Shown piece by piece: positions 1 to 64,000 of a stretch of DNA of 64,000 bases. The stretch is from Bacteroidota bacterium (GTDB lineage Bacteria; Bacteroidota; Bacteroidia; Chitinophagales; Chitinophagaceae), in assembly GCA_003175935.1 (NCBI GenBank), contig PSRI01000048.1, positions 1 through 64,000 on the forward strand, written 5' to 3'. Both the position numbers and the translations under genes were made by a program. Position 1 is the first letter of the stretch. The number at the start of each line of letters is the position of its first letter. A model generated the notes under the pieces. The model worked only from the letters and a program-made list of their open reading frames with translations, did no database searches and was not told the DNA's origin.

Positions 1-12
1 AAAAATAGTCTT

Positions 13-40
13 GGTACACAGTACTAAGTACTAAATACTA
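13..40. repeat. Heptad-array locus A
   Basis: GGTACAC|AGTACTA|AGTACTA|AATACTA directly upstream of rpsN. Confidence 0.75.
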
Positions 41-51
41 AAAAAAACATA

Positions 52-321
52 ATGGCAAAAGAATCGATTAAAGCCAGACAAAGAAAGAGAGAACGTTTAG
101 TGGCACAGTATGCTGAGAAGCGCGCTGCATTAAAAGCTGCAGGTGATTACAAAGCACTGGATGAATTGCCAAAGAATGCTTCTCCTGTAAGGTTGAAGAA
201 TCGTTGTCAGCTTAGTGGCCGTCCGAGAGGATATATACGCTACTTCGGAATTTCCAGGATTGCTTTCCGTGACATGGCACTCAACGGAAAAATTCCGGGT
301 GTGAAAAAAGCAAGCTGGTAA
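52..321 (+). CDS. rpsN: 30S ribosomal protein S14
   Basis: 89-aa ORF with typical S14 C-terminus ([40 protein letters not shown]); spc operon context. Confidence 0.97.
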
Positions 322-408
322 AATGGATTCGGATCCAACTGAAATTAATTTTCATCGGATCGGATTTCAAGTAAGAATTATTTTAGTTAACTCATCAATA
401 GAGATAAA

Positions 409-807
409 ATGGTAACTGATCCTATCGCAGATTTTTTAACAAGAGTTCGTAATGCGCAATTGGCGGGTCATCGTATTGTAGAAATTCCGGCATCAAACCT
501 GAAGAAACGCATTACAGAAATCCTGTACGATCAGGGTTATATTTTGAAGTACAAGTTTGAGGAAGATAATAAACAGGGCGTGATTAAGATCGCTTTGAAA
601 TATGATCCTCAAACAAAACAACCTGCAATCAGGTCACTGGAGAGAATCAGCCGTCCGGGCTTGCGCCAGTATGCAAAGCCTGTCACTTTTAAAAGAGTGA
701 AAACAGGATTGGGTGTTGCAATACTCAGCACTTCAAAAGGTGTGATGACCGACAAGCAGGCGAAAGCTCAGAATGTGGGCGGTGAAGTATTGTGCTACGT
801 TTATTAA
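409..807 (+). CDS. rpsH: 30S ribosomal protein S8
   Basis: MVTDPIADFLTRVRNA..., S8 C-terminal motif; operon context. Confidence 0.97.
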   Translation: MVTDPIADFLTRVRNAQLAGHRIVEIPASNLKKRITEILYDQGYILKYKFEEDNKQGVIKIALKYDPQTKQPAIRSLERISRPGLRQYAKPVTFKRVKTGLGVAILSTSKGVMTDKQAKAQNVGGEVLCYVY

Positions 808-912
808 TAATTATTTGTGGGGCTCCGACAATTAAGCGCTCTATACGGCGCTGAACACAGAGCATCCATTTTGAAAGCATATAAGAATTACTCAAAAACT
901 AATTAATTAATT

Positions 913-1467
913 ATGTCTCGTATAGGTAAACAACCCGTGAAGATTCCTGCAGGAGTAACAGTTACTGTTGCAAACGACAACACTGTTATCGTTAAAGGAG
1001 CAAAGGGTGAATTGAAACAATCTGTAGATCGTGATATTACAGTTGAAGTGAAAGAAGGAGAAGTGATTTTCACAAGACCTACTGATCAGATTCGTCATCG
1101 TGCGTTGCATGGTTTATATCGTGCACTTACTGCCAGCATGGTAAAAGGTGTTACAGAAGGTTACAAGAAAAACCTTGAGTTGGTGGGTGTGGGTTTTAAA
1201 GCTTCAAACCAGGGAAATCTTCTGGATCTCTCTTTGGGATATTCTCACAATATCATTTTCGAAGTTCCAAAGGAAATTAAAGTTGTAACTGCACAGGAAA
1301 AAGGACAAAATCCTACAATCAGCCTGGAAGGAATCGACAAACAATTAATTGGCCAGGTTGCTGCAAAATTGCGCAGTCTTCGTAAACCAGAGCCTTACAA
1401 GGGTAAAGGTGTTAAATACTCTGGCGAGCAATTACGTCGTAAGGCAGGTAAGGCAGCAGGTAAATAA
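913..1467 (+). CDS. rplF: 50S ribosomal protein L6
   Basis: MSRIGKQPVKIPAGV..., GKGVKYSGEQLRRKAGKAAGK C-terminus. Confidence 0.97.
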   Translation: MSRIGKQPVKIPAGVTVTVANDNTVIVKGAKGELKQSVDRDITVEVKEGEVIFTRPTDQIRHRALHGLYRALTASMVKGVTEGYKKNLELVGVGFKASNQGNLLDLSLGYSHNIIFEVPKEIKVVTAQEKGQNPTISLEGIDKQLIGQVAAKLRSLRKPEPYKGKGVKYSGEQLRRKAGKAAGK

Positions 1468-1551
1468 ATTTAATGCCGCGCATTGCGGCACAGAAATAGA
1501 AAATATAATTATCAATCTTTTAATCCGCATAAGCGGATGGAGGGTAACAAA

Positions 1552-1905
1552 ATGGACGCAAAAGTTATCAGAAGGCAAAAGATCAGATACGGAGTTCGTA
1601 AGAAAGTATCTGGTTCGCCAGCAACGCCAAGATTATCAGTATTCAGAAGTAATTCTGATATATATGTTCAATTGATTGATGATACCAGTGGCAAAACACT
1701 TGCTTCTGCATCTTCAAAAGACAAGGATATCAAAGCGCAGAAAGCAAAGAAAGTTGAAATCAGCTCGCTGGTAGGTAAGGCTATCGCACGCAAAGCTTCC
1801 GAACTCGGAATCAAGGCATGTGTGTTTGATCGTGGTGGGTACCTCTATCATGGCCGCGTTAAAGCAATTGCTGAAGGCGCCAGAGAAGGCGGATTGTCAT
1901 TCTAA
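1552..1905 (+). CDS. rplR: 50S ribosomal protein L18 (start moved from the ORF-track start 1483 to the internal ATG)
   Basis: [33 protein letters not shown]..., upstream extension is not L18-like. Confidence 0.93.
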
Positions 1906-1950
1906 TTTTTCAATCGCTACTTACAATATTTACAAATAACAAATTGCATA

Positions 1951-2469
1951 ATGTCAAAAGTCAATTTCAACAAAGTAAAAGCCGGTGACCTGGAGCTGAA
2001 AGAAAAAGTTGTTGCCATTAATCGTGTTGTAAAAACAACCAAAGGTGGACGCGCATTCAGCTTCTCGGCTCTTGTGGTGGTGGGTAATGAAAATGGCGTG
2101 GTTGGACACGGATTGGGAAAAGCTAAAGAAGTTCAGGAAGCAATTACAAAAGGAATCGAAGACGCAAAAAAGAACCTGATTAAAGTTCCGGTTATGAAAG
2201 GAACTATTCCGCATGACCAGCTTGCGAAAGAAGGTGCCGCCAAAGTGTTGATTAAACCAGCTGCACACGGTACAGGTGTAATTGCAGGAGGAAGTATGCG
2301 TGCGGTTTTGGAAAGTGCAGGTGTTACCGACGTACTCGCTAAATCTTTAGGATCAGCAAATCCTCACAATGTGGTGAAAGCTACATTTAAGGCACTCGCT
2401 CTTTTGCGTGAACCAGTGAGCGTTGCCAAAGAAAGAAGCATTGGCCTGAAGAAAGTGTTCAACGGATAA
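1951..2469 (+). CDS. rpsE: 30S ribosomal protein S5
   Basis: S5 motifs ([34 protein letters not shown]). Confidence 0.97.
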
Positions 2470-2527
2470 TACTACCAGGAAAACCTGAATCATATATTTA
2501 ATTAAAAAGACCCATAGGTTTTTTGTT

Positions 2528-2710
2528 ATGAAAAAGATTAAGATCACCCAGGTAAAAAGTGTAATAGACAGACCAGACCGTCAGAAAAAGACAATGTCTG
2601 CCCTGGGTCTGAATAAACTCCACTCAACTGTGGAGCTTGAAGCAACTCCCCAGGTTCTGGGTATGGTTCGTAAAGTGAGCCACCTGGTTTCAGTTGAGGA
2701 GTCGAAATAA
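2528..2710 (+). CDS. rpmD: 50S ribosomal protein L30
   Basis: 60-aa ORF, KIKITQVKSVIDRPDRQKKTMSALGLNKL. Confidence 0.96.
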   Translation: MKKIKITQVKSVIDRPDRQKKTMSALGLNKLHSTVELEATPQVLGMVRKVSHLVSVEESK

Positions 2711-2763
2711 TTATTTAATCATCAGGCGAGGGGAAAAAACCCCGTTGAGTAAAAATTACAAGA

Positions 2764-3213
2764 ATGAAATTGCATGAATTAAGACCCGCAAATGGCGCGA
2801 CACACAAAGCAAAGCGTCTGGGTCGTGGTGAAGCATCTGGTAAAGGTGGTACATCTACAAAAGGTAATAAAGGTGGACAGAGCCGCGCAGGTTATCAGCG
2901 CAAATTTGCCCATGAAGGTGGTCAGATGCCGATCCAAAGAAGATTGCCAAAGAGAGGATTCAAAAATCCACATAGAGTTGAATACGCCGTATTCAATCTC
3001 GGTCAGATTGCCCAGCTTTCTGAAAAATATGGCATCAGCGAAATCACTCCGGAAAATCTTTATGTAAACGGACTAGTGAAAAGAGACGAAAAAGTAAAGA
3101 TCCTTGCCAATGGCGAATTGAAAGGCAAGCTCAAATTCAGGGTAAATGCTGCAAGTGCCAAAGCCAAAACTGCTATTGAAGCAGCCGGAGGTTCCCTCGA
3201 AATTGTAAATTAA
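2764..3213 (+). CDS. rplO: 50S ribosomal protein L15
   Basis: MKLHELRPANGATHKAKRLGRGEASGKGGTSTKGNKGGQSRAGYQRKFAHEGGQMPIQRRLPKRGF. Confidence 0.97.
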   Translation: MKLHELRPANGATHKAKRLGRGEASGKGGTSTKGNKGGQSRAGYQRKFAHEGGQMPIQRRLPKRGFKNPHRVEYAVFNLGQIAQLSEKYGISEITPENLYVNGLVKRDEKVKILANGELKGKLKFRVNAASAKAKTAIEAAGGSLEIVN

Positions 3214-3228
3214 TTTTGCTTAACTTGC

Positions 3229-3258
3229 GTTGACGCACCTAAAAATGCGTCTTTTTTT
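3229..3258 (+). terminator. Candidate intrinsic terminator/attenuator between rplO and secY
   Basis: GACGCA-CCTAAAAA-TGCGTC followed by TTTTTTT. Confidence 0.65.
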
Positions 3259-3289
3259 ATTGAGCGCTAATATTTAAACGCAACAATCC

Positions 3290-4627
3290 GTGAAGAAATT
3301 CATTCAGACACTGAAGAATATCTGGACTATCGAAGAGTTGAGGAGTAAGATCATTGTCACTTTATTGCTGATTTTGATTTATCGCTTTGGCTCATATATT
3401 GTTTTGCCCGGTATTGATCCTAACAAGCTAACCGATTTTTCTAAGAGAACCAGCCAGGGATTACTTGGACTGTTCGATACTTTTGCTGGTGGTGCATTTT
3501 CACATGCATCTATTTTCGCCCTCGGAATTATGCCCTATATCTCTGCTTCGATTTTCATGCAACTGATGACAATTCTTGTTCCTCAGTTTCAGAAAATTCA
3601 AAAAGAAGGTGACAGTGGAAGAAAGAAAATTAACCAGTGGACACGTTACCTCACTTGTGGTGTTACAGCGCTGCAGGCTGGAGCTTATGTTACCTATCTT
3701 CAGAATCAGAACAAAGAAGCACTCATTGAATCTTACCAATATTTCTGGATTTCTACCGTAGTGATCCTTACTGCAGGTACCCTGTTTGTAATGTGGCTTG
3801 GTGAAAAAATTCAGGACAAAGGTTTGGGAAATGGTACATCCATCATCATCATGGTGGGAATTCTTGCCAGGCTCCCAACAGCCTTCTTCCAGGAATTCGG
3901 TGCCAAGCAGGTTAGAGGCGGTGGAGGTTTATTAATATTCCTCATTGAACTTGCAATACTGATTGCAATTATCCTTGGTTTGATTATTCTTGTTCAGGGT
4001 GTTCGCAAGATTCCCGTGAACTATGCCAAGCAAATTGTAGGTAATCGCCAGTTTACAGGCGCGCGGCAGTTTTTACCACTTAAAGTTAATGCTGCGGGTG
4101 TGATGCCGATCATTTTTGCTCAGGCAATCATGTTCCTCCCAACTCTGTTTTCATTTACAAAATTTGAAACAGGTAAGGGTATTGCCAAAATATTTTCTGA
4201 CCATAGTAACTTCTGGTACATGGTGATTTATGCAGTGATGGTAATTGCATTTACATTCCTGTATACGGCTTTGATATTTAACCCGAAACAAATTTCCGAC
4301 AACCTCAAGCAAAGCAACGGATTTATTCCCGGTGTGAAACCTGGACAGCCTACTGCAGACTATATCGGTCAAATTATGGATCGCATTACTTTACCAGGCG
4401 CAATTTTTCTGGCTATTGTAGGTATCCTTCCCGGTATCGCTCAAAGATTAGGAGTTACTCCAGGATATTCAACTTTCTTCGGTGGAACTTCCCTGCTGAT
4501 TATGGTGGGCGTGATCCTGGATACATTGCAACAAATCGAAACTCATTTGCTCATGCGCCAATATGATGGACTCATGAAGAGTGGAAGGATCCAGGGCAGA
4601 CAAACTGCTTCACCCGTTTCTTATTAA
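3290..4627 (+). CDS. secY: Preprotein translocase subunit SecY (GTG start)
   Basis: 445-aa polytopic membrane protein with SecY motifs; follows rplO. Confidence 0.97.
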   Translation: MKKFIQTLKNIWTIEELRSKIIVTLLLILIYRFGSYIVLPGIDPNKLTDFSKRTSQGLLGLFDTFAGGAFSHASIFALGIMPYISASIFMQLMTILVPQFQKIQKEGDSGRKKINQWTRYLTCGVTALQAGAYVTYLQNQNKEALIESYQYFWISTVVILTAGTLFVMWLGEKIQDKGLGNGTSIIIMVGILARLPTAFFQEFGAKQVRGGGGLLIFLIELAILIAIILGLIILVQGVRKIPVNYAKQIVGNRQFTGARQFLPLKVNAAGVMPIIFAQAIMFLPTLFSFTKFETGKGIAKIFSDHSNFWYMVIYAVMVIAFTFLYTALIFNPKQISDNLKQSNGFIPGVKPGQPTADYIGQIMDRITLPGAIFLAIVGILPGIAQRLGVTPGYSTFFGGTSLLIMVGVILDTLQQIETHLLMRQYDGLMKSGRIQGRQTASPVSY

Positions 4628-4630
4628 ACA

Positions 4631-5437
4631 ATGATTCACTACAAGACGAAAGAAGAAATAGAGCTTATTCGTAAAAGTTGTTTATTAGTTAGTGCCACCT
4701 TATCCGAGGTGGCAAAATTTTTACGTCCGGGCGTTACTACTCTCCAGGTTGATTCCATGGCCGAACAATTTATAAGGGACCATGGTGCCTTACCCAATTT
4801 CAAGAACTACAAGGGTTATCCTTTTGCCTGCTGCATTTCTGTGAATGATGCAGTAGTACATGGTTTTCCTACCAACAATGAATTAAAGAATGGTGATATA
4901 GTTTCTGTGGATGTTGGAGCTTTTATGAACGGCTTTCATGGCGATAGCGCTTATACGTTTGCGATAGGAAGTATTTCAGAAGAAGTGAAAAAACTGCTTG
5001 GCGTTACCAAGGAATCCTTATACAAGGGCATTGAAAAAGCCGTTTCGGGTAACCGCGTCGGTGATATTTCATTCGCTGTTCAGGATTATACAGAGCGTAA
5101 GCATGGTTATGGAGTTGTGAGAGAACTTGTAGGGCATGGGCTCGGAAGGCATCTTCATGAGGATCCACAGATTCCCAATTACGGAAGAAGAGGATCGGGT
5201 CTTAAATTAAAAGAAGGCCTGGTGATTGCCATTGAACCTATGATTAATATGGGAACCAAAGATGTGTTTCATGATGAAGATGGCTGGACTATCAGAACGA
5301 GAGATGGCAAACCAGCGGCGCATTATGAGCATACCGTTTGTGTTCAGAAAGGGAATGCAGATATCCTTTCTTCCTTTGCAGATATAGAAAGGAATGAAAA
5401 GGCTAATGCTAACCTGGTATCAGATTATCATGCCTAA
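4631..5437 (+). CDS. map: Type I methionyl aminopeptidase
   Basis: VNDAVVHGFP, GHGLGRHLHEDPQIPNYG, EPMINMGT, HYEHTVCV motifs; follows secY. Confidence 0.95.
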   Translation: MIHYKTKEEIELIRKSCLLVSATLSEVAKFLRPGVTTLQVDSMAEQFIRDHGALPNFKNYKGYPFACCISVNDAVVHGFPTNNELKNGDIVSVDVGAFMNGFHGDSAYTFAIGSISEEVKKLLGVTKESLYKGIEKAVSGNRVGDISFAVQDYTERKHGYGVVRELVGHGLGRHLHEDPQIPNYGRRGSGLKLKEGLVIAIEPMINMGTKDVFHDEDGWTIRTRDGKPAAHYEHTVCVQKGNADILSSFADIERNEKANANLVSDYHA

Positions 5438-5575
5438 GACAGATGTTATTTTCCTATAGCTAGTATCGTTTCTTCACTTTTCACTTTCCGAATTTTCCCC
5501 TCTAATTACGAGAATTCTCACCTACGATTTATTTAGTCTCCGATCTAATTTCGTATTCGTCAAATCTTATAGAAT

Positions 5576-6439
5576 ATGGAAGATAATCTACGTCATCACT
5601 CCGATGCTAACCCCGAATCTGGAAGCCTTAAGGATGAAAACCTGTACCTGCAAATGAAAATGAAAGCCCAATTTGGAGGACAATATGAAAGCTTTGGTCG
5701 AATTCCTTCGATCATAGAAAATACATTTTTGAAAAATGTGATGGAATTCGAAACCCAGGTTAAGAATTCAAAAATGATCAGAATAGGAGATCTGCTAAAG
5801 CCACTTGAGTTCAAGCGAAGCGAAGAAATCTCCGATCAGGAAATGAAGTCAGAACTTGAAAGACTATTTTTTCAACTACGGGAAAAAGGTATGCTCGTTG
5901 AATTTGGAAGAGAGCGTGGTGATCGACAGAAATATGCATTTATTACGGAGGAATTGTTCGATCGCGAAATAAATGATGTGGCTATCAAAGGTATGTTCCG
6001 TTGTTTTGCCTATGAAGAGTTTCATCCTGATCCCAGGCTGGATTTGGAAGAAGGAACTGCTCAATTTTTCAAAAACTGGTTTGGAAGAAATACAAATCTT
6101 TATAGTTGGGAGATTGGAGATTATTTTTCTCTTCCAAGTGGGATTCAATATCCCAAAGCCATTGTCATCGAAAAATTTCAGGCACATTTTAAAGAATATA
6201 CGGAAATCAGCCAAGGGAAATATACAATAGATGGAGTTGAATTTGAATTTAAGGATGAAAATTTTGGTTTCGGTTTTGTAGAAGGATACGTCGACTATCA
6301 AATTGTAAATCCAAATGGCAATCGTGCGTTATTTGGCGGCCCGTATAAAATTTATTTTTCATTTGAATGTGGATGGTGGAGCATTTTCCATTTTCATCTT
6401 CCGGGATTTAGATGGGATATACGGACATATGCTGAATAG
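5576..6439 (+). CDS. Hypothetical protein, 287 aa
   Basis: Long ORF; no family recognised. Confidence 0.7.
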   Translation: MEDNLRHHSDANPESGSLKDENLYLQMKMKAQFGGQYESFGRIPSIIENTFLKNVMEFETQVKNSKMIRIGDLLKPLEFKRSEEISDQEMKSELERLFFQLREKGMLVEFGRERGDRQKYAFITEELFDREINDVAIKGMFRCFAYEEFHPDPRLDLEEGTAQFFKNWFGRNTNLYSWEIGDYFSLPSGIQYPKAIVIEKFQAHFKEYTEISQGKYTIDGVEFEFKDENFGFGFVEGYVDYQIVNPNGNRALFGGPYKIYFSFECGWWSIFHFHLPGFRWDIRTYAE

Positions 6440-6555
6440 GAATGCATGAGTTGAAGTTATTTCAGCATGATCATTTCAGAATTTTTAGGATTGGATTTGT
6501 GAATGAATTCAGACTATGGAGAAGAATGCTGAATCGGATTTGGCTATGTCGTTGA

Positions 6556-7694
6556 TTAATTTTTGAGAGAGGCAAATTTATAAAACTGGTAACGACATTC
6601 GAGCAATAACCATGCTGATAAAGGAATGGCAATTAGCCAGAATACGAAGTGAATGCCGAATAAATAATTAAAAAGTATGGACTCAAGAATGCTGAAAACC
6701 GGAAATAGGAAAGACATAATTCCAAAAGAAACAGAATCCAGGAAAATGGATCCTTCGGTAATTTTTTTGATCCAGGTGCGCAGTGGAAAATAAAAAATTC
6801 CATTAAGCAATATTCCAGCCAGTGCAAACGGAATTAATAAGATGAAAATGGTGAGGTTCTTCATACGTTGTGTTTTATTGTGCAGAGCTTCAAGAATTAT
6901 TTTTGAAGATTCATGTTGAACCGGATGATTATTGGGATTTATTCCGAATCCGGAGAGTAAGAAGCCAACTTTGTGTAAGCTATTTATATCGTTATTATGA
7001 TAGGTGATTAGTTTTTGCCAGGAAGAGATAATATTTAGGTCAGATGAGGTCATTTGAGGAATTAATGGTTTTAATTTCTAAAGTAAAAATTCATTAAATG
7101 ATTTTTGCCAAAAACCGCTTTGTAACTCATATCGAAAATTATGTATCGAAAAGGGATTGCCTGCATCCAATAGTACTATTTTGTAAAGAGAGTCGAAATT
7201 ATGGTAAGTGATTCCAAGAGGCACCACTTTTAATTTTTGTTCCATTTAGGGTATTCCTTTGCGGCCCATATAATTTGGGCCAGCCCACTTTTGGGTAGTC
7301 TCAGCGTCCAATCGTGCATGGTGATCCCGTCGGGAAAAATGATGATGATGCCATTGGTTTTGAGTATATCGATGCAATGACGAATCACGTTAAAGTTTTC
7401 CCGGAGTTTATATTTTTCTTCTGCCTCGCGGAAAATTGGAAGACCGTTGAGAGCCAGAAGGAATTTCCGAAAAAGTGGGTGATTAAACATATCACTTCTC
7501 ACCATGAAGTGAACCGGCTCTTTGCATTCTGTTGCAATTAAAATGGCATCTACCATTGAATTGGGGTGATTGCTGGCGATAATTGCAGGCCCTTTCAGGT
7601 CTTTGAGATCGTATCCGCTAACAATTTTCCTTCTGAAAAAAAACAATTGACTGAATGCTGCGATTATTTTTACCAGGCGGTAGTACAAATGCAA
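6556..7694 (-). pseudogene. Disrupted PlsC-like lysophospholipid acyltransferase with C-terminal membrane region (frameshift near 7230-7245 plus in-frame TAG at 7078-7080)
   Basis: ORF 7694-7230 carries the acyltransferase N-terminus (GPAIIASNHPNSMVDAIL, GIIIIFPDG). It continues in the -1 frame as LKVVPLGITYHNFDSLYKIVLLDAGNPFS...NEFLL, TAG, KLKPLIPQ-MTSSDLN... into ORF 7053-6556, the C-terminal membrane part. Confidence 0.72.
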
Positions 7695-7727
7695 TTAGAT
7701 TTGAGGCCGGTAAATTAGACAAATTTC

Positions 7728-8966
7728 ATGATGAGGAAACAATTGGTTGTAATTGGTGGTGGAGCTTCTGGATTTTTCTGCGCAGTAAATGCTGCAAGGT
7801 TATGCCCGGAATTAAAAGTTATTATTTTGGAAAAGTCTTCCAAATTGTTGTCGAAAGTAAAAATAAGCGGAGGAGGAAGATGTAATGTAACTTATGCATG
7901 TTTCGAAATTCCATTAATGGCGGGCTCATATCCAAGAGGTGAAAATTTTGTAAAAAAGACTTTCCATAATTTCTTCACGACTGACACAATTAAATGGTTT
8001 GAAGAAAAAGATGTAAGACTCAAGACGGAACCCGATGGAAGGATGTTTCCCGTTTCTAATTCTTCGCAGTCAATAATTGACTGTTTGCTTAAGGAATCAA
8101 GCAGGTTGAATATTGAAATCCGGCTTCAAAGCGAAGTGAATGAAATCCAAAAAACTGAAGAAGGATTTTTACTTCTTATAAATAATTCAGTAAATCTAAA
8201 TGCAGATTTTGTGTGTGTGGCTTCCGGAGGCTATCCCAAAACTAATCAGTTCGAATGGTTGCTCAAAACGGGTCATCATGTTGTAAGTCCGGTCCCATCA
8301 TTATTTTCATTTAATATGCCCGGGAATCCTGTGAGAGAATTGATGGGCGTTGCGGTTGAGAAAGCAACTGTAAAAATTGCGGGTGAGAAATTAAAATCCG
8401 AAGGACCCTTATTGATTACGCATTGGGGCATGAGTGGTCCGGCGATATTGAAATTGAGTGCATGGGCCGCCAGAGAACTGGCATCAAAAAATTATCATTT
8501 TTCCATTATTGTTAACTGGTTGCCACAATTCAATGAACATAGGTTAACAGCAGAATTTAAGAAACTAAGAATTGAGTGGGCGGGATTAAAAATTGGTACT
8601 AAAAACCCATTCAATTTGCCAAGGAGGCTTTGGGAATATTTTTTAGCTCAAACCAGGATTAACCCTGAACAACGGTGGAAGGAAATTTCCTTTGCGCAAC
8701 TTGCCAAACTGGGTGCTGGTATCTGCTCCGGAGAATTTAAGGTTGAAGGTAAAACAACCTATAAAGAAGAATTTGTAACAGCAGGCGGGATCAAACTTTC
8801 TGAAATCAACCACACCACTATGGAAAGTAAGATATTAGCTAACCTGTATTTTGCGGGTGAAGTAATGGATGTTGATGGGATCACAGGGGGATTCAATTTC
8901 CAGCATGCCTGGACAAGTGGCTGGATCGCAGGCAATTCGATTGCTCAAAAAATGAAAGGAGCGTAA
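7728..8966 (+). CDS. HI0933/YhiN-family FAD-dependent oxidoreductase
   Basis: QLVVIGGGASGFFCAVNAA, ISGGGRCNVT, AGEVMDVDGITGGFNFQHAWTSGWIAG. Confidence 0.9.
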   Translation: MMRKQLVVIGGGASGFFCAVNAARLCPELKVIILEKSSKLLSKVKISGGGRCNVTYACFEIPLMAGSYPRGENFVKKTFHNFFTTDTIKWFEEKDVRLKTEPDGRMFPVSNSSQSIIDCLLKESSRLNIEIRLQSEVNEIQKTEEGFLLLINNSVNLNADFVCVASGGYPKTNQFEWLLKTGHHVVSPVPSLFSFNMPGNPVRELMGVAVEKATVKIAGEKLKSEGPLLITHWGMSGPAILKLSAWAARELASKNYHFSIIVNWLPQFNEHRLTAEFKKLRIEWAGLKIGTKNPFNLPRRLWEYFLAQTRINPEQRWKEISFAQLAKLGAGICSGEFKVEGKTTYKEEFVTAGGIKLSEINHTTMESKILANLYFAGEVMDVDGITGGFNFQHAWTSGWIAGNSIAQKMKGA

Positions 8967-9016
8967 ATCCAACGGGCAATGATTTTCGTATATTCACTAT
9001 TAAGCAGCTCAAAATT

Positions 9017-9565
9017 TTGCCACAAGTACTACCATCACAGGCGGAATTGGTGATTCGTTTGCAAAGACGTGACCAGGAGGCATTCGCAATGTTGTATAGT
9101 AATTACAGCAATGCGCTCCTTGGTATCATTCGAAAAATTGTAAATGATGACCTGGAATTAGCGAAGGATATTTTGCAGGAAGCGATGGTGAAAATATGGA
9201 ATAACGTGAATGGTTATGAATCATCCAAGGGCACTCTTTTTACCTGGATGCTGAATATCTGCAGAAATCTTGCAATTGACCGAACACGTTCCCGCGATTT
9301 TAAGAATCAGTCTAAAAATATTTCATTCAACGATCAGGGAACCGAAGTTGATGAAATGACGGATGAATTTAAAGCGGATACAATCGGGGTAAAGAAACTA
9401 TTGAATGTTTTAAGCCCCGAACAAAAGCAGGTTGTTGATGCGGTGTATATGTTAGGTTACACTCATTCAGAAGCTGCAGCAAGGCTGAAATTACCTGTAG
9501 GTACGGTAAAGACAAGATTAAGGAGTGCCATAATGGAATTAAGAAAATATATTAAATCAAATTAA
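9017..9565 (+). CDS. ECF-type RNA polymerase sigma factor
   Basis: Region 2 (DILQEAMVKIWNNVNGY...TFTWMLNICRNLAIDRTRSRDF) and region 4 (GYTHSEAAARLKLPVGTVKTRLRSAI). Confidence 0.9.
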   Translation: MPQVLPSQAELVIRLQRRDQEAFAMLYSNYSNALLGIIRKIVNDDLELAKDILQEAMVKIWNNVNGYESSKGTLFTWMLNICRNLAIDRTRSRDFKNQSKNISFNDQGTEVDEMTDEFKADTIGVKKLLNVLSPEQKQVVDAVYMLGYTHSEAAARLKLPVGTVKTRLRSAIMELRKYIKSN

Positions 9566-9569
9566 TGGA

Positions 9570-10415
9570 ATGAATGTCCGGGATCTCATATCGTCCGGTA
9601 AATTAGAAGAGTATGTTGCTGGGGTATTGCCTGAGCAGGAGATGAAGGAAATCTCTGCGCTTGCTTTAATCGAACCCGAACTTGCTGAAGAGATCCGACG
9701 CATCGAAACTGCTGTTGTGGAATACTATACGGCGCAAAATGAAAAGATGTCGGAGTTTGAAATGGAGAAAAATGTGGAAGCAATTTTTGCGCGCTCAAAT
9801 TTTATAGCGCAGAAAACTCCGGTAGTTAACCTGGTTGAAAAGAAAAATGTTGTTCGTATTGATCGCTGGCTTGCCGCAGCAGTTATCGCCGGATTGTTAC
9901 TAACTTCTGCAACTGCCATTCTTACCTTAATCCAAAATAACAGGATGAGTAAAGAAATTGCAGATATTAAAGCAAAACAGGAAGCACTAATCTCTGAAAA
10001 TAAAAGTTACCAGGACAGTGCCAATTTATATCAGCAGCGATTTGAGATAGTAAAAGACATTCTTGCAAAAAGAGTTGAGCTCAGCGCGGTGGATAAAAAC
10101 CCTTTTACTCAAACGGCGAACACCATAACAAAACCCGGAAACTTCATCCTTCTGTATTGGCAGCCCAACACAAAAAAGATATTGATGGTTTCGGCAAACC
10201 TTCCAGATCTTTCTCCTGAACAGCAATATCAACTTTGGGGGATGGTAGATGGTAAACCAGTAGACGCGGGTGTTTTTGAATATCGGAATAACCAGGTGTC
10301 GATGGGTTTTCAAAAAGACATTTCAAATGCTAGCGCCTTTGCTGTAACTGTAGAACCTCGCGGCGGAAGCAAAGAACCAACGATCAGCAATTTGTGTATG
10401 ATGGGAAAACTCTAA
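9570..10415 (+). CDS. RskA-like anti-sigma factor
   Basis: Directly downstream of sigma gene; single TM; C-terminal LPDLSPEQQYQLWGMVDGKPVDAGVF...FAVTVEPRGGSKEPT typical of anti-sigma-K family. Confidence 0.88.
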   Translation: MNVRDLISSGKLEEYVAGVLPEQEMKEISALALIEPELAEEIRRIETAVVEYYTAQNEKMSEFEMEKNVEAIFARSNFIAQKTPVVNLVEKKNVVRIDRWLAAAVIAGLLLTSATAILTLIQNNRMSKEIADIKAKQEALISENKSYQDSANLYQQRFEIVKDILAKRVELSAVDKNPFTQTANTITKPGNFILLYWQPNTKKILMVSANLPDLSPEQQYQLWGMVDGKPVDAGVFEYRNNQVSMGFQKDISNASAFAVTVEPRGGSKEPTISNLCMMGKL

Positions 10416-10417
10416 AC

Positions 10418-10510
10418 GTTGAATGTTGAAGGTTGAATGTTGAAGGTTTAGTTTAAAGTTTAAGGTTTAATGTCTTGTCTGGGCGCTAGGTACTCAGTAT
10501 TGGGTACCAT
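10418..10510. repeat. Heptad-array locus B (compound)
   Basis: GTTGAAT|GTTGAAG|GTTGAAT|GTTGAAG|GTTTA|GTTTAAA|GTTTAAG|GTTTAAT|11-nt spacer|GCGCTAG|GTACTCA|GTATTGG|GTACCAT. Confidence 0.85.
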
Positions 10511-10628
10511 TACGTGAGAAATGGTTGCCAAAATCAGATGGTAGTATTTTGGATCAACAGGGCCGCCTCCATTCGGACGCGGCTCATTTAGTTGAAAAAG
10601 TTTAAATTGGTGGTATTAACTTCCAAAG

Positions 10629-11915
10629 ATGACAACCAGGAGAAACTTCATTACAAAGATTGCTGCTGCAACCGCCAGCGCATCATTCTTAGGAATTACA
10701 AGTCCTGCCTTTGCCCGAGAAGCACAAAAACAATCAGAACGTTTATTAAATTTATCACCCCAGGAGGCGTTGACCGATGATGATTTTTGGGGCTGGGTTA
10801 AAGAATCATTCACTGTTTCACCAAACCTGGTAAATCTAAACAACGGCGGCGTGAGCCCTCAACCCAAAGTGGTGCAGGATGCACATATACGGTATTATCA
10901 ATTTGCAAACGAAATTCCATCATATAGTATGTGGCAAATCCTGGATCAGGGCCGAGAACCTCTTAGGGGAAAACTTGCTGATCTTTCAGGATGTTCACCC
11001 GAAGAAATAGCAATTAATCGCAACTCCACGGAAGGACTTAATTCAATTATTTTCGGACTTAATCTAAAAGCAGGTGATGAAATAGTTCTTACCAAACAGG
11101 ATTATCCTAATATGATAAATGCCTGGAAACAGCGCGAAAAAAGAGATGGAGTTAAACTCGTTTGGTTAAACCTTACGCTTCCGATTGAAAACGAAGATGA
11201 AATTGTAAAGCAATATGTTTCCGCATTTACATCGAAAACCAAAATCGTTCATGTCACACACATGATCAATTGGTGCGGACAAATAATTCCAGCCAAAAAA
11301 ATCGCTACAGAAGCACATAAGAGAGGAATTGATGTTATTTGCGACGGTGCTCATACGTTTGGACATTTAGACTATAAAATCCCGGATCTCGAATGCGATT
11401 ATTTTGCAACTTCCTTACACAAATGGCTCTGTGCTCCATTTGGTAGCGGGATGCTCTATATTAAGAAGGAGAAAATCAAGAATATTTGGGCGCTGCTGTC
11501 CAATACAGAGCCCGACGGTATTGATATCCGCAAATTTGAATCTCTTGGGACCAGATCTTTTGCTTCGGAAATGGCGATTGGAAATGCTGTGGACTTTCAC
11601 ACCATCATTGGCTCCAAAAGAAAAGAAGAGCGTCTCCGATTTTTGAAAGATTATTGGGTAAGTCGTGTTTCAGATCTACCTAAAGTTTCTTTCAATCAAC
11701 CCAAGACTCCCTCTCTATCCTGTGCAATAGCCAATATTTCCATTCAGGGCAAAACAACCCACGATCTTTCGGATTACCTGTTTACCAAACATCGGATACA
11801 TACAGTCGCCATAGATTGGGAAAACATACACGGAGTGAGAATCACACCACATGTTTACACTTCTACAGGTGACCTTGACCGTTTGGTCACCGCAATTCGC
11901 GCTTTTGCTGTTTAA
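10629..11915 (+). CDS. Class V aminotransferase family protein with predicted Tat-type signal
   Basis: MTTRRNFITKIAAATASASFLG leader; PLP-Lys motif SLHKWLCAPFGSGML. Confidence 0.86.
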   Translation: MTTRRNFITKIAAATASASFLGITSPAFAREAQKQSERLLNLSPQEALTDDDFWGWVKESFTVSPNLVNLNNGGVSPQPKVVQDAHIRYYQFANEIPSYSMWQILDQGREPLRGKLADLSGCSPEEIAINRNSTEGLNSIIFGLNLKAGDEIVLTKQDYPNMINAWKQREKRDGVKLVWLNLTLPIENEDEIVKQYVSAFTSKTKIVHVTHMINWCGQIIPAKKIATEAHKRGIDVICDGAHTFGHLDYKIPDLECDYFATSLHKWLCAPFGSGMLYIKKEKIKNIWALLSNTEPDGIDIRKFESLGTRSFASEMAIGNAVDFHTIIGSKRKEERLRFLKDYWVSRVSDLPKVSFNQPKTPSLSCAIANISIQGKTTHDLSDYLFTKHRIHTVAIDWENIHGVRITPHVYTSTGDLDRLVTAIRAFAV

Positions 11916-12364
11916 GTTCCTGAAGCGCTTAATCTTCGATGATAGTTGATTTGCCCCAGGTGATAATTTAGATGAGCCAATAAATATATCAGAAAATATT
12001 CTGTGGTCATTGGTTCACCGAATACCTGAATCGGATAATCTTTTTGCAAATCATTTCTTGAAAGCTGCTCCAGGGTATCGATCACTACGGATCTTGTGGA
12101 AGCGATTTCTTCGAGAAGTTTATGTCTGGGAATATTTTTCAATTTGAATTCTGCATCACGATTCCTTACATAACCAGATTCGCTTAATATCGCACCAAGG
12201 AAATGTTGAAGATTTCCCACCAGGTGCAGGCATAAATTACCGCCGCTGTTATTTATTCCGTCCTTTACGATCCAAAGCTGCTCTTCAGTCCCATAAAGTG
12301 AAATTTCTTCTTTCAATTTATCGAGATCTTTTTCAAAGAGCGGGATCAGATGCTGTGTAACCAT
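11912..12364 (-). CDS. DinB/DUF1572-like family protein
   Basis: 150 aa, conserved His pattern (LCLHLVGNLQHFLGAIL, LLAHLNYHLGQINYHRR). Confidence 0.75.
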   Translation of the reverse strand: MVTQHLIPLFEKDLDKLKEEISLYGTEEQLWIVKDGINNSGGNLCLHLVGNLQHFLGAILSESGYVRNRDAEFKLKNIPRHKLLEEIASTRSVVIDTLEQLSRNDLQKDYPIQVFGEPMTTEYFLIYLLAHLNYHLGQINYHRRLSASGT

Positions 12365-12407
12365 ATCGCTATATTGTGATTTAAGAAATTGGTGTTAATG
12401 ATAGATA

Positions 12408-12983
12408 TTAATGAATTGCTTTGAGTATCAGATCCGGCCCTTTTTTGTTTCCTTCTACTTTAAGGATGATAGGGTAGTCTTTATTATTCAGGATCCAGAA
12501 TTTCGTTGCGGCGCTATCGCTTTCCACATAAACAAAATCAAGTTTCGATTTATTATCCAGCGAAAATTCACTTCCGGCAGGTACGTCTTTAAGTGTCCAG
12601 GATTGTCCATCATACTGCGCCTTTTTATTTTGTATGAGATCTTTTAAGAATGACCTCGAAAAGACAGCAGTCGTTTGGTCAGAGCCTAATTTTTTTTCTT
12701 CTCCTGCCGGAGGAGTTTCCCAGTTAGTTGAACTCGCACTCTCCAATCCTTCCTTACTGTTAATAAATTTTCCATACACATCTCCAGCTTCGAAATCAAA
12801 TCCAAGTCCGCCTTCGGCCGGAAGAAAAATTTTCATAGTTAGTGGAACCAATTGTCCATTTACGTTTACTTCATAATCCAAAACAGTACCTGTTTTAACG
12901 GCCAAAACTGTGCTTGGACTCGTTTGTGCAAATAGTGCAGATCCTGTCAGCATGAGAAATCCCATCCATAATAATCTCTTCAT
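12408..12983 (-). CDS. Secreted hypothetical protein
   Basis: Signal peptide MKRLLWMGFLMLTGSALFA; no family recognised. Confidence 0.65.
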   Translation of the reverse strand: MKRLLWMGFLMLTGSALFAQTSPSTVLAVKTGTVLDYEVNVNGQLVPLTMKIFLPAEGGLGFDFEAGDVYGKFINSKEGLESASSTNWETPPAGEEKKLGSDQTTAVFSRSFLKDLIQNKKAQYDGQSWTLKDVPAGSEFSLDNKSKLDFVYVESDSAATKFWILNNKDYPIILKVEGNKKGPDLILKAIH

Positions 12984-13128
12984 TTTCTATTTTTTGAGCC
13001 AAAAGATAAGGGAAATTTGCTATTCGGGCGGAGAATTTTTTTGGACGGAGGATAAATAACCTTTTGATAAAGAGCAATTTGCGGGTTAATTTTACTACTT
13101 AGTGATTGCAAAAAATGCGTTCTATTCC

Positions 13129-13159
13129 TTGTCAGTTCTGGCTTTTACCCTTAACTTTG
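13129..13159 (+). promoter_or_regulatory. Candidate Bacteroidetes sigma-A promoter of rpsA
   Basis: TTG -N20- TAACTTTG, matching the TTTG-N19-TAnnTTTG consensus. Confidence 0.6.
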
Positions 13160-13191
13160 CACTCCCTATTTTAAAAATTAGGTATTCAATT

Positions 13192-15078
13192 ATGTCAGAA
13201 AATCAAATTGTTAACTCAAACGCTGATGTACAGGAGGCGACCGCCACAGCGGCACCTGCAGCGACAACAAATGTACCTGTGCAAACTGCTCACGACGATT
13301 TTGATTGGAGCATTGACAAAAGAAATGTTTCGTCTTATACAAAGGACGAAAAAGTAAAGTATGACGCTGTTTACGACAGCACTTTTAAGACCGTTAATGA
13401 TAATGAAATGGTTGAAGGTGTTGTAGTGGGTTTGACAAAGACCGATGTAGTCGTAAATATCGGGTTTAAAAGCGATGGTCTGGTTTCACTCAATGAGTTT
13501 CGCGACATTCCCAACTTAAAAGTTGGCGATTCCGTGGAAGTTATGGTTGTTGAAAAAGAAGATCGCGAAGGACATCTTCACCTGAGCCGTAAAGTTGCTA
13601 GAATTACTCGCGCATGGGAAAGAATTGTTGAAGTTCACAAAACCGGCGAAGTAGTAACGGGTACGGTTACCAGCAAAACAAAAGGTGGATTGATTGTAGA
13701 TGTATTCGGAATGGAAACCTTCCTTCCCGGATCACAAATTGACGTGAAGCCTGTTACTGACTACGATCAGTTTGTTGGAAAGACTATGGAATTCAAAGTA
13801 GTTAAGATTAATGAGGCTATTAAGAACGCCGTGGTTTCACATAAGGCCCTTATCGAAAGCGATATCGAAGCACAACGTGCAGAGATTATGAGCAAACTCG
13901 AAAAAGGTCAGGTTCTTGAAGGAACTATCAAAAACATCACAGATTTCGGTGCTTTCCTTGACCTCGGTGGTCTCGACGGATTGTTATACATCACCGACAT
14001 CAGTTGGGGTCGTATCAGCCATCCTAGTGAAGTGCTGAAACTTGACCAGAAACTGAATGTGGTTGTTCTTGATTTTGATGACGAGAAGAAGAGAATCAGC
14101 CTCGGTTTGAAACAATTAACGCCTCACCCCTGGGATACATTACCTGAATGGGTAGCCGAAGGAAAGATTGTTAAAGGCAAGGTTGTAAATATTGAAGATT
14201 ACGGCGCATTCCTTGAAATCCTTCCTGGTGTTGAAGGTCTGGTTCACGTTAGTGAAATTACATGGGCCAACACTCCAATTAACGCGAAAGAGTTCTTCAA
14301 ACTCGGTGACGAGCATGAAGCTAAGATCGTAACGCTTGATAAAGATTCTCGCAAGATGAGTCTTTCTATTAAACAACTTTCTCCTGATCCCTGGAACGAG
14401 ATCGAAACTAAATACCCTGTTGAAAGCCGTCACAAAGGACTGGTAAAAAATATCACTCCTTATGGTGTTTTCGTTGAACTCGAGCCCGGTATTGGTGGAA
14501 TGATTCATATCAGTGATCTCAGTTGGTTGAAGCGATTTAATCACCCAAGCGAATACACTAAGGTTGGAAGTGATATCCAGGTGGTAATTCTTGGTATTGA
14601 TAAGGAAAACCGCAAACTTCAGTTGGGCCATAAACAATTGGAAGAAGATCCCTGGAATACATTGCAGGATACCTTCGCTGTTGGAACTATACATGATGGC
14701 ACAATCATCAGAAAAGATGACAAAGGTGCAATTGTGCAACTTCCTTACGGTTTAGAAGGATTCGCTCCTAACCGTCATCTGTTGAAAGAAGACGGCAAGA
14801 GCCTTGGTGCAGATGAAGCTTCACAATTCATGGTTATTGAGTTCGATCGCAATGAAAAGAGAATCGTGCTCAGCCACACCCGCATCTGGGAACAAGCTAA
14901 AGCTGAAGAAAAAGAAGCAGTGAACAAAGAAAGAAAGGCTGAAGCTGTTAAAACCAAGAAAGCCGTTAAAGATATCCAGGGCAAAGTTGAAAAAACTACT
15001 CTCGGTGATCTCGGGGTTCTTGCAGAATTGAAGAAGAAGATGGAAAAAGGTGGAGACGAAGAAAAGAAAGCTGAATAA
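13192..15078 (+). CDS. rpsA: 30S ribosomal protein S1 (start moved to MSENQIVNSN)
   Basis: Multiple tandem S1 domains (e.g. GTIKNITDFGAFLDLGGLDGLLYITDISWGRISHPSEVL). Confidence 0.95.
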   Translation: MSENQIVNSNADVQEATATAAPAATTNVPVQTAHDDFDWSIDKRNVSSYTKDEKVKYDAVYDSTFKTVNDNEMVEGVVVGLTKTDVVVNIGFKSDGLVSLNEFRDIPNLKVGDSVEVMVVEKEDREGHLHLSRKVARITRAWERIVEVHKTGEVVTGTVTSKTKGGLIVDVFGMETFLPGSQIDVKPVTDYDQFVGKTMEFKVVKINEAIKNAVVSHKALIESDIEAQRAEIMSKLEKGQVLEGTIKNITDFGAFLDLGGLDGLLYITDISWGRISHPSEVLKLDQKLNVVVLDFDDEKKRISLGLKQLTPHPWDTLPEWVAEGKIVKGKVVNIEDYGAFLEILPGVEGLVHVSEITWANTPINAKEFFKLGDEHEAKIVTLDKDSRKMSLSIKQLSPDPWNEIETKYPVESRHKGLVKNITPYGVFVELEPGIGGMIHISDLSWLKRFNHPSEYTKVGSDIQVVILGIDKENRKLQLGHKQLEEDPWNTLQDTFAVGTIHDGTIIRKDDKGAIVQLPYGLEGFAPNRHLLKEDGKSLGADEASQFMVIEFDRNEKRIVLSHTRIWEQAKAEEKEAVNKERKAEAVKTKKAVKDIQGKVEKTTLGDLGVLAELKKKMEKGGDEEKKAE

Positions 15079-15130
15079 TTATTTCAGATATTAATTAGAG
15101 GTCCGGTTAATCTACCGGACCTTTTTTATT

Positions 15131-15793
15131 TTATCGCGATAATAAAGAAAGTTTTTGTTCATTGAAATCTATTAGGCTGCTGAGCTTGATATCAGCGGCG
15201 TCCCAACGGGATTCATGAATTTGCTGGGGTGCAGGGACTACAACGCATTTCATGCGCGCGGCTTTTGCAGCAATCATGCCGTTGAAGGAATCTTCGAAAC
15301 ATATGCACTGTGTGGGAGGAGTTTTTAGTAAAAGGGCACAATTCAAATACACTTGCGGATGTGGCTTGCCGTAAGTGAGATGCTGTGCCGAAGTAATTTC
15401 ACTTATTAAATTCGCGAGGTTGAGTTTTGCCACAACCACGTCTACAAGCGTGAGCGGAGAAGATGTAGCGAGGCCAATTTTAAATTTCCTCTGCGAGAAA
15501 AATTCAAAAATTTCCTTTACCCCAGGCATTCCTTCACCTCTTTGAGAAACCTTTTCGATTACTTTATTTGTGATTAGTTCTTCAGCCTCTTCAAGGTTTT
15601 CCAATTTCACTTTGAAAAAACCAAACCACCAGGCAAGAAATTCCTTTGTCCTTAGCCCGGTGGTTGTAATATGTTGCTCATATGTAAGATTAATTCCGTA
15701 TTCACTTAGAATCTCATTTGCTGCTTCCTGCCACAGAGGTTCGGAATCTATGAGTAAGCCGTCCATATCGAAAATGACCGTATCAGGTTTCAT
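15131..15793 (-). CDS. HAD-family hydrolase (beta-phosphoglucomutase/YniC-like)
   Basis: VIFDMDGLLIDSEPLW, GLATSSPL, CICFEDSFNGMIAAKAA. Confidence 0.9.
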   Translation of the reverse strand: MKPDTVIFDMDGLLIDSEPLWQEAANEILSEYGINLTYEQHITTTGLRTKEFLAWWFGFFKVKLENLEEAEELITNKVIEKVSQRGEGMPGVKEIFEFFSQRKFKIGLATSSPLTLVDVVVAKLNLANLISEITSAQHLTYGKPHPQVYLNCALLLKTPPTQCICFEDSFNGMIAAKAARMKCVVVPAPQQIHESRWDAADIKLSSLIDFNEQKLSLLSR

Positions 15794-15808
15794 TTTACAA
15801 ATATGAAA

Positions 15809-16543
15809 CTATTTGAGAGCAAATACTGCCCTTACTTCAAACCTGAGTTTTATTTTTTGAAAGTCTACCTGGCCGCCTTCATCAGACGGGTCGCTTTCAT
15901 TTGCTGTTGCCTTCTTATACATAATAGTGTTTGCATACATTGGCTGTGGATAAATTTCGGATTCCACAGGTTCTTCGATAGTGACCGCTTCCCCTGACTT
16001 TTCGCCAATCGATTCAGCAAGGTAAGTTGCCTTATCTTTCGCGGCTTTGATTGCCTGAATTTTTAATGCCTTTCTGTAATCTGATATTTTGCTGTGAGAA
16101 GTTTTTACTATGGTGAAATTCTGAGTGGCTTCATCATCAAGCAATTTTACAAGATCGTCCATTTTAGAAACACTATTGAATTTGATTTGATAAGTGATGC
16201 TTGCTATCAAATCCGGATTCTTTTTCTTCTTATAAATCAACCAGTAGTTTCTGTCATATCCGTTATAAGATGCTACGCTGATTGCGGAGTCTGGAAGTCC
16301 GATTGTTTTACAGGCGACCAGGAAATTTTTTTTGATGGTTTCAAGATCAATTTTTCCTGATCCCTTCTTTTCGTATTCTCTTAAATCTACCTGAACATAA
16401 ATTTCATCCGGAATAATTTCAAGTTCGGCACTACCACTCACTGAAATTGTTTTTGGATATGGATTTACCTGTGTGTTTTGAGCTTTTACTGTTGCTGTTT
16501 GAATTATGCCTGTCAAAACCAAAGCTGCTAAAATTTTTTTCAT
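15809..16543 (-). CDS. SIMPL (DUF541) domain periplasmic protein (start moved to MKKILAALVL)
   Basis: Signal peptide, ISVSGSAELEIIPDEIYVQVDL, KDKATYLAESIGEKSGEAVTIEE. Confidence 0.83.
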   Translation of the reverse strand: MKKILAALVLTGIIQTATVKAQNTQVNPYPKTISVSGSAELEIIPDEIYVQVDLREYEKKGSGKIDLETIKKNFLVACKTIGLPDSAISVASYNGYDRNYWLIYKKKKNPDLIASITYQIKFNSVSKMDDLVKLLDDEATQNFTIVKTSHSKISDYRKALKIQAIKAAKDKATYLAESIGEKSGEAVTIEEPVESEIYPQPMYANTIMYKKATANESDPSDEGGQVDFQKIKLRFEVRAVFALK

Positions 16544-16667
16544 AGTCTTTTTTTTGATGGATGACGGATGCTTAGCTATTACACAGGAGAATGATTCTTC
16601 GAATTGATTGTTAACATTTAATTTGCAAATTCTTATATTGCACACGGCAGACTGTAACAATATTTCC

Positions 16668-17438
16668 ATGGGGTCAATTTCAGAAAAATTCAAGCATTTT
16701 CGTCTGGTGCGAAAATTCATTTACGCACTAGTTGGAGTAGTTTCTTATCCCGGACTCGTGTTTGTAAACTCGTTAAAAATTTCAGGCACCGAAAATCTTG
16801 AAAAGCTTCCCAAAAAAAATGTGTTATTCGTAAGTAACCATCAGACTTATTTTGCTGATGTGATTACTTTCCTTCATATTTTTTGTGCCGTAAAGTGGAG
16901 AAAGAGGAACAGACTGGGAATACCATTCTATTTATTAAACCCTTTCACAAATGTGTATTATGTTGCTGCGGAGGAAACGATGAAGAGTACATTTATTAGC
17001 CGGCTGTTTGCTATGGCCGGTGCGCTAACGGTAAAGCGTACATGGAGAGCGGAAGGTACAGAAGTTAGGAGGGGCCTTGATCCTTCGGATACCCGCAAAA
17101 TTTCAACAGCCATGCAGGAGAGCTGGGTGATTACCTTTCCCCAGGGAACTACAAAACCATTTGCTCCTGGGCGAAAAGGAACAGCCTATTTAATTAAGCA
17201 ATTAAAGCCCGTGGTTGTTCCGGTTGTAATCAGTGGCTTTTGGAGGGCGTTCAATAAAAAAGGATTGCGATTCAAGAAAAAAGGTTCCCTACTAAGCGTA
17301 AAATTTAAAGAACCTCTGGTGATCAATTACGATGACTCTATTGATACTATTCTTAACCAGGTTATGGATGCAATAGAGCAAAGCAAGTCGTATATGTTAA
17401 AAGGCAGGCACCATTTAATGACCGCGCTCGATAAATAA
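16668..17438 (+). CDS. PlsC-like 1-acyl-sn-glycerol-3-phosphate acyltransferase (start moved to MGSISEKF)
   Basis: VLFVSNHQTYFADVITF, TFPQGTTKPFAPGRKGTAYL. Confidence 0.85.
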   Translation: MGSISEKFKHFRLVRKFIYALVGVVSYPGLVFVNSLKISGTENLEKLPKKNVLFVSNHQTYFADVITFLHIFCAVKWRKRNRLGIPFYLLNPFTNVYYVAAEETMKSTFISRLFAMAGALTVKRTWRAEGTEVRRGLDPSDTRKISTAMQESWVITFPQGTTKPFAPGRKGTAYLIKQLKPVVVPVVISGFWRAFNKKGLRFKKKGSLLSVKFKEPLVINYDDSIDTILNQVMDAIEQSKSYMLKGRHHLMTALDK

Positions 17439-17463
17439 ATTTAGATTTTGCCAGCAGGCGCAG

Positions 17464-17518
17464 GGATTTTAGACTTATTATCTCAACAAAAATCCAACAT
17501 CTAAAATCCAAAACCCTG
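17464..17518. repeat. Heptad-array locus C with inverted arms
   Basis: 17489-17516 = AAAATCC|AACATCT|AAAATCC|AAAACCC in exact 7-nt phase; upstream GGGATTTTAGA is complementary to TCTAAAATCC. Confidence 0.6.
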
Positions 17519-17521
17519 CTA

Positions 17522-18043
17522 TCAATCCTTCGCAAAAAGGGCTTTTAATTCATTTGCATCTGCAGGTTTCATTTTGCCACCGAGGATAAGGCGCAATTGA
17601 CGGCGTCGCAAGGCACCATCATACAATCGGATTTCTTCTTCGGTTTCCGGAACCAGCTGGGGAACACTTCTTGGCTTTCGGTTAGGGTCAAGCGCCACAA
17701 AAGTGTAGTATGCTTCATTGCTTTTGTACTTAAATTGATGCATCAGATCTTCACCCCAAACTTTCATATGCACTTCCATGGAACTTGTGAAAGCGCGACA
17801 TACCTGTGCTTCAATATGAACTACATTGCCAAGTTTTATGGGAGATTCGAATGAAATATTATCAACTGAAGCAGTTACAACAGGCGCGTTAGAATGCTTG
17901 GTAGCGGCAAGTGCAGCTGCAATATCCATCCAGTACATAAGCCGGCCTCCCATTAAATTGCCAAATAAATTGGTGTCGTTGGGGAGCACCAGTTCTGTCA
18001 TAACTACAAAAGAATCTTTCGCAGTTTTTGCTTTTAAATCCAT
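17522..18043 (-). CDS. Acyl-CoA thioesterase (hotdog fold)
   Basis: ELVLPNDTNLFGNLMGGRLMYWMDIAAALAATKHS. Confidence 0.88.
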   Translation of the reverse strand: MDLKAKTAKDSFVVMTELVLPNDTNLFGNLMGGRLMYWMDIAAALAATKHSNAPVVTASVDNISFESPIKLGNVVHIEAQVCRAFTSSMEVHMKVWGEDLMHQFKYKSNEAYYTFVALDPNRKPRSVPQLVPETEEEIRLYDGALRRRQLRLILGGKMKPADANELKALFAKD

Positions 18044-18120
18044 TTCAAAAAATTTTAGTAAAGATATAAGTTAGGCAGGTAAATCTGTGTTGTGATTGTT
18101 GCTGTAAAATGAATTCAAAA

Positions 18121-19218
18121 TCAAATCAATGCTTTTTCGAGGGTTGATAAATAATTTTCATCAACATCTGCTCCGATGCCTGCACCATCCGGCAATTCCA
18201 CATGAAATCCATTGTATTTCACTCCTCCGGTTACGGGATCTAATTTATGTCCGAGCATGCAGGTATCCATATCATAAAAAACAATATCGCTGCAGGCTGT
18301 TGCAAAATGCGCAAATGCAGTGAGGGCAACCCGGCTTTCAAGCATTCCTCCCATCATACATGGAATGCCGGCATCTTTGCTCACATCGTGAATTTTAAGC
18401 GCTTCCAGTATACCTCCTGATTTTGCGAATTTGATGTTGATAAAGCTGCAAGAATTGCTATCGATCATTCTTTTTGCATCGTGATGATCAAAGACGCTTT
18501 CATCAGCCATTATGGGAATTGGAGATAATTTTTTTAGTTCTGGCAAAAGCGGATCATTCCATCTTCTCATCGGTTGTTCGCAAAACTGAATATGATATTG
18601 CGCCAGGTTCCTGAGTGCGTGAACAGCCGAATCAAAATCCCATCCCTGGTTTGCATCTATTCTAAGGCTTAACTTATCTCCAATTGCCTCGCGGATTTTT
18701 TTGATTCTTTCTATGTCTTCATGCGCCTCTTTTCCAAGTTTTACTTTAATAATTCTAAATCCCTGTGATTTAAATTCCATTGCTTTTGCAGCCATTGCAT
18801 CGGGACTATCAATTCCTACTGTGATATCTGTTTCGAGAGGCTTCTTTTGTGAAGCACCTAAATATTGATAGAGAGGCACATTGGCTTTTTTTGCTGCAAG
18901 GTCATAGAGTGCCATGTCGAAAGCACTCTTGATAGTGCTGTTATATGCGGTAAAATCGTGCAGCTGTTTCATTCTGCCTTCTATATCTTCTGCATCCTGC
19001 CCTTTCCAAATTCGTGCGAAGTCTTTAGCCATTTCAAAACAGGTGGACTGTGTTTCCCCAACAATCATTGGAAAGGCTGAACATTCGCCTACACCTGTAA
19101 ATTTTTCAGTGTTTATTCTAATAAAAATATTCTGGGCAAAATTCATGGTCCCCGTTGCAATGGTGAACGGATGCATGGGAATGCTAAGTTTATAAATCTC
19201 CGTACCAGTGATTTTCAT
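18121..19218 (-). CDS. Enolase-superfamily dipeptide (L-Ala-D/L-Glu) epimerase-like protein
   Basis: IKVKLGK, LRIDANQGW, FCEQP, MADES, GGMLESRV motifs. Confidence 0.85.
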   Translation of the reverse strand: MKITGTEIYKLSIPMHPFTIATGTMNFAQNIFIRINTEKFTGVGECSAFPMIVGETQSTCFEMAKDFARIWKGQDAEDIEGRMKQLHDFTAYNSTIKSAFDMALYDLAAKKANVPLYQYLGASQKKPLETDITVGIDSPDAMAAKAMEFKSQGFRIIKVKLGKEAHEDIERIKKIREAIGDKLSLRIDANQGWDFDSAVHALRNLAQYHIQFCEQPMRRWNDPLLPELKKLSPIPIMADESVFDHHDAKRMIDSNSCSFINIKFAKSGGILEALKIHDVSKDAGIPCMMGGMLESRVALTAFAHFATACSDIVFYDMDTCMLGHKLDPVTGGVKYNGFHVELPDGAGIGADVDENYLSTLEKALI

Positions 19219-19342
19219 ACTCATAATAAAGGGGCGTAAGGTAAAGAAAAAGCGCAGTTTAGAGTGTAGAAAACAGGCAATGGATAACTTGTCTTGAATT
19301 GAGCTTCTTGCTTACATTTGCGACCAAACAAGTTGGAATTTA

Positions 19343-20566
19343 ATGGCAATTTCATTTGATAACACAGAGAATGCATTTGAGTATAAGTCGGACAAAGAGC
19401 TGAAAAAGGCGAATTTTCTCTTTTCGTCAATGGGATATAAAACCCTGGTGAAGCTGGGAACAAGACTTACTCCCTGGGCTATAAATGTTGGACTTCCCAT
19501 TAAAGGGCTAATTCGCCAAACGATTTTTGATCAGTTTGTAGGTGGAGAAACCCTGGAAGAAACAGCAGCTGTGGCCAAAAAGTTGGGTGCATATTCGGTT
19601 CAGGTAATTCTGGATTATGGTGTTGAAGGGGGTGACGATGGAGAACATGGATTTGACCACGCAACAGATGAATTTATTCGGGTAATAAATTATGCTTCAA
19701 CGCAGGATAATATTCCTTTCATGAGCATTAAGGTGACTGGCTTCGCACGGTTTGGTTTACTTGAAAAACTGGACTCTTCTGTTGCGGACCATCAGGGATC
19801 GCTGATGAAACGCTATGAAAAAGCACTGGAGTCTTTAACTGAGGATGAAAAAAAAGAATGGGATCGGGTCCTTCAAAGAATGGACAAAATATGTGCAACC
19901 GCAGCAGCAAAAAAAGTGGGTGTTTTAGTTGATGCAGAAGAAACCTGGATACAGGATCCGGTTGATGTAATGACCATCTTTATGATGGAAAAATATAATA
20001 AATCAAACGTGATTGTCTATAATACGCTTCAGCTTTACCGCGACGATCGTTTGGTTTTTTTACGGAATTCTCTTGAGGCAGCAGAATTGAAAAATTTTAT
20101 TTTAGGTGCGAAAATCGTAAGAGGTGCTTATATGGAAAAGGAGAGGAGAAGGGCAGAAGAAATGGGATATGCTTCACCAATACAACCCGATAAAGAATCA
20201 ACAGATAAGGACTATAACGAAGCACTTCGATTTTGCATTGATCATCTTGATCGGATTGGGCTCATTGTAGCTTCGCATAATGAATACAGCAATCTCCTGG
20301 CTACGGAACTATTAGGTAAGAAGGGATATGACCTCAAGCATCCACATATCCATTTCTCACAACTCTACGGCATGAGCGATAATATAACTTTTAACCTTGC
20401 AAAGGCGGGATGTTCGGTAAGTAAGTATCTTCCGTTTGGTCCTATTAAAGATGTGATTCCTTATCTCATGAGGAGGGCCCAGGAAAATAGTTCAATGTCC
20501 GGACAAACCGGGCGTGAGCTGGGTTTGATTAAAAAAGAATTGAAGCGAAGGAAAGAAAAAACCTGA
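19343..20566 (+). CDS. Proline dehydrogenase family protein
   Basis: VLVDAEETWIQDPVD, KIVRGAYMEKER, ASHNEYS, KYLPFGPIKDVIPYLMRRAQENSSM. Confidence 0.92.
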   Translation: MAISFDNTENAFEYKSDKELKKANFLFSSMGYKTLVKLGTRLTPWAINVGLPIKGLIRQTIFDQFVGGETLEETAAVAKKLGAYSVQVILDYGVEGGDDGEHGFDHATDEFIRVINYASTQDNIPFMSIKVTGFARFGLLEKLDSSVADHQGSLMKRYEKALESLTEDEKKEWDRVLQRMDKICATAAAKKVGVLVDAEETWIQDPVDVMTIFMMEKYNKSNVIVYNTLQLYRDDRLVFLRNSLEAAELKNFILGAKIVRGAYMEKERRRAEEMGYASPIQPDKESTDKDYNEALRFCIDHLDRIGLIVASHNEYSNLLATELLGKKGYDLKHPHIHFSQLYGMSDNITFNLAKAGCSVSKYLPFGPIKDVIPYLMRRAQENSSMSGQTGRELGLIKKELKRRKEKT

Positions 20567-20628
20567 CACCTTTCACCTTATATTAGTTAGTCTAAGTACT
20601 AAGTACTAGGTACTAAGTACTATATTCA
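20566..20628. repeat. Heptad-array locus D
   Basis: ACACCTT|TCACCTT|ATATTAG|TTAGTCT|AAGTACT|AAGTACT|AGGTACT|AAGTACT|ATATTCA in 7-nt phase between convergent genes. Confidence 0.8.
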
Positions 20629-21216
20629 GTGATTACTCTTTCCATAATTTTTTTCACCGGCCCTGATCGCCACTTTTAACCCATTTTCTCTGGGTGGAAT
20701 GGGACAATTATACCCTGTTTTAAAAGCACAATAAGGATTATACGCCTTATTGAAATCGATCACGAGTCTATCGTTCAAAATATCAGGTAAATTAAAGTCA
20801 AGGTATCTTCCTCCTCCATAACTTTCGTCACCGTTAGTAGCATCGAAGAAAGGGATGAAGAAATTGTCGTGGTATTGTTTGTTTTCTCTGAGTGCGAGAA
20901 GTTGGTATGCATAAAGTGTGTAGCTGTTTCCGTTCAATTCAAAACTTACTGCGGCAATTTTTTGAGCTTCCTTGGTAATGCCACTTGAAGTTGCCATTTT
21001 GAATTTTGGTTCACCTTCTAATCTTTTTACAGTGCCCAAAACTTTATAAGAAGGGTCAATTGGAAAAAATCTCACAAATGCCGTGTCTTTTTGTATGATT
21101 TCGGTGAGATCTTTTTTATAATTCGATTGATAATCTTCAATGGAATGAACATATTCTGTTTGAGAAAAAGCGGGAACAAAGCAAAATGCAATAATAAAGG
21201 CCAGAATGAATTTCAT
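20626..21216 (-). CDS. DUF1684 domain-containing protein
   Basis: DGDESYGGGRYLDF-type motif (NGDESYGGGRYLDFNLP) and AYNPYCAF...CPIPPRENGLKVAIRAGEK. Confidence 0.85.
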   Translation of the reverse strand: MKFILAFIIAFCFVPAFSQTEYVHSIEDYQSNYKKDLTEIIQKDTAFVRFFPIDPSYKVLGTVKRLEGEPKFKMATSSGITKEAQKIAAVSFELNGNSYTLYAYQLLALRENKQYHDNFFIPFFDATNGDESYGGGRYLDFNLPDILNDRLVIDFNKAYNPYCAFKTGYNCPIPPRENGLKVAIRAGEKNYGKSNH

Positions 21217-21542
21217 ATTGATTCAAATATTTATTGTCGATCAAATTTTATCAAATTGGTCAACATAAAGTGCCAAACAAGTTTCGGGAAAATTATTCCT
21301 CAAATATCCCATAATCTCTACTAAAAATCAAGAATAAAATAGGTAAAAGCAGGCTGTTTTTCGCCTTTACAAATCGTTAAATTCCTGGTTTCCCGAAAGC
21401 TCCGTTTAAACGAATCATGATTTTATACAGAATGAGATAGTTATCCCTGTGGCACATTTTTTTTACTTGATAATACCGTATATCACTTGGAAAAACCTGT
21501 TCACATGTGATTATACATTTTTATTAAACAAAAACTACTTGT

Positions 21543-22166
21543 ATGAAAAAATTTCTTTTGAGTTCAACGCTCACGTTGATGATTTGTGCCGTGGCGATGA
21601 TAGGGAAAGGACAGGTTCAATTAGGTGTTCATGGGTCCAGACTCAACGGTACAGATGCCGACCAGTGGGGTGCGGGTGTCAATCTTAAATATTTATTTGA
21701 TAACCATCTTGCACTAGGTGGTGCAGTAAGATGGTATCCAAAAAATCTAAAAACAGATACCTATGAAGTGAATGGAACCAAATACAACTATCAACACGGT
21801 AATGTGATCTTGCCGGTCACGGGTTCAGTCGATTATTATTTTGGTACCGCTCCTGTTCGACCATATATTGGTTCTGATGTAGGTGTGTATTTCACAAAAT
21901 ATGTTGTGACTACAGAAGGTGCTAATTATGCTTCGTACAGCCAATCCAATAACAAAGCCTATTTCGGTGTTGCACCTCGTGCAGGGTTAGACGTAGAATT
22001 CGGTAAGAGTTTCGGAGTATTTGGGCAGGCAGGTTATAATTATCTTTTTGGTTATGGAGACGGAAATCACATAACTATTCCTGGCATTAATACACCACTC
22101 ACTACAAAAGCAACAAACAAATTCTGGACTTTTGACCTCGGTTTATTATTCAAATTCGGAAGTTAA
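21543..22166 (+). CDS. Outer-membrane beta-barrel protein
   Basis: Signal peptide and alternating aromatic/glycine beta-strands ending ...FWTFDLGLLFKFGS. Confidence 0.75.
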   Translation: MKKFLLSSTLTLMICAVAMIGKGQVQLGVHGSRLNGTDADQWGAGVNLKYLFDNHLALGGAVRWYPKNLKTDTYEVNGTKYNYQHGNVILPVTGSVDYYFGTAPVRPYIGSDVGVYFTKYVVTTEGANYASYSQSNNKAYFGVAPRAGLDVEFGKSFGVFGQAGYNYLFGYGDGNHITIPGINTPLTTKATNKFWTFDLGLLFKFGS

Positions 22167-22178
22167 ATCTTCAAATAG

Positions 22179-22207
22179 AATCCCGCCGCTCGCGGGATTT
22201 TTTTTAT
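22179..22207 (+). terminator. Intrinsic terminator
   Basis: AATCCCGC-CGCTC-GCGGGATT followed by T-run. Confidence 0.85.
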
Positions 22208-22488
22208 TCTTAAATTTCAATCTTTTTTTATATTTTACTGTAACATTCCAAAATTAGGAAAGATGGTTTCATAAATCTTCCCTAAAAACAACCTCCATTT
22301 TGAATTTGGTACTATTATTGGGAAATTAATTTCACTTTGAAGGATCAAGAAAATTATTCAAAGTAGCCGCACTCTTAAATTCAACAAGCCCCTGATGACT
22401 GGTTATCCCATTCCCTAATAATTGCTTTCTTACCAAATTGAACAGACGGTATATTCTATGAGATAAGTCTACGTTAAACCATTTAACG

Positions 22489-24063
22489 ATGTCTTTTTTG
22501 ACTGTTACTCCAGAAGAAATCATGCAGTTTCTGCGAATCCTGCTATGGATTGCTGTTCCTCTCATCATTATTTCGTTGGTCACTGTTTCATTGATGCATT
22601 ATTACCGTAAAAGGAAATTGATGCAGGCTACTGCATTTGCAGATGAACCCGGTTTGAATGAGGAACAGGTAACTTATTATTTGCAATCTGCAGATGGAAC
22701 TGCTGGCTCCAGTTACGCAAATCTTATTAGGGAAAATCAGCACCAGGAAGAGCTTCGGGAAGACCGATATCAGATTTTGAAACACCAATTCAGGTCATTA
22801 TACTCCAAATATGTAGAACTTCTGGCCAAAGCAGGTGATCACAAAAAATCAGCTGAAGAAAATGTGGAGGATGAACATCAAAAAAAGCTGGAAGAATACG
22901 AATCAAAAATCCGAACCCTGCAGGACGCATTGATCACCTTAAAAAATAATGCAATGGAACAAAATGGAGAGGTAAACTGGCAGGAATCCCTTGCCCATAA
23001 GGAATCTGAAGTGCAGCTCTTAAACGGCATGATTCGTCAACTGAGGGAAGATATATCAATTGAAAGAGAACAAAATAGTGCCCTGGCTGCTGAGCTGTTG
23101 CAATTGCAGGAGCACTTGAACCGATTAGAAACATCCGCGCACGAATCCGAAGATGATGCAGGGAAATGGAATCTTTCGCTCCAGCAACAACTTTATGAAG
23201 CAGGAAAAAAATATGATACGGAGAAAAATGAGTGGATGAAACAATTGCAGGATTCGTATCGCGATCTGCAGGCGTTGAAAGAAGAAAATCTGGCATTGAG
23301 AAGTAAGGTTGATAGTAATCAGGCCATTTTAAGTGGTGGAGGTATGGGATACACTGAAGCCGTTGATAAAATCAATGTGCTACAGGCCGACATTGCACAT
23401 ATTCAGGATGAAAAATCTCAATTGAAAGATCAACTATTAGAGCTTGAATATTTGCGTGATGTTGTGGATGAGAAAAAATTGCAGGTAGATTTTCTCCAAA
23501 ATCAACTTGAACAAAGAATTCGAAATTTTCACCAGTTGGAACATCAGCAGCGTGAAGATTCAAGCCAGATGAGTATTTTAAAAGCCACGGTTTATTCATA
23601 TGAGCAACAGGTTAAAGGCCTGGAGCGTGATGCAGATGAGCTGCAAAAGCAGCTTACAGGTTTAGATATAACCATGCATGGTTTGAACGAAGAAAATCAA
23701 AAAATACGGGAAAGCCTTGAAGAAAAATCCATGTATGCTGAACAGCTCGAGAGAAAGAATCAGGAATGGCAGGAGCAACATTTGCATCGCCTGGAACTTT
23801 TGAATGAAAAGGAAAATTCCATTGCATCTCTCAATAACGAATTAAGAGCCCACGCTGAAAAGATTAGCAGGATGGAAGAAGAACTGAACCGAAGAAATAC
23901 TATCCTTTCATCATTGTATAGTGAATTGCATAAAGCTTTTCATCCCGGAGAACCTTTAAAGGATTCCCCTTCGCTTCCAATTCCCATGGGAAACAAATTG
24001 GAACCTCAGTCTAAATCTGATGATGAACTCATTTCAGGATTTCGGTTATCTGTTGTAGGATAG
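22489..24063 (+). CDS. Membrane-anchored coiled-coil protein, hypothetical
   Basis: N-terminal TM helix then about 450 aa of coiled coil. Confidence 0.7.
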   Translation: MSFLTVTPEEIMQFLRILLWIAVPLIIISLVTVSLMHYYRKRKLMQATAFADEPGLNEEQVTYYLQSADGTAGSSYANLIRENQHQEELREDRYQILKHQFRSLYSKYVELLAKAGDHKKSAEENVEDEHQKKLEEYESKIRTLQDALITLKNNAMEQNGEVNWQESLAHKESEVQLLNGMIRQLREDISIEREQNSALAAELLQLQEHLNRLETSAHESEDDAGKWNLSLQQQLYEAGKKYDTEKNEWMKQLQDSYRDLQALKEENLALRSKVDSNQAILSGGGMGYTEAVDKINVLQADIAHIQDEKSQLKDQLLELEYLRDVVDEKKLQVDFLQNQLEQRIRNFHQLEHQQREDSSQMSILKATVYSYEQQVKGLERDADELQKQLTGLDITMHGLNEENQKIRESLEEKSMYAEQLERKNQEWQEQHLHRLELLNEKENSIASLNNELRAHAEKISRMEEELNRRNTILSSLYSELHKAFHPGEPLKDSPSLPIPMGNKLEPQSKSDDELISGFRLSVVG

Positions 24064-24095
24064 TAATTACTAACCTTCGTATAATCCTGTTTATT

Positions 24096-24125
24096 ATTCC
24101 CGGTGATGTGCCGGGAATTTTTTTA
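24096..24125 (+). terminator. Intrinsic terminator
   Basis: ATTCCCGG-TGATGTG-CCGGGAAT followed by T-run. Confidence 0.8.
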
Positions 24126-24617
24126 ATGATCAGAGTCGTAGAAAAAAACGCGGCCTTCAGTTTTATCATACCAAAGTAGTTCAATCAATCCGTCTTCAAC
24201 TTTTGTCCACCTGTCTTGTGTGCCAGCGATTTTACTTTTGTTCCACCAGGGGAAATTAAAATCCGGTGCTGAAATTTGAGAATTGAAATTTGCTTTTTGC
24301 AATTCGAGGCTACTAACAATCCTGGCAACCGTAGAACTATCGCATTTGAAGCTGAACACATAAGTGGTAGCAGTATCCGGACTAACAGAATAGCAAAATA
24401 TTTCATTTACATCTGCTCCCGGTTCAAACCTAAAGAATTCCCGGAAACGTTCCCGATTTGATTTGGTATCGGAAGTTTTTGAATCAAATTTTTCTGCAGT
24501 AACAAGTAGCGAATCTTTTGATGGCTTTATATTAAGGTTTGGATTATTTTTTTCTTTGCCTGAGATATTACAGGAAATTATAAACCCGACCAAAGCAATT
24601 GATAAGAGTATTTTCAT
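24123..24617 (-). CDS. Lipoprotein, hypothetical
   Basis: Lipobox-type N-terminus (ALVGFIISCNIS). Confidence 0.6.
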   Translation of the reverse strand: MKILLSIALVGFIISCNISGKEKNNPNLNIKPSKDSLLVTAEKFDSKTSDTKSNRERFREFFRFEPGADVNEIFCYSVSPDTATTYVFSFKCDSSTVARIVSSLELQKANFNSQISAPDFNFPWWNKSKIAGTQDRWTKVEDGLIELLWYDKTEGRVFFYDSDH

Positions 24618-24635
24618 AAAATAGGATTTGGATCA

Positions 24636-25160
24636 TTATTCTTCAGGTACAACTGTTGTTTGTCCGCTCAACAGTTTCCATCCATTTTCTCTTTTGATCA
24701 CGATTCCCGTTTCAACCAGTACATGTTTCATGGATAATCCCGATTGGTCCGTTACATCGCTTGTGATTCTCCCTGTATAACTGGCCAAATTGGGCGAAAG
24801 TGCATGTACTTCAAGTGTATCCCAATGCTGGTCAACAGACTTAAACCGATTTGCATTTTCCTTTACGATGGATATTACGGAATCGTATGTTAATATATTT
24901 TGATAACCCGGCGCAACCCAAAAAAAATCTGCAGATGAATCAAGGTATTTTATTTCTGCCAAAAGGCCCTGATCCCTTACATCGGCATAATATTCATTAA
25001 ACATGAAATGAACTTCATTCTTTATCTCATCCTGTTCTTTGGAGTCGAATGGATGGGTATAAGAGCAGGAAAACAAAAAAACCAAAGAAAAAACCAGCAG
25101 AAAACAATAGTGATTTTTGCTTTGGAAATTGTTCCTGGGAGTCAGGATCTTAAGATTCAT
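24636..25160 (-). CDS. NTF2/SnoaL-like lipoprotein
   Basis: Lipobox (FSLVFLFSCSYT) and NTF2-like C-terminus (VETGIVIKRENGWKLLSGQTT). Confidence 0.65.
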   Translation of the reverse strand: MNLKILTPRNNFQSKNHYCFLLVFSLVFLFSCSYTHPFDSKEQDEIKNEVHFMFNEYYADVRDQGLLAEIKYLDSSADFFWVAPGYQNILTYDSVISIVKENANRFKSVDQHWDTLEVHALSPNLASYTGRITSDVTDQSGLSMKHVLVETGIVIKRENGWKLLSGQTTVVPEE

Positions 25161-25319
25161 GACAAATCGGGTTTAATTTGAACCATAAATCACAGCTTCG
25201 CCCAAACAAATTAAACAATTATGGCGGCTTATTATCAGGAGGAAAATTGAATATCCACCTTAAATTAACAATAAAAAAGCGCCTGCCATCACTTGTCTTA
25301 ATTCACTTAACTTGCGCTT

Positions 25320-26141
25320 ATGCAGCAATACTTACAGCTTGTCGATCATATATTGAAAACTGGCGTTGAGAAACATGACAGAACCGGAACCGGTACGATC
25401 AGTTGTTTTGGTTATCAAATGCGGTTTGATTTATCGGCTGGATTTCCTCTTGTCACCACAAAAAAACTTCATCTTAAAAGCATTATTTACGAATTGCTAT
25501 GGTTTTTGAGGGGTGAAACGAATATTGAATATCTCAGGCAAAATGGAGTCAGTATTTGGAATGAATGGGCTGATGAAAATGGTGAATTGGGTCCTGTTTA
25601 TGGAAAACAATGGAGAAGTTGGGAGACTGTTGATGGAGAAGAGATAGATCAGATTACTGAAGTGATTGATCAAATCAAAAAGAATCCAGACAGCCGCAGA
25701 TTAATTGTAAGCGCATGGAATGTTGCCGATCTTTCGCGCATGGCTCTTATGCCATGCCATAATATGTTTCAATTTTATGTAACACCTCCTGTTGCAGGTT
25801 CGCTTGAAAAAAGAGGGCGACTTTCCTGTCAGCTATATCAACGTTCTGCAGATGTTTTTTTAGGAGTGCCATTCAATATTGCTTCCTATGCACTTTTGAC
25901 GATGATGATTGCACAGGTAACCGATCTGTTGCCCGGAGATTTCGTGCATACTTTTGGCGACGTTCATCTATATAGTAACCATATTGAACAGGCGAAATTG
26001 CAATTGAGCAGAAAGCCATTTCCATTGCCAACATTGAAACTGAATCCTGAAGTAAGAAATATTTTCGATTTTAAGTTTGAGGATTTCAGTTTAGAAAATT
26101 ACGAGAGCCACCCGGCAATAAAAGCTCCTGTGGCAGTTTAG
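25320..26141 (+). CDS. thyA: Thymidylate synthase
   Basis: [67 protein letters not shown]. Confidence 0.97.
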
Positions 26142-26180
26142 GGCTGCATTTTTATTTTCGGCTCTCCATGAATTTATAAG

Positions 26181-26681
26181 ATGATTATTTCACTCATAGT
26201 TGCTGCAACTGAAAATAATGTCATTGGCAAAGACAACAAACTTCTTTGGCGTCTTCCCAACGATTTAAAATTTTTCAAGAATACTACCTGGGGAATGCCG
26301 CTGCTCATGGGTAGAAAAACATTTGAATCCATTTCTCCTGAGCCCCTTCCCGGGCGATATAATATTGTAATCACCAGAAACGGCAACTGGAATCCTAAAA
26401 AGGAAAACCTCTGGGTAGTTCATTCCATTCAAGAAGCGATAGAAAAAGCGAAAGAAACTGATTGCAAAGAATTATTTATTGCAGGAGGCGGACAAATATT
26501 TAAAGAGTCCATGCCCATGGCCCATAAGATTTACATGACCAGGGTGCATACTGAACTGGAGGGAGATACTGTATTTCCTAAAGTGAATGAGCAGGAATGG
26601 AAAAAAATATTTCAACTCGATTTTACTGCAGACGACAAGCATGCATACGGTTATAGTTTTGAAACCTGGGCGAGAAAATAG
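26181..26681 (+). CDS. folA: Dihydrofolate reductase
   Basis: ATENNVIGKDNKLLWRLPNDLKFFK...MGRKTFESI. Confidence 0.96.
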   Translation: MIISLIVAATENNVIGKDNKLLWRLPNDLKFFKNTTWGMPLLMGRKTFESISPEPLPGRYNIVITRNGNWNPKKENLWVVHSIQEAIEKAKETDCKELFIAGGGQIFKESMPMAHKIYMTRVHTELEGDTVFPKVNEQEWKKIFQLDFTADDKHAYGYSFETWARK

Positions 26682-26731
26682 CTTCATCTCAAATTAATTT
26701 CAATATTTATCTGCCGAAATAGTTCTATTTC

Positions 26732-27529
26732 ATGTATTCCTCCACTCAAATCATCATAAAATATTTTCGTTATTATTTCAAGGCGCTTAATGGGAAAGGT
26801 CATGGAATTCATTCCCCATTTGTTTATGAATGGGTTGACAAAATTCAGAATGATAAAACCCACTACGAAGAATATCATAAAATAGAATCACAAAGAAGCA
26901 ATTTGCTTAAAAATAAAAATGTGATCGAAGTCAGGGACTTTGGGGCCGGCTCGACACAGATGAAATCCTCATCCAGAAAAATTTCTGACATTGCCCGCAA
27001 TTCATTGAAATCTCCGAAGTATGGGCAATTGTTATTCAGGATTGTCCGACGGTTCAAACCGCGGATAATTTTTGATTTGGGAACGTCATTGGGCATTACA
27101 ACTGCATACCTGGCTAGCGCCAATCCCGGGGCCAAAATAATTACATTCGAAGGAGCTGATGAAGTGGCAGGAATTGCGAAAGATCAGTTCGGAAAATTGA
27201 GTCTAAATAATATTGTGCTTGTTCCAGGGAATATGGACCAGACTCTTGGCAAAATGGTTAGTGAGACAGATATAATAGATTTTGCATTTATTGACGGAAA
27301 CCATAGGAAAGAAGCAGTCTTATCATATTTCAATTTGTTAATGGAAAAATGTGGTCCTGCGTCAATAATTGTCTTAGACGACATACATTGGAGCCGCGAA
27401 ATGGAGGAAGCCTGGGTTAATATTAAAGGGGATGGCCGGGTAAAATTCACCATTGATCTTTTTTTTATCGGGATCGTTTTTTTTCGTGAAGAATTTCTGG
27501 TGAAGCAAGATTTTGTCATTCGTTTTTGA
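26732..27529 (+). CDS. Class I SAM-dependent (O-)methyltransferase
   Basis: IIFDLGTSLGITTAYLA, FAFIDGNHRKEAVLSYF, IIVLDDIHWSREMEEAW. Confidence 0.85.
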   Translation: MYSSTQIIIKYFRYYFKALNGKGHGIHSPFVYEWVDKIQNDKTHYEEYHKIESQRSNLLKNKNVIEVRDFGAGSTQMKSSSRKISDIARNSLKSPKYGQLLFRIVRRFKPRIIFDLGTSLGITTAYLASANPGAKIITFEGADEVAGIAKDQFGKLSLNNIVLVPGNMDQTLGKMVSETDIIDFAFIDGNHRKEAVLSYFNLLMEKCGPASIIVLDDIHWSREMEEAWVNIKGDGRVKFTIDLFFIGIVFFREEFLVKQDFVIRF

Positions 27530-27610
27530 AGAAAATGATCGGGCATTCATATTCTTTCGAATTCTATTTGCGTTATAATAAAATCAAAAAATAGTTATTA
27601 AATTCAGTCC

Positions 27611-28735
27611 ATGATAGTTGGAGTCCTAAAAGAACCCACGGGTGAAAGCAGGGTTTCCCTTTTGCCCGAGCAGGTTGAAACGTTGCGCAAAAAAAATGTG
27701 ACTGTTTATGTAGAGAATGGCGCAGGTAAACTGGCCTTTGCAGAAGACACAGCCTATACTGATAAAGGCGCAAAAATAGTTTCCAGGCAGGAGATTCTTT
27801 CAGGCGCCGATCTTATTCTTTCTATCAATCCTATATCTGATTCCGACATTAATGCTGCGAAAAAAGGAGCAATCTTTCTTGGAGTCTATCAACCATTATT
27901 CAATTTTTCTGAGATAAATTCCTGGGCATCGAAAGGATTCACAGTATTTAGTATGGATATGATTCCACGTACTACGAGGGCCCAGAGTATGGACGTTTTA
28001 AGCTCGCAGGCAAATATTGCGGGATACAAGGCCGTTCTTACTGCTGCAAATCTTTTTCCCAGATATTTCCCAATGTTCATGACCGCCGCGGGGAGTATTG
28101 CTCCCGCAAAAGTGTTAATACTTGGTGCAGGTGTGGCGGGTTTGCAGGCCATTGCAACTGCAAGAAGGCTGGGAGCCGTTGTAGAAGTATTTGATACAAG
28201 ACCGGCAGTAAAAGAGGAGGTCATGAGTTTGGGAGCAAAATTTATTGAAGTGGAAGGCGCTTCAGATGCTTCAAAGGCTGGTGGATATGCCGTTGAGCAA
28301 TCAAAGGATTATGAGGAAAAGCAGAGCAGGAGAATTTCTGAAGCAATTTCGAAAGCTGATATTGTTATTACAACTGCTCAAATCCCCGGGAAAAAAGCAC
28401 CCTTGTTAGTACCCAATTCTATGTTGGGTTCAATGAAACATGGTTCTATCATTGTTGATCTTGCTGCTTCAACCGGAGGTAATACTGAACAAACAAAAAA
28501 CAACGACACGGTTCAATACAATGGTGTGACGATTGTTGGCAATTCAAATTTGTCGGCCGGTATGCCATTCGATGCTAGCAAAATGTATGGGAAAAATATT
28601 TTGAATTTCCTGGCTTTGATTATCGACAAGGATGGAAATATAAATCTGAATTTTGAAGATGATCTTGTGAAAGGAACCTGCATTGCCCATAACGGAGAAG
28701 TTACGAATAGCAGAGTGAAGGAGCTAATCAAATGA
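27611..28735 (+). CDS. pntA: NAD(P) transhydrogenase subunit alpha part 1
   Basis: GVLKEPTGESRVSLLPEQVE...KVLILGAGVAGLQAIATARRLGAVVEVFDTRPAVKEEV. Confidence 0.95.
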   Translation: MIVGVLKEPTGESRVSLLPEQVETLRKKNVTVYVENGAGKLAFAEDTAYTDKGAKIVSRQEILSGADLILSINPISDSDINAAKKGAIFLGVYQPLFNFSEINSWASKGFTVFSMDMIPRTTRAQSMDVLSSQANIAGYKAVLTAANLFPRYFPMFMTAAGSIAPAKVLILGAGVAGLQAIATARRLGAVVEVFDTRPAVKEEVMSLGAKFIEVEGASDASKAGGYAVEQSKDYEEKQSRRISEAISKADIVITTAQIPGKKAPLLVPNSMLGSMKHGSIIVDLAASTGGNTEQTKNNDTVQYNGVTIVGNSNLSAGMPFDASKMYGKNILNFLALIIDKDGNINLNFEDDLVKGTCIAHNGEVTNSRVKELIK

Positions 28736-28774
28736 TTTTTGAGAATCAATTGCAAGAATTAAATATTGTAAAAG

Positions 28775-29083
28775 ATGGAAGGATTTCTTTTATGGATCGA
28801 CCAACATCAGCAAATGATTTACATCGTTGCCCTGATGATTTTCCTCGGAATTGAAGTGATTGGAAGGGTGCCCAGCGTTTTGCATACGCCGTTGATGAGC
28901 GGTGCTAATGCTATTCATGGAGTAGTTATTATCGGTGCCATCATTGTAATGGGCAAAGCTGATTCTGATAATTACCTCGCCCTTGCACTTGGTTTTCTGG
29001 CAGTGATATTAGGAACATTAAATGTGGTAGGTGGATTTGTTGTTACAGATAGAATGTTGGAAATGTTTAAGAAAAAAAAGTAA
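28775..29083 (+). CDS. NAD(P) transhydrogenase subunit alpha part 2
   Basis: Short membrane subunit; GIEVIGRVPSVLHTPLMSGANAIHG. Confidence 0.93.
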   Translation: MEGFLLWIDQHQQMIYIVALMIFLGIEVIGRVPSVLHTPLMSGANAIHGVVIIGAIIVMGKADSDNYLALALGFLAVILGTLNVVGGFVVTDRMLEMFKKKK

Positions 29084-29129
29084 AAAGAATTGATTTAGCA
29101 TATAGAATTCAGTAACCAGAACGACACGC

Positions 29130-30572
29130 ATGGCACTCAGCATTCTCACTCTTTGTTATCTTATCGGCTCCATCACATTTATTGTCGGCCTTAAGATGTT
29201 GTCAAACCCGGCAACAGCCCGCAGGGGAAATCTCATTGCTGCTGGTGGAATGTCCATTGCAATTGCAGGAACGATATTTCTGTATAAAGATGAAAGCGGA
29301 AATCCATTGCATAACTATGCATGGATTTTTGGGGGATTAATTATTGGTGCCGTGATAGGTACAATTGCTGCGAAGAAAGTGAAGATGACTGCCATGCCTG
29401 AAATGGTGAGCATGTTTAATGGAATGGGTGGTGCTTGTGCGGCTTTGATTTCAATGATTGAATTCAGACATGAAGTACACAATTTTGGTTCCGGTTCTGG
29501 TTTGGAAGCCATTCAAACTTCCTCTCAAAACGATTTGAGAGTTTTTCTTGTGATTTGTCTCGCTGGACTTATTATCGGTTCTGTTTCTTTCGCCGGAAGT
29601 ATGATTGCCTGGGGAAAACTCAATGGAAAAATTAAAGACTTTGCATTCAAGGGTCAGCATTTTGTAAATATTGGCCTGCTGATTTTGATTTTGGTACTTG
29701 CTGTATTTCTCGTGGGTTGGTTACCCGCTTCCGGAGTAACAATTTTCTACAGCATACTGGGTTTATCACTTCTATATGGAATTTTATTTGTGATGCCGAT
29801 TGGAGGCGCGGATATGCCCGTGGTCATTTCATTATTAAATTCATTTACGGGTGTTGCTGCAGCATGCGGTGGATTTTTGTATGACAATAAAGTAATGCTC
29901 ACTGGTGGTATTCTTGTTGGAGCAGCGGGTACATTGCTGACAATTCTGATGTGCAGGGCCATGAACCGTTCTTTGAAAAACGTATTGATCGGATCTTTTG
30001 GTGCAACTGCCACTGCTTCCGGTGCAAAACAGCAGGGTGGTGCCTACAAAGAAATTTCGATTAGCGATGCAGCTGTTGTTATGAATTATGCTCACAAAAT
30101 CATGATTGTTCCTGGTTATGGTTTGGCAGTTGCTCAGGCACAGCATGCATGTCATGAACTCGAAAAACTATTGGAAAGTCGCGGTGTTGATGTGAAATAT
30201 GCGATTCATCCTGTAGCAGGTCGTATGCCAGGGCATATGAACGTTTTGCTTGCAGAAGCCGACGTTAGCTATGACAAACTTTTAGAAATGGAGCAGGCAA
30301 ATGCCGAATTTCCAACTACTGATGTTGTTTTGGTTTTGGGTGCCAATGATGTGGTAAATCCTGCCGCCAAAAATGACCCTTCTTCACCCATTTATGGAAT
30401 GCCAATTCTCGAAGTAGAGCTTGCAAAAGCAGTCATCATCAATAAAAGGTCCATGAAGCCCGGATATGCGGGCATCGAAAATTCTCTTTTCTTCCAACCC
30501 AAATCGTCCATGCTTTTCGGCGATGCAAAAAAAGTTTTACAGGACCTTACCGCTGAGATTAAGAATCTTTGA
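29130..30572 (+). CDS. pntB: NAD(P) transhydrogenase subunit beta
   Basis: GYGLAVAQAQHACHELEKLLESRGVDVKYAIHPVAGRMPGHMNVLLAEADV. Confidence 0.96.
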   Translation: MALSILTLCYLIGSITFIVGLKMLSNPATARRGNLIAAGGMSIAIAGTIFLYKDESGNPLHNYAWIFGGLIIGAVIGTIAAKKVKMTAMPEMVSMFNGMGGACAALISMIEFRHEVHNFGSGSGLEAIQTSSQNDLRVFLVICLAGLIIGSVSFAGSMIAWGKLNGKIKDFAFKGQHFVNIGLLILILVLAVFLVGWLPASGVTIFYSILGLSLLYGILFVMPIGGADMPVVISLLNSFTGVAAACGGFLYDNKVMLTGGILVGAAGTLLTILMCRAMNRSLKNVLIGSFGATATASGAKQQGGAYKEISISDAAVVMNYAHKIMIVPGYGLAVAQAQHACHELEKLLESRGVDVKYAIHPVAGRMPGHMNVLLAEADVSYDKLLEMEQANAEFPTTDVVLVLGANDVVNPAAKNDPSSPIYGMPILEVELAKAVIINKRSMKPGYAGIENSLFFQPKSSMLFGDAKKVLQDLTAEIKNL

Positions 30573-30595
30573 GATAAACTGAAATATTCTTTCTC

Positions 30596-30623
30596 AGTAC
30601 TAAGTTCTTAGTACTACGTACCA
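30596..30623. repeat. Heptad-array locus E
   Basis: AGTACTA|AGTTCTT|AGTACTA|CGTACCA in 7-nt phase. Confidence 0.75.
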
Positions 30624-30629
30624 AGACTG

Positions 30630-32045
30630 ATGCTTTGGGCGAAAAGAATGTTGACATTATATTTGAGAAAAAAAGTGGAATTACCCACGAAGTTTACGCA
30701 ATCGCTTCATGGCATAGTCGGCTTTGATGAAAAAAGCTTTTTGGATATTCATCAATCCGGAGAACAAATTACATCCATTCGTCTCAATCCATACAAGACT
30801 TTACCACATAGTGAAATTGAAATACTGAAAAATGCAGTAGGTATTCCCTGGTGCGAAAATGGTTTTTATTTGCCTCAGCGACCTTCTTTTACATTAGATC
30901 CATTGTTACACGCGGGTTGTTATTATGTTCAGGAGCCCTCCTCCATGTTTTTAGAACAGATTGTAAAATTTGTATTGCCTGACCACAAACAGGGAGCATA
31001 TAAATTACTGGATCTCTGCGCTGCGCCAGGTGGAAAATCAACCCACCTCTGCGCCTTATTTCCTGAGAGTTTGCTGGTTGTAAACGAAGTGAATAAACTA
31101 CGGGCATCTATACTTATTGAAAATTTAATTAAGTGGGGAAAAGAAAATACAGTTGTAACAAATAATGATTCGTCAGATTTTAATTCATTACCGGGATTTT
31201 TTGATTTGATTTTGGTTGATGCGCCCTGCAGTGGAAGTGGATTATTTAGAAAAGATGAAGATGCAATAGAAGAATGGTCCGTTTCTAATGTTGAGATGTG
31301 CGCAAAAAGACAGAAGAAAATTCTTCAGGAGATATGGCCCTGCATTAAAGAAGACGGCTACCTGATTTATTCTACCTGTTCCTATTCAAAAGAAGAAGAC
31401 GAAGAAATTTTGGATTGGATCCTTGATAAATTTCAGTGTTGTATTGTAGATATCCCGGTAGAAAAAAATTGGGGAATAGTTATCAGCGAATCAGATAAAC
31501 ATAAAGCGAAAGGATATAGATTTTTTCCTGATCACCTTAAAGGGGAAGGGTTTTTTATTTGCTGCATTAAAAAAACAAGCCCTGAATCTTTCTATAAGTC
31601 AAAAGCAAAGAAATTTTTTGTTCCGGATAGAAATCAAAAAACCATTTTAGAAGATTGGATTCAAAAATCTGATGAACTTGGGTTTATGTTATTGAAGGAT
31701 CAGGTTCATTTGGTGCCTGAAAAATGGGCTTTTGATATAGGTTTAATTTCACAAACGCTCTATTTGAAAAAAGCAGGTATCTATCCAGGGAGTTTTGTCG
31801 CAAAGAATTTAATTCCTGATCACGAACTCTCTATGAGTAATATGGTTTCATCAAAAATTGCAAAGGAATCTCTTGAACTTCCCTCGGCGATCAACTATTT
31901 GAGAAAAGAAACACCCGAATTGCAATTCACAACCACGGGATGGGCATTAGCCCAATATAAAGGCATGAACCTGGGGTGGATGAAAATCCTTTCAAACCGG
32001 GTAAATAACTATTATCCTAAGGAGTGGAGGATATTAAAATCCTGA
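30630..32045 (+). CDS. RsmB/NOP-family RNA (cytosine-C5) methyltransferase (exact start uncertain)
   Basis: LLDLCAAPGGKSTHL, ILVDAPCSGSGLFRKDEDAIEEW, LIYSTCSYSKEEDEEIL. Confidence 0.9.
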   Translation: MLWAKRMLTLYLRKKVELPTKFTQSLHGIVGFDEKSFLDIHQSGEQITSIRLNPYKTLPHSEIEILKNAVGIPWCENGFYLPQRPSFTLDPLLHAGCYYVQEPSSMFLEQIVKFVLPDHKQGAYKLLDLCAAPGGKSTHLCALFPESLLVVNEVNKLRASILIENLIKWGKENTVVTNNDSSDFNSLPGFFDLILVDAPCSGSGLFRKDEDAIEEWSVSNVEMCAKRQKKILQEIWPCIKEDGYLIYSTCSYSKEEDEEILDWILDKFQCCIVDIPVEKNWGIVISESDKHKAKGYRFFPDHLKGEGFFICCIKKTSPESFYKSKAKKFFVPDRNQKTILEDWIQKSDELGFMLLKDQVHLVPEKWAFDIGLISQTLYLKKAGIYPGSFVAKNLIPDHELSMSNMVSSKIAKESLELPSAINYLRKETPELQFTTTGWALAQYKGMNLGWMKILSNRVNNYYPKEWRILKS

Positions 32046-32110
32046 TTTTAACGTTAAGAAAACATTGAGGATTTTTACTTACTTTCGATACCAGCGAAAA
32101 TAACTACCTG

Positions 32111-33094
32111 ATGAAAAAACTGTGCTTATTATTGCTCGTTTCTTTCTTTTCATTCACAGTTATCGGCCAAACTCCAGCTTTAATTTTACAAAGTGAAGGT
32201 GGTAAATTGTTTATACAGCATACAGTAGCTCCCAAAGAGAACTGGTATAGCATCGGCAGAATCTATAATATCAGTCCAAAAGAACTTGCCCCGTACAATG
32301 GAATGAAAATCGACAAGGTTTTGAGTGTTGGAGAAATGTTAAAAATCCCGATGACAACGGCCAACTTTGCTCAGGCCGGCACAGCCGGGGCAGACGAAGT
32401 TTTTGTTCCACTTTACCATGTTGTGTCAGACAAAGAAGGTCTATATCGTATTGGTCAAAACTATAATAAAGTCAAAACAGAGAACCTCAAAGCGTGGAAT
32501 GGTTTGAAGGCTGATGAAATTAGCAGCGGACAAAGGCTCGTTGTTGGATATCTTAAAGTGAAGAAAAGTCAATCACCGCTTGCAACTTCAGGAATTAAGA
32601 AGATTGGAGGCGCGGTGCCAGCAACAGAAGCTGTTGCAGTACAGACAAATCCTACTGTTACACAAACCGAAAAGCCTACAGTAACGAATACGAAACCTGC
32701 TGATACAAATACAAAACCTGTAGAAACTGTTACGCCTACCGGCCACACTTCTGTTGAAGGTGTGGGTTATTTCAAGGCTGTTTATATGCAGCAGAATAAG
32801 AACCAGACCAACTTAAAAATAGAAACCGGACAGGGCGCCATTTTCAAAAGCACAAGCGGCTGGCAGGACGCAAAATATTATGCACTGATGAATAGTGTTA
32901 GCCCGGGCACAATTGTCCGCATTACGAACCCGTCTACGGGAAAAGTTATATATGCAAAGGTTCTCGGTGAAATTCCGCCAGGAAAAGAAAATGAAGGATT
33001 GCTGGTGAGAATCAGCAATGCAGCTGCTGCAGAATTGATGGTGAACGAAAAAGAAGCTAAATTTCCTGCAGAAGTGGGATATGTGAAAGAGTAG
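32111..33094 (+). CDS. LysM-domain protein
   Basis: Signal peptide; two LysM-like units (HTVAPKENWYSIGRIYNISPKEL; HVVSDKEGLYRIGQNYNKV). Confidence 0.85.
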   Translation: MKKLCLLLLVSFFSFTVIGQTPALILQSEGGKLFIQHTVAPKENWYSIGRIYNISPKELAPYNGMKIDKVLSVGEMLKIPMTTANFAQAGTAGADEVFVPLYHVVSDKEGLYRIGQNYNKVKTENLKAWNGLKADEISSGQRLVVGYLKVKKSQSPLATSGIKKIGGAVPATEAVAVQTNPTVTQTEKPTVTNTKPADTNTKPVETVTPTGHTSVEGVGYFKAVYMQQNKNQTNLKIETGQGAIFKSTSGWQDAKYYALMNSVSPGTIVRITNPSTGKVIYAKVLGEIPPGKENEGLLVRISNAAAAELMVNEKEAKFPAEVGYVKE

Positions 33095-33191
33095 TACGGA
33101 GTACCTAGTACATAGATTAGATCAAATTTTACGAATTGATTTTAGATTTTAGTAATGCTCCATTTTCCATCCAAAATCCAAAATCAAAAAT
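33093..33191. repeat. Heptad-array locus F (AGTACNN words plus inverted GATTTTA/CCAAAAT heptads)
   Basis: AGTACGG|AGTACCT|AGTACAT|AGATTAG at 33093-33120; GATTTTA x2 at 33138-33151; CCAAAAT|CCAAAAT|CAAAAAT at 33171-33191. Confidence 0.75.
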
Positions 33192-33200
33192 CTTCAAAAT

Positions 33201-34133
33201 TTAGCTTCTAAAGCCGCGAAGGAATTCTTCGATTCCCATTTTCTTTTTTCCTTCCAGTTGGATTTCTTTTAGCTGAAGCCATCCATCCGTGCACGCGAAT
33301 CGCAGATAGGATTTACCGTTAGTTTCATGAACGCCGGAAGCACTGGGCTTTGAGGAATAATCTTTTTCGCCGAAAAATATTTTGAGTGACTTGCTATTTA
33401 GTTGAGTAAATGCGGTGGGAAATGGAGACAGTCCCCGAATGAGATTATAAACTTCTTCCGCTGATTTTTCCCAGTTGATTCTGCAGGTTTCCGTATTAAT
33501 TTTAGGAGCGTGTTTTATGTTTCCCGGATCAGACAAAGTTTTTTGTGGAATTTCCTGAAGGGTTCCACCCGCTACTCCAATAATAGTTTTTACCAGCAAT
33601 GAGGCGCCAATTTCTTTCATTCGATCATGCACATCACCTGCAGTTTCTTTTTCACCAATTGGAAATTTTTCCTGCATCAATATATTGCCCGTATCAATTT
33701 CTTGTTGCAATTTAAATGTAGTTACACCGGTTTCTTTTTCTCCATTGATAACTGCCCAATTGATTGGAGCAGCCCCACGATATTGAGGTAGTAAAGAACC
33801 ATGCAAATTAATGGTGCCCATTGGAGAAAGATTCCAAACAATTTCAGGTAACATTCTAAATGCAACAACCACTCCTATATCGGGCCTGAGTGCACGGAGC
33901 GCATTTACAAATTCCGGATGCTTTAGTTTTAAAGGCTGAAGAATTTGGAGATGATTTTCGAGCGCAAATTTTTTAACTGCGCTTTCGTTCAATTTCATGC
34001 CCCTGCCCGAAGGCTTATCCGGAGCAGTGACTACGCCTACAATATTTGCACCCGCCTCCAGCAGTGCTTTCAATGAAGCCACAGCAAAATCTGGCGTGCC
34101 CATAAAAATTATTCTGAGATCCTTAAACTCCAT
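33201..34133 (-). CDS. fmt: Methionyl-tRNA formyltransferase
   Basis: IIFMGTPDFAVASL, NLHGSLLPQYRGAAPINWAVINGEKETGVT. Confidence 0.96.
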   Translation of the reverse strand: MEFKDLRIIFMGTPDFAVASLKALLEAGANIVGVVTAPDKPSGRGMKLNESAVKKFALENHLQILQPLKLKHPEFVNALRALRPDIGVVVAFRMLPEIVWNLSPMGTINLHGSLLPQYRGAAPINWAVINGEKETGVTTFKLQQEIDTGNILMQEKFPIGEKETAGDVHDRMKEIGASLLVKTIIGVAGGTLQEIPQKTLSDPGNIKHAPKINTETCRINWEKSAEEVYNLIRGLSPFPTAFTQLNSKSLKIFFGEKDYSSKPSASGVHETNGKSYLRFACTDGWLQLKEIQLEGKKKMGIEEFLRGFRS

Positions 34134-34179
34134 GTTCAAATTTCTTACTCAATTCTTATTCTTTGAAAAAATCACATAA

Positions 34180-35439
34180 TCAGGGGTATATCAAATATTT
34201 TTTACGAATCAATTTGAAATTCTGCAAATCATTTTGCCAGCTTTTCCGAATAGAAGTCTCTGATTGACCGCTTTTAATTTGTTGCATTAATTCGTCATTT
34301 CCCGCAAGTTTGTTGAAGTATCCATTGGCAAGAAAAAATTTATCCTTGTCTGGAAATAATTTATAAGCATCAATGATCCATTTCAGTTGAATTTTACCTC
34401 CGACTTTCTTTTTCACTTCATCCGGACTTCCTGAAATTTCCCATCCATAACATGTTTCATTGAGGAGTTTGGGATTCTTTGCTCCTTCAACACTTTTAGG
34501 AGTGAATGATTTTAAAGTGTTGGGTAAAGATGGATGTCCGAATAACCTGAAAGGCTCTTCTGTACCCCGGCCTTCACTCAAAACGGTTCCTTCGAAAAAA
34601 CAGGTAGTGGGATATGCGTATACGGATTGAATGTCCGGTAGGTTTGGCGAAGGCTTTACGGGAAGAATATATTTAGTTGCGTGTGTATAGTTGCTGCAGG
34701 GAACTACGGTCAACTGGAATTTTTTCTTTAATCCCATGGGCCAGTCATTTTTTTGCATGATGCCATCGTCAATCCATTTTTCGCCGAGAAGCATTTTAGC
34801 ATATTCTCCTAAAGTCATTCCATATACAACCGGAATGGATTGCATGCCGACGAAAGATTTGAATTTCTTATTGAGAACGGGTCCATCCACATAATCTGCA
34901 TTTGGGTTTGGCCGGTCCAGAAGAATCACCGGTTTATTGTTTTCAATAGCTGAAGCGAGAAAATATTCGAGTGAAGAAATATAGGTGTAGAACCTCACGC
35001 CAACATCCTGAATGTCAAAAATCATTATGTCCACATCACTTAATTCTTCTGCTGATGGCATTTTGTGTTCTCCATAAAGGGAGATTATCTGGATACCAGT
35101 TCCTGCATCAATTGAACTATTAACTTTCTCTCCTGCATCTGCTGTTCCTCTGAATCCATGCTCCGGAGAAAATATTTTCTTAATACTGACGCCTTTTTCT
35201 TTGAGTAAATCAACCAGGTGTTTTCCTCCGACAACTGTTGTTTGATTGGCGAAGATGGCAACAGATTTTCCTTTGAGGAGTGGGAGGTATTGATCAAACC
35301 TGGCCGCACCAACAATTACAGAGTCTTTGCCCTTAGGTAATTCACTAAAAAAAGTTTCATTTGGAATGCGTGGTTGGAAAAAGGAAAATCGTGAAATGAA
35401 CAACAAAAGAATTGAGAACGGGATAAAGATTTTTTGCAT
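34180..35439 (-). CDS. DUF1343 domain protein (NamZ-type exo-beta-N-acetylmuramidase family)
   Basis: SVAIFANQTTVV, FSPEHGFRG, MIFDIQDVGVRFYTYISSLEYFL, LLDRPNP, SEGRGTEEPF. Confidence 0.88.
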   Translation of the reverse strand: MQKIFIPFSILLLFISRFSFFQPRIPNETFFSELPKGKDSVIVGAARFDQYLPLLKGKSVAIFANQTTVVGGKHLVDLLKEKGVSIKKIFSPEHGFRGTADAGEKVNSSIDAGTGIQIISLYGEHKMPSAEELSDVDIMIFDIQDVGVRFYTYISSLEYFLASAIENNKPVILLDRPNPNADYVDGPVLNKKFKSFVGMQSIPVVYGMTLGEYAKMLLGEKWIDDGIMQKNDWPMGLKKKFQLTVVPCSNYTHATKYILPVKPSPNLPDIQSVYAYPTTCFFEGTVLSEGRGTEEPFRLFGHPSLPNTLKSFTPKSVEGAKNPKLLNETCYGWEISGSPDEVKKKVGGKIQLKWIIDAYKLFPDKDKFFLANGYFNKLAGNDELMQQIKSGQSETSIRKSWQNDLQNFKLIRKKYLIYP

Positions 35440-35712
35440 GTTTACGGCATTTAGGATATTAGTCGGTTAATCTTGCAGCTCCGAAATAATATACTGGATT
35501 TGCAAATTTGTTTCATGTCTTTCCAGTGTCAAATATCTGGAAATCTTTTAATAGAAAAATCAGGAAAACAATTACCTTTCGCCCATAATCATGCCGCATT
35601 TTTCTATGCCGTTGCCTTTTTGAAATTGAATAAATGACCAAAAATTTTTCGAGATAAGAAGTGCAGGTAAAAGAGAGGTGGTGTTTTAATAATTATCATC
35701 CAAATAAATAGT

Positions 35713-36141
35713 ATGCAACAGGTAAAAAAGGGAGACGTTGTTCGCGTTCATTATACAGGCCGGCTTACAGATGGAAGTCAGTTTGATTCTTCAGTAGGTC
35801 GTGCTCCATTAGAATTCACAGTGGGTGCTGGTGAAATGATTAAGGGTTTTGATACAGGTGTAGTAGGAATGGCAGTGGGAGAAAAAAAGATTATCAATAT
35901 TGCTCCTGCAGACGGATATGGAGAAAGGAATGAAAAGGCAATTATAGAATTTCCCAGGGAGCAGGTGCCTTCGGGAATGCAGATTGAACCAGGGATGCAT
36001 CTCACTCTTAGAAACCAGGATGGTCAACCAATTCCGGTTGTTGTTAAAGACTTTACCGACGAATTGATCATCCTTGATGCCAACCATTTTTTGGCTGGTA
36101 AGGAACTGGTTTTTGATGTAGAATTGGTCGAGATACTTTAA
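35713..36141 (+). CDS. FKBP-type (SlyD-like) peptidyl-prolyl isomerase
   Basis: VKKGDVVRVHYTGRLTDGSQFDSS...FTVGAGEMIKGFDTGVVGMAVGEKK; ANHFLAGKELVFDVELVEI. Confidence 0.93.
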   Translation: MQQVKKGDVVRVHYTGRLTDGSQFDSSVGRAPLEFTVGAGEMIKGFDTGVVGMAVGEKKIINIAPADGYGERNEKAIIEFPREQVPSGMQIEPGMHLTLRNQDGQPIPVVVKDFTDELIILDANHFLAGKELVFDVELVEIL

Positions 36142-36157
36142 GCGGCAAGCCAGGTCT

Positions 36158-37399
36158 ATGTTTGCTGATTACCAATTTACAGTTGCGGAAAGATTTCTCA
36201 GGTATGTCAGGATCGATACTCAAAGCGATCCTGGTTCCAATTCATTCCCTTCAACAGAAAAGCAAAAAGACCTTTCCAGGCAACTGGTAGAAGAATTACA
36301 GGATCTGGGCCTGAAAGATGCACATTTGGACGATTTCGGTTACGTATACGCGACGATTCCTTCCAATACATCCAAAGCGGTTCCCGTTATATGCTTTTGC
36401 TCGCACGTGGATACTGCACCAGATTGCAGTGGAAAGAATGTAAAACCTGTAATTCATCACAATTATTCTGGTAATGACATTGTTCTCCCTGAAGATTCAT
36501 CACAAATTATTAGCACCAAAGATCATCCTTACCTAAAACAAAAAATAGGAGAGGATATCATAACAGCTTCGGGTACCACTCTGCTTGGGGCCGATGACAA
36601 GTCCGGCGTAGCCATTATTATGGACATGGCTAATTATTTGGTTCACCATCCCGAGGTAAAACATGGCGCTATCAAAATTTTGTTTACTCCTGATGAAGAA
36701 GTGGGTAGGGGCGTAGACAAACTTGATCTCAATAAACTCGGAGCCAATTTTGCATATACGCTTGACGGCGGAGAAAGAGGATCCTTTGATGACGAAACAT
36801 TTTCAGCAGATCATGTGACCATTACGATTCATGGCGTGAGTACTCATCCCGGATCTGCAAAAGGCAAGATGGTAAATGCGCTTAAGATAGGGGCAGAAAT
36901 CATAAGTGCGCTGCCAAAAAACAGTCTTTCCCCGGAAACTACTGAAGATCGGGAAGGCTTCATTCATCCAGTACAAATAGAAGGCATAGCCGAAATGGCC
37001 AAATTACAGTTCATAATCAGGGACTTTGTGACCCTCCGGCTTAAAGAGTACGAACTGATACTGCAACAAATTTTGGACGAAGTTCTGGCAAGATACCCCG
37101 GTGCCACTGCAAATTTTGAGGTGCGGGAACAATATCGGAACATGAAAGAAGTTTTAGATAAGTACCCCAAAGTAACGGCCCACGCAGAAGAAGCCATGAA
37201 AAGGGCGGGCGTGACCATAGAAAGAACAAGTGCGAGAGGAGGAACGGATGGATCCAGGCTTTCATTTATGGGATTACCTTGTCCGAATATTTTCACCGGC
37301 GAGATGGCTTTCCACGGAAAACATGAATATGTAAGCATCCAGGACATGCAGAAAAGCGTTGAGACAATTGTGCACCTCGCTAATATTTGGGCTGAATAA
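36158..37399 (+). CDS. pepT: Peptidase T (tripeptidase)
   Basis: RFLRYVRIDTQSDP, SHVDTAPD, TLLGADDKSGVAIIM, FTPDEEVGRG, SARGGTDGSRLSFMGLPCPNIFTG. Confidence 0.94.
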   Translation: MFADYQFTVAERFLRYVRIDTQSDPGSNSFPSTEKQKDLSRQLVEELQDLGLKDAHLDDFGYVYATIPSNTSKAVPVICFCSHVDTAPDCSGKNVKPVIHHNYSGNDIVLPEDSSQIISTKDHPYLKQKIGEDIITASGTTLLGADDKSGVAIIMDMANYLVHHPEVKHGAIKILFTPDEEVGRGVDKLDLNKLGANFAYTLDGGERGSFDDETFSADHVTITIHGVSTHPGSAKGKMVNALKIGAEIISALPKNSLSPETTEDREGFIHPVQIEGIAEMAKLQFIIRDFVTLRLKEYELILQQILDEVLARYPGATANFEVREQYRNMKEVLDKYPKVTAHAEEAMKRAGVTIERTSARGGTDGSRLSFMGLPCPNIFTGEMAFHGKHEYVSIQDMQKSVETIVHLANIWAE

Positions 37400-37461
37400 C
37401 TCCTGACGAAATTTCTTAAGTCGCAATATTAGTTTAACCCAAACTCCGGTCTAAAATTTTA

Positions 37462-38622
37462 ATGCACCTCAACAAGTGCCATATTAATTTCCTGTTTCGG
37501 AAAACTGCATTTATTGTATTTTTCGCAATTCAGTTTCCATTCGTAAACTACTCACAAAGCATTGTTGCAAATGGTGGCTTTGAAGATGAAAATACCTGTA
37601 CGGAACTCAAAGCTAAATGTGCGCCTGAAGCCTGGTTCATATTCTCTAAAGATCAGCGATATATTAAGAGTCCGAACTACGCATTTAATGGCAACTATTT
37701 TGTGAGCATGATTATGCTCAACCGAACGGAAAAGGCCAAGCGAACTTTCATAGAATCAAAACTTCTCTGCACTCTTCAGGCGGGACATGAATATAAAATC
37801 GAAATGATGGTAAGAGCAGAAAAGGTGGAGAAGGAATTGCTCAATGTAATTTTAAGGGAACAGGATATGTTTCTGGTGCGTCAATGGCCTGAAATGCTAG
37901 TGGATCCTTCAAAAATTTTTAGTTATTCAGATGTGCAGGCTGCTTCTAAAAAAGGATGGAACAAAGTAACTTTTCAATTTAAAGCTGATGGCAGAGAACG
38001 ATGGTTAATTATTGGGCATCTATCGGAACAGGAAAACGTAGCAAGCTATAAGGGCTATGATGGATTTGGTAATCTGCTTTATTACATCGACGATGTGACC
38101 ATGTCACCTGTTGATCCCAACGAGCAAATTTGTCCCGATTATGAAGCCAATAAAACCGCACTCTATGAAATCAATGAAAGGCATTCATTATTTGATGAGA
38201 AGATGATAAGGATGAAGGATTCTATTTACAATCCGAAACGAATTGCAAAACCATTACCGCCACCTCCTAAAATTGATACACTATTGTTGTCTGATATTCT
38301 TTTCGAGCTCGACAAGAGTACTCTCAATCCGAAATTTACTTCTGAGTTGGACAAGATGGCTGAACAAATCAAAGCAAAATCTTTCAACCATTTGATCATT
38401 GTTGGTCATACGGATAGCATTGGTTCAGATTCATACAATCAGCAATTATCCGAAAACAGGGCAACTACAATTTTTAATTACCTGGCCCAGCAAAAAGGAT
38501 TCGATCCTACATTGATGGAACATCGAGGTGAAGGCGAAAAAAGGCCTGTAGTAAGTAATTCAACAGAAACGGGCCGACAAAGAAATCGAAGAGTGGAATT
38601 GATTTTATTCAGACAAGACTAG
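37462..38622 (+). CDS. OmpA-family protein
   Basis: C-terminal DILFELDKSTLNPKF...IIVGHTDSIGSDSYNQQLSENRATTIFNYL...GEGEKRPV. Confidence 0.88.
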   Translation: MHLNKCHINFLFRKTAFIVFFAIQFPFVNYSQSIVANGGFEDENTCTELKAKCAPEAWFIFSKDQRYIKSPNYAFNGNYFVSMIMLNRTEKAKRTFIESKLLCTLQAGHEYKIEMMVRAEKVEKELLNVILREQDMFLVRQWPEMLVDPSKIFSYSDVQAASKKGWNKVTFQFKADGRERWLIIGHLSEQENVASYKGYDGFGNLLYYIDDVTMSPVDPNEQICPDYEANKTALYEINERHSLFDEKMIRMKDSIYNPKRIAKPLPPPPKIDTLLLSDILFELDKSTLNPKFTSELDKMAEQIKAKSFNHLIIVGHTDSIGSDSYNQQLSENRATTIFNYLAQQKGFDPTLMEHRGEGEKRPVVSNSTETGRQRNRRVELILFRQD

Positions 38623-38971
38623 GTTCCTTTGGAATTTTCCACACTTTCATATACCAGTAGAGTGGGAAACTAACTGCTCCAACAAATATGAAAAGCAGCA
38701 CCCACATTAATCTTTCAGTTCCTTCAAGTTGTTTATTATTTACTACCTGAATGATGAAATATATCATAAGAGCCAGGGTTATGACGCTCAAAATAATTGC
38801 TATTCCAAATACCCAAAAGAATTTGCTGAAATGTTCAAAATCGTCATCGTATTGGTGATGATGCCCGATGGTATCGAAGATCGTTGCAAAGAGAACGATG
38901 AAATAAATTACGATTAATACGGCGGGAATAAAGCTCAGGATTCCCATGGTAATTTTTGCAGACTTTGACAT
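38609..38971 (-). CDS. Membrane protein, hypothetical
   Basis: Three predicted TM segments; convergent 14-bp overlap with preceding gene. Confidence 0.6.
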   Translation of the reverse strand: MSKSAKITMGILSFIPAVLIVIYFIVLFATIFDTIGHHHQYDDDFEHFSKFFWVFGIAIILSVITLALMIYFIIQVVNNKQLEGTERLMWVLLFIFVGAVSFPLYWYMKVWKIPKEPSLV

Positions 38972-39056
38972 GGCCCCGAATTTTTAACAAGATATGAAAT
39001 CGATTCCTGCTTTTTTTCTGTTTTTCAGGGCGAATGATTTGTGGTTGAATTGACTT

Positions 39057-39587
39057 TTAGTCGGCGTGCTTTGTTTCAGAAATCGCTTCAATAAGCGCTT
39101 TTATTACCGTATCAATTTTCTGTTTCGTTTCAGGATCTGTTATTTCACCTTGTGAGTTTATTTTGGACCTTACAAACGAAATCAAAAGACGGGCATCTTT
39201 CGGTACTATTGCAGAAAGGGCAGATAGCGTTAACAACAGTGATGCGTGTGCTTTTTCGCCCCCCGTAGCTGCAGTAATGAGTGCTACGGGTTTGTCAACG
39301 AAACTACCGGATCCTACGGTCCAGTCAAGTGCATTTTTCAAAACTCCGGGAACGCCGAAAGCATATTCCGGCGAACAAATCAGGATTCCATCAGCTTCCG
39401 CTATCAGTTTTTGAAATTTCACAACCTGCTCAGGCGGACTTTCACTGTCGTTAAAATGAGGAAGCCCGCCTAAACCATCGAACCAAATTTTTTGAAAATT
39501 ATGAGGTATAAATGATGCGGCAGCTTTTAGAATAATATGATTGGAAGAACCATTTCGCAAACTGCCTGGTATAATCAAAATTTTCAT
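39057..39587 (-). CDS. NADPH-dependent FMN reductase family protein
   Basis: PGSLRNGSSNHIIL, GILICSPEYAFGVPGVLKNALDW. Confidence 0.88.
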   Translation of the reverse strand: MKILIIPGSLRNGSSNHIILKAAASFIPHNFQKIWFDGLGGLPHFNDSESPPEQVVKFQKLIAEADGILICSPEYAFGVPGVLKNALDWTVGSGSFVDKPVALITAATGGEKAHASLLLTLSALSAIVPKDARLLISFVRSKINSQGEITDPETKQKIDTVIKALIEAISETKHAD

Positions 39588-39611
39588 TTCTCTAAAATTA
39601 AAAATCGCTTA

Positions 39612-40646
39612 TCAGTTGCTCTTGACCGTTAGTAGGTGCTTTTTGAGGATGTCCTCTATGATGGAGACCGCATGTTCCCGGGAATTTTCAATGAACCATA
39701 CATGTGTATCCATACCTCCACATACTACACCTGCGAGATAAATATTCCTTTGGTTCGTTTCCATTGTATTTGGATCATACTTTGGCTGCAATTTTTCATC
39801 ATCTGAAAGTTGAATCCCGATTTTACGAAGAAAATCAAAATTCGGTCTGTATCCTGTCATTGCAATTACATAATCATTGGGAATGGTCACTATACCATCG
39901 GGAGTTTGAATATCTGCCTCATGTTCTCTTACCGCAGCAAGTGTGGAGTTAAAGAAAGCTTTGATGCTACCTTCCTTAATCCTGTTCTCTATGTCGGGTC
40001 TCACCCAATATTTAACTCTGGTTCCGATTTCGTTGCCCCTGATTACCATGGTTACATCAGCTCCTTTCCTAAACGTTTCCAATGCGGCATCAACAGCTGA
40101 ATTGTTTGCTCCCACAATAACTACCTTTTGCATGGAATAAAAATGAGGCTCTTTATAATAATGTCTCACCTTGGGTAAATCTTCACCAGGAATCTTCATA
40201 TAAATCGGTATGTCATAAAAACCTGTTGCCAATATGATGTAAGTAGATTCGTAGCTTTTTTTATTGGTTTGGACAACATAGTTTTTTCCCACGAATTTTA
40301 CGTCAATTACCTCTTCCTGCAGGTGAATATTAATTCGGTTTGATGTGGCTACCCTTCTGTAATATTCAAGTGCCTCCGGTCTCGTGGGTTTTACATTGTT
40401 GGAAACAAAAGGCACCCCGCCAATTTCAAGTCTCTCGGATGTTGAAAAGAAGGTCATGCCAGAAGGATAATTGTAAAGCGAGTTTACCAGGCATCCTTTT
40501 TCAATTACGCAATAACTAAGTCCTGCATCAATGCACTCCAGGGCACAGGCTATACCGATAGGACCGCCACCAATTATGATAATTTCAAATTTATTATCTG
40601 TATCGTTTACTGAATTCATGATTTCAAAATTAGGAAACGTCATCAT
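39612..40646 (-). CDS. YpdA-like (putative bacillithiol-disulfide) reductase
   Basis: IIIGGGPIGIACALECIDAGLSYCVIEKG, YPSGMTFFSTSERLEIGGVPF, KVVIVGANNSAVDAALE, GVVCGGMDTHVWFIENSREHA. Confidence 0.85.
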   Translation of the reverse strand: MMTFPNFEIMNSVNDTDNKFEIIIIGGGPIGIACALECIDAGLSYCVIEKGCLVNSLYNYPSGMTFFSTSERLEIGGVPFVSNNVKPTRPEALEYYRRVATSNRINIHLQEEVIDVKFVGKNYVVQTNKKSYESTYIILATGFYDIPIYMKIPGEDLPKVRHYYKEPHFYSMQKVVIVGANNSAVDAALETFRKGADVTMVIRGNEIGTRVKYWVRPDIENRIKEGSIKAFFNSTLAAVREHEADIQTPDGIVTIPNDYVIAMTGYRPNFDFLRKIGIQLSDDEKLQPKYDPNTMETNQRNIYLAGVVCGGMDTHVWFIENSREHAVSIIEDILKKHLLTVKSN

Positions 40647-40696
40647 ATATCCCGTATAGAGATAATAATCCTAACAATCTATTTTAATCAATTAAA

Positions 40697-41689
40697 ATGC
40701 CCGAATCTGAGGCAATTGATTATTTTGAGCGTTCAAAAACAAACTTTATGGAATATTTACTGTCATACTGGTGGGTTCTGCTTATTTTATTCATTGTTTT
40801 CAGCGGACTGGTGACTGTAAATCAGGGAACTGTTTCGGTTATTACCATGTTCGGAAAATACAGGAGGATCCTTCGGCCCGGTTTGAATTTTAAAGTTCCG
40901 GTTTTTGAACAGATATATAAACGCATTTCCATTCAGAACCGCTCCGTAGAAATGGAATTTCAGGCAGTAACGGCAGATCAGGCAAATGTATATTTTAAGA
41001 ATATGCTGTTATATGCTGTTCAAAATTCCGAAGAAGAAACCATCACTAAAGTTGCTTTCAAATTTATAAGTGAAAGAGATTTAATGCAGGCTCTAACCAG
41101 GACTATCGAAGGGACGATTCGTTCCTTTGTTGCTACAAAAAGACAAGCGGAGATCCTGAGTTTGAGAAGGGAAATTGTAGAATATGTAAAAGAGCAAATT
41201 GATCATTTGCTCGAAGAATGGGGATATCATCTGCTGGATCTGCAAATAAATGATATCACTTTTGACCAGGCCATAATGGATAGCATGAGCAAGGTTGTAG
41301 CGAGTAATAACCTCAAAGCAGCTGCAGAAAATGAAGGCCAGGCCTTACTAATTACCAAAACTAAAGCCGCGGAGGCAGAAGGTAATTCAATCAAAATTGC
41401 TGCAGAAGCTGAACGTCAGGCTGCACAATTGAGAGGTCAGGGTGTTGCATTATTCCGTGAAGAAGTAGCCAAGGGTATGAGTCAGGCTGCTGAGCAAATG
41501 AAACAGGCCAACCTCGATACGAATGTGATTCTTTTCAGCATGTGGACCGAGGCTATTAAAAATTTTGCAGAAGTGGGAAAAGGAAATATCATTTTCCTCG
41601 ACGGTAGCAGCGACGGTATGCAAAAAAGCATGCAACAGATTATGAGTTTGATGAGAATGGACACTACTCAGAAGAGTGTTGAACGTTAA
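40697..41689 (+). CDS. SPFH/band 7 domain protein
   Basis: Single N-terminal TM; VNQGTVSVITMFGKYRRILRPGLNFKVPVFEQ. Confidence 0.88.
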   Translation: MPESEAIDYFERSKTNFMEYLLSYWWVLLILFIVFSGLVTVNQGTVSVITMFGKYRRILRPGLNFKVPVFEQIYKRISIQNRSVEMEFQAVTADQANVYFKNMLLYAVQNSEEETITKVAFKFISERDLMQALTRTIEGTIRSFVATKRQAEILSLRREIVEYVKEQIDHLLEEWGYHLLDLQINDITFDQAIMDSMSKVVASNNLKAAAENEGQALLITKTKAAEAEGNSIKIAAEAERQAAQLRGQGVALFREEVAKGMSQAAEQMKQANLDTNVILFSMWTEAIKNFAEVGKGNIIFLDGSSDGMQKSMQQIMSLMRMDTTQKSVER

Positions 41690-41773
41690 ACGTTAAAAGT
41701 TCAGCGTTCAGTGTTAGAGATATAAGATATAGGATATGGGATAAAAGAGCTTTGTCCAGGTACTAAGTACTCC
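41678..41773. repeat. Heptad-array locus G (compound, overlaps 3' end of SPFH gene)
   Basis: GTTGAAC|GTTAAAC|GTTAAAA|GTTCAGC|GTTCAGT|GTTAGA|GATATAA|GATATAG|GATATGG|GATAAAA|13-nt spacer|GTACTAA|GTACTCC. Confidence 0.85.
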
Positions 41774-41906
41774 CTGTCTTTTCTATAAGAAATGTTAATA
41801 GAATTCTTTCAAATGCAGCAAAAAAAATAATCACACTATTTTCACGTTCGGCAGATGAAGGTGGTACAATAGCTGATAGTAGCTACATTTGCTTCATTCT
41901 CAAATA

Positions 41907-42632
41907 ATGCACATGAAAATATTTTTCCTGCAAGTCATGTCCGACTCCCTTAGGATTAAGGATAGCTTATACAGAGCGCTTACGAGTCAGCATGGGATAC
42001 CCGAACCCGGAACCAAGATGAATTTATGGGACCTGCTGATGAAAGGCGGATGGATCATGATTCCGCTCGCGGTTCTTTTGTTACTGGCTGTTTTTTTCTT
42101 TTTTGAAAGGTTAATTGCTATCCGTAATGCGGGAAAAGTTGACCCCAATTTCATGAGTATCATTCGTGATCATATTGTGTCTGGAAATGTTACGGCGGCA
42201 AGATCACTGGCAAAAAATACAAATAATCCGGTTGCAAGGATTATAGATAAGGGAATTCAACGAATAGGGAAATCCATTGAAGCGATAGAAAAAAGTATGA
42301 TGAACGTAGAGAATTTGGAAATATATAAAATGGAAAAAAACCTGTCTATTTTATCCTTAATTGCAGGGACTGCTCCTCTGTTTGGTTTTCTCGGAACCAT
42401 TGTGGGGATGGTGCAACTATTTTACGGAATATCATCAACAGGTGAATATACATTGGGCACAATTGCCGGGGGCATTTATACCAAAATGATTACTTCAGCA
42501 AGCGGTTTGATTATAGGTTTGCTGGCATATGTTGGTTACAATTTTTTGAATGCTCAGATTGATAAAAATGTCAATAGGATGGATGGTGCCATGGCTGAGT
42601 TTGTAGATGTATTGCAGGAACCAACCCGCTAA
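41907..42632 (+). CDS. MotA/TolQ/ExbB proton channel family protein (start uncertain; 41937 also possible)
   Basis: TAPLFGFLGTIVGMVQLF..., G..YTKMITSASGLIIGL. Confidence 0.92.
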   Translation: MHMKIFFLQVMSDSLRIKDSLYRALTSQHGIPEPGTKMNLWDLLMKGGWIMIPLAVLLLLAVFFFFERLIAIRNAGKVDPNFMSIIRDHIVSGNVTAARSLAKNTNNPVARIIDKGIQRIGKSIEAIEKSMMNVENLEIYKMEKNLSILSLIAGTAPLFGFLGTIVGMVQLFYGISSTGEYTLGTIAGGIYTKMITSASGLIIGLLAYVGYNFLNAQIDKNVNRMDGAMAEFVDVLQEPTR

Positions 42633-42662
42633 AACTTAATTGAACCTTTTATTCTAATCGCC

Positions 42663-43061
42663 ATGATGAGTCGCAGAAGAAAATCAAGAAGTCATGCAGA
42701 AGTCCACACTGGTCCTCTGAATGATATTCTTTTCATATTACTTTTATTCTTTCTGATCGTGTCCACATTGGCAAACCCCAACGTAATAAAAGTTTCACAG
42801 CCCAAAGGAAAGAGCGATACCAAAGCAAAGCAAACAGTTGTAGTTTCCATTGATAAATCGAACCAGGTTTATGTGGGACAGAAGAAAATTACGATGCCTG
42901 AACTGGAAAATGAGTTAAAGACGATTTTTGCAAGGGAAACTGAAAAGCCATCGGTGGTCGTTAATGCCGACACTTCAGGACATTGGGGTGATGTATACAA
43001 AGTTTTGCAAACTGCGAAGAAGTTGGGTGCAAATGCAGTCGCTTCTGTAAATCCAAATTAA
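42663..43061 (+). CDS. ExbD/TolR family protein
   Basis: Single TM; GPLNDILFILLLFFLIVSTLANPNVIKVSQP. Confidence 0.92.
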   Translation: MMSRRRKSRSHAEVHTGPLNDILFILLLFFLIVSTLANPNVIKVSQPKGKSDTKAKQTVVVSIDKSNQVYVGQKKITMPELENELKTIFARETEKPSVVVNADTSGHWGDVYKVLQTAKKLGANAVASVNPN

Positions 43062-43930
43062 ACTCTTACTCTTAGCATCCGGTCTTTTCCCTGCATATCC
43101 TTTTTTAATTCGATATGGGCAAATCCATTTAATTTGAATAATTGTACGGCATGCTCACCTAAAGATTCATGCAACTCAAAATAAATAGTTCCTCCGTTTG
43201 CAAGATGACTCTTAGCAAAATTTGAAACTGTTTCATAAAATATCAGTGGGCGATTATTATTTACAAATAAAGCAAGGTGTGGTTCAAAGTCCAGAACATT
43301 TTTGTTCATTGAATTTTTATCAGAATAAGGAATATAAGGAGGATTACTAATGATGATTTCAAATTTTCCCAGTTTATCTCTTTCCATTTCCTGCAAAAAA
43401 TCAGATTTTATAAATTCAACCTGGATCTCGTTTTCTTTTGCATTTAATTGTGCGACCTTTAAGGCCCCTTCACTTATATCAATACCCTGGACCTGTGCCC
43501 CGCTCAATTTTTTTTTCAGTCCGAGTGCGATGCATCCACTTCCGGTGCCAATATCGAGGATCCGGATATTTTCGGAAGCAATATTTTTTGAATAATCATT
43601 CACAACCCAATCCACAAGTTCCTCAGTTTCGGGTCGGGGAATGAGTACATTTTCGTCAACGTATAAACGAAGTCCATAAAACCATGTTTCTCCCAATACG
43701 TATTGAACTGGTTTATGCGAGATTAATTCATGTTGATATTTAAGTAGCCGGTTTTGCTGATCCTCTGGCATCTGTTCTTTTATCTTCATCAACCGATCAA
43801 GGCGATTCATTCCCGTGAGGTGCCCCATCACAAGGGATGCGATATTCTCTGCCTCTCTTCCGCCATAAATGTCAAGCAGGGAATTTTTTAATTGCTGATA
43901 TGCCTCCTGAAAAGTCATGGTAACAAACAT
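43058..43930 (-). CDS. prmC: Peptide chain release factor N5-glutamine methyltransferase
   Basis: YVLGETWFYGLRLYVDENVLIPRPETEELVDWV, DIGTGSGCIALGL, IISNPPYIPYSD. Confidence 0.95.
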   Translation of the reverse strand: MFVTMTFQEAYQQLKNSLLDIYGGREAENIASLVMGHLTGMNRLDRLMKIKEQMPEDQQNRLLKYQHELISHKPVQYVLGETWFYGLRLYVDENVLIPRPETEELVDWVVNDYSKNIASENIRILDIGTGSGCIALGLKKKLSGAQVQGIDISEGALKVAQLNAKENEIQVEFIKSDFLQEMERDKLGKFEIIISNPPYIPYSDKNSMNKNVLDFEPHLALFVNNNRPLIFYETVSNFAKSHLANGGTIYFELHESLGEHAVQLFKLNGFAHIELKKDMQGKDRMLRVRV

Positions 43931-43988
43931 ACGAAGGACTTTGAATTCAATACCTTCGGGGATTGCAATTGCTTTATTTTTGCTGCTA

Positions 43989-45074
43989 ATGGTGAAGGAT
44001 TATGAAGCATATATGAAGCGATGTCTTCAACTGGCCTCAGCGGCACTTGGTCAGGTTGCGCCCAATCCACTGGTTGGGGCTTTGTTGGTTCATCAGGGAA
44101 GAATTATTGGCGAAGGCTATCACGAAAAATTTGGCGGACCACATGCTGAAGTAAATTGTCTTACTTCCGTTGCTGAAGCAGACAGGAAGCTCATTTCTGA
44201 AAGCACCATGTTTGTTTCACTGGAACCCTGTGCCCATTTTGGAAAGACGCCTCCATGCGCGGACAGGATCATTAAAGAACAGATTCCGCACGTTGTAATT
44301 GGATGCAGGGATCCTTTTCCCGAAGTTGACGGTAAGGGAATTGAAAAAATGCGAGCCGCAGGTATTGATGTGGAAGTAGGCATTTTGGAAAAAGAATGCT
44401 GGGAAATGAATCGCAGGTTTTTTGTTTTTCATACCAGGCATCGGCCATATATCATTTTGAAGTGGGCGCAGACAAGTGATGGTTTCATGGCAAATGAGGA
44501 TTATTCGAGGTTATATATAAGCAATGAGCTTACAAATAAAGTGGTGCATAAATGGCGGAGCGAGGAAGCTTCGATACTTGTAGGAACGAGAACAGCATTA
44601 TTCGATGATCCGGAATTGAGCACAAGAAACTGGCCGGGTAAAAATCCAATTCGGCTGGTAATTGATATGGATCTTAGTTTGCCAACTTCACTTAAATTAT
44701 TCAATGGGGAAATTCCTACCATTGTGTTCAACCAGCATAGAAATAACATTGAGGAACTGGATCATATCAAACTTTTCAGACAGGAGCATGAAGGGCCTAA
44801 TTTATTTTATTATGAGGTTACAAAAGACAGTTCATTGGTCCATCAAATAATGAATGCCCTTTACCATTTAAAAATTCAAAGTGTGATCGTGGAAGGAGGG
44901 GCCAGAATTTTGCAATCCTTCATTGAAGAGGACTGTTGGGATGAAGCAAGAGTAATTACAAATGAAGAGATGAAGGCAGGTTCAGGAATCGCAAAACCGC
45001 AATGGGATGCAAAAGGGAAAACTATGAAAGAAAAAATTAATTCAGATCTCATAGAAATATTTAGAAACAGGTAA
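43989..45074 (+). CDS. ribD: Bifunctional diaminohydroxyphosphoribosylaminopyrimidine deaminase/reductase (start moved to MVKDYEAYMKRC)
   Basis: GQVAPNPLVGALLV, GGPHAEVNCL, VSLEPCAHFGKTPPCAD, ILKWAQTSDGFMA. Confidence 0.94.
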   Translation: MVKDYEAYMKRCLQLASAALGQVAPNPLVGALLVHQGRIIGEGYHEKFGGPHAEVNCLTSVAEADRKLISESTMFVSLEPCAHFGKTPPCADRIIKEQIPHVVIGCRDPFPEVDGKGIEKMRAAGIDVEVGILEKECWEMNRRFFVFHTRHRPYIILKWAQTSDGFMANEDYSRLYISNELTNKVVHKWRSEEASILVGTRTALFDDPELSTRNWPGKNPIRLVIDMDLSLPTSLKLFNGEIPTIVFNQHRNNIEELDHIKLFRQEHEGPNLFYYEVTKDSSLVHQIMNALYHLKIQSVIVEGGARILQSFIEEDCWDEARVITNEEMKAGSGIAKPQWDAKGKTMKEKINSDLIEIFRNR

Positions 45075-45691
45075 TGAATTCAAAACTGACAGATGCGGAT
45101 TTTTACTTTTCCATAAATCGTTCTGAGTCTGCAGAATTCAAGGACCGGGGAAGCCGGTTCATCGCTTATGCCTCTCCGATAGAAAATGTTTCAGATTTCA
45201 AAAAAGAGCTTGAAAGGTTAAAGAAGGAGCACCCAAAGGCGACCCACCATTGCTTTGCTTACAGGATAGGAGTGGATGGAAATAATTTCAGGTCGAGTGA
45301 TGATGGGGAGCCTTCAGGTACTGCGGGAAAGCCGATTCTCGGGCAGATAGACAGTCGGCAGCTCACAAATGTTTTAGTTGTTGTGGTGAGATATTTCGGA
45401 GGAAGTTTACTGGGTGTGCCGGGACTGATTCATGCCTATAAGTCTGCTACGGCTTTAGTGCTTCAAACGATACCGGTCATTCAGAAACCGATAGAGATTT
45501 CTGTTAGCCTTGAATTCGGATACAATTTGCTGAATGAAGTGATGACGCTGGTGAAGCAATATAATTGCAGTGTCATAGAAAAAGATTTACAACTCTTTTG
45601 TAAGATGAAACTTGGTGTATCCAAAAGTCGCTTTGAAGATTTTCTGTTTCGGGTAGGCGAAGTAAATGGGTTAGAGATGAAACGCTTGTGA
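45074..45691 (+). CDS. YigZ/IMPACT family protein
   Basis: FKDRGSRFIAYASPI, SSDDGEPSGTAGKPILGQI, VVVVRYFGGSLLGVPGLIHAYKSA. Confidence 0.92.
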   Translation: MNSKLTDADFYFSINRSESAEFKDRGSRFIAYASPIENVSDFKKELERLKKEHPKATHHCFAYRIGVDGNNFRSSDDGEPSGTAGKPILGQIDSRQLTNVLVVVVRYFGGSLLGVPGLIHAYKSATALVLQTIPVIQKPIEISVSLEFGYNLLNEVMTLVKQYNCSVIEKDLQLFCKMKLGVSKSRFEDFLFRVGEVNGLEMKRL

Positions 45692-45821
45692 AAGGATAAA
45701 TTTGGATGGATAATAAAAACTGCTAATTCATAATCTGTTTATCGACAGGGTGTGTTCAATTAGGCGATGGACCTGAATCAGTTCTGGCATTAGGTTGGCT
45801 ATAAAAACTGAAAATATTCTT

Positions 45822-46298
45822 ATGAAAAAACTGAGAACAATTCTGACCCTTTTTGTAATTACACAATTTGCTATCATAAAGGCTGAGGCCCAGCCTGAGC
45901 CTGTGGATTTTAAGCAGGTTGAAAATTATTTCCTTAAAAATGATGTGAAACTTGTTTCCGGATTTAACTGCTGGGCAATAATGAATTTAGCTCAGTACAA
46001 TAAATTATTTGCACCAGCCAAGACTGCCAGCAATAAAGTCACTCCTCCAACTTTTGCCACGCAAACTGTAGTTGCAGTAGCAATGCCGCAGACCATGCGA
46101 ACAACGACCGTAATTATCGATAAAATTGAAATGTCGGGTTCGATCCTACAGGTTCATTGCAGAGTGGTGTACGGCGAAAATCTCAGCTACAAAATGCAGC
46201 CTCTCACTATTGCAACAGTTGACAGAATGAGTTTTATTAAAACCATTGCTTTCTACAATAGCGATAATAAATTAATCAAAGCAATGCCGGCAAAATAA
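45822..46298 (+). CDS. Secreted hypothetical protein (start moved to MKKLRTILTLF)
   Basis: Signal peptide; no family recognised. Confidence 0.6.
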   Translation: MKKLRTILTLFVITQFAIIKAEAQPEPVDFKQVENYFLKNDVKLVSGFNCWAIMNLAQYNKLFAPAKTASNKVTPPTFATQTVVAVAMPQTMRTTTVIIDKIEMSGSILQVHCRVVYGENLSYKMQPLTIATVDRMSFIKTIAFYNSDNKLIKAMPAK

Positions 46299-46350
46299 TG
46301 GCTAAGGATAACTTTAAAAAACCCTCCCGGTTCAGGAATAATCGGGAGTG

Positions 46351-47133
46351 TTAATTTTTCTTTTGGAAAATATTAGCACCAAAAGTTTCAGAAATGATTT
46401 TAGGTGCAATGCCGGAAAGAAATACTCCAAGTTTTGTATTGAATCCTGTGAGAATTTCAGATTTACCTTTGAAAAGCGCGTCGACACCCAGCCTGGCAAC
46501 CTTTTGCGGAGTGAGATTATATTTTTCAGCGGTTCTGCGAATAGATTTTCCCATTCCTGCCCGATCTACAAAATTGGTGTCTGTACTGCCGGGGCTAACA
46601 CAGGTGACCGAAATATTAGTTTTGCGAAGCTCATATCTTATTCCTCTCGTGAAAGAAACTATAAATGATTTGGAAGCGGCATACATACACAAATATGGTA
46701 CAGCCTGATATGCAGCGTTGCTTCCGATATTAAGCAGGTAAGTTTTTTCTTTTTTAATTAAAACTGGAATGAATCTGTGACAGATTTCAACTACAGCCTT
46801 CACATTTACATTTACAATATCCAGTTGCTCATCCAGGGATAATTCTGCAAATGCTCCATTCAGTCCAAATGCAGCATTATTCACTACAATTTCTAAATCA
46901 TTATGCCATGGAGAGGACCATTCAAATATTTTTTTCCCAGCTGCGGGTATAGCAAGATCTATTTGTAAATACTCTACCTGGGTATTGTAAGTGTTTTTTA
47001 AGTTTGATGAAACAATTCTCAGTCCTGATTCATCAACATCCACCAGCAACAAATTATAATTTCTTTTGGCTAATTCCTCTGCAATGGACCTGCCGATTCC
47101 CTTTGCGGATCCGGTAACTAAGGCATATTTCAT
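46351..47133 (-). CDS. Short-chain dehydrogenase/reductase
   Basis: ALVTGSAKGIGRSIAEELAKR, VNNAAFGLNGAF, YAASKSFIVSFTRGIRYEL. Confidence 0.92.
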   Translation of the reverse strand: MKYALVTGSAKGIGRSIAEELAKRNYNLLLVDVDESGLRIVSSNLKNTYNTQVEYLQIDLAIPAAGKKIFEWSSPWHNDLEIVVNNAAFGLNGAFAELSLDEQLDIVNVNVKAVVEICHRFIPVLIKKEKTYLLNIGSNAAYQAVPYLCMYAASKSFIVSFTRGIRYELRKTNISVTCVSPGSTDTNFVDRAGMGKSIRRTAEKYNLTPQKVARLGVDALFKGKSEILTGFNTKLGVFLSGIAPKIISETFGANIFQKKN

Positions 47134-47194
47134 ATTTGACGCAGGAATTTTTGTCGCGTGTGAGCATTCAATAGTTTCTAATTAGTAAATCGCC

Positions 47195-48106
47195 TTAAGA
47201 ATTGATTGATTCTTTCAATCTTTTCCAGGTTGACTTCCCAATCTTAGTGCTTCTAGCTTTTACAGCACTCCATTTCAAAGATTCGCGATACTGCTCCAAC
47301 CTGGGAAGTGCGAGTTTGTGGTAAAAAGGGGTAGGACTATTTGCGTGTTTGGGCCTGTAGGCTCCCGTAACAATGGGTATATACATTACTCTGCGACGGC
47401 TCAATTCGCCCACAAAAGGTGAACATTGAACCCTGTGCCACAAACGGCCGTCATGAACAGTAAGATCGCCTGCTTCAATATTGAAACCAACTTCGCGGGG
47501 ATCAGGATCATTGTCAACAAAATATTTTTTGCGAAAAAGGAGTCCAAAAATATTTTGATTGTGCGTACCAGGAAGTACGCGAAGACCGCCTTTCTCAATG
47601 GGATAATCATCAAGGTGAAGGCCCACATTGAGCATCGGCATTATTTTCGAACCGAGGAAAATATCCCGGGGGCTGTCGGTATGCCAACCCAATTGTTTGA
47701 ATTCGCTATTTGAGGTATTGATATAATGGTTGAGCACCAATCCGTCTTTTTCATTTTCGCCTATCCTACCTTCGAATGGTTCGAGGAGATTCACCAATTG
47801 TGCCAGGCGGGGGTCTTTCAGAAATTCGCTCAGTTTTTTACTGTAATGAGATGTAAAAGCGATGCGTTGAATAAATTTCTTATCGTTGGTGTCATTACCA
47901 ATCTTGAGCGGAATACCATTTATTTTTTTAATATTATTATTGAGCAATTCATTTTGCACGTTGTTGACTTCTCCCAGGAATTCTTTAACAGTCGCCTTAT
48001 CAACAAATCCACGGAACTGAAGTATTCCGTTCTTCTTAAAAAAATCAAGTTGTTCCTGGGTGAGTTTATCGCCGAATTTATAAACTTGTTGATGCACTTT
48101 GCTCAT
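47195..48106 (-). CDS. Phytanoyl-CoA dioxygenase family protein
   Basis: QLGWHTDSPRDI..., GGLRVLPGTHNQN, GDLTVHDGRLWHRVQ. Confidence 0.85.
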   Translation of the reverse strand: MSKVHQQVYKFGDKLTQEQLDFFKKNGILQFRGFVDKATVKEFLGEVNNVQNELLNNNIKKINGIPLKIGNDTNDKKFIQRIAFTSHYSKKLSEFLKDPRLAQLVNLLEPFEGRIGENEKDGLVLNHYINTSNSEFKQLGWHTDSPRDIFLGSKIMPMLNVGLHLDDYPIEKGGLRVLPGTHNQNIFGLLFRKKYFVDNDPDPREVGFNIEAGDLTVHDGRLWHRVQCSPFVGELSRRRVMYIPIVTGAYRPKHANSPTPFYHKLALPRLEQYRESLKWSAVKARSTKIGKSTWKRLKESINS

Positions 48107-48310
48107 AATTCTGAGTTTTATGGATTAGTGATGAAAAGATAATTAAAATGGTGATAAAAAAAATATTCGCGGGATTTGTTATAATTTATTTCGATAGCCT
48201 TAAAGGCAGAATTCATGCTGCAACATGAAGTTATACATCTTGAAAGGGGAGAAGTTTCTGGTTATTCCATTGTTAAAATTCATCATGACACAAATAAATG
48301 AAGATTTTTC

Positions 48311-48346
48311 TAAAAAAACAATAGTCTACAAAAATTGTAGACTATT
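48311..48346 (-). terminator. Intrinsic terminator for the minus-strand SDR gene
   Basis: Minus strand: AATAGTCTACAA-TTT-TTGTAGACTATT then GTTTTTTTTAG; perfect 12-bp stem. Confidence 0.8.
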
Positions 48347-48400
48347 TTAACTCACATTTAGTGGAAGTCTGAATTTTGGGGACAGTGTGGGGATAAATTG

Positions 48401-49231
48401 CTATTCGAAAGAAGTGGCCATGCCTACTTCGTTCCAGTTCCGCAGATCCTCCTGCAATGATTCAATTTTCGCCTGTACGGTACCGATGGCAAGTTTTCCA
48501 AGAACGAGGCGGAGAGGTGGTTTGGGCGATTCTATAGCCTGGATAATGGCTCTGGCGCCTTTTACAGGATCGCCGTCCTGCTGGCCATTTCTATCGGCCA
48601 TGATTCTTTTAAACTGTCCTGCTGTAGCTTCATAGTCAGAAATGGATTTAGGAGCCACATAGATGGACCCGGCAAGAAATTCTGTCCTAAATGGTCCTGG
48701 TTCAACCAGCATTACGTTTATACCCAGTGGCTTTACTTCGGCAGCCAGTGCTTCACTATATCCTTCGAGGGCAAATTTGCTGGCGTTATAAATACCAAAG
48801 CCGGGAGTAGATTTGATACCAGATCCTGAAGACATTTGAATGATGCTCCCGGATTTTCGTTTACGCATTAGCGGTAAAACTAATTGCGTAATATTTAGCG
48901 TGGCGAAAAAATTAGTCTCCATTTGTTCGCGCACTTCATCCAGGGAAACTTCTTCAATCGCACCCAATATTCCATACCCGGCATTGTTTACAAGAACGTC
49001 AATTTGGCCAATTCGCGATTCAATATCACGAATTACTTTTTCCACTTTTTTGTAATCTCTCACATCAAGTGTATATGCAAACGCTTTTCCCTGATGTTGA
49101 TCATTAAATAATTTAGTTTGTTCATCTTTTCTAAAACTTCCAATCAGAAAATCTCCTTTTGCGATGACGGCATCTGCAAGGGCTTTACCCAGACCACTCG
49201 AAATCCCCGTAATGAACCAATTTTTTTTCAT
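48401..49231 (-). CDS. Short-chain dehydrogenase/reductase
   Basis: WFITGISSGLGKALADAVIAKG, VNNAGYGILGAIEE, YNASKFALEGYSEALAAEV. Confidence 0.92.
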   Translation of the reverse strand: MKKNWFITGISSGLGKALADAVIAKGDFLIGSFRKDEQTKLFNDQHQGKAFAYTLDVRDYKKVEKVIRDIESRIGQIDVLVNNAGYGILGAIEEVSLDEVREQMETNFFATLNITQLVLPLMRKRKSGSIIQMSSGSGIKSTPGFGIYNASKFALEGYSEALAAEVKPLGINVMLVEPGPFRTEFLAGSIYVAPKSISDYEATAGQFKRIMADRNGQQDGDPVKGARAIIQAIESPKPPLRLVLGKLAIGTVQAKIESLQEDLRNWNEVGMATSFE

Positions 49232-49390
49232 GATAATTTCAATTTTAGTTTCAGATTATTTTTTTATTCCATTTGGCTGGGCCTGATTAACTTATTTGAA
49301 ACGAGTTTTAAGAAATCTCTCAAAAACCTTTAACATTTCTTGTTTAAACATGAACGATTTAGCGGCATCCATAGATACAAATTCTGTATT

Positions 49391-49927
49391 ATGAAAAAGA
49401 TTCTACTCGTTGCCGCAATTTTTTCAGGAACGCTTTTAGCATTTCCCGCAAAATCCCAGGTATCCATTAGTGTGAACATTGGTGCACAACCAAATTGGGG
49501 ACCTGCAGGATATGATTATGCCAGTTATTATTATCTACCTGATATAGACGTTTATTATAACATCCCTCAAAGACAGTTTGTTTATTTCGAAGGAAACAGA
49601 TGGATGTTTTCCCCAACACTTCCTTCATGCTATGGTAACTACGATCTGTATTCTGGTTACAAGGTAGTAATTAACGAGCCCAGACCCTATTTGAGAGCTG
49701 ATGAGTATCGTAGAATGTATGCGCCTTATAAATATAGACACGATCAGGTTGTGCTCAGAGATTATCGTGGTCCCGTTTACTATGGACGTCCTGATGACAG
49801 ATGGGGTTCCGACAGAGATCATGATTGGGACAGGAGAGGAAATAATGGTCGCGGTCATGCATATGGCCATTACAAAAGAGGACGTGATGATGATGATGAT
49901 CAGGGAAGACATGGTGGAAGATGGTAA
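49391..49927 (+). CDS. Secreted Tyr/Arg/Asp-rich hypothetical protein (start moved to MKKILLVAAIF)
   Basis: Signal peptide; low-complexity R/D/G-rich C-terminus. Confidence 0.65.
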   Translation: MKKILLVAAIFSGTLLAFPAKSQVSISVNIGAQPNWGPAGYDYASYYYLPDIDVYYNIPQRQFVYFEGNRWMFSPTLPSCYGNYDLYSGYKVVINEPRPYLRADEYRRMYAPYKYRHDQVVLRDYRGPVYYGRPDDRWGSDRDHDWDRRGNNGRGHAYGHYKRGRDDDDDQGRHGGRW

Positions 49928-49948
49928 ATTGAAAATCTCCAAATAAAA

Positions 49949-49990
49949 AATCCGCTCACCAGTAATGGTGAGCGGATTTGTTTTATTTAA
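49949..49990 (+). terminator. Intrinsic terminator, copy 1 of duplicated hairpin
   Basis: AATCCGCTCACC-AGTAAT-GGTGAGCGGATT then TTGTTTTATTT. Confidence 0.8.
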
Positions 49991-50150
49991 AGGACCACTG
50001 TGAGAATCACGTTCCGATAAATTAAGTAAATATTTGTTTTGATGAAATTTTGAATGCGAATGGTAATCCTGAATCAGATTTCTCTCGGCGCAAGCATCAT
50101 TTTTATAATTGTGCGCTAATCGTAATTGCTTGTTCGAAATGACTTGCGAC

Positions 50151-50190
50151 AAAAAATCCGCTCGCCAGTAATGGTGAGCGGATTCGTTTT
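50151..50190 (-). terminator. Intrinsic terminator, copy 2 (serves aconitase transcript; also T-rich on plus)
   Basis: AATCCGCTCGCC-AGTAAT-GGTGAGCGGATT; minus-strand tail TTTTTT. Confidence 0.8.
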
Positions 50191-50207
50191 TAATTTCTCA
50201 TGTCTGG

Positions 50208-50235
50208 GTACTAGGTACTAAGTACTAGGTACTCT
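50208..50235. repeat. Heptad-array locus H
   Basis: GTACTAG|GTACTAA|GTACTAG|GTACTCT. Confidence 0.85.
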
Positions 50236-52498
50236 ATTTACTAAATTGCTTTCTAATTACATTCAATGCACCGCCAGCCTTAAACCATTCTATTTGTTGA
50301 TCATTATAAGTATGGTTCACCGTTATATTATCTGATTTGCCATCCTTGTGATGTAATACAAGTGTCAGTGGTTTTCCAGGAGCAAACGAAGTGAGACCAG
50401 TTATGTCAATTACATCATCCTCCTGAACTTTATCATAGTCTTCTTTATTTGCAAAAGTGAGTGCGAGCATGCCCTGTTTTTTAAGATTTGTTTCGTGAAT
50501 CCTGGCGAAGCTTCTCACAACAATGGCACGGACTCCAAGGTGACGAGGTTCCATTGCAGCGTGTTCACGGCTGCTACCTTCTCCGTAATTTTCATCACCT
50601 ACAACTATAGTTCCAATGCTTGCGGCTTTGTACGCTCTTTGTGTAGCTGGCACTGCTCCATATTCGCCACTGATTTGATTTTTTACCGAATCAGTTTTTT
50701 CATTAAAGAAATTAATAGCACCAATGAGCATGTTATTTGAGATATTATCCAAATGTCCACGGAATTTCAACCATGGACCTGCCATAGAAATATGATCGGT
50801 TGTACATTTCCCTTTTGCTTTGATGAGGAGGCGAAGTCCTTTGAGGTCTGTACCTTCCCATGGAGCAAATGGGGCGAGGAGTTGAAGTCTTTTTGACTCG
50901 GGAGAAACAATTACATTCACTTTACTTCCATCGGCTGCAGGAGAAACATAACCGGCATCTTCTACAGAAAAACCTTTCGGAGGTAATTCTACTCCCGTTG
51001 GTTCATCCAGCATTACTTCTTCACCTTTTTCATTTTTCAATTTATCTTTTAGTGGATTAAAAGTGAGATCACCGGCAATTGCGAAAGCTGTAACAATTTC
51101 TGGTGAAGCAACGAAAGCGTGTGTAGCTGCAAGTCCATCGTTTCTTTTCGCAAAATTTCTGTTGAAAGATGTGATAATTGAATTTTTTCTATTAGGATCA
51201 TCAATATGTCTTGCCCATTGTCCAATACAGGGACCGCATGCATTTGCCAGTACCACACCTCCAATTTTGTCGAAGGTTTTTAGGAAACCATCTTTTTCGA
51301 TTGTATATCTAACCTGTTCCGATCCGGGTGTAATTGTAAATTCAGCCTTTGTTTTTAAGTTTTTGTCAATAGCCTGTTTTGCGAGTGAGGCGGAGCGACT
51401 GATATCTTCATATGAAGAGTTTGTGCAGGAACCAATCAATGCCACTTCCAGTTTCTCAGGCCAGTTATTCGACTTCACTGCGTCTGCAAATTTTGATATG
51501 GGCCATGCAAGGTCCGGAGTGAAGGGACCATTTACATAAGGCTCTAAATCACTCAGGTTTATTTCAATCACCTGGTCGTAATATTTTTCAGGTTGCGCGT
51601 ATACTTCAGGATCAGGCCTCAAATGTGCGCGGATACCGTCTGCAAGAGCTGCTACTTCTTCTCTTCCGGTAGCTTTCAAATACGCAGACATTTTTTCATC
51701 GTATGCAAATATGGAACAGGTCGCCCCGATTTCTGCTCCCATATTGCAAATAGTGCCCTTTCCCGTAGCACTGAGGTTATCTGCACCTTCACCAAAATAT
51801 TCCACAATGGCTCCGGTACCTCCTTTTACAGTTAGAATTCCGGCAACACGAAGAATAACATCTTTGGCGGAAGTCCATCCACTAAGCTTACCCGTAAGTT
51901 TTACGCCAATTAATTTCGGCATTTTAAGTTCCCAGGGCAATCCGGCCATAACGTCTACGGCATCAGCACCACCTACTCCAATGGCAACCATTCCCAGTCC
52001 ACCCGCATTTGGAGTGTGGGAGTCTGTTCCAATCATCATACCTCCGGGAAACGCATAGTTTTCTAAAACTACCTGGTGAATAATACCGGCTCCCGGTTTC
52101 CAAAAACCGATACCGTATTTATTTGAAATAGAAGCCAGAAAATCATAAACTTCTTTATTCACATCTATGGCTGTGGCAAGGTCTTCACGCGCACCAACTT
52201 TTGCCTGGATCAGGTGGTCACAATGCACTGTAGATGGAACGGCAACTTTGGACCGGCCGCAGGTCATGAATTGTAAAAGAGCCATTTGAGCCGTGGCATC
52301 CTGCATAGCCACGCGATCGGGTGCAAAATCAACATAATCTTTGCCTCTCGTATATGCCTTGGCGGGAGTTTCAAACAAATGAGAATAAAGGATTTTTTCA
52401 GCCAGTGTCAAAGGTTGTCCAGTGAGTTTTCGGGCCGCTTCAACTTTGCCCGGCAATGCTGCATAGATTTTCTTGATAAGATCGAGGTCAAAAACCAT
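50234..52498 (-). CDS. Aconitate hydratase
   Basis: 754 aa; [78 protein letters not shown]. Confidence 0.96.
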
Positions 52499-52767
52499 GA
52501 TAAAATGAATTTAAAGTTAAGAACAAGGGCTGCGTTCGGGGAGGATGCCAGGGGAGGGAACAAAACCCGCAATCGATAAAGGATTGGTATTTATTGATCC
52601 GGATAACCGCTAATAGATATATGTCAATTATCGGTACCCCTTTCAAACCCATCCTGACTGTCAGTTGACAGGCAACTCTCCAAATTGTGGTGCGAATTTA
52701 CCTAAAAATAGCATGTTACTAACAACCCATTTGCAAAGAGCTTGCAGATTTTTTGTAATTTTATTTT

Positions 52768-52986
52768 ATGAACAAGTTCAAGCACTTTATCGAATGGCAG
52801 GTGTTTGGAGTTTGCTCCTATATTGGCGAAAAAATAGGAATTGCTAACACCACGATCCGCAAATATTTTATCTACATTTCCCTACTCACAATGGGATCTC
52901 CCATCATTATTTATATGTTCCTTGCTTTTTGGTTAAATATTAGAAATTATCTGTGGAGCAAGGAGAGAAATCCGCTGAATTATTAA
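52768..52986 (+). CDS. PspC-domain-like small membrane protein
   Basis: WQVFGVCSYIGEKIGIANTTIRKYFIYISLLTMGSPIIIYMFLAFWLN. Confidence 0.65.
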   Translation: MNKFKHFIEWQVFGVCSYIGEKIGIANTTIRKYFIYISLLTMGSPIIIYMFLAFWLNIRNYLWSKERNPLNY

Positions 52987-53338
52987 CTAATACTAATTCA
53001 TTTTTGAGGAGCTATGAAGATAAATCCTAATAGCTGTCAGTAGTTTTTTTCCGAGCTAATTCTACTATTTTTTGGTGTTAAGAGTATGTACTTAAGACAC
53101 AACTGTACTTGCAATTAATTGTATAAAAAACAATTAAAAAACAGCAATTAAAAATTGACTGTAATGTTATTAGTATGTACTTTTCAATTCGGGGTTTACG
53201 ATACCTATGAAACACCAAACAAAGTCCTATGAAGTTCCTTCTGGTTCATTCAACGGCATTAGTTCTTTAAACATACGTCAATTATCCTCTTGAAAACCGA
53301 ACTGTTTCTAAGAAATCCAATGTTCCAAACGAAAAATC

Positions 53339-53379
53339 AGCTCCTGGTCCTATCCTATGATTCGGGAGCTTTTTTTTTC
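53339..53379 (+). terminator. Intrinsic terminator of an orphan small transcription unit
   Basis: AGCTCCT ... GGGAGCT followed by TTTTTTTT. Confidence 0.7.
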
Positions 53380-53604
53380 TATCTGCCTCAGCTCCCTGCA
53401 AACAATCTTCACATTAAATAAATAATGTGCAAAGAAAAATTCAGACTAACTGCAATTGAAAATTTCAATTTTATTGGCTAAAATATGTTTTGTACCTACG
53501 GAACAATTATCATCTCGAAATTGCTTTCTACCAACCTTGGGAGACGCCTCGGTCTATGGGCTTTTTTGTTTCATCGGCAGAAATAAATCAAATGACAATT
53601 AAAA

Positions 53605-53680
53605 CCCGTAGTGGTCAAAGGTCTGTAGCCCAGCGCCAGCGTAATTGTTCCATTGCCCCGTAAGGACCAAAGGTTATAAT
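53605..53680. repeat. Degenerate REP-like direct repeats
   Basis: CCCGTAGTGGTCAAAGG (53605-53621) and CCCGTAAGGACCAAAGG (53657-53673), 52 bp apart. Confidence 0.5.
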
Positions 53681-53762
53681 TCCGAAACCAAATTTCTTAA
53701 AAACAAATAAATGTCGATTTGGCTCGTTCGAATTGACTTTTAAGTTGAGGTCTTTTGTCCAG

Positions 53763-53790
53763 GTACCAGGTACTAAGTACTGAATACTAT
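53763..53790. repeat. Heptad-array locus I
   Basis: GTACCAG|GTACTAA|GTACTGA|ATACTAT in 7-nt phase. Confidence 0.75.
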
Positions 53791-54608
53791 TGAACTGCCT
53801 TCTTCAACTTCACAAGCTGCTTCAACAAATCTTCCAGTAAATCAAGTTTTAGCATATTGGCTCCGTCGCTCTTTGCAACAGCAGGATTGGGATGTGTTTC
53901 AATAAACAATCCATTTGCACCGGTTGCGATTGCAGCTTTGGCAATAGTGCCTATCAATTGAGGATTGCCTCCGGTTACGCCACTTGTTTGATTAGGTTGT
54001 TGCAATGAATGTGTGCAATCCATCACCACGGGTACGCTATGTGCCTGCATCCAGGGAATATTGCGGTAATCAACTACCAGGTCCTGATAACCGAAAGTAT
54101 TACCCCTTTCGGTAAGAATTATTTTTTGATTACCTGCATTTCTGATTTTCTCCACTGCAAATTTCATGGATGGCCCTGATAGAAACTGACCCTTTTTCAC
54201 ATTTACAATCTTATCAGTTTCCGCAGCAGCAACTAAAAGATCGGTCTGCCTGCAAAGAAATGCGGGAATCTGAAGTATGTCTACATATTTCGCAGCAGGA
54301 GCAGCTTCGTCATGCGCATGAATATCGGAAGTGGTCGGCAGCTTTAATTTCTCTCCAAGTTTTTTAACCAGGTGCAATGCGTTTTCATCACCAATACCAG
54401 TAAACGAAGATGCACTGGTTCGGTTAGCTTTGCGATATGAGGATTTGAAAACATAAGGTATCCCCAAATTGTGACAAATAGTAGAAACTTTTTCTCCCAC
54501 TTCCATAATCAATTCTTCACTCTCTACCACGCATGGTCCTGCAATGAGGAAGAAATTATTTTCGTCGTAAGATTGACCTGCAAAAAGGTCTTTCAGAAAT
54601 TTTTCCAT
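53787..54608 (-). CDS. kdsA: 3-deoxy-8-phosphooctulonate synthase (start moved to MEKFLKDLF)
   Basis: FLIAGPCVVES, FKSSYRKANRTSASSFTGIG, LPTTSDIHA, LTERGNTFGYQDLVVDYR. Confidence 0.95.
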   Translation of the reverse strand: MEKFLKDLFAGQSYDENNFFLIAGPCVVESEELIMEVGEKVSTICHNLGIPYVFKSSYRKANRTSASSFTGIGDENALHLVKKLGEKLKLPTTSDIHAHDEAAPAAKYVDILQIPAFLCRQTDLLVAAAETDKIVNVKKGQFLSGPSMKFAVEKIRNAGNQKIILTERGNTFGYQDLVVDYRNIPWMQAHSVPVVMDCTHSLQQPNQTSGVTGGNPQLIGTIAKAAIATGANGLFIETHPNPAVAKSDGANMLKLDLLEDLLKQLVKLKKAVQ

Positions 54609-54666
54609 GGCCGCAAAGGTAAGCCATTCTGCTTGCTTGCCTATTTTCAAATAATGGACCTGATTC

Positions 54667-57045
54667 TTATTCAGTACGCAATCCCTGCACCGGGTTTGTA
54701 AGAGCAGCTTTGAAACTTTGAAAGCCGATGGTTAATAGCGCTATTAAAAAAGTTATTATAAATGCTACCAGAAAAATGGTCCAGCTAAAATCAATCTTAT
54801 AGGCGAATCCCTGCAACCAGCTTTTCATGGCATACCAGGCAATAGGTGTAGCGATAATAAATGCGAGTGCAACAGGTTTCAAAAAATTTGTAACTAAGAG
54901 CGATATAATACTTGGAACGGATGCCCCCAAAACTTTTCTCACACCAATTTCTTTTCTCCTTCTTGCAGCCGTAAATGTTGCCAATCCGAATAGTCCCAAA
55001 CAGGAAATGAATATGCCCAGGAAAGCGAAATAGTTTGAAAGTTTACTTACGATTTCTTCACTCTTATAAAGTTTATTAAATTCCTGATCAGAAAATTGAT
55101 AGGCAAACGGAAATTTTGGATTCAACTCTTTGCATATCTTTTCTAATCCGGCAATAGCTTCCCTGGTTTTCCCGGCTTCAACCCTGATGAGAATAGTACC
55201 CCAATTCCATTTTTCTTCAAGGTGAATAATCAAAGGTTCAATTGCCTGGTGCATGGAATTGAAATGAAAATCCTGTAATACACCAATTACTTTTCCCTGG
55301 TGATTTCCCCAAAACATAGTTTGTCCCACCGCATTATCGAAACCAATTTTTTTCGCTGCTGTTTCATTGATCAAAAAATCTGCAGAATCACTACCAAAAT
55401 CTTTCGAAAAATCCCGGCCCGCAACTAATTTCAGTTTCATTGTTTTTGCAAAATCATATCCTACAATTTCATCTGCAAATGGTACTACAAGATTTGGATC
55501 CTTACCAGGCCAGCCAATACTTCCTGTATGATGGAATATTACTGTAGGGGAGTTTCGCATTTTTGATATATTTGAAATGCCCGGAATTTTTAATGCCTCT
55601 TCTTTGAATAAAACATATTTGTTAGCCAAGTCCCCTTCAAGCGGAACATAGACTAAATTTTCCCGATCATATCCCAGGTTCTTTGACTGAATAAAATTGA
55701 GCTGTTTGTAAATGACAATCATTCCAACAATCAAAATCACCGACAATGCAAATTGAAATACAACTAAACCCTGACGAAGTACGGTTGATTTCCAGTTGAA
55801 CTTCAAACTTCCTTTGAGTACGAGGGCTGGTTTCAATGCAGATAAATATATGGCCGGATAACTCCCTGCAAGGAGCCCAACGGTTGCAACCAGTGCAAGA
55901 AGACTTCCCCAAAATGCAAAAGAATCAAATGGCAGACTAAGTTGTTTGCCTGTAAGATTATTAAATGCAGGCAGCGCAATAGATGCCATCAGAATTGCGA
56001 TGATTATTGAGAACACGGTAAGCATCATAGCTTCTCCGAAAAACTGGCTAATGAGAGAAGTTCTTGCAGCGCCAACTACTTTTCGCAATCCTACTTCTTT
56101 GGCTCTGCGCGCAGATTGCGCAGTTGCAAGATTCATGTAATTGATGCAGGCGATTAAAATAATAAAGACTGCTATTAATGTGAACAGGTTTACATATTCT
56201 ATTCTACCACCACTTATTTTACCATCCTCAAAATTGGAGTGCAAATATTTTTGAGGGTATGACTGGAGAGCTAATTCTGTTTTTGCGCCTTCATTTGGTT
56301 TGATATATCGATAAATAAAATCTTTGATCTTGGCTTCAACTTTGGCCGGATCTGCATCATTACGTAAAAGCACATACGTTGCCGGATCAGTGTTTCCCCA
56401 ATGGTGCATCCAGTCATTATCTCTTTCAAACGCTGTCCAGGTTCTTAAATAATCGAATTGTTGGGATGAGTTCGAGGGGATATTTTCGAATACTGCTGTA
56501 ATTTTTAAATCTTCTCTATTCTCATACCTTATAGTTTTTCCCATTGCGTTATTGGGAGAACCATAAAACATTTCAGCCATTTGCCTGGAAATAGCCACAT
56601 CCTCCGGTGCAATAAGACAAGTTGCAGGATTGCCCGATAATAACTTATAGCTGAACATTTGCAGGAAATCAACACCTACAAAATATCCCTCCATTTTATT
56701 CACTTTATTTTCAAATTCGAAAGTGCTTTTGGTCCCGGGGGCTGACGCTCTTTCAAATCCACTGGCCATTTCAATTTCAGGAACATTTTTTTTGAGTTCA
56801 GGAGCCAGGAGTCCCTGCGTTGGATAATCTGCGGAAACTTTTCCATCGTAATAATTTCTTTCATAAACCTGGAAAAGCTGCTTGCCTTTTGCATGAAATC
56901 CATCCACACTCTTTTCATCTGCCACCCATAGCAATATTAAGAGGGTGCACGCCATTCCAAGGGAAAGTCCGAGTATATTAATTGTTGAAAATGATTTATT
57001 GCGAGACAGGTTACGCCAGGCGGTTTTCAAGTAACTTTTAATCAT
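54667..57045 (-). CDS. ABC transporter permease, MacB/FtsX type (start moved to MIKSYLKTAWRNL)
   Basis: NINILGLSLGMAC-type N-terminus; two FtsX-type domains (AKEVGLRKVVGAAR; RKEIGVRKVLGASVPSII). Confidence 0.92.
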   Translation of the reverse strand: MIKSYLKTAWRNLSRNKSFSTINILGLSLGMACTLLILLWVADEKSVDGFHAKGKQLFQVYERNYYDGKVSADYPTQGLLAPELKKNVPEIEMASGFERASAPGTKSTFEFENKVNKMEGYFVGVDFLQMFSYKLLSGNPATCLIAPEDVAISRQMAEMFYGSPNNAMGKTIRYENREDLKITAVFENIPSNSSQQFDYLRTWTAFERDNDWMHHWGNTDPATYVLLRNDADPAKVEAKIKDFIYRYIKPNEGAKTELALQSYPQKYLHSNFEDGKISGGRIEYVNLFTLIAVFIILIACINYMNLATAQSARRAKEVGLRKVVGAARTSLISQFFGEAMMLTVFSIIIAILMASIALPAFNNLTGKQLSLPFDSFAFWGSLLALVATVGLLAGSYPAIYLSALKPALVLKGSLKFNWKSTVLRQGLVVFQFALSVILIVGMIVIYKQLNFIQSKNLGYDRENLVYVPLEGDLANKYVLFKEEALKIPGISNISKMRNSPTVIFHHTGSIGWPGKDPNLVVPFADEIVGYDFAKTMKLKLVAGRDFSKDFGSDSADFLINETAAKKIGFDNAVGQTMFWGNHQGKVIGVLQDFHFNSMHQAIEPLIIHLEEKWNWGTILIRVEAGKTREAIAGLEKICKELNPKFPFAYQFSDQEFNKLYKSEEIVSKLSNYFAFLGIFISCLGLFGLATFTAARRRKEIGVRKVLGASVPSIISLLVTNFLKPVALAFIIATPIAWYAMKSWLQGFAYKIDFSWTIFLVAFIITFLIALLTIGFQSFKAALTNPVQGLRTE

Positions 57046-57265
57046 GATTCTGAAGTATGCTATTTCATACAAAAAAATATACCAATCCCTAAAGTTTTTG
57101 GTTTCCAAAGATTTGAATTCGACGGGGTTTTATGGGTTGTCCGCATTTGATACAGAAATTGGGCGGTTCCGCTACAGGATCAAACAGTTATTATCCGCAC
57201 ATTTCATTTCAATCCGGAGGATTTCTTTAGGTTTGTGATTCTTACACCTACACAAAAATGCTTGC

Positions 57266-58228
57266 ATGGTCAAAGAAAAAATCCTGGTAATCGGAGCATC
57301 CGGACAAATAGGCGTTGAACTTACCCTGGCTTTGAGAAAAATTTATGGCAACTCCAATGTAGTAGCCTCAGATCTTAGGGAGGAAAATGAATTACTTAAA
57401 GGAACGGGGCCCTATGTGAGTTTGGATGTGATGAACAAGGAAATGCTGCACGTTCAGGTAATTCGCCAGAATATTACGCAGATTTATTTGTTGGCCGCCA
57501 TTCTTTCTGCAACCGGTGAAAAAAATCCAAATCTCGCCTGGCACCTGAATATGCAGGGATTGCTCAATGTGCTGGATATCGCCAAAGAAGAGAAACTTCA
57601 CAAAGTTTATTGGCCAAGCAGTATTGCCGTATTCGGACCTACGAGTCCCAAACAAAATTGTCCCCAACACACAATCATTGAGCCAATAACCGTATATGGA
57701 ATTAGCAAATATGCGGGAGAGTTTTGGTGTAATTATTTTCATCAGCGCTATGGCGTTGACGTTAGAAGCATCAGGTATCCCGGGTTGATAAGCTATAAAT
57801 CTGCACCTGGGGGAGGGACTACGGATTATGCTGTTGAGATTTATACGGATGCTCTTGAAGAAAAAAAATATAAGTGCTTCCTGAAAGAAGATACATATCT
57901 ACCGATGATGTATATGCCCGATGCAATCAGAGCCACTATAGAACTCATGGAAGCGCCGGCAGATAAAATTTCAATTCGAACTTCTTATAACGTGTCATCG
58001 ATGAGCTTTTCACCAAGGGAAATTGCAATGGAAATCAAGAAGCATGTTCCCGAATTCAAGATTAGTTATGAACCCGACTATCGCCAGGCAATAGCCAACA
58101 GTTGGCCGCAGAGCATTGACGATTCGGTTGCCAGGAAAGATTGGGGATGGAAAGAAGAATTCGATCTATCGAAGATGACCAAAGAAATGATAGAAAATCT
58201 GAAAGTATTGCCAGCTCACAATTCCTGA
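57266..58228 (+). CDS. NAD-dependent epimerase/dehydratase (L-threonine 3-dehydrogenase type)
   Basis: ILVIGASGQIGVELTLALR, WPSSIAVFGPTSPK, PITVYGISKYAGEFWC, RYPGLISYKSAPGGGTTDYAVEI. Confidence 0.9.
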   Translation: MVKEKILVIGASGQIGVELTLALRKIYGNSNVVASDLREENELLKGTGPYVSLDVMNKEMLHVQVIRQNITQIYLLAAILSATGEKNPNLAWHLNMQGLLNVLDIAKEEKLHKVYWPSSIAVFGPTSPKQNCPQHTIIEPITVYGISKYAGEFWCNYFHQRYGVDVRSIRYPGLISYKSAPGGGTTDYAVEIYTDALEEKKYKCFLKEDTYLPMMYMPDAIRATIELMEAPADKISIRTSYNVSSMSFSPREIAMEIKKHVPEFKISYEPDYRQAIANSWPQSIDDSVARKDWGWKEEFDLSKMTKEMIENLKVLPAHNS

Positions 58229-58325
58229 ATTGTTATCGATTAATTTTCGCTTCTTGTCATAATCTTGACAATATTTTTGGTTTTCCCTGGCCTAAATTTG
58301 GTGCTATTTAATTCATGACTCGAAA

Positions 58326-59567
58326 ATGCTTCGAAATTTATTATTGCTTTTACTATTATTTCCCTTTCGCTCATTCACACAAACGATTTCTGTATATGAA
58401 GGTGCTTACAGGGCAGTTATAGAAAGGGAAGATGGTAAAAAAATAATTTTCAATTTGGATTATTCAAAACTGAATGGAAAACCTGTAATCTATATCCGCA
58501 ACGCAAATGAAAAAATCCTTGTTGACCAGGTTCAGATTTCAGGCGATTCCCTCTGGTTTCAAATGCCCGTATTTGAATCACAGTTTCGTGTAAAAGTTCT
58601 CGCAGATGGAAACTGGAAGGGATTTTGGGTTAGAGGAACAACCTTTAGCTCCCGACAGGAAATTCCGTTTTATGCATACGCTGGAATTACGAACCGATTC
58701 TCCTCAAAAAATTTACCGGCAACAAATAATATTTCAGGAAGGTGGGAAGTAGAATTTAAAGAAGATGAAACCACGAGACCAGCAATCGCGGAATTCACCC
58801 AAAATCAAAATTATTTAACGGGTACTTTTTTAACTCCCTCCGGGGATTACAGGTATCTGGAAGGAAGGGTTTCGGCGGATTCCATGGAGCTTTCTGTTTT
58901 CGATGGAACCCACGCATATTATTTTTCCGCTTTGATTACAAGTGATTCCACCATTTCCAGTGGGTTGTATATTGCAGGATCCACACATGTTGAAAGCTGG
59001 AAAGCAACTAAAAATCCAAATGCTACACTTCCGGAAGAAATTATTGCGATGCATTTGAAGCCGGGACAGGAAAGATTAAATTTTCGTTTCCCCGATCTTG
59101 ATGGCAAAATGGTATCCATTAACGACCCGCAATTCAACAATAAAGTAGTGGTTGTACAGATAATGGGATCCTGGTGCCCAAATTGTATGGATGAAACTGC
59201 ATTCCTGAGTGAGTATTACAAAAACCATAAAAATTCAGGACTTGAAATCATTGCGCTTGCTTACGAATACAGTACCGATTTCGAAAGATCTAAAGCCAGT
59301 CTGAATAAATTTCGAAAGAGATTTAATGTCGCTTACCCAATGTTGATTACTGGCGTTAGCACTTCGGATTCTTTACGTACAGAAAAAACACTTCCCCAAT
59401 TCACACCGATAAAAGGATTTCCCACAACTATTTTTATTGGTAAAGATGGTAAGGTTAAGAAAACGCATGGTGGGTTTTACGGACCCGGAACAGGAATTCA
59501 TTTTGAAGAATCGAAAGAGTTCTTCATTGAAACTGTAAACGAATTGCTGAAAGAAAAAGAGAATTAA
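58326..59567 (+). CDS. TlpA-like thioredoxin-fold protein
   Basis: Signal peptide; VVQIMGSWCPNCMDETAFL; GFPTTIFIGKDGKV. Confidence 0.88.
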   Translation: MLRNLLLLLLLFPFRSFTQTISVYEGAYRAVIEREDGKKIIFNLDYSKLNGKPVIYIRNANEKILVDQVQISGDSLWFQMPVFESQFRVKVLADGNWKGFWVRGTTFSSRQEIPFYAYAGITNRFSSKNLPATNNISGRWEVEFKEDETTRPAIAEFTQNQNYLTGTFLTPSGDYRYLEGRVSADSMELSVFDGTHAYYFSALITSDSTISSGLYIAGSTHVESWKATKNPNATLPEEIIAMHLKPGQERLNFRFPDLDGKMVSINDPQFNNKVVVVQIMGSWCPNCMDETAFLSEYYKNHKNSGLEIIALAYEYSTDFERSKASLNKFRKRFNVAYPMLITGVSTSDSLRTEKTLPQFTPIKGFPTTIFIGKDGKVKKTHGGFYGPGTGIHFEESKEFFIETVNELLKEKEN

Positions 59568-60044
59568 TTAGGGAAGAGAAATCAGCTCCACAATTTTTTC
59601 GAGATATTCCTGATCAGTGGTATCATATTCGGAGAGAGAAACGCTATCAATATCCAGCACGCCAACCACCTTTCCATTTTTCATTAAGGGAACAACAATT
59701 TCAGATTTCGAAGCACTGCTGCAGGCAATATGGCCAGGAAATTTTTCAACGTCAGGAACAATTAAGGTTTCTGCTTTATCCCAACTAGTTCCACAAACTC
59801 CCTTACCTTTTTTAATACGGGTGCATGCAACAGGGCCCTGAAATGGTCCCAGAACCAGTTCATCGTTTTTTACGAGGTAAAATCCCACCCACAGCCAGCC
59901 AAATTGCTCCTTTAGGGCAGCCGCAACATTAGCAAGATTCGCCACGAAATCTGTTTCTCCTTCCAGTAGTCCCTGGATCTGTGGAATTAATGATTCGTAT
60001 TGTTCGGCTTTGGTGCCCGTGATAATATTCAGATCTTCTGCCAT
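59568..60044 (-). CDS. GAF-domain protein, free methionine-(R)-sulfoxide reductase type
   Basis: WVGFYLV, LGPFQGPVACTRIKKGKGVCGTSW, GHIACSSASKSEIVVPLMKNGKVVGVLDIDS. Confidence 0.88.
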   Translation of the reverse strand: MAEDLNIITGTKAEQYESLIPQIQGLLEGETDFVANLANVAAALKEQFGWLWVGFYLVKNDELVLGPFQGPVACTRIKKGKGVCGTSWDKAETLIVPDVEKFPGHIACSSASKSEIVVPLMKNGKVVGVLDIDSVSLSEYDTTDQEYLEKIVELISLP

Positions 60045-60103
60045 AGTGCAAATATATGAATGAAGATTCTTGTGATTCATTTGTGAAATTATCGAGAAAA
60101 AAA

Positions 60104-60125
60104 AAGCCGGACTTAATTCCGGCTT
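60104..60125 (-). terminator. Intrinsic terminator of DUF1080 gene
   Basis: AAGCCGGA/TCCGGCTT stem followed on minus strand by T-run. Confidence 0.8.
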
Positions 60126-60144
60126 CTTTCAATTTTTTCAAAAC

Positions 60145-60939
60145 TTACAAGGGTCTCACCCAAATATTTCTAAAACTGATGGGTTCGCTGGGGTCTCCAT
60201 GATCCTGCAGTTTAATGGGTGAAGCACCGTGTTTTTTATAATATGGGGTGCCAATATACATGGTCACGCCTTTTACTTCGGTATTATTTTGTACCAACAC
60301 GCCATTATGAAATGCAGTTACGCGCGCGGGTGATTTTAAAGATCCGTCATCATTAAAGCGTGGAGCTGTCCAAATCACATCGTAAACCTGCCATTCACCC
60401 GGCTTTTTGCATGCGTTCGCTAAAGGAATTGCCTGTTTATAAATGCTGGCAGTTTGGCCGTTAACATAAGTAGTATTATTATAGCAGTCCAACACCTGCA
60501 GTTCGTATCCTACGTCACCAGGACCCGTCGAAGCAAGAAATACTCCGCTATTACCGCGAGCCTGTCCCGATCCGGTAATGTTTGTCGGAATCTTCCATTC
60601 AATATGTAACTGATAGTCCATGAATCTTTGCTTTGTTTCAATACTACCAGTGCCTTTTTTCACTGTAATCGCTCCATCAGCAACAGTCCACAATGCAGGC
60701 TGAGTGGTGTCAGCGCTTTTCCCTGAACGCCATTGATCAAGATTTTTCCCATCGAATAAAATGATTGCATCTGATGGCGCATCTGACGGAGTAGCGCCCG
60801 GGGTTACAATTTTGGGGACTGGTTCGTAAAACTCCGTAAGCTTCGGATCTCCCTGTTGAGCCGGTTGTTGGGCGAATACGGCTGTACCGGCTATTGCTGC
60901 ACAAAATGCCAGGGTCAATTTCTTTACAGAATCGTTCAT
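60145..60939 (-). CDS. DUF1080 (3-keto-disaccharide hydrolase) domain protein
   Basis: AIILFDGKNLDQWRSG, YQLHIEWKIP, GNSGVFLAS, GEWQVYDVIWTAP, PIKLQDHGDPSEPISFRNIWVRPL. Confidence 0.9.
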   Translation of the reverse strand: MNDSVKKLTLAFCAAIAGTAVFAQQPAQQGDPKLTEFYEPVPKIVTPGATPSDAPSDAIILFDGKNLDQWRSGKSADTTQPALWTVADGAITVKKGTGSIETKQRFMDYQLHIEWKIPTNITGSGQARGNSGVFLASTGPGDVGYELQVLDCYNNTTYVNGQTASIYKQAIPLANACKKPGEWQVYDVIWTAPRFNDDGSLKSPARVTAFHNGVLVQNNTEVKGVTMYIGTPYYKKHGASPIKLQDHGDPSEPISFRNIWVRPL

Positions 60940-61003
60940 AATTATGGATATTAATTGAGTAAAAAGAGGTAGCCAATTTAGATATAAAATTTCAAACTGA
61001 CAG

Positions 61004-61501
61004 TTATTTTTGGTTAATGTGTAATTCGAAACCCGGAAGGCTTTTCCATTGATCAGTCTCTGCGAAATTTTTAATAACAGCGTTTCTTTCTTCCAGTAAT
61101 TTTTTCATATATGTGGTCAGGAATAAATAATTGACGAGTTTACCCGGCAATCCCAGCGGAGTTTCAAACCGAAATTGATCAATCATAATTGTTCCGGATG
61201 GATTGTCCGTAAACTTGTGCAGATGGTATATGAATTTGAACGGACCATGTTCCATTTCATCTAGAAACTCGTTTGGGTAATCTAATTTTGATATTTTCGA
61301 ACGCAGCCTCATTTTAAGCCCAAAATGTTTGGCTTCCCATTCTACGAATTCCCCTTTTTCAATCAAACCACGCTGTCTTCCTGCTACAACTTTTTCCTTG
61401 CTTTTGCTGGTTGAAATCATATGGAGATCAATGCTTCTCGAGAGATCAAAACACAGATCCTTTGGAGCTTTTATAAATGTTTCGAGTACTAAGGTTGGCA
61501 C
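61004..61501 (-). CDS. SRPBCC-family protein
   Basis: TFIKAPKDLCFDLSRSIDLHMIST...; FKFIYHLHKF. Confidence 0.8.
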   Translation of the reverse strand: MPTLVLETFIKAPKDLCFDLSRSIDLHMISTSKSKEKVVAGRQRGLIEKGEFVEWEAKHFGLKMRLRSKISKLDYPNEFLDEMEHGPFKFIYHLHKFTDNPSGTIMIDQFRFETPLGLPGKLVNYLFLTTYMKKLLEERNAVIKNFAETDQWKSLPGFELHINQK

Positions 61502-61566
61502 GCTAACAACTGTTTGGAAGTATCAAATATCAGAAGCGCCATCGAATTTTAATAATTATATAAAGT

Positions 61567-61598
61567 TTTGTTCAATTAAACTCTGACGCTTATTTTTG
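61567..61598 (+). promoter_or_regulatory. Candidate Bacteroidetes-type promoter of his operon
   Basis: TTTG (61567-61570) - 20 nt - TATTTTTG (61591-61598). Confidence 0.65.
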
Positions 61599-61612
61599 TT
61601 CCAATATTTAAC

Positions 61613-61663
61613 ATGCTTAGAATCGCACATCATCATCACCATCATTACTTACCCCGAGGGTAG
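61613..61663 (+). CDS. hisL: his operon leader peptide MLRIAHHHHHHYLPRG (six consecutive His codons)
   Basis: ATG CTT AGA ATC GCA CAT CAT CAT CAC CAT CAT TAC TTA CCC CGA GGG TAG immediately upstream of hisG. Confidence 0.88.
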   Translation: MLRIAHHHHHHYLPRG

Positions 61664-61734
61664 GCCGGTGTAATTTTGTGCAATCTCAATACAAAATGCT
61701 AAGGGCTTACCGTAAGGTAGGCCCTAATTTTTTT
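61648..61734 (+). promoter_or_regulatory. his transcription attenuator (pause hairpin, antiterminator, terminator)
   Basis: CTTACCC/GGGTAGG; GGTAGGCC/GGCTTACC; AGGGCTTACC-GTAA-GGTAGGCCCT followed by 7 T. Confidence 0.85.
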
Positions 61735-61755
61735 GCAGAATATCTAAACACCCCA

Positions 61756-62622
61756 ATGGGCAGTAAAATGAAATTGAAATTGGCTATTCAAAAATCAGGC
61801 AGACTTCACGAAGATTCAATCAAATTATTGAAGGAATGCGGGATTGATATTTCAAATGGAGCGAATAAACTAAAAACCGAAGCGACCAATTTCCCATTGG
61901 AAGTATTTTTTTTGCGGGACGATGATATTCCCCAATATGTTGAAGATGCGGTTGCCGATATTGGAATCGTGGGTGAAAATGTGGTTTATGAAAAGAACAA
62001 ATCGGTAGAACTCGTTGAGAAGCTGGGATTCGCCCCTTGTCGGTTGAGCCTCGCCGTGAGTAGAGGTGAGAACTACAGGGATGTGAAATACTTAGAAGGA
62101 AAGAAGATTGCCACAAGCTATCCTTCCCTTGTTCAGAAATATTTGGATGAGCATAAGATCAATGCCGAAATTCATGAAATCAGCGGGTCTGTTGAGATTG
62201 CACCGGGCATTGGATTAGCAGATGCCATTTGCGACTTAGTGAGTAGCGGATCTACTTTGCTAACAAATGGATTGAAAGAAGTGGAAACGATTTTGAATTC
62301 ACAGGCCATTCTTATCAGAAATAAAAAACTCAGTGATCCTCATCAGCAACTACTGAACAAATTATTATTCCGTATACAGGCGGTGAAGAAAGCAAGGAAT
62401 AACAAATATGTTTTGCTTAATGCTCCCAATGATAAATTGAAGGAAATAATTTCACTTTTACCCGGAATGAAAAGTCCGACTGTTTTACCTCTGGCCGACG
62501 AGGGGTGGAGTTCTGTGCATAGCGTTTTGAGCGAGGATGAGTTCTGGGATAAAATTGAGCAGCTTAAGGCCGCCGGCGCACAGGGTATTCTTGTTGTTCC
62601 AATCGAAAAAATGGTGATTTGA
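61756..62622 (+). CDS. hisG: ATP phosphoribosyltransferase (start 61756 or 61768; ORF-track start 61678 lies inside the attenuator)
   Basis: KLKLAIQKSGRLHEDSIKLLKECGI..., EISGSVEIAPGIGLADAICDLVSSGSTL. Confidence 0.94.
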   Translation: MGSKMKLKLAIQKSGRLHEDSIKLLKECGIDISNGANKLKTEATNFPLEVFFLRDDDIPQYVEDAVADIGIVGENVVYEKNKSVELVEKLGFAPCRLSLAVSRGENYRDVKYLEGKKIATSYPSLVQKYLDEHKINAEIHEISGSVEIAPGIGLADAICDLVSSGSTLLTNGLKEVETILNSQAILIRNKKLSDPHQQLLNKLLFRIQAVKKARNNKYVLLNAPNDKLKEIISLLPGMKSPTVLPLADEGWSSVHSVLSEDEFWDKIEQLKAAGAQGILVVPIEKMVI

Positions 62623-62648
62623 TTCATCATCCACAAATTTTTATAAAA

Positions 62649-63926
62649 ATGAACATTTATAAATTTCCTTCAAAAGCTGATTGGGATGATATCCTTAAAA
62701 GGCCCTCCATTGATTCTTCTTCCCTTATTCAAAGTACAAAAGCAATACTGGAAGATGTAAGGGCAAAAGGTGATGAATCAGTAAAAAAATATTCCCTGCA
62801 ATTTGATGGAATTTCTGTTGATGAAATGAAAGTGTCTGAAAATGAAATTTCAGAAGCAGTTGCACATATTGATACTACTTTGAAAGACGCCATTGACCAG
62901 GCGCATTCAAATATTGAGAAATTTCATCTTTCGCAGGTACAAAGTACCATACCGGTTGAAACTATGCCCGGAGTAAAATGCTGGCGCAAAAATGTAGGTA
63001 TTGAAAAGGTTGGACTTTATATTCCAGGCGGCTCAGCACCATTGTTTTCTACAGTTCTCATGCTGGCCATTCCTGCAAACATTGCGGGTTGCAAAGAAAT
63101 TGTCTTATGCACTCCTCCCGGCAAAGATGGAAAAATTCATCCTGCGATTCTTTATGCTGCAAATAAGTCTGGTGTGAATTCGATTTTCAAAATCGGAGGA
63201 GTGCAGGCAATTGCATCAATGACTTATGGAACTGAATCAGTCCCAAAAGTTCATAAAATTTTTGGACCGGGTAATCAATACGTGACCTGTGCGAAGATGT
63301 TAGTTCAACAGGACGGAATGGCGATTGATATGCCAGCGGGTCCGAGTGAAGTATGCGTGCTGGCAGACAATTCAGCGAATCCTTCTTTCATAGCTGCCGA
63401 CCTTTTGTCGCAGGCAGAGCACGGTCCTGACAGCCAGGTTGTTTTAATTTCTGATTCCTGGACAATTTTGGAATCTGTTCAAAAAGAAATATCGAAACAA
63501 CTTGAATTGCTGCCTCGTAAAGAATTGGCTGTTCAATCTCTTAACAATAGCAGGCTTGTACTAATTGAAAACCTGGATCGTGGTATTGAATTGGTTAACG
63601 CTTATGCTCCGGAGCATTTGATAATTGCATGTGAAAAGGATGAAACGATATCCGAAAAAATCATAAATGCAGGTTCAGTTTTCCTGGGAAACTATGCACC
63701 TGAAAGCGTGGGTGATTATGCAAGTGGAACTAATCATACATTGCCCACTAACGGTTATGCGCGGGCATATAGCGGTGTGAGTATAGATAGTTTTGTGAAA
63801 AAAATAACCTATCAAAAACTTTCCGAGGCAGGATTAAAAACCATTGCTCCCACTGTCGTTGCCATGGCTGAAGCAGAACAGTTGCATGGACACGCCAATG
63901 CTGTTTTGATAAGATTTAATTCATGA
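62649..63926 (+). CDS. hisD: Histidinol dehydrogenase
   Basis: GLYIPGGSAPLFSTVLMLAIPA, KIFGPGNQYV, AIDMPAGPSEVCVLAD, DLLSQAEHGPDSQV. Confidence 0.96.
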   Translation: MNIYKFPSKADWDDILKRPSIDSSSLIQSTKAILEDVRAKGDESVKKYSLQFDGISVDEMKVSENEISEAVAHIDTTLKDAIDQAHSNIEKFHLSQVQSTIPVETMPGVKCWRKNVGIEKVGLYIPGGSAPLFSTVLMLAIPANIAGCKEIVLCTPPGKDGKIHPAILYAANKSGVNSIFKIGGVQAIASMTYGTESVPKVHKIFGPGNQYVTCAKMLVQQDGMAIDMPAGPSEVCVLADNSANPSFIAADLLSQAEHGPDSQVVLISDSWTILESVQKEISKQLELLPRKELAVQSLNNSRLVLIENLDRGIELVNAYAPEHLIIACEKDETISEKIINAGSVFLGNYAPESVGDYASGTNHTLPTNGYARAYSGVSIDSFVKKITYQKLSEAGLKTIAPTVVAMAEAEQLHGHANAVLIRFNS

Positions 63927-63965
63927 AAATCATAAAATATTCAAAATCGAAATATTAAAGATCAT

Positions 63966-64000
63966 ATGTTTAATGTTCAGGATTTGGTGAGAGATAATAT
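63966..64000 (+). CDS. 5' fragment of the next his gene, probably histidinol-phosphate aminotransferase (truncated by window edge)
   Basis: ATG start then MFNVQDLVRDN..., resembling HisC N-terminus; position after hisD. Confidence 0.5.
   Translation, partial: MFNVQDLVRDN

Follow-up and report, generated by a model that had tools for sequence, protein, structure and literature searches.

The his attenuator of enterobacteria comprises a leader with His codons, mutually exclusive hairpins and an intrinsic terminator preceding hisG. In the Bacteroidetes/Chlorobi, attenuators are reportedly mentioned in the older survey of Vitreschak from 2004. According to Naville and Gautheret, leader-peptide systems were known only in Proteobacteria and Actinobacteria before they added the Firmicutes in 2010 (PMC2965389), where His leaders carry three to five His codons together with a terminator and an antiterminator (PMC9413887, PMC2965389). 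The latter leaders belong to another phylum than the element described here and occur in few lineages, and the Firmicutes and Bacteroidota His leaders are likely of separate origin. Within the Bacteroidetes, the bacteroid-trp motif (RF01692), named for trp, was proposed as a candidate cis-regulatory RNA (PMC2864571), and a 2021 survey that covered the his genes of the Bacteroidota superphylum mentions attenuation, in its relevant part, for enterobacteria only (PMC8305728). A 2021 study of Flavobacterium psychrophilum found strong clues that amino-acid operons are subject to leader-peptide attenuation, and also describes a structured 5' element of hisG, which is conserved in other Flavobacteriaceae genera and has no Rfam match; the relevant passage holds no phylum-wide survey of this element (PMC9723704). 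Thus, this kind of regulation is already known, and what is added here is its wide spread and possibly a near-leaderless build.

The element described here lies in a 64,000-nt stretch of a Chitinophagaceae genome (the window). It shares with the enterobacterial attenuator (Rfam RF00514, His_leader) the His-codon leader, the mutually exclusive hairpins and the intrinsic terminator before hisG, but unlike the latter it lacks a Shine-Dalgarno sequence and has a predicted 5' UTR of ~10 nt. RF00514 had no match in the window (E<=10) or in the genome, and in the best relative tested (L163) it reached 33.4 bits, that is below the threshold of 49. Neither a T-box nor RF01692 matched in the window; the latter is likewise a cis-regulatory candidate of Bacteroidetes, but is concerned with tryptophan. 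Other Rfam matches in the window at permissive thresholds were only snoRNA-like and similar chance matches and were dismissed. The hisG element of F. psychrophilum concerns the same phylum and gene, whereas the flavobacterial leaders and terminators that we found differ in sequence from those of the window. The logic of the element is that of the textbook attenuator of E. coli. With its conservation in a large part of the Bacteroidota, the element adds a new branch to a device that is already known and is not a device of a new kind.

The leader region upstream of hisG

A first-pass annotation made from the sequence had assigned positions to the leader ORF, the RNA segments, the terminator loop, the T run and the promoter, all of which proved correct to the base (Table 1). 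The claimed 1:2, 2:3 and 3:4 pairings are present as well, and the octamer GGTAGGCC occurs at both 61659 and 61716; this direct repeat was recognized by eye and was not listed by an automated repeat search. The cores of the 1:2 and 2:3 pairings have the extents claimed, but both structures are longer, as extra helices had been missed. In the 1:2 hairpin, GCACA additionally pairs with UGUGC and CACC with GGUG, so that its stem takes in part of the His codons and runs past the stop codon. The antiterminator 2:3 has an extra helix formed by ATTTTGT and ACAAAAT. The stop codon (TAG) of the leader sits inside segment 2, and two A separate the terminator stem from the T run. This three-hairpin build is shorter than the arrangement of the his attenuator in E. 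coli.

Table 1. Features of the candidate his attenuator and adjacent genes in the window.
Feature	Position	Strand	Details
Candidate sigma-A promoter (Bacteroidota type), predicted from sequence	61567-61598	+	TTTG 61567-61570, 20-nt gap, TATTTTTG 61591-61598
Predicted start site	near 61603		expected from promoter, ~10 nt 5' of leader ATG
Leader peptide ORF	61613-61663	+	MLRIAHHHHHHYLPRG, then stop; 16 codons
Six His codons in a row	61628-61645	+	proposed sensing element
Segment 1, CTTACCC	61648-61654	+	extra 5' arms GCACA 61625-61629 and CACC 61637-61640
Segment 2	61658-61681	+	GGGTAGGCC 61658-61666 (contains stop codon), GGTG 61667-61670, ATTTTGT 61673-61679, TGTGC 61677-61681
GGGTAGG	61658-61664	+	partner of segment 1
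GGTAGGCC	61659-61666	+	segment 2 core for 2:3 pairing
ACAAAAT	61691-61697	+	partner of 61673-61679 in second antiterminator helix
Segment 3, AGGGCTTACC	61702-61711	+	common to antiterminator and terminator
Terminator loop, GTAA	61712-61715	+
Segment 4, GGTAGGCCCT	61716-61725	+	terminator 3' arm
Seven T of intrinsic terminator	61728-61734	+
hisG, ATP phosphoribosyltransferase (long form)	61756-62622	+	proposed regulated gene; TIGR00070 and TIGR03455 above cut-off
hisD, histidinol dehydrogenase	62649-63926	+	TIGR00069
hisC	from 63966		3' of hisD; read by eye

The setting in a his operon, as annotated earlier, is confirmed by NCBIfam models, which identify hisG and then hisD directly 3' of the attenuator; further along the contig that carries hisG-hisD-hisC, a bifunctional hisB was recognized by eye (locus L311). 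The start of hisG lies ~21 nt beyond the T run, and the leader and hisG ORFs do not overlap. The genes 5' of the leader run on the opposite strand, and therefore the terminator ends no other gene and can act only on RNA from the leader promoter. Outside the window, the histidine synthesis genes are followed on their own strand by likely genes for imidazolonepropionase and formimidoylglutamase (L311, contig C271, 7876-10430; by eye), putatively for histidine breakdown.

The 141-nt leader region folds with -38.9 kcal/mol (z = -3.9), and none of 200 shuffled sequences was equally stable. The antiterminator with both helices (-18.2 kcal/mol) and the terminator 3:4 (-18.8 kcal/mol) are nearly equal in energy, which is the balance needed by a switch. 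It had been suggested to fold the region with and without masking of the His codons and segment 1. When the RNA is masked up to 61654 and segment 4 is not yet made, the predicted fold is indeed 2:3, but 3:4 forms once segment 4 is present or when the mask extends to 61672, mimicking a ribosome at the stop codon. Moreover, 2:3 and 1:2 are similar in energy, and the unmasked RNA already prefers 2:3 before segment 4 appears. Thus, antitermination must win kinetically, as in known attenuators, and the off state relies on 1:2 forming first.

Conservation of leader, terminator and alternative pairings

To assess conservation, we used 80 hisG loci of named genomes, mostly Chitinophagaceae, together with the loci of 61 related genomes and of 247 genomes from across the phylum. 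The His runs expected in relatives by the first-pass annotation are present: of 218 distinct Bacteroidota loci, 179 have an ORF with such a run before hisG. The next residue reaches a count of 24, and dinucleotide shuffles yield 1.3 on average (maximum 5). Loci of the same genus are not independent, and the counts thus do not represent a probability. Leader and terminator occur together in 104 of 109 close loci, in 35/45 loci of other orders of the class and in 20/58 loci of other classes of the phylum. A candidate terminator 3' of the leader was detected in all but one of 178 loci and is strong in 163. A covariance model of the family (R1) finds one strong site per genome, with no second strong site in the genome of the window. 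Matches of at least 44 bits were obtained in 25 of the 29 family genomes possessing hisG and in none of the eight lacking it (G000-G036; Fisher p = 1.3e-5). Weak R1 matches (~30-42 bits) are scattered through the genomes and often fall on each strand of the same palindrome; we regarded these as generic terminators. At ten loci (L113, L132, L135, L138, L155 and L172; L121, L123, L124 and L127), short His-rich ORFs precede hisG without a strong terminator; these may act via translation or Rho.

The terminator, the antiterminator and the 1:2 hairpin are maintained while their sequences change, which agrees with the compensatory changes that had been predicted. Among 59 Chitinophagaceae-type sequences, 99.7% of the cells in 3:4 are paired with 40 cells changed on both sides, 42 cells are changed on both sides in 1:2, and the core helix of 2:3 is 98.5% paired; shuffled and slid controls gave lower values. 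The second 2:3 helix (61673-61679/61691-61697) is paired to 53% on a MAFFT alignment that misaligns this stretch, and is therefore not relied on outside the window. As the 2:3 and 1:2 cores overlap the leader reading frame, a coding constraint could account for part of their conservation, and segment 2 is partly fixed by this frame, which limits independent covariation. As compared to these pair counts within the family, we regard the change of sequence between lineages with retained pairing as the stronger argument. That is, terminator and antiterminator sequences differ wholly between lineages (GGCTTACC, CCCGTTTGA, ACCCCGGC), and the complementarities for 2:3 and 3:4 persist. Indeed, in 142 of 162 loci a segment located between His codons and terminator is complementary to the 5' arm of the terminator to a degree that places it among the best 5 of 100 shuffles. 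Between the last His codon and segment 2, the median distance is 13 nt in close (quartiles 12-13) and in distant relatives; the latter include a second group with gaps of 6-8 nt, which seems to arise mostly from leaders such as HHHHFH with an extra His after the run. Across relatives, the stop codon is in or near segment 2.

Proposed mechanism and competing explanations

From these parts, their conservation, the pairings and the spacing, we infer with a probability of roughly 0.9 that the element controls the his operon by ribosome-mediated transcription attenuation, responding to charged tRNA-His. A short ORF carries a run of codons for the end product, an intrinsic terminator separates leader and hisG, the mutually exclusive 2:3 and 1:2 structures are conserved, and the spacing suits the distinction between a ribosome stalled at the His codons and one at the stop codon. 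According to this model, transcription would start ~10 nt 5' of the leader ATG and a ribosome would begin the leader immediately. If charged tRNA-His runs short, this ribosome would stall on the six His codons and open the 1:2 hairpin, which is partly built of these codons, and segment 2 would stay free 13 nt ahead. The leading edge of a ribosome lies ~12-15 nt beyond the A site, which together with the 13-nt gap predicts that segment 2 is free during the stall. The geometry fits ribosome stalling, in line with the earlier interpretation that stalling would favour 2:3. Free segment 2 would then pair with segment 3 through both helices, preventing 3:4 and allowing transcription of hisG-hisD-hisC. 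When histidine is plentiful, the ribosome would reach the TAG and cover segment 2, upon which 3:4 could form and transcription would stop near 61734. In the case that no ribosome loads, 1:2 and 3:4 would form and transcription would stop as well.

The same leader and terminator could also be real and control nevertheless be mainly translational or Rho-dependent, with the leader coupling translation to hisG or shielding a Rho site and the hairpin serving as a weak constitutive attenuator. The first six of the above ten loci, which belong to distant relatives and have His-rich ORFs without a recognizable intrinsic terminator, would agree with such control. However, in nearly all loci of the family of the window the terminator is strong and segment 2 is complementary, and the ~21-nt distance of hisG from the T run with non-overlapping ORFs likewise argues against translational coupling, making this explanation improbable. 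That the 5' RNA is structured would also be compatible with sensing of something other than stalling, i.e. of tRNA directly by a T-box, of histidine by a riboswitch, or by means of an RNA-binding protein. Yet, no T-box, riboswitch or other Rfam family matches above threshold, and the conserved structure is limited to the mutually exclusive hairpins around the His-codon run, so that we consider direct sensing very improbable. Finally, CATCATCAC is a simple repeat, and a low-complexity CAT/CAC stretch could by chance lie beside an ordinary terminator; the shuffle and other-residue controls and the co-occurrence with hisG rule this out for practical purposes.

Leader 5' ends and other amino acid leaders

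The first-pass annotation had also pointed to a very short 5' UTR and the lack of a Shine-Dalgarno sequence, and both predictions hold across relatives. Of 163 loci, 138 have a -7 box of the form TAnnTT[TC]G no more than 70 nt from the leader ATG, as compared to 12 of 162 control stretches. Its distance to the ATG has a median of 11.5 nt for the His leaders (<=9 nt in 53 of the 138 and exactly 4 nt in 12) and of 7.5 nt for 12 Trp/Phe/Ilv leaders versus 23 nt for 15 genes of the window with such a box. If the box spans positions -12 to -5, as described in the relevant passage for F. psychrophilum (PMC9723704), about half of the 138 His leaders are predicted to have a UTR shorter than 10 nt, that of the window would measure ~10 nt, and the 12 leaders with a 4-nt distance would be leaderless, their start site falling on the ATG. 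Genome-wide, ~3.7% of UTRs are shorter than 10 nt in B. thetaiotaomicron (PMC7366714), and the F. psychrophilum study gives 5.5% leaderless in its relevant passage (PMC9723704). Before His leaders, Shine-Dalgarno-like words occur less often than expected (1 as compared to 4.5).

Bacteroidota largely lack Shine-Dalgarno sites and differ in translation start. A tentative idea, to which we give less than even odds, is that they have a distinct attenuation build that is general for His, Trp and Phe operons, in which a ribosome would load on leaderless or near-leaderless RNA as the 5' end emerges, replacing Shine-Dalgarno-driven loading. Attenuation needs a ribosome close behind RNA polymerase, and for transcription-translation coupling in Bacteroidota we found no settled answer in the literature consulted. 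The conserved and widespread attenuator thus argues for close coupling at least at the starts of these operons, and could serve as a direct reporter for testing it. In addition, it offers a putative regulatory part that would respond to histidine, and it is a candidate for a new Rfam family.

Comparable leaders precede other amino acid genes. The genome of the window encodes a Trp leader, MKKILINKHWWWHTNSIRGL, with a WWW run before trpE (L268, contig C184, ~1295-1420) and a Phe leader, MISTKTSSFFYGYFYFYFTGRPGLLWLKNA, before pheA (L249, contig C181, ~1295-1440), each followed by an intrinsic terminator, and Trp and Phe leaders with terminator occur in ~ten genomes of the family each. In some relatives (L227, L229, L234), an Ile/Val-rich leader and a terminator precede ilvD. 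Thr-rich leader ORFs before aspartokinase-homoserine dehydrogenase in few genomes have no clear intrinsic terminator and were not counted. At two loci, L300 (genome of the window, contig C18, from position 75) and L309, a Thr-rich leader ORF without a clear T-run terminator carries a conserved AACCCTTTAAGGGTT hairpin around its stop codon, a combination that possibly represents another mode of control.
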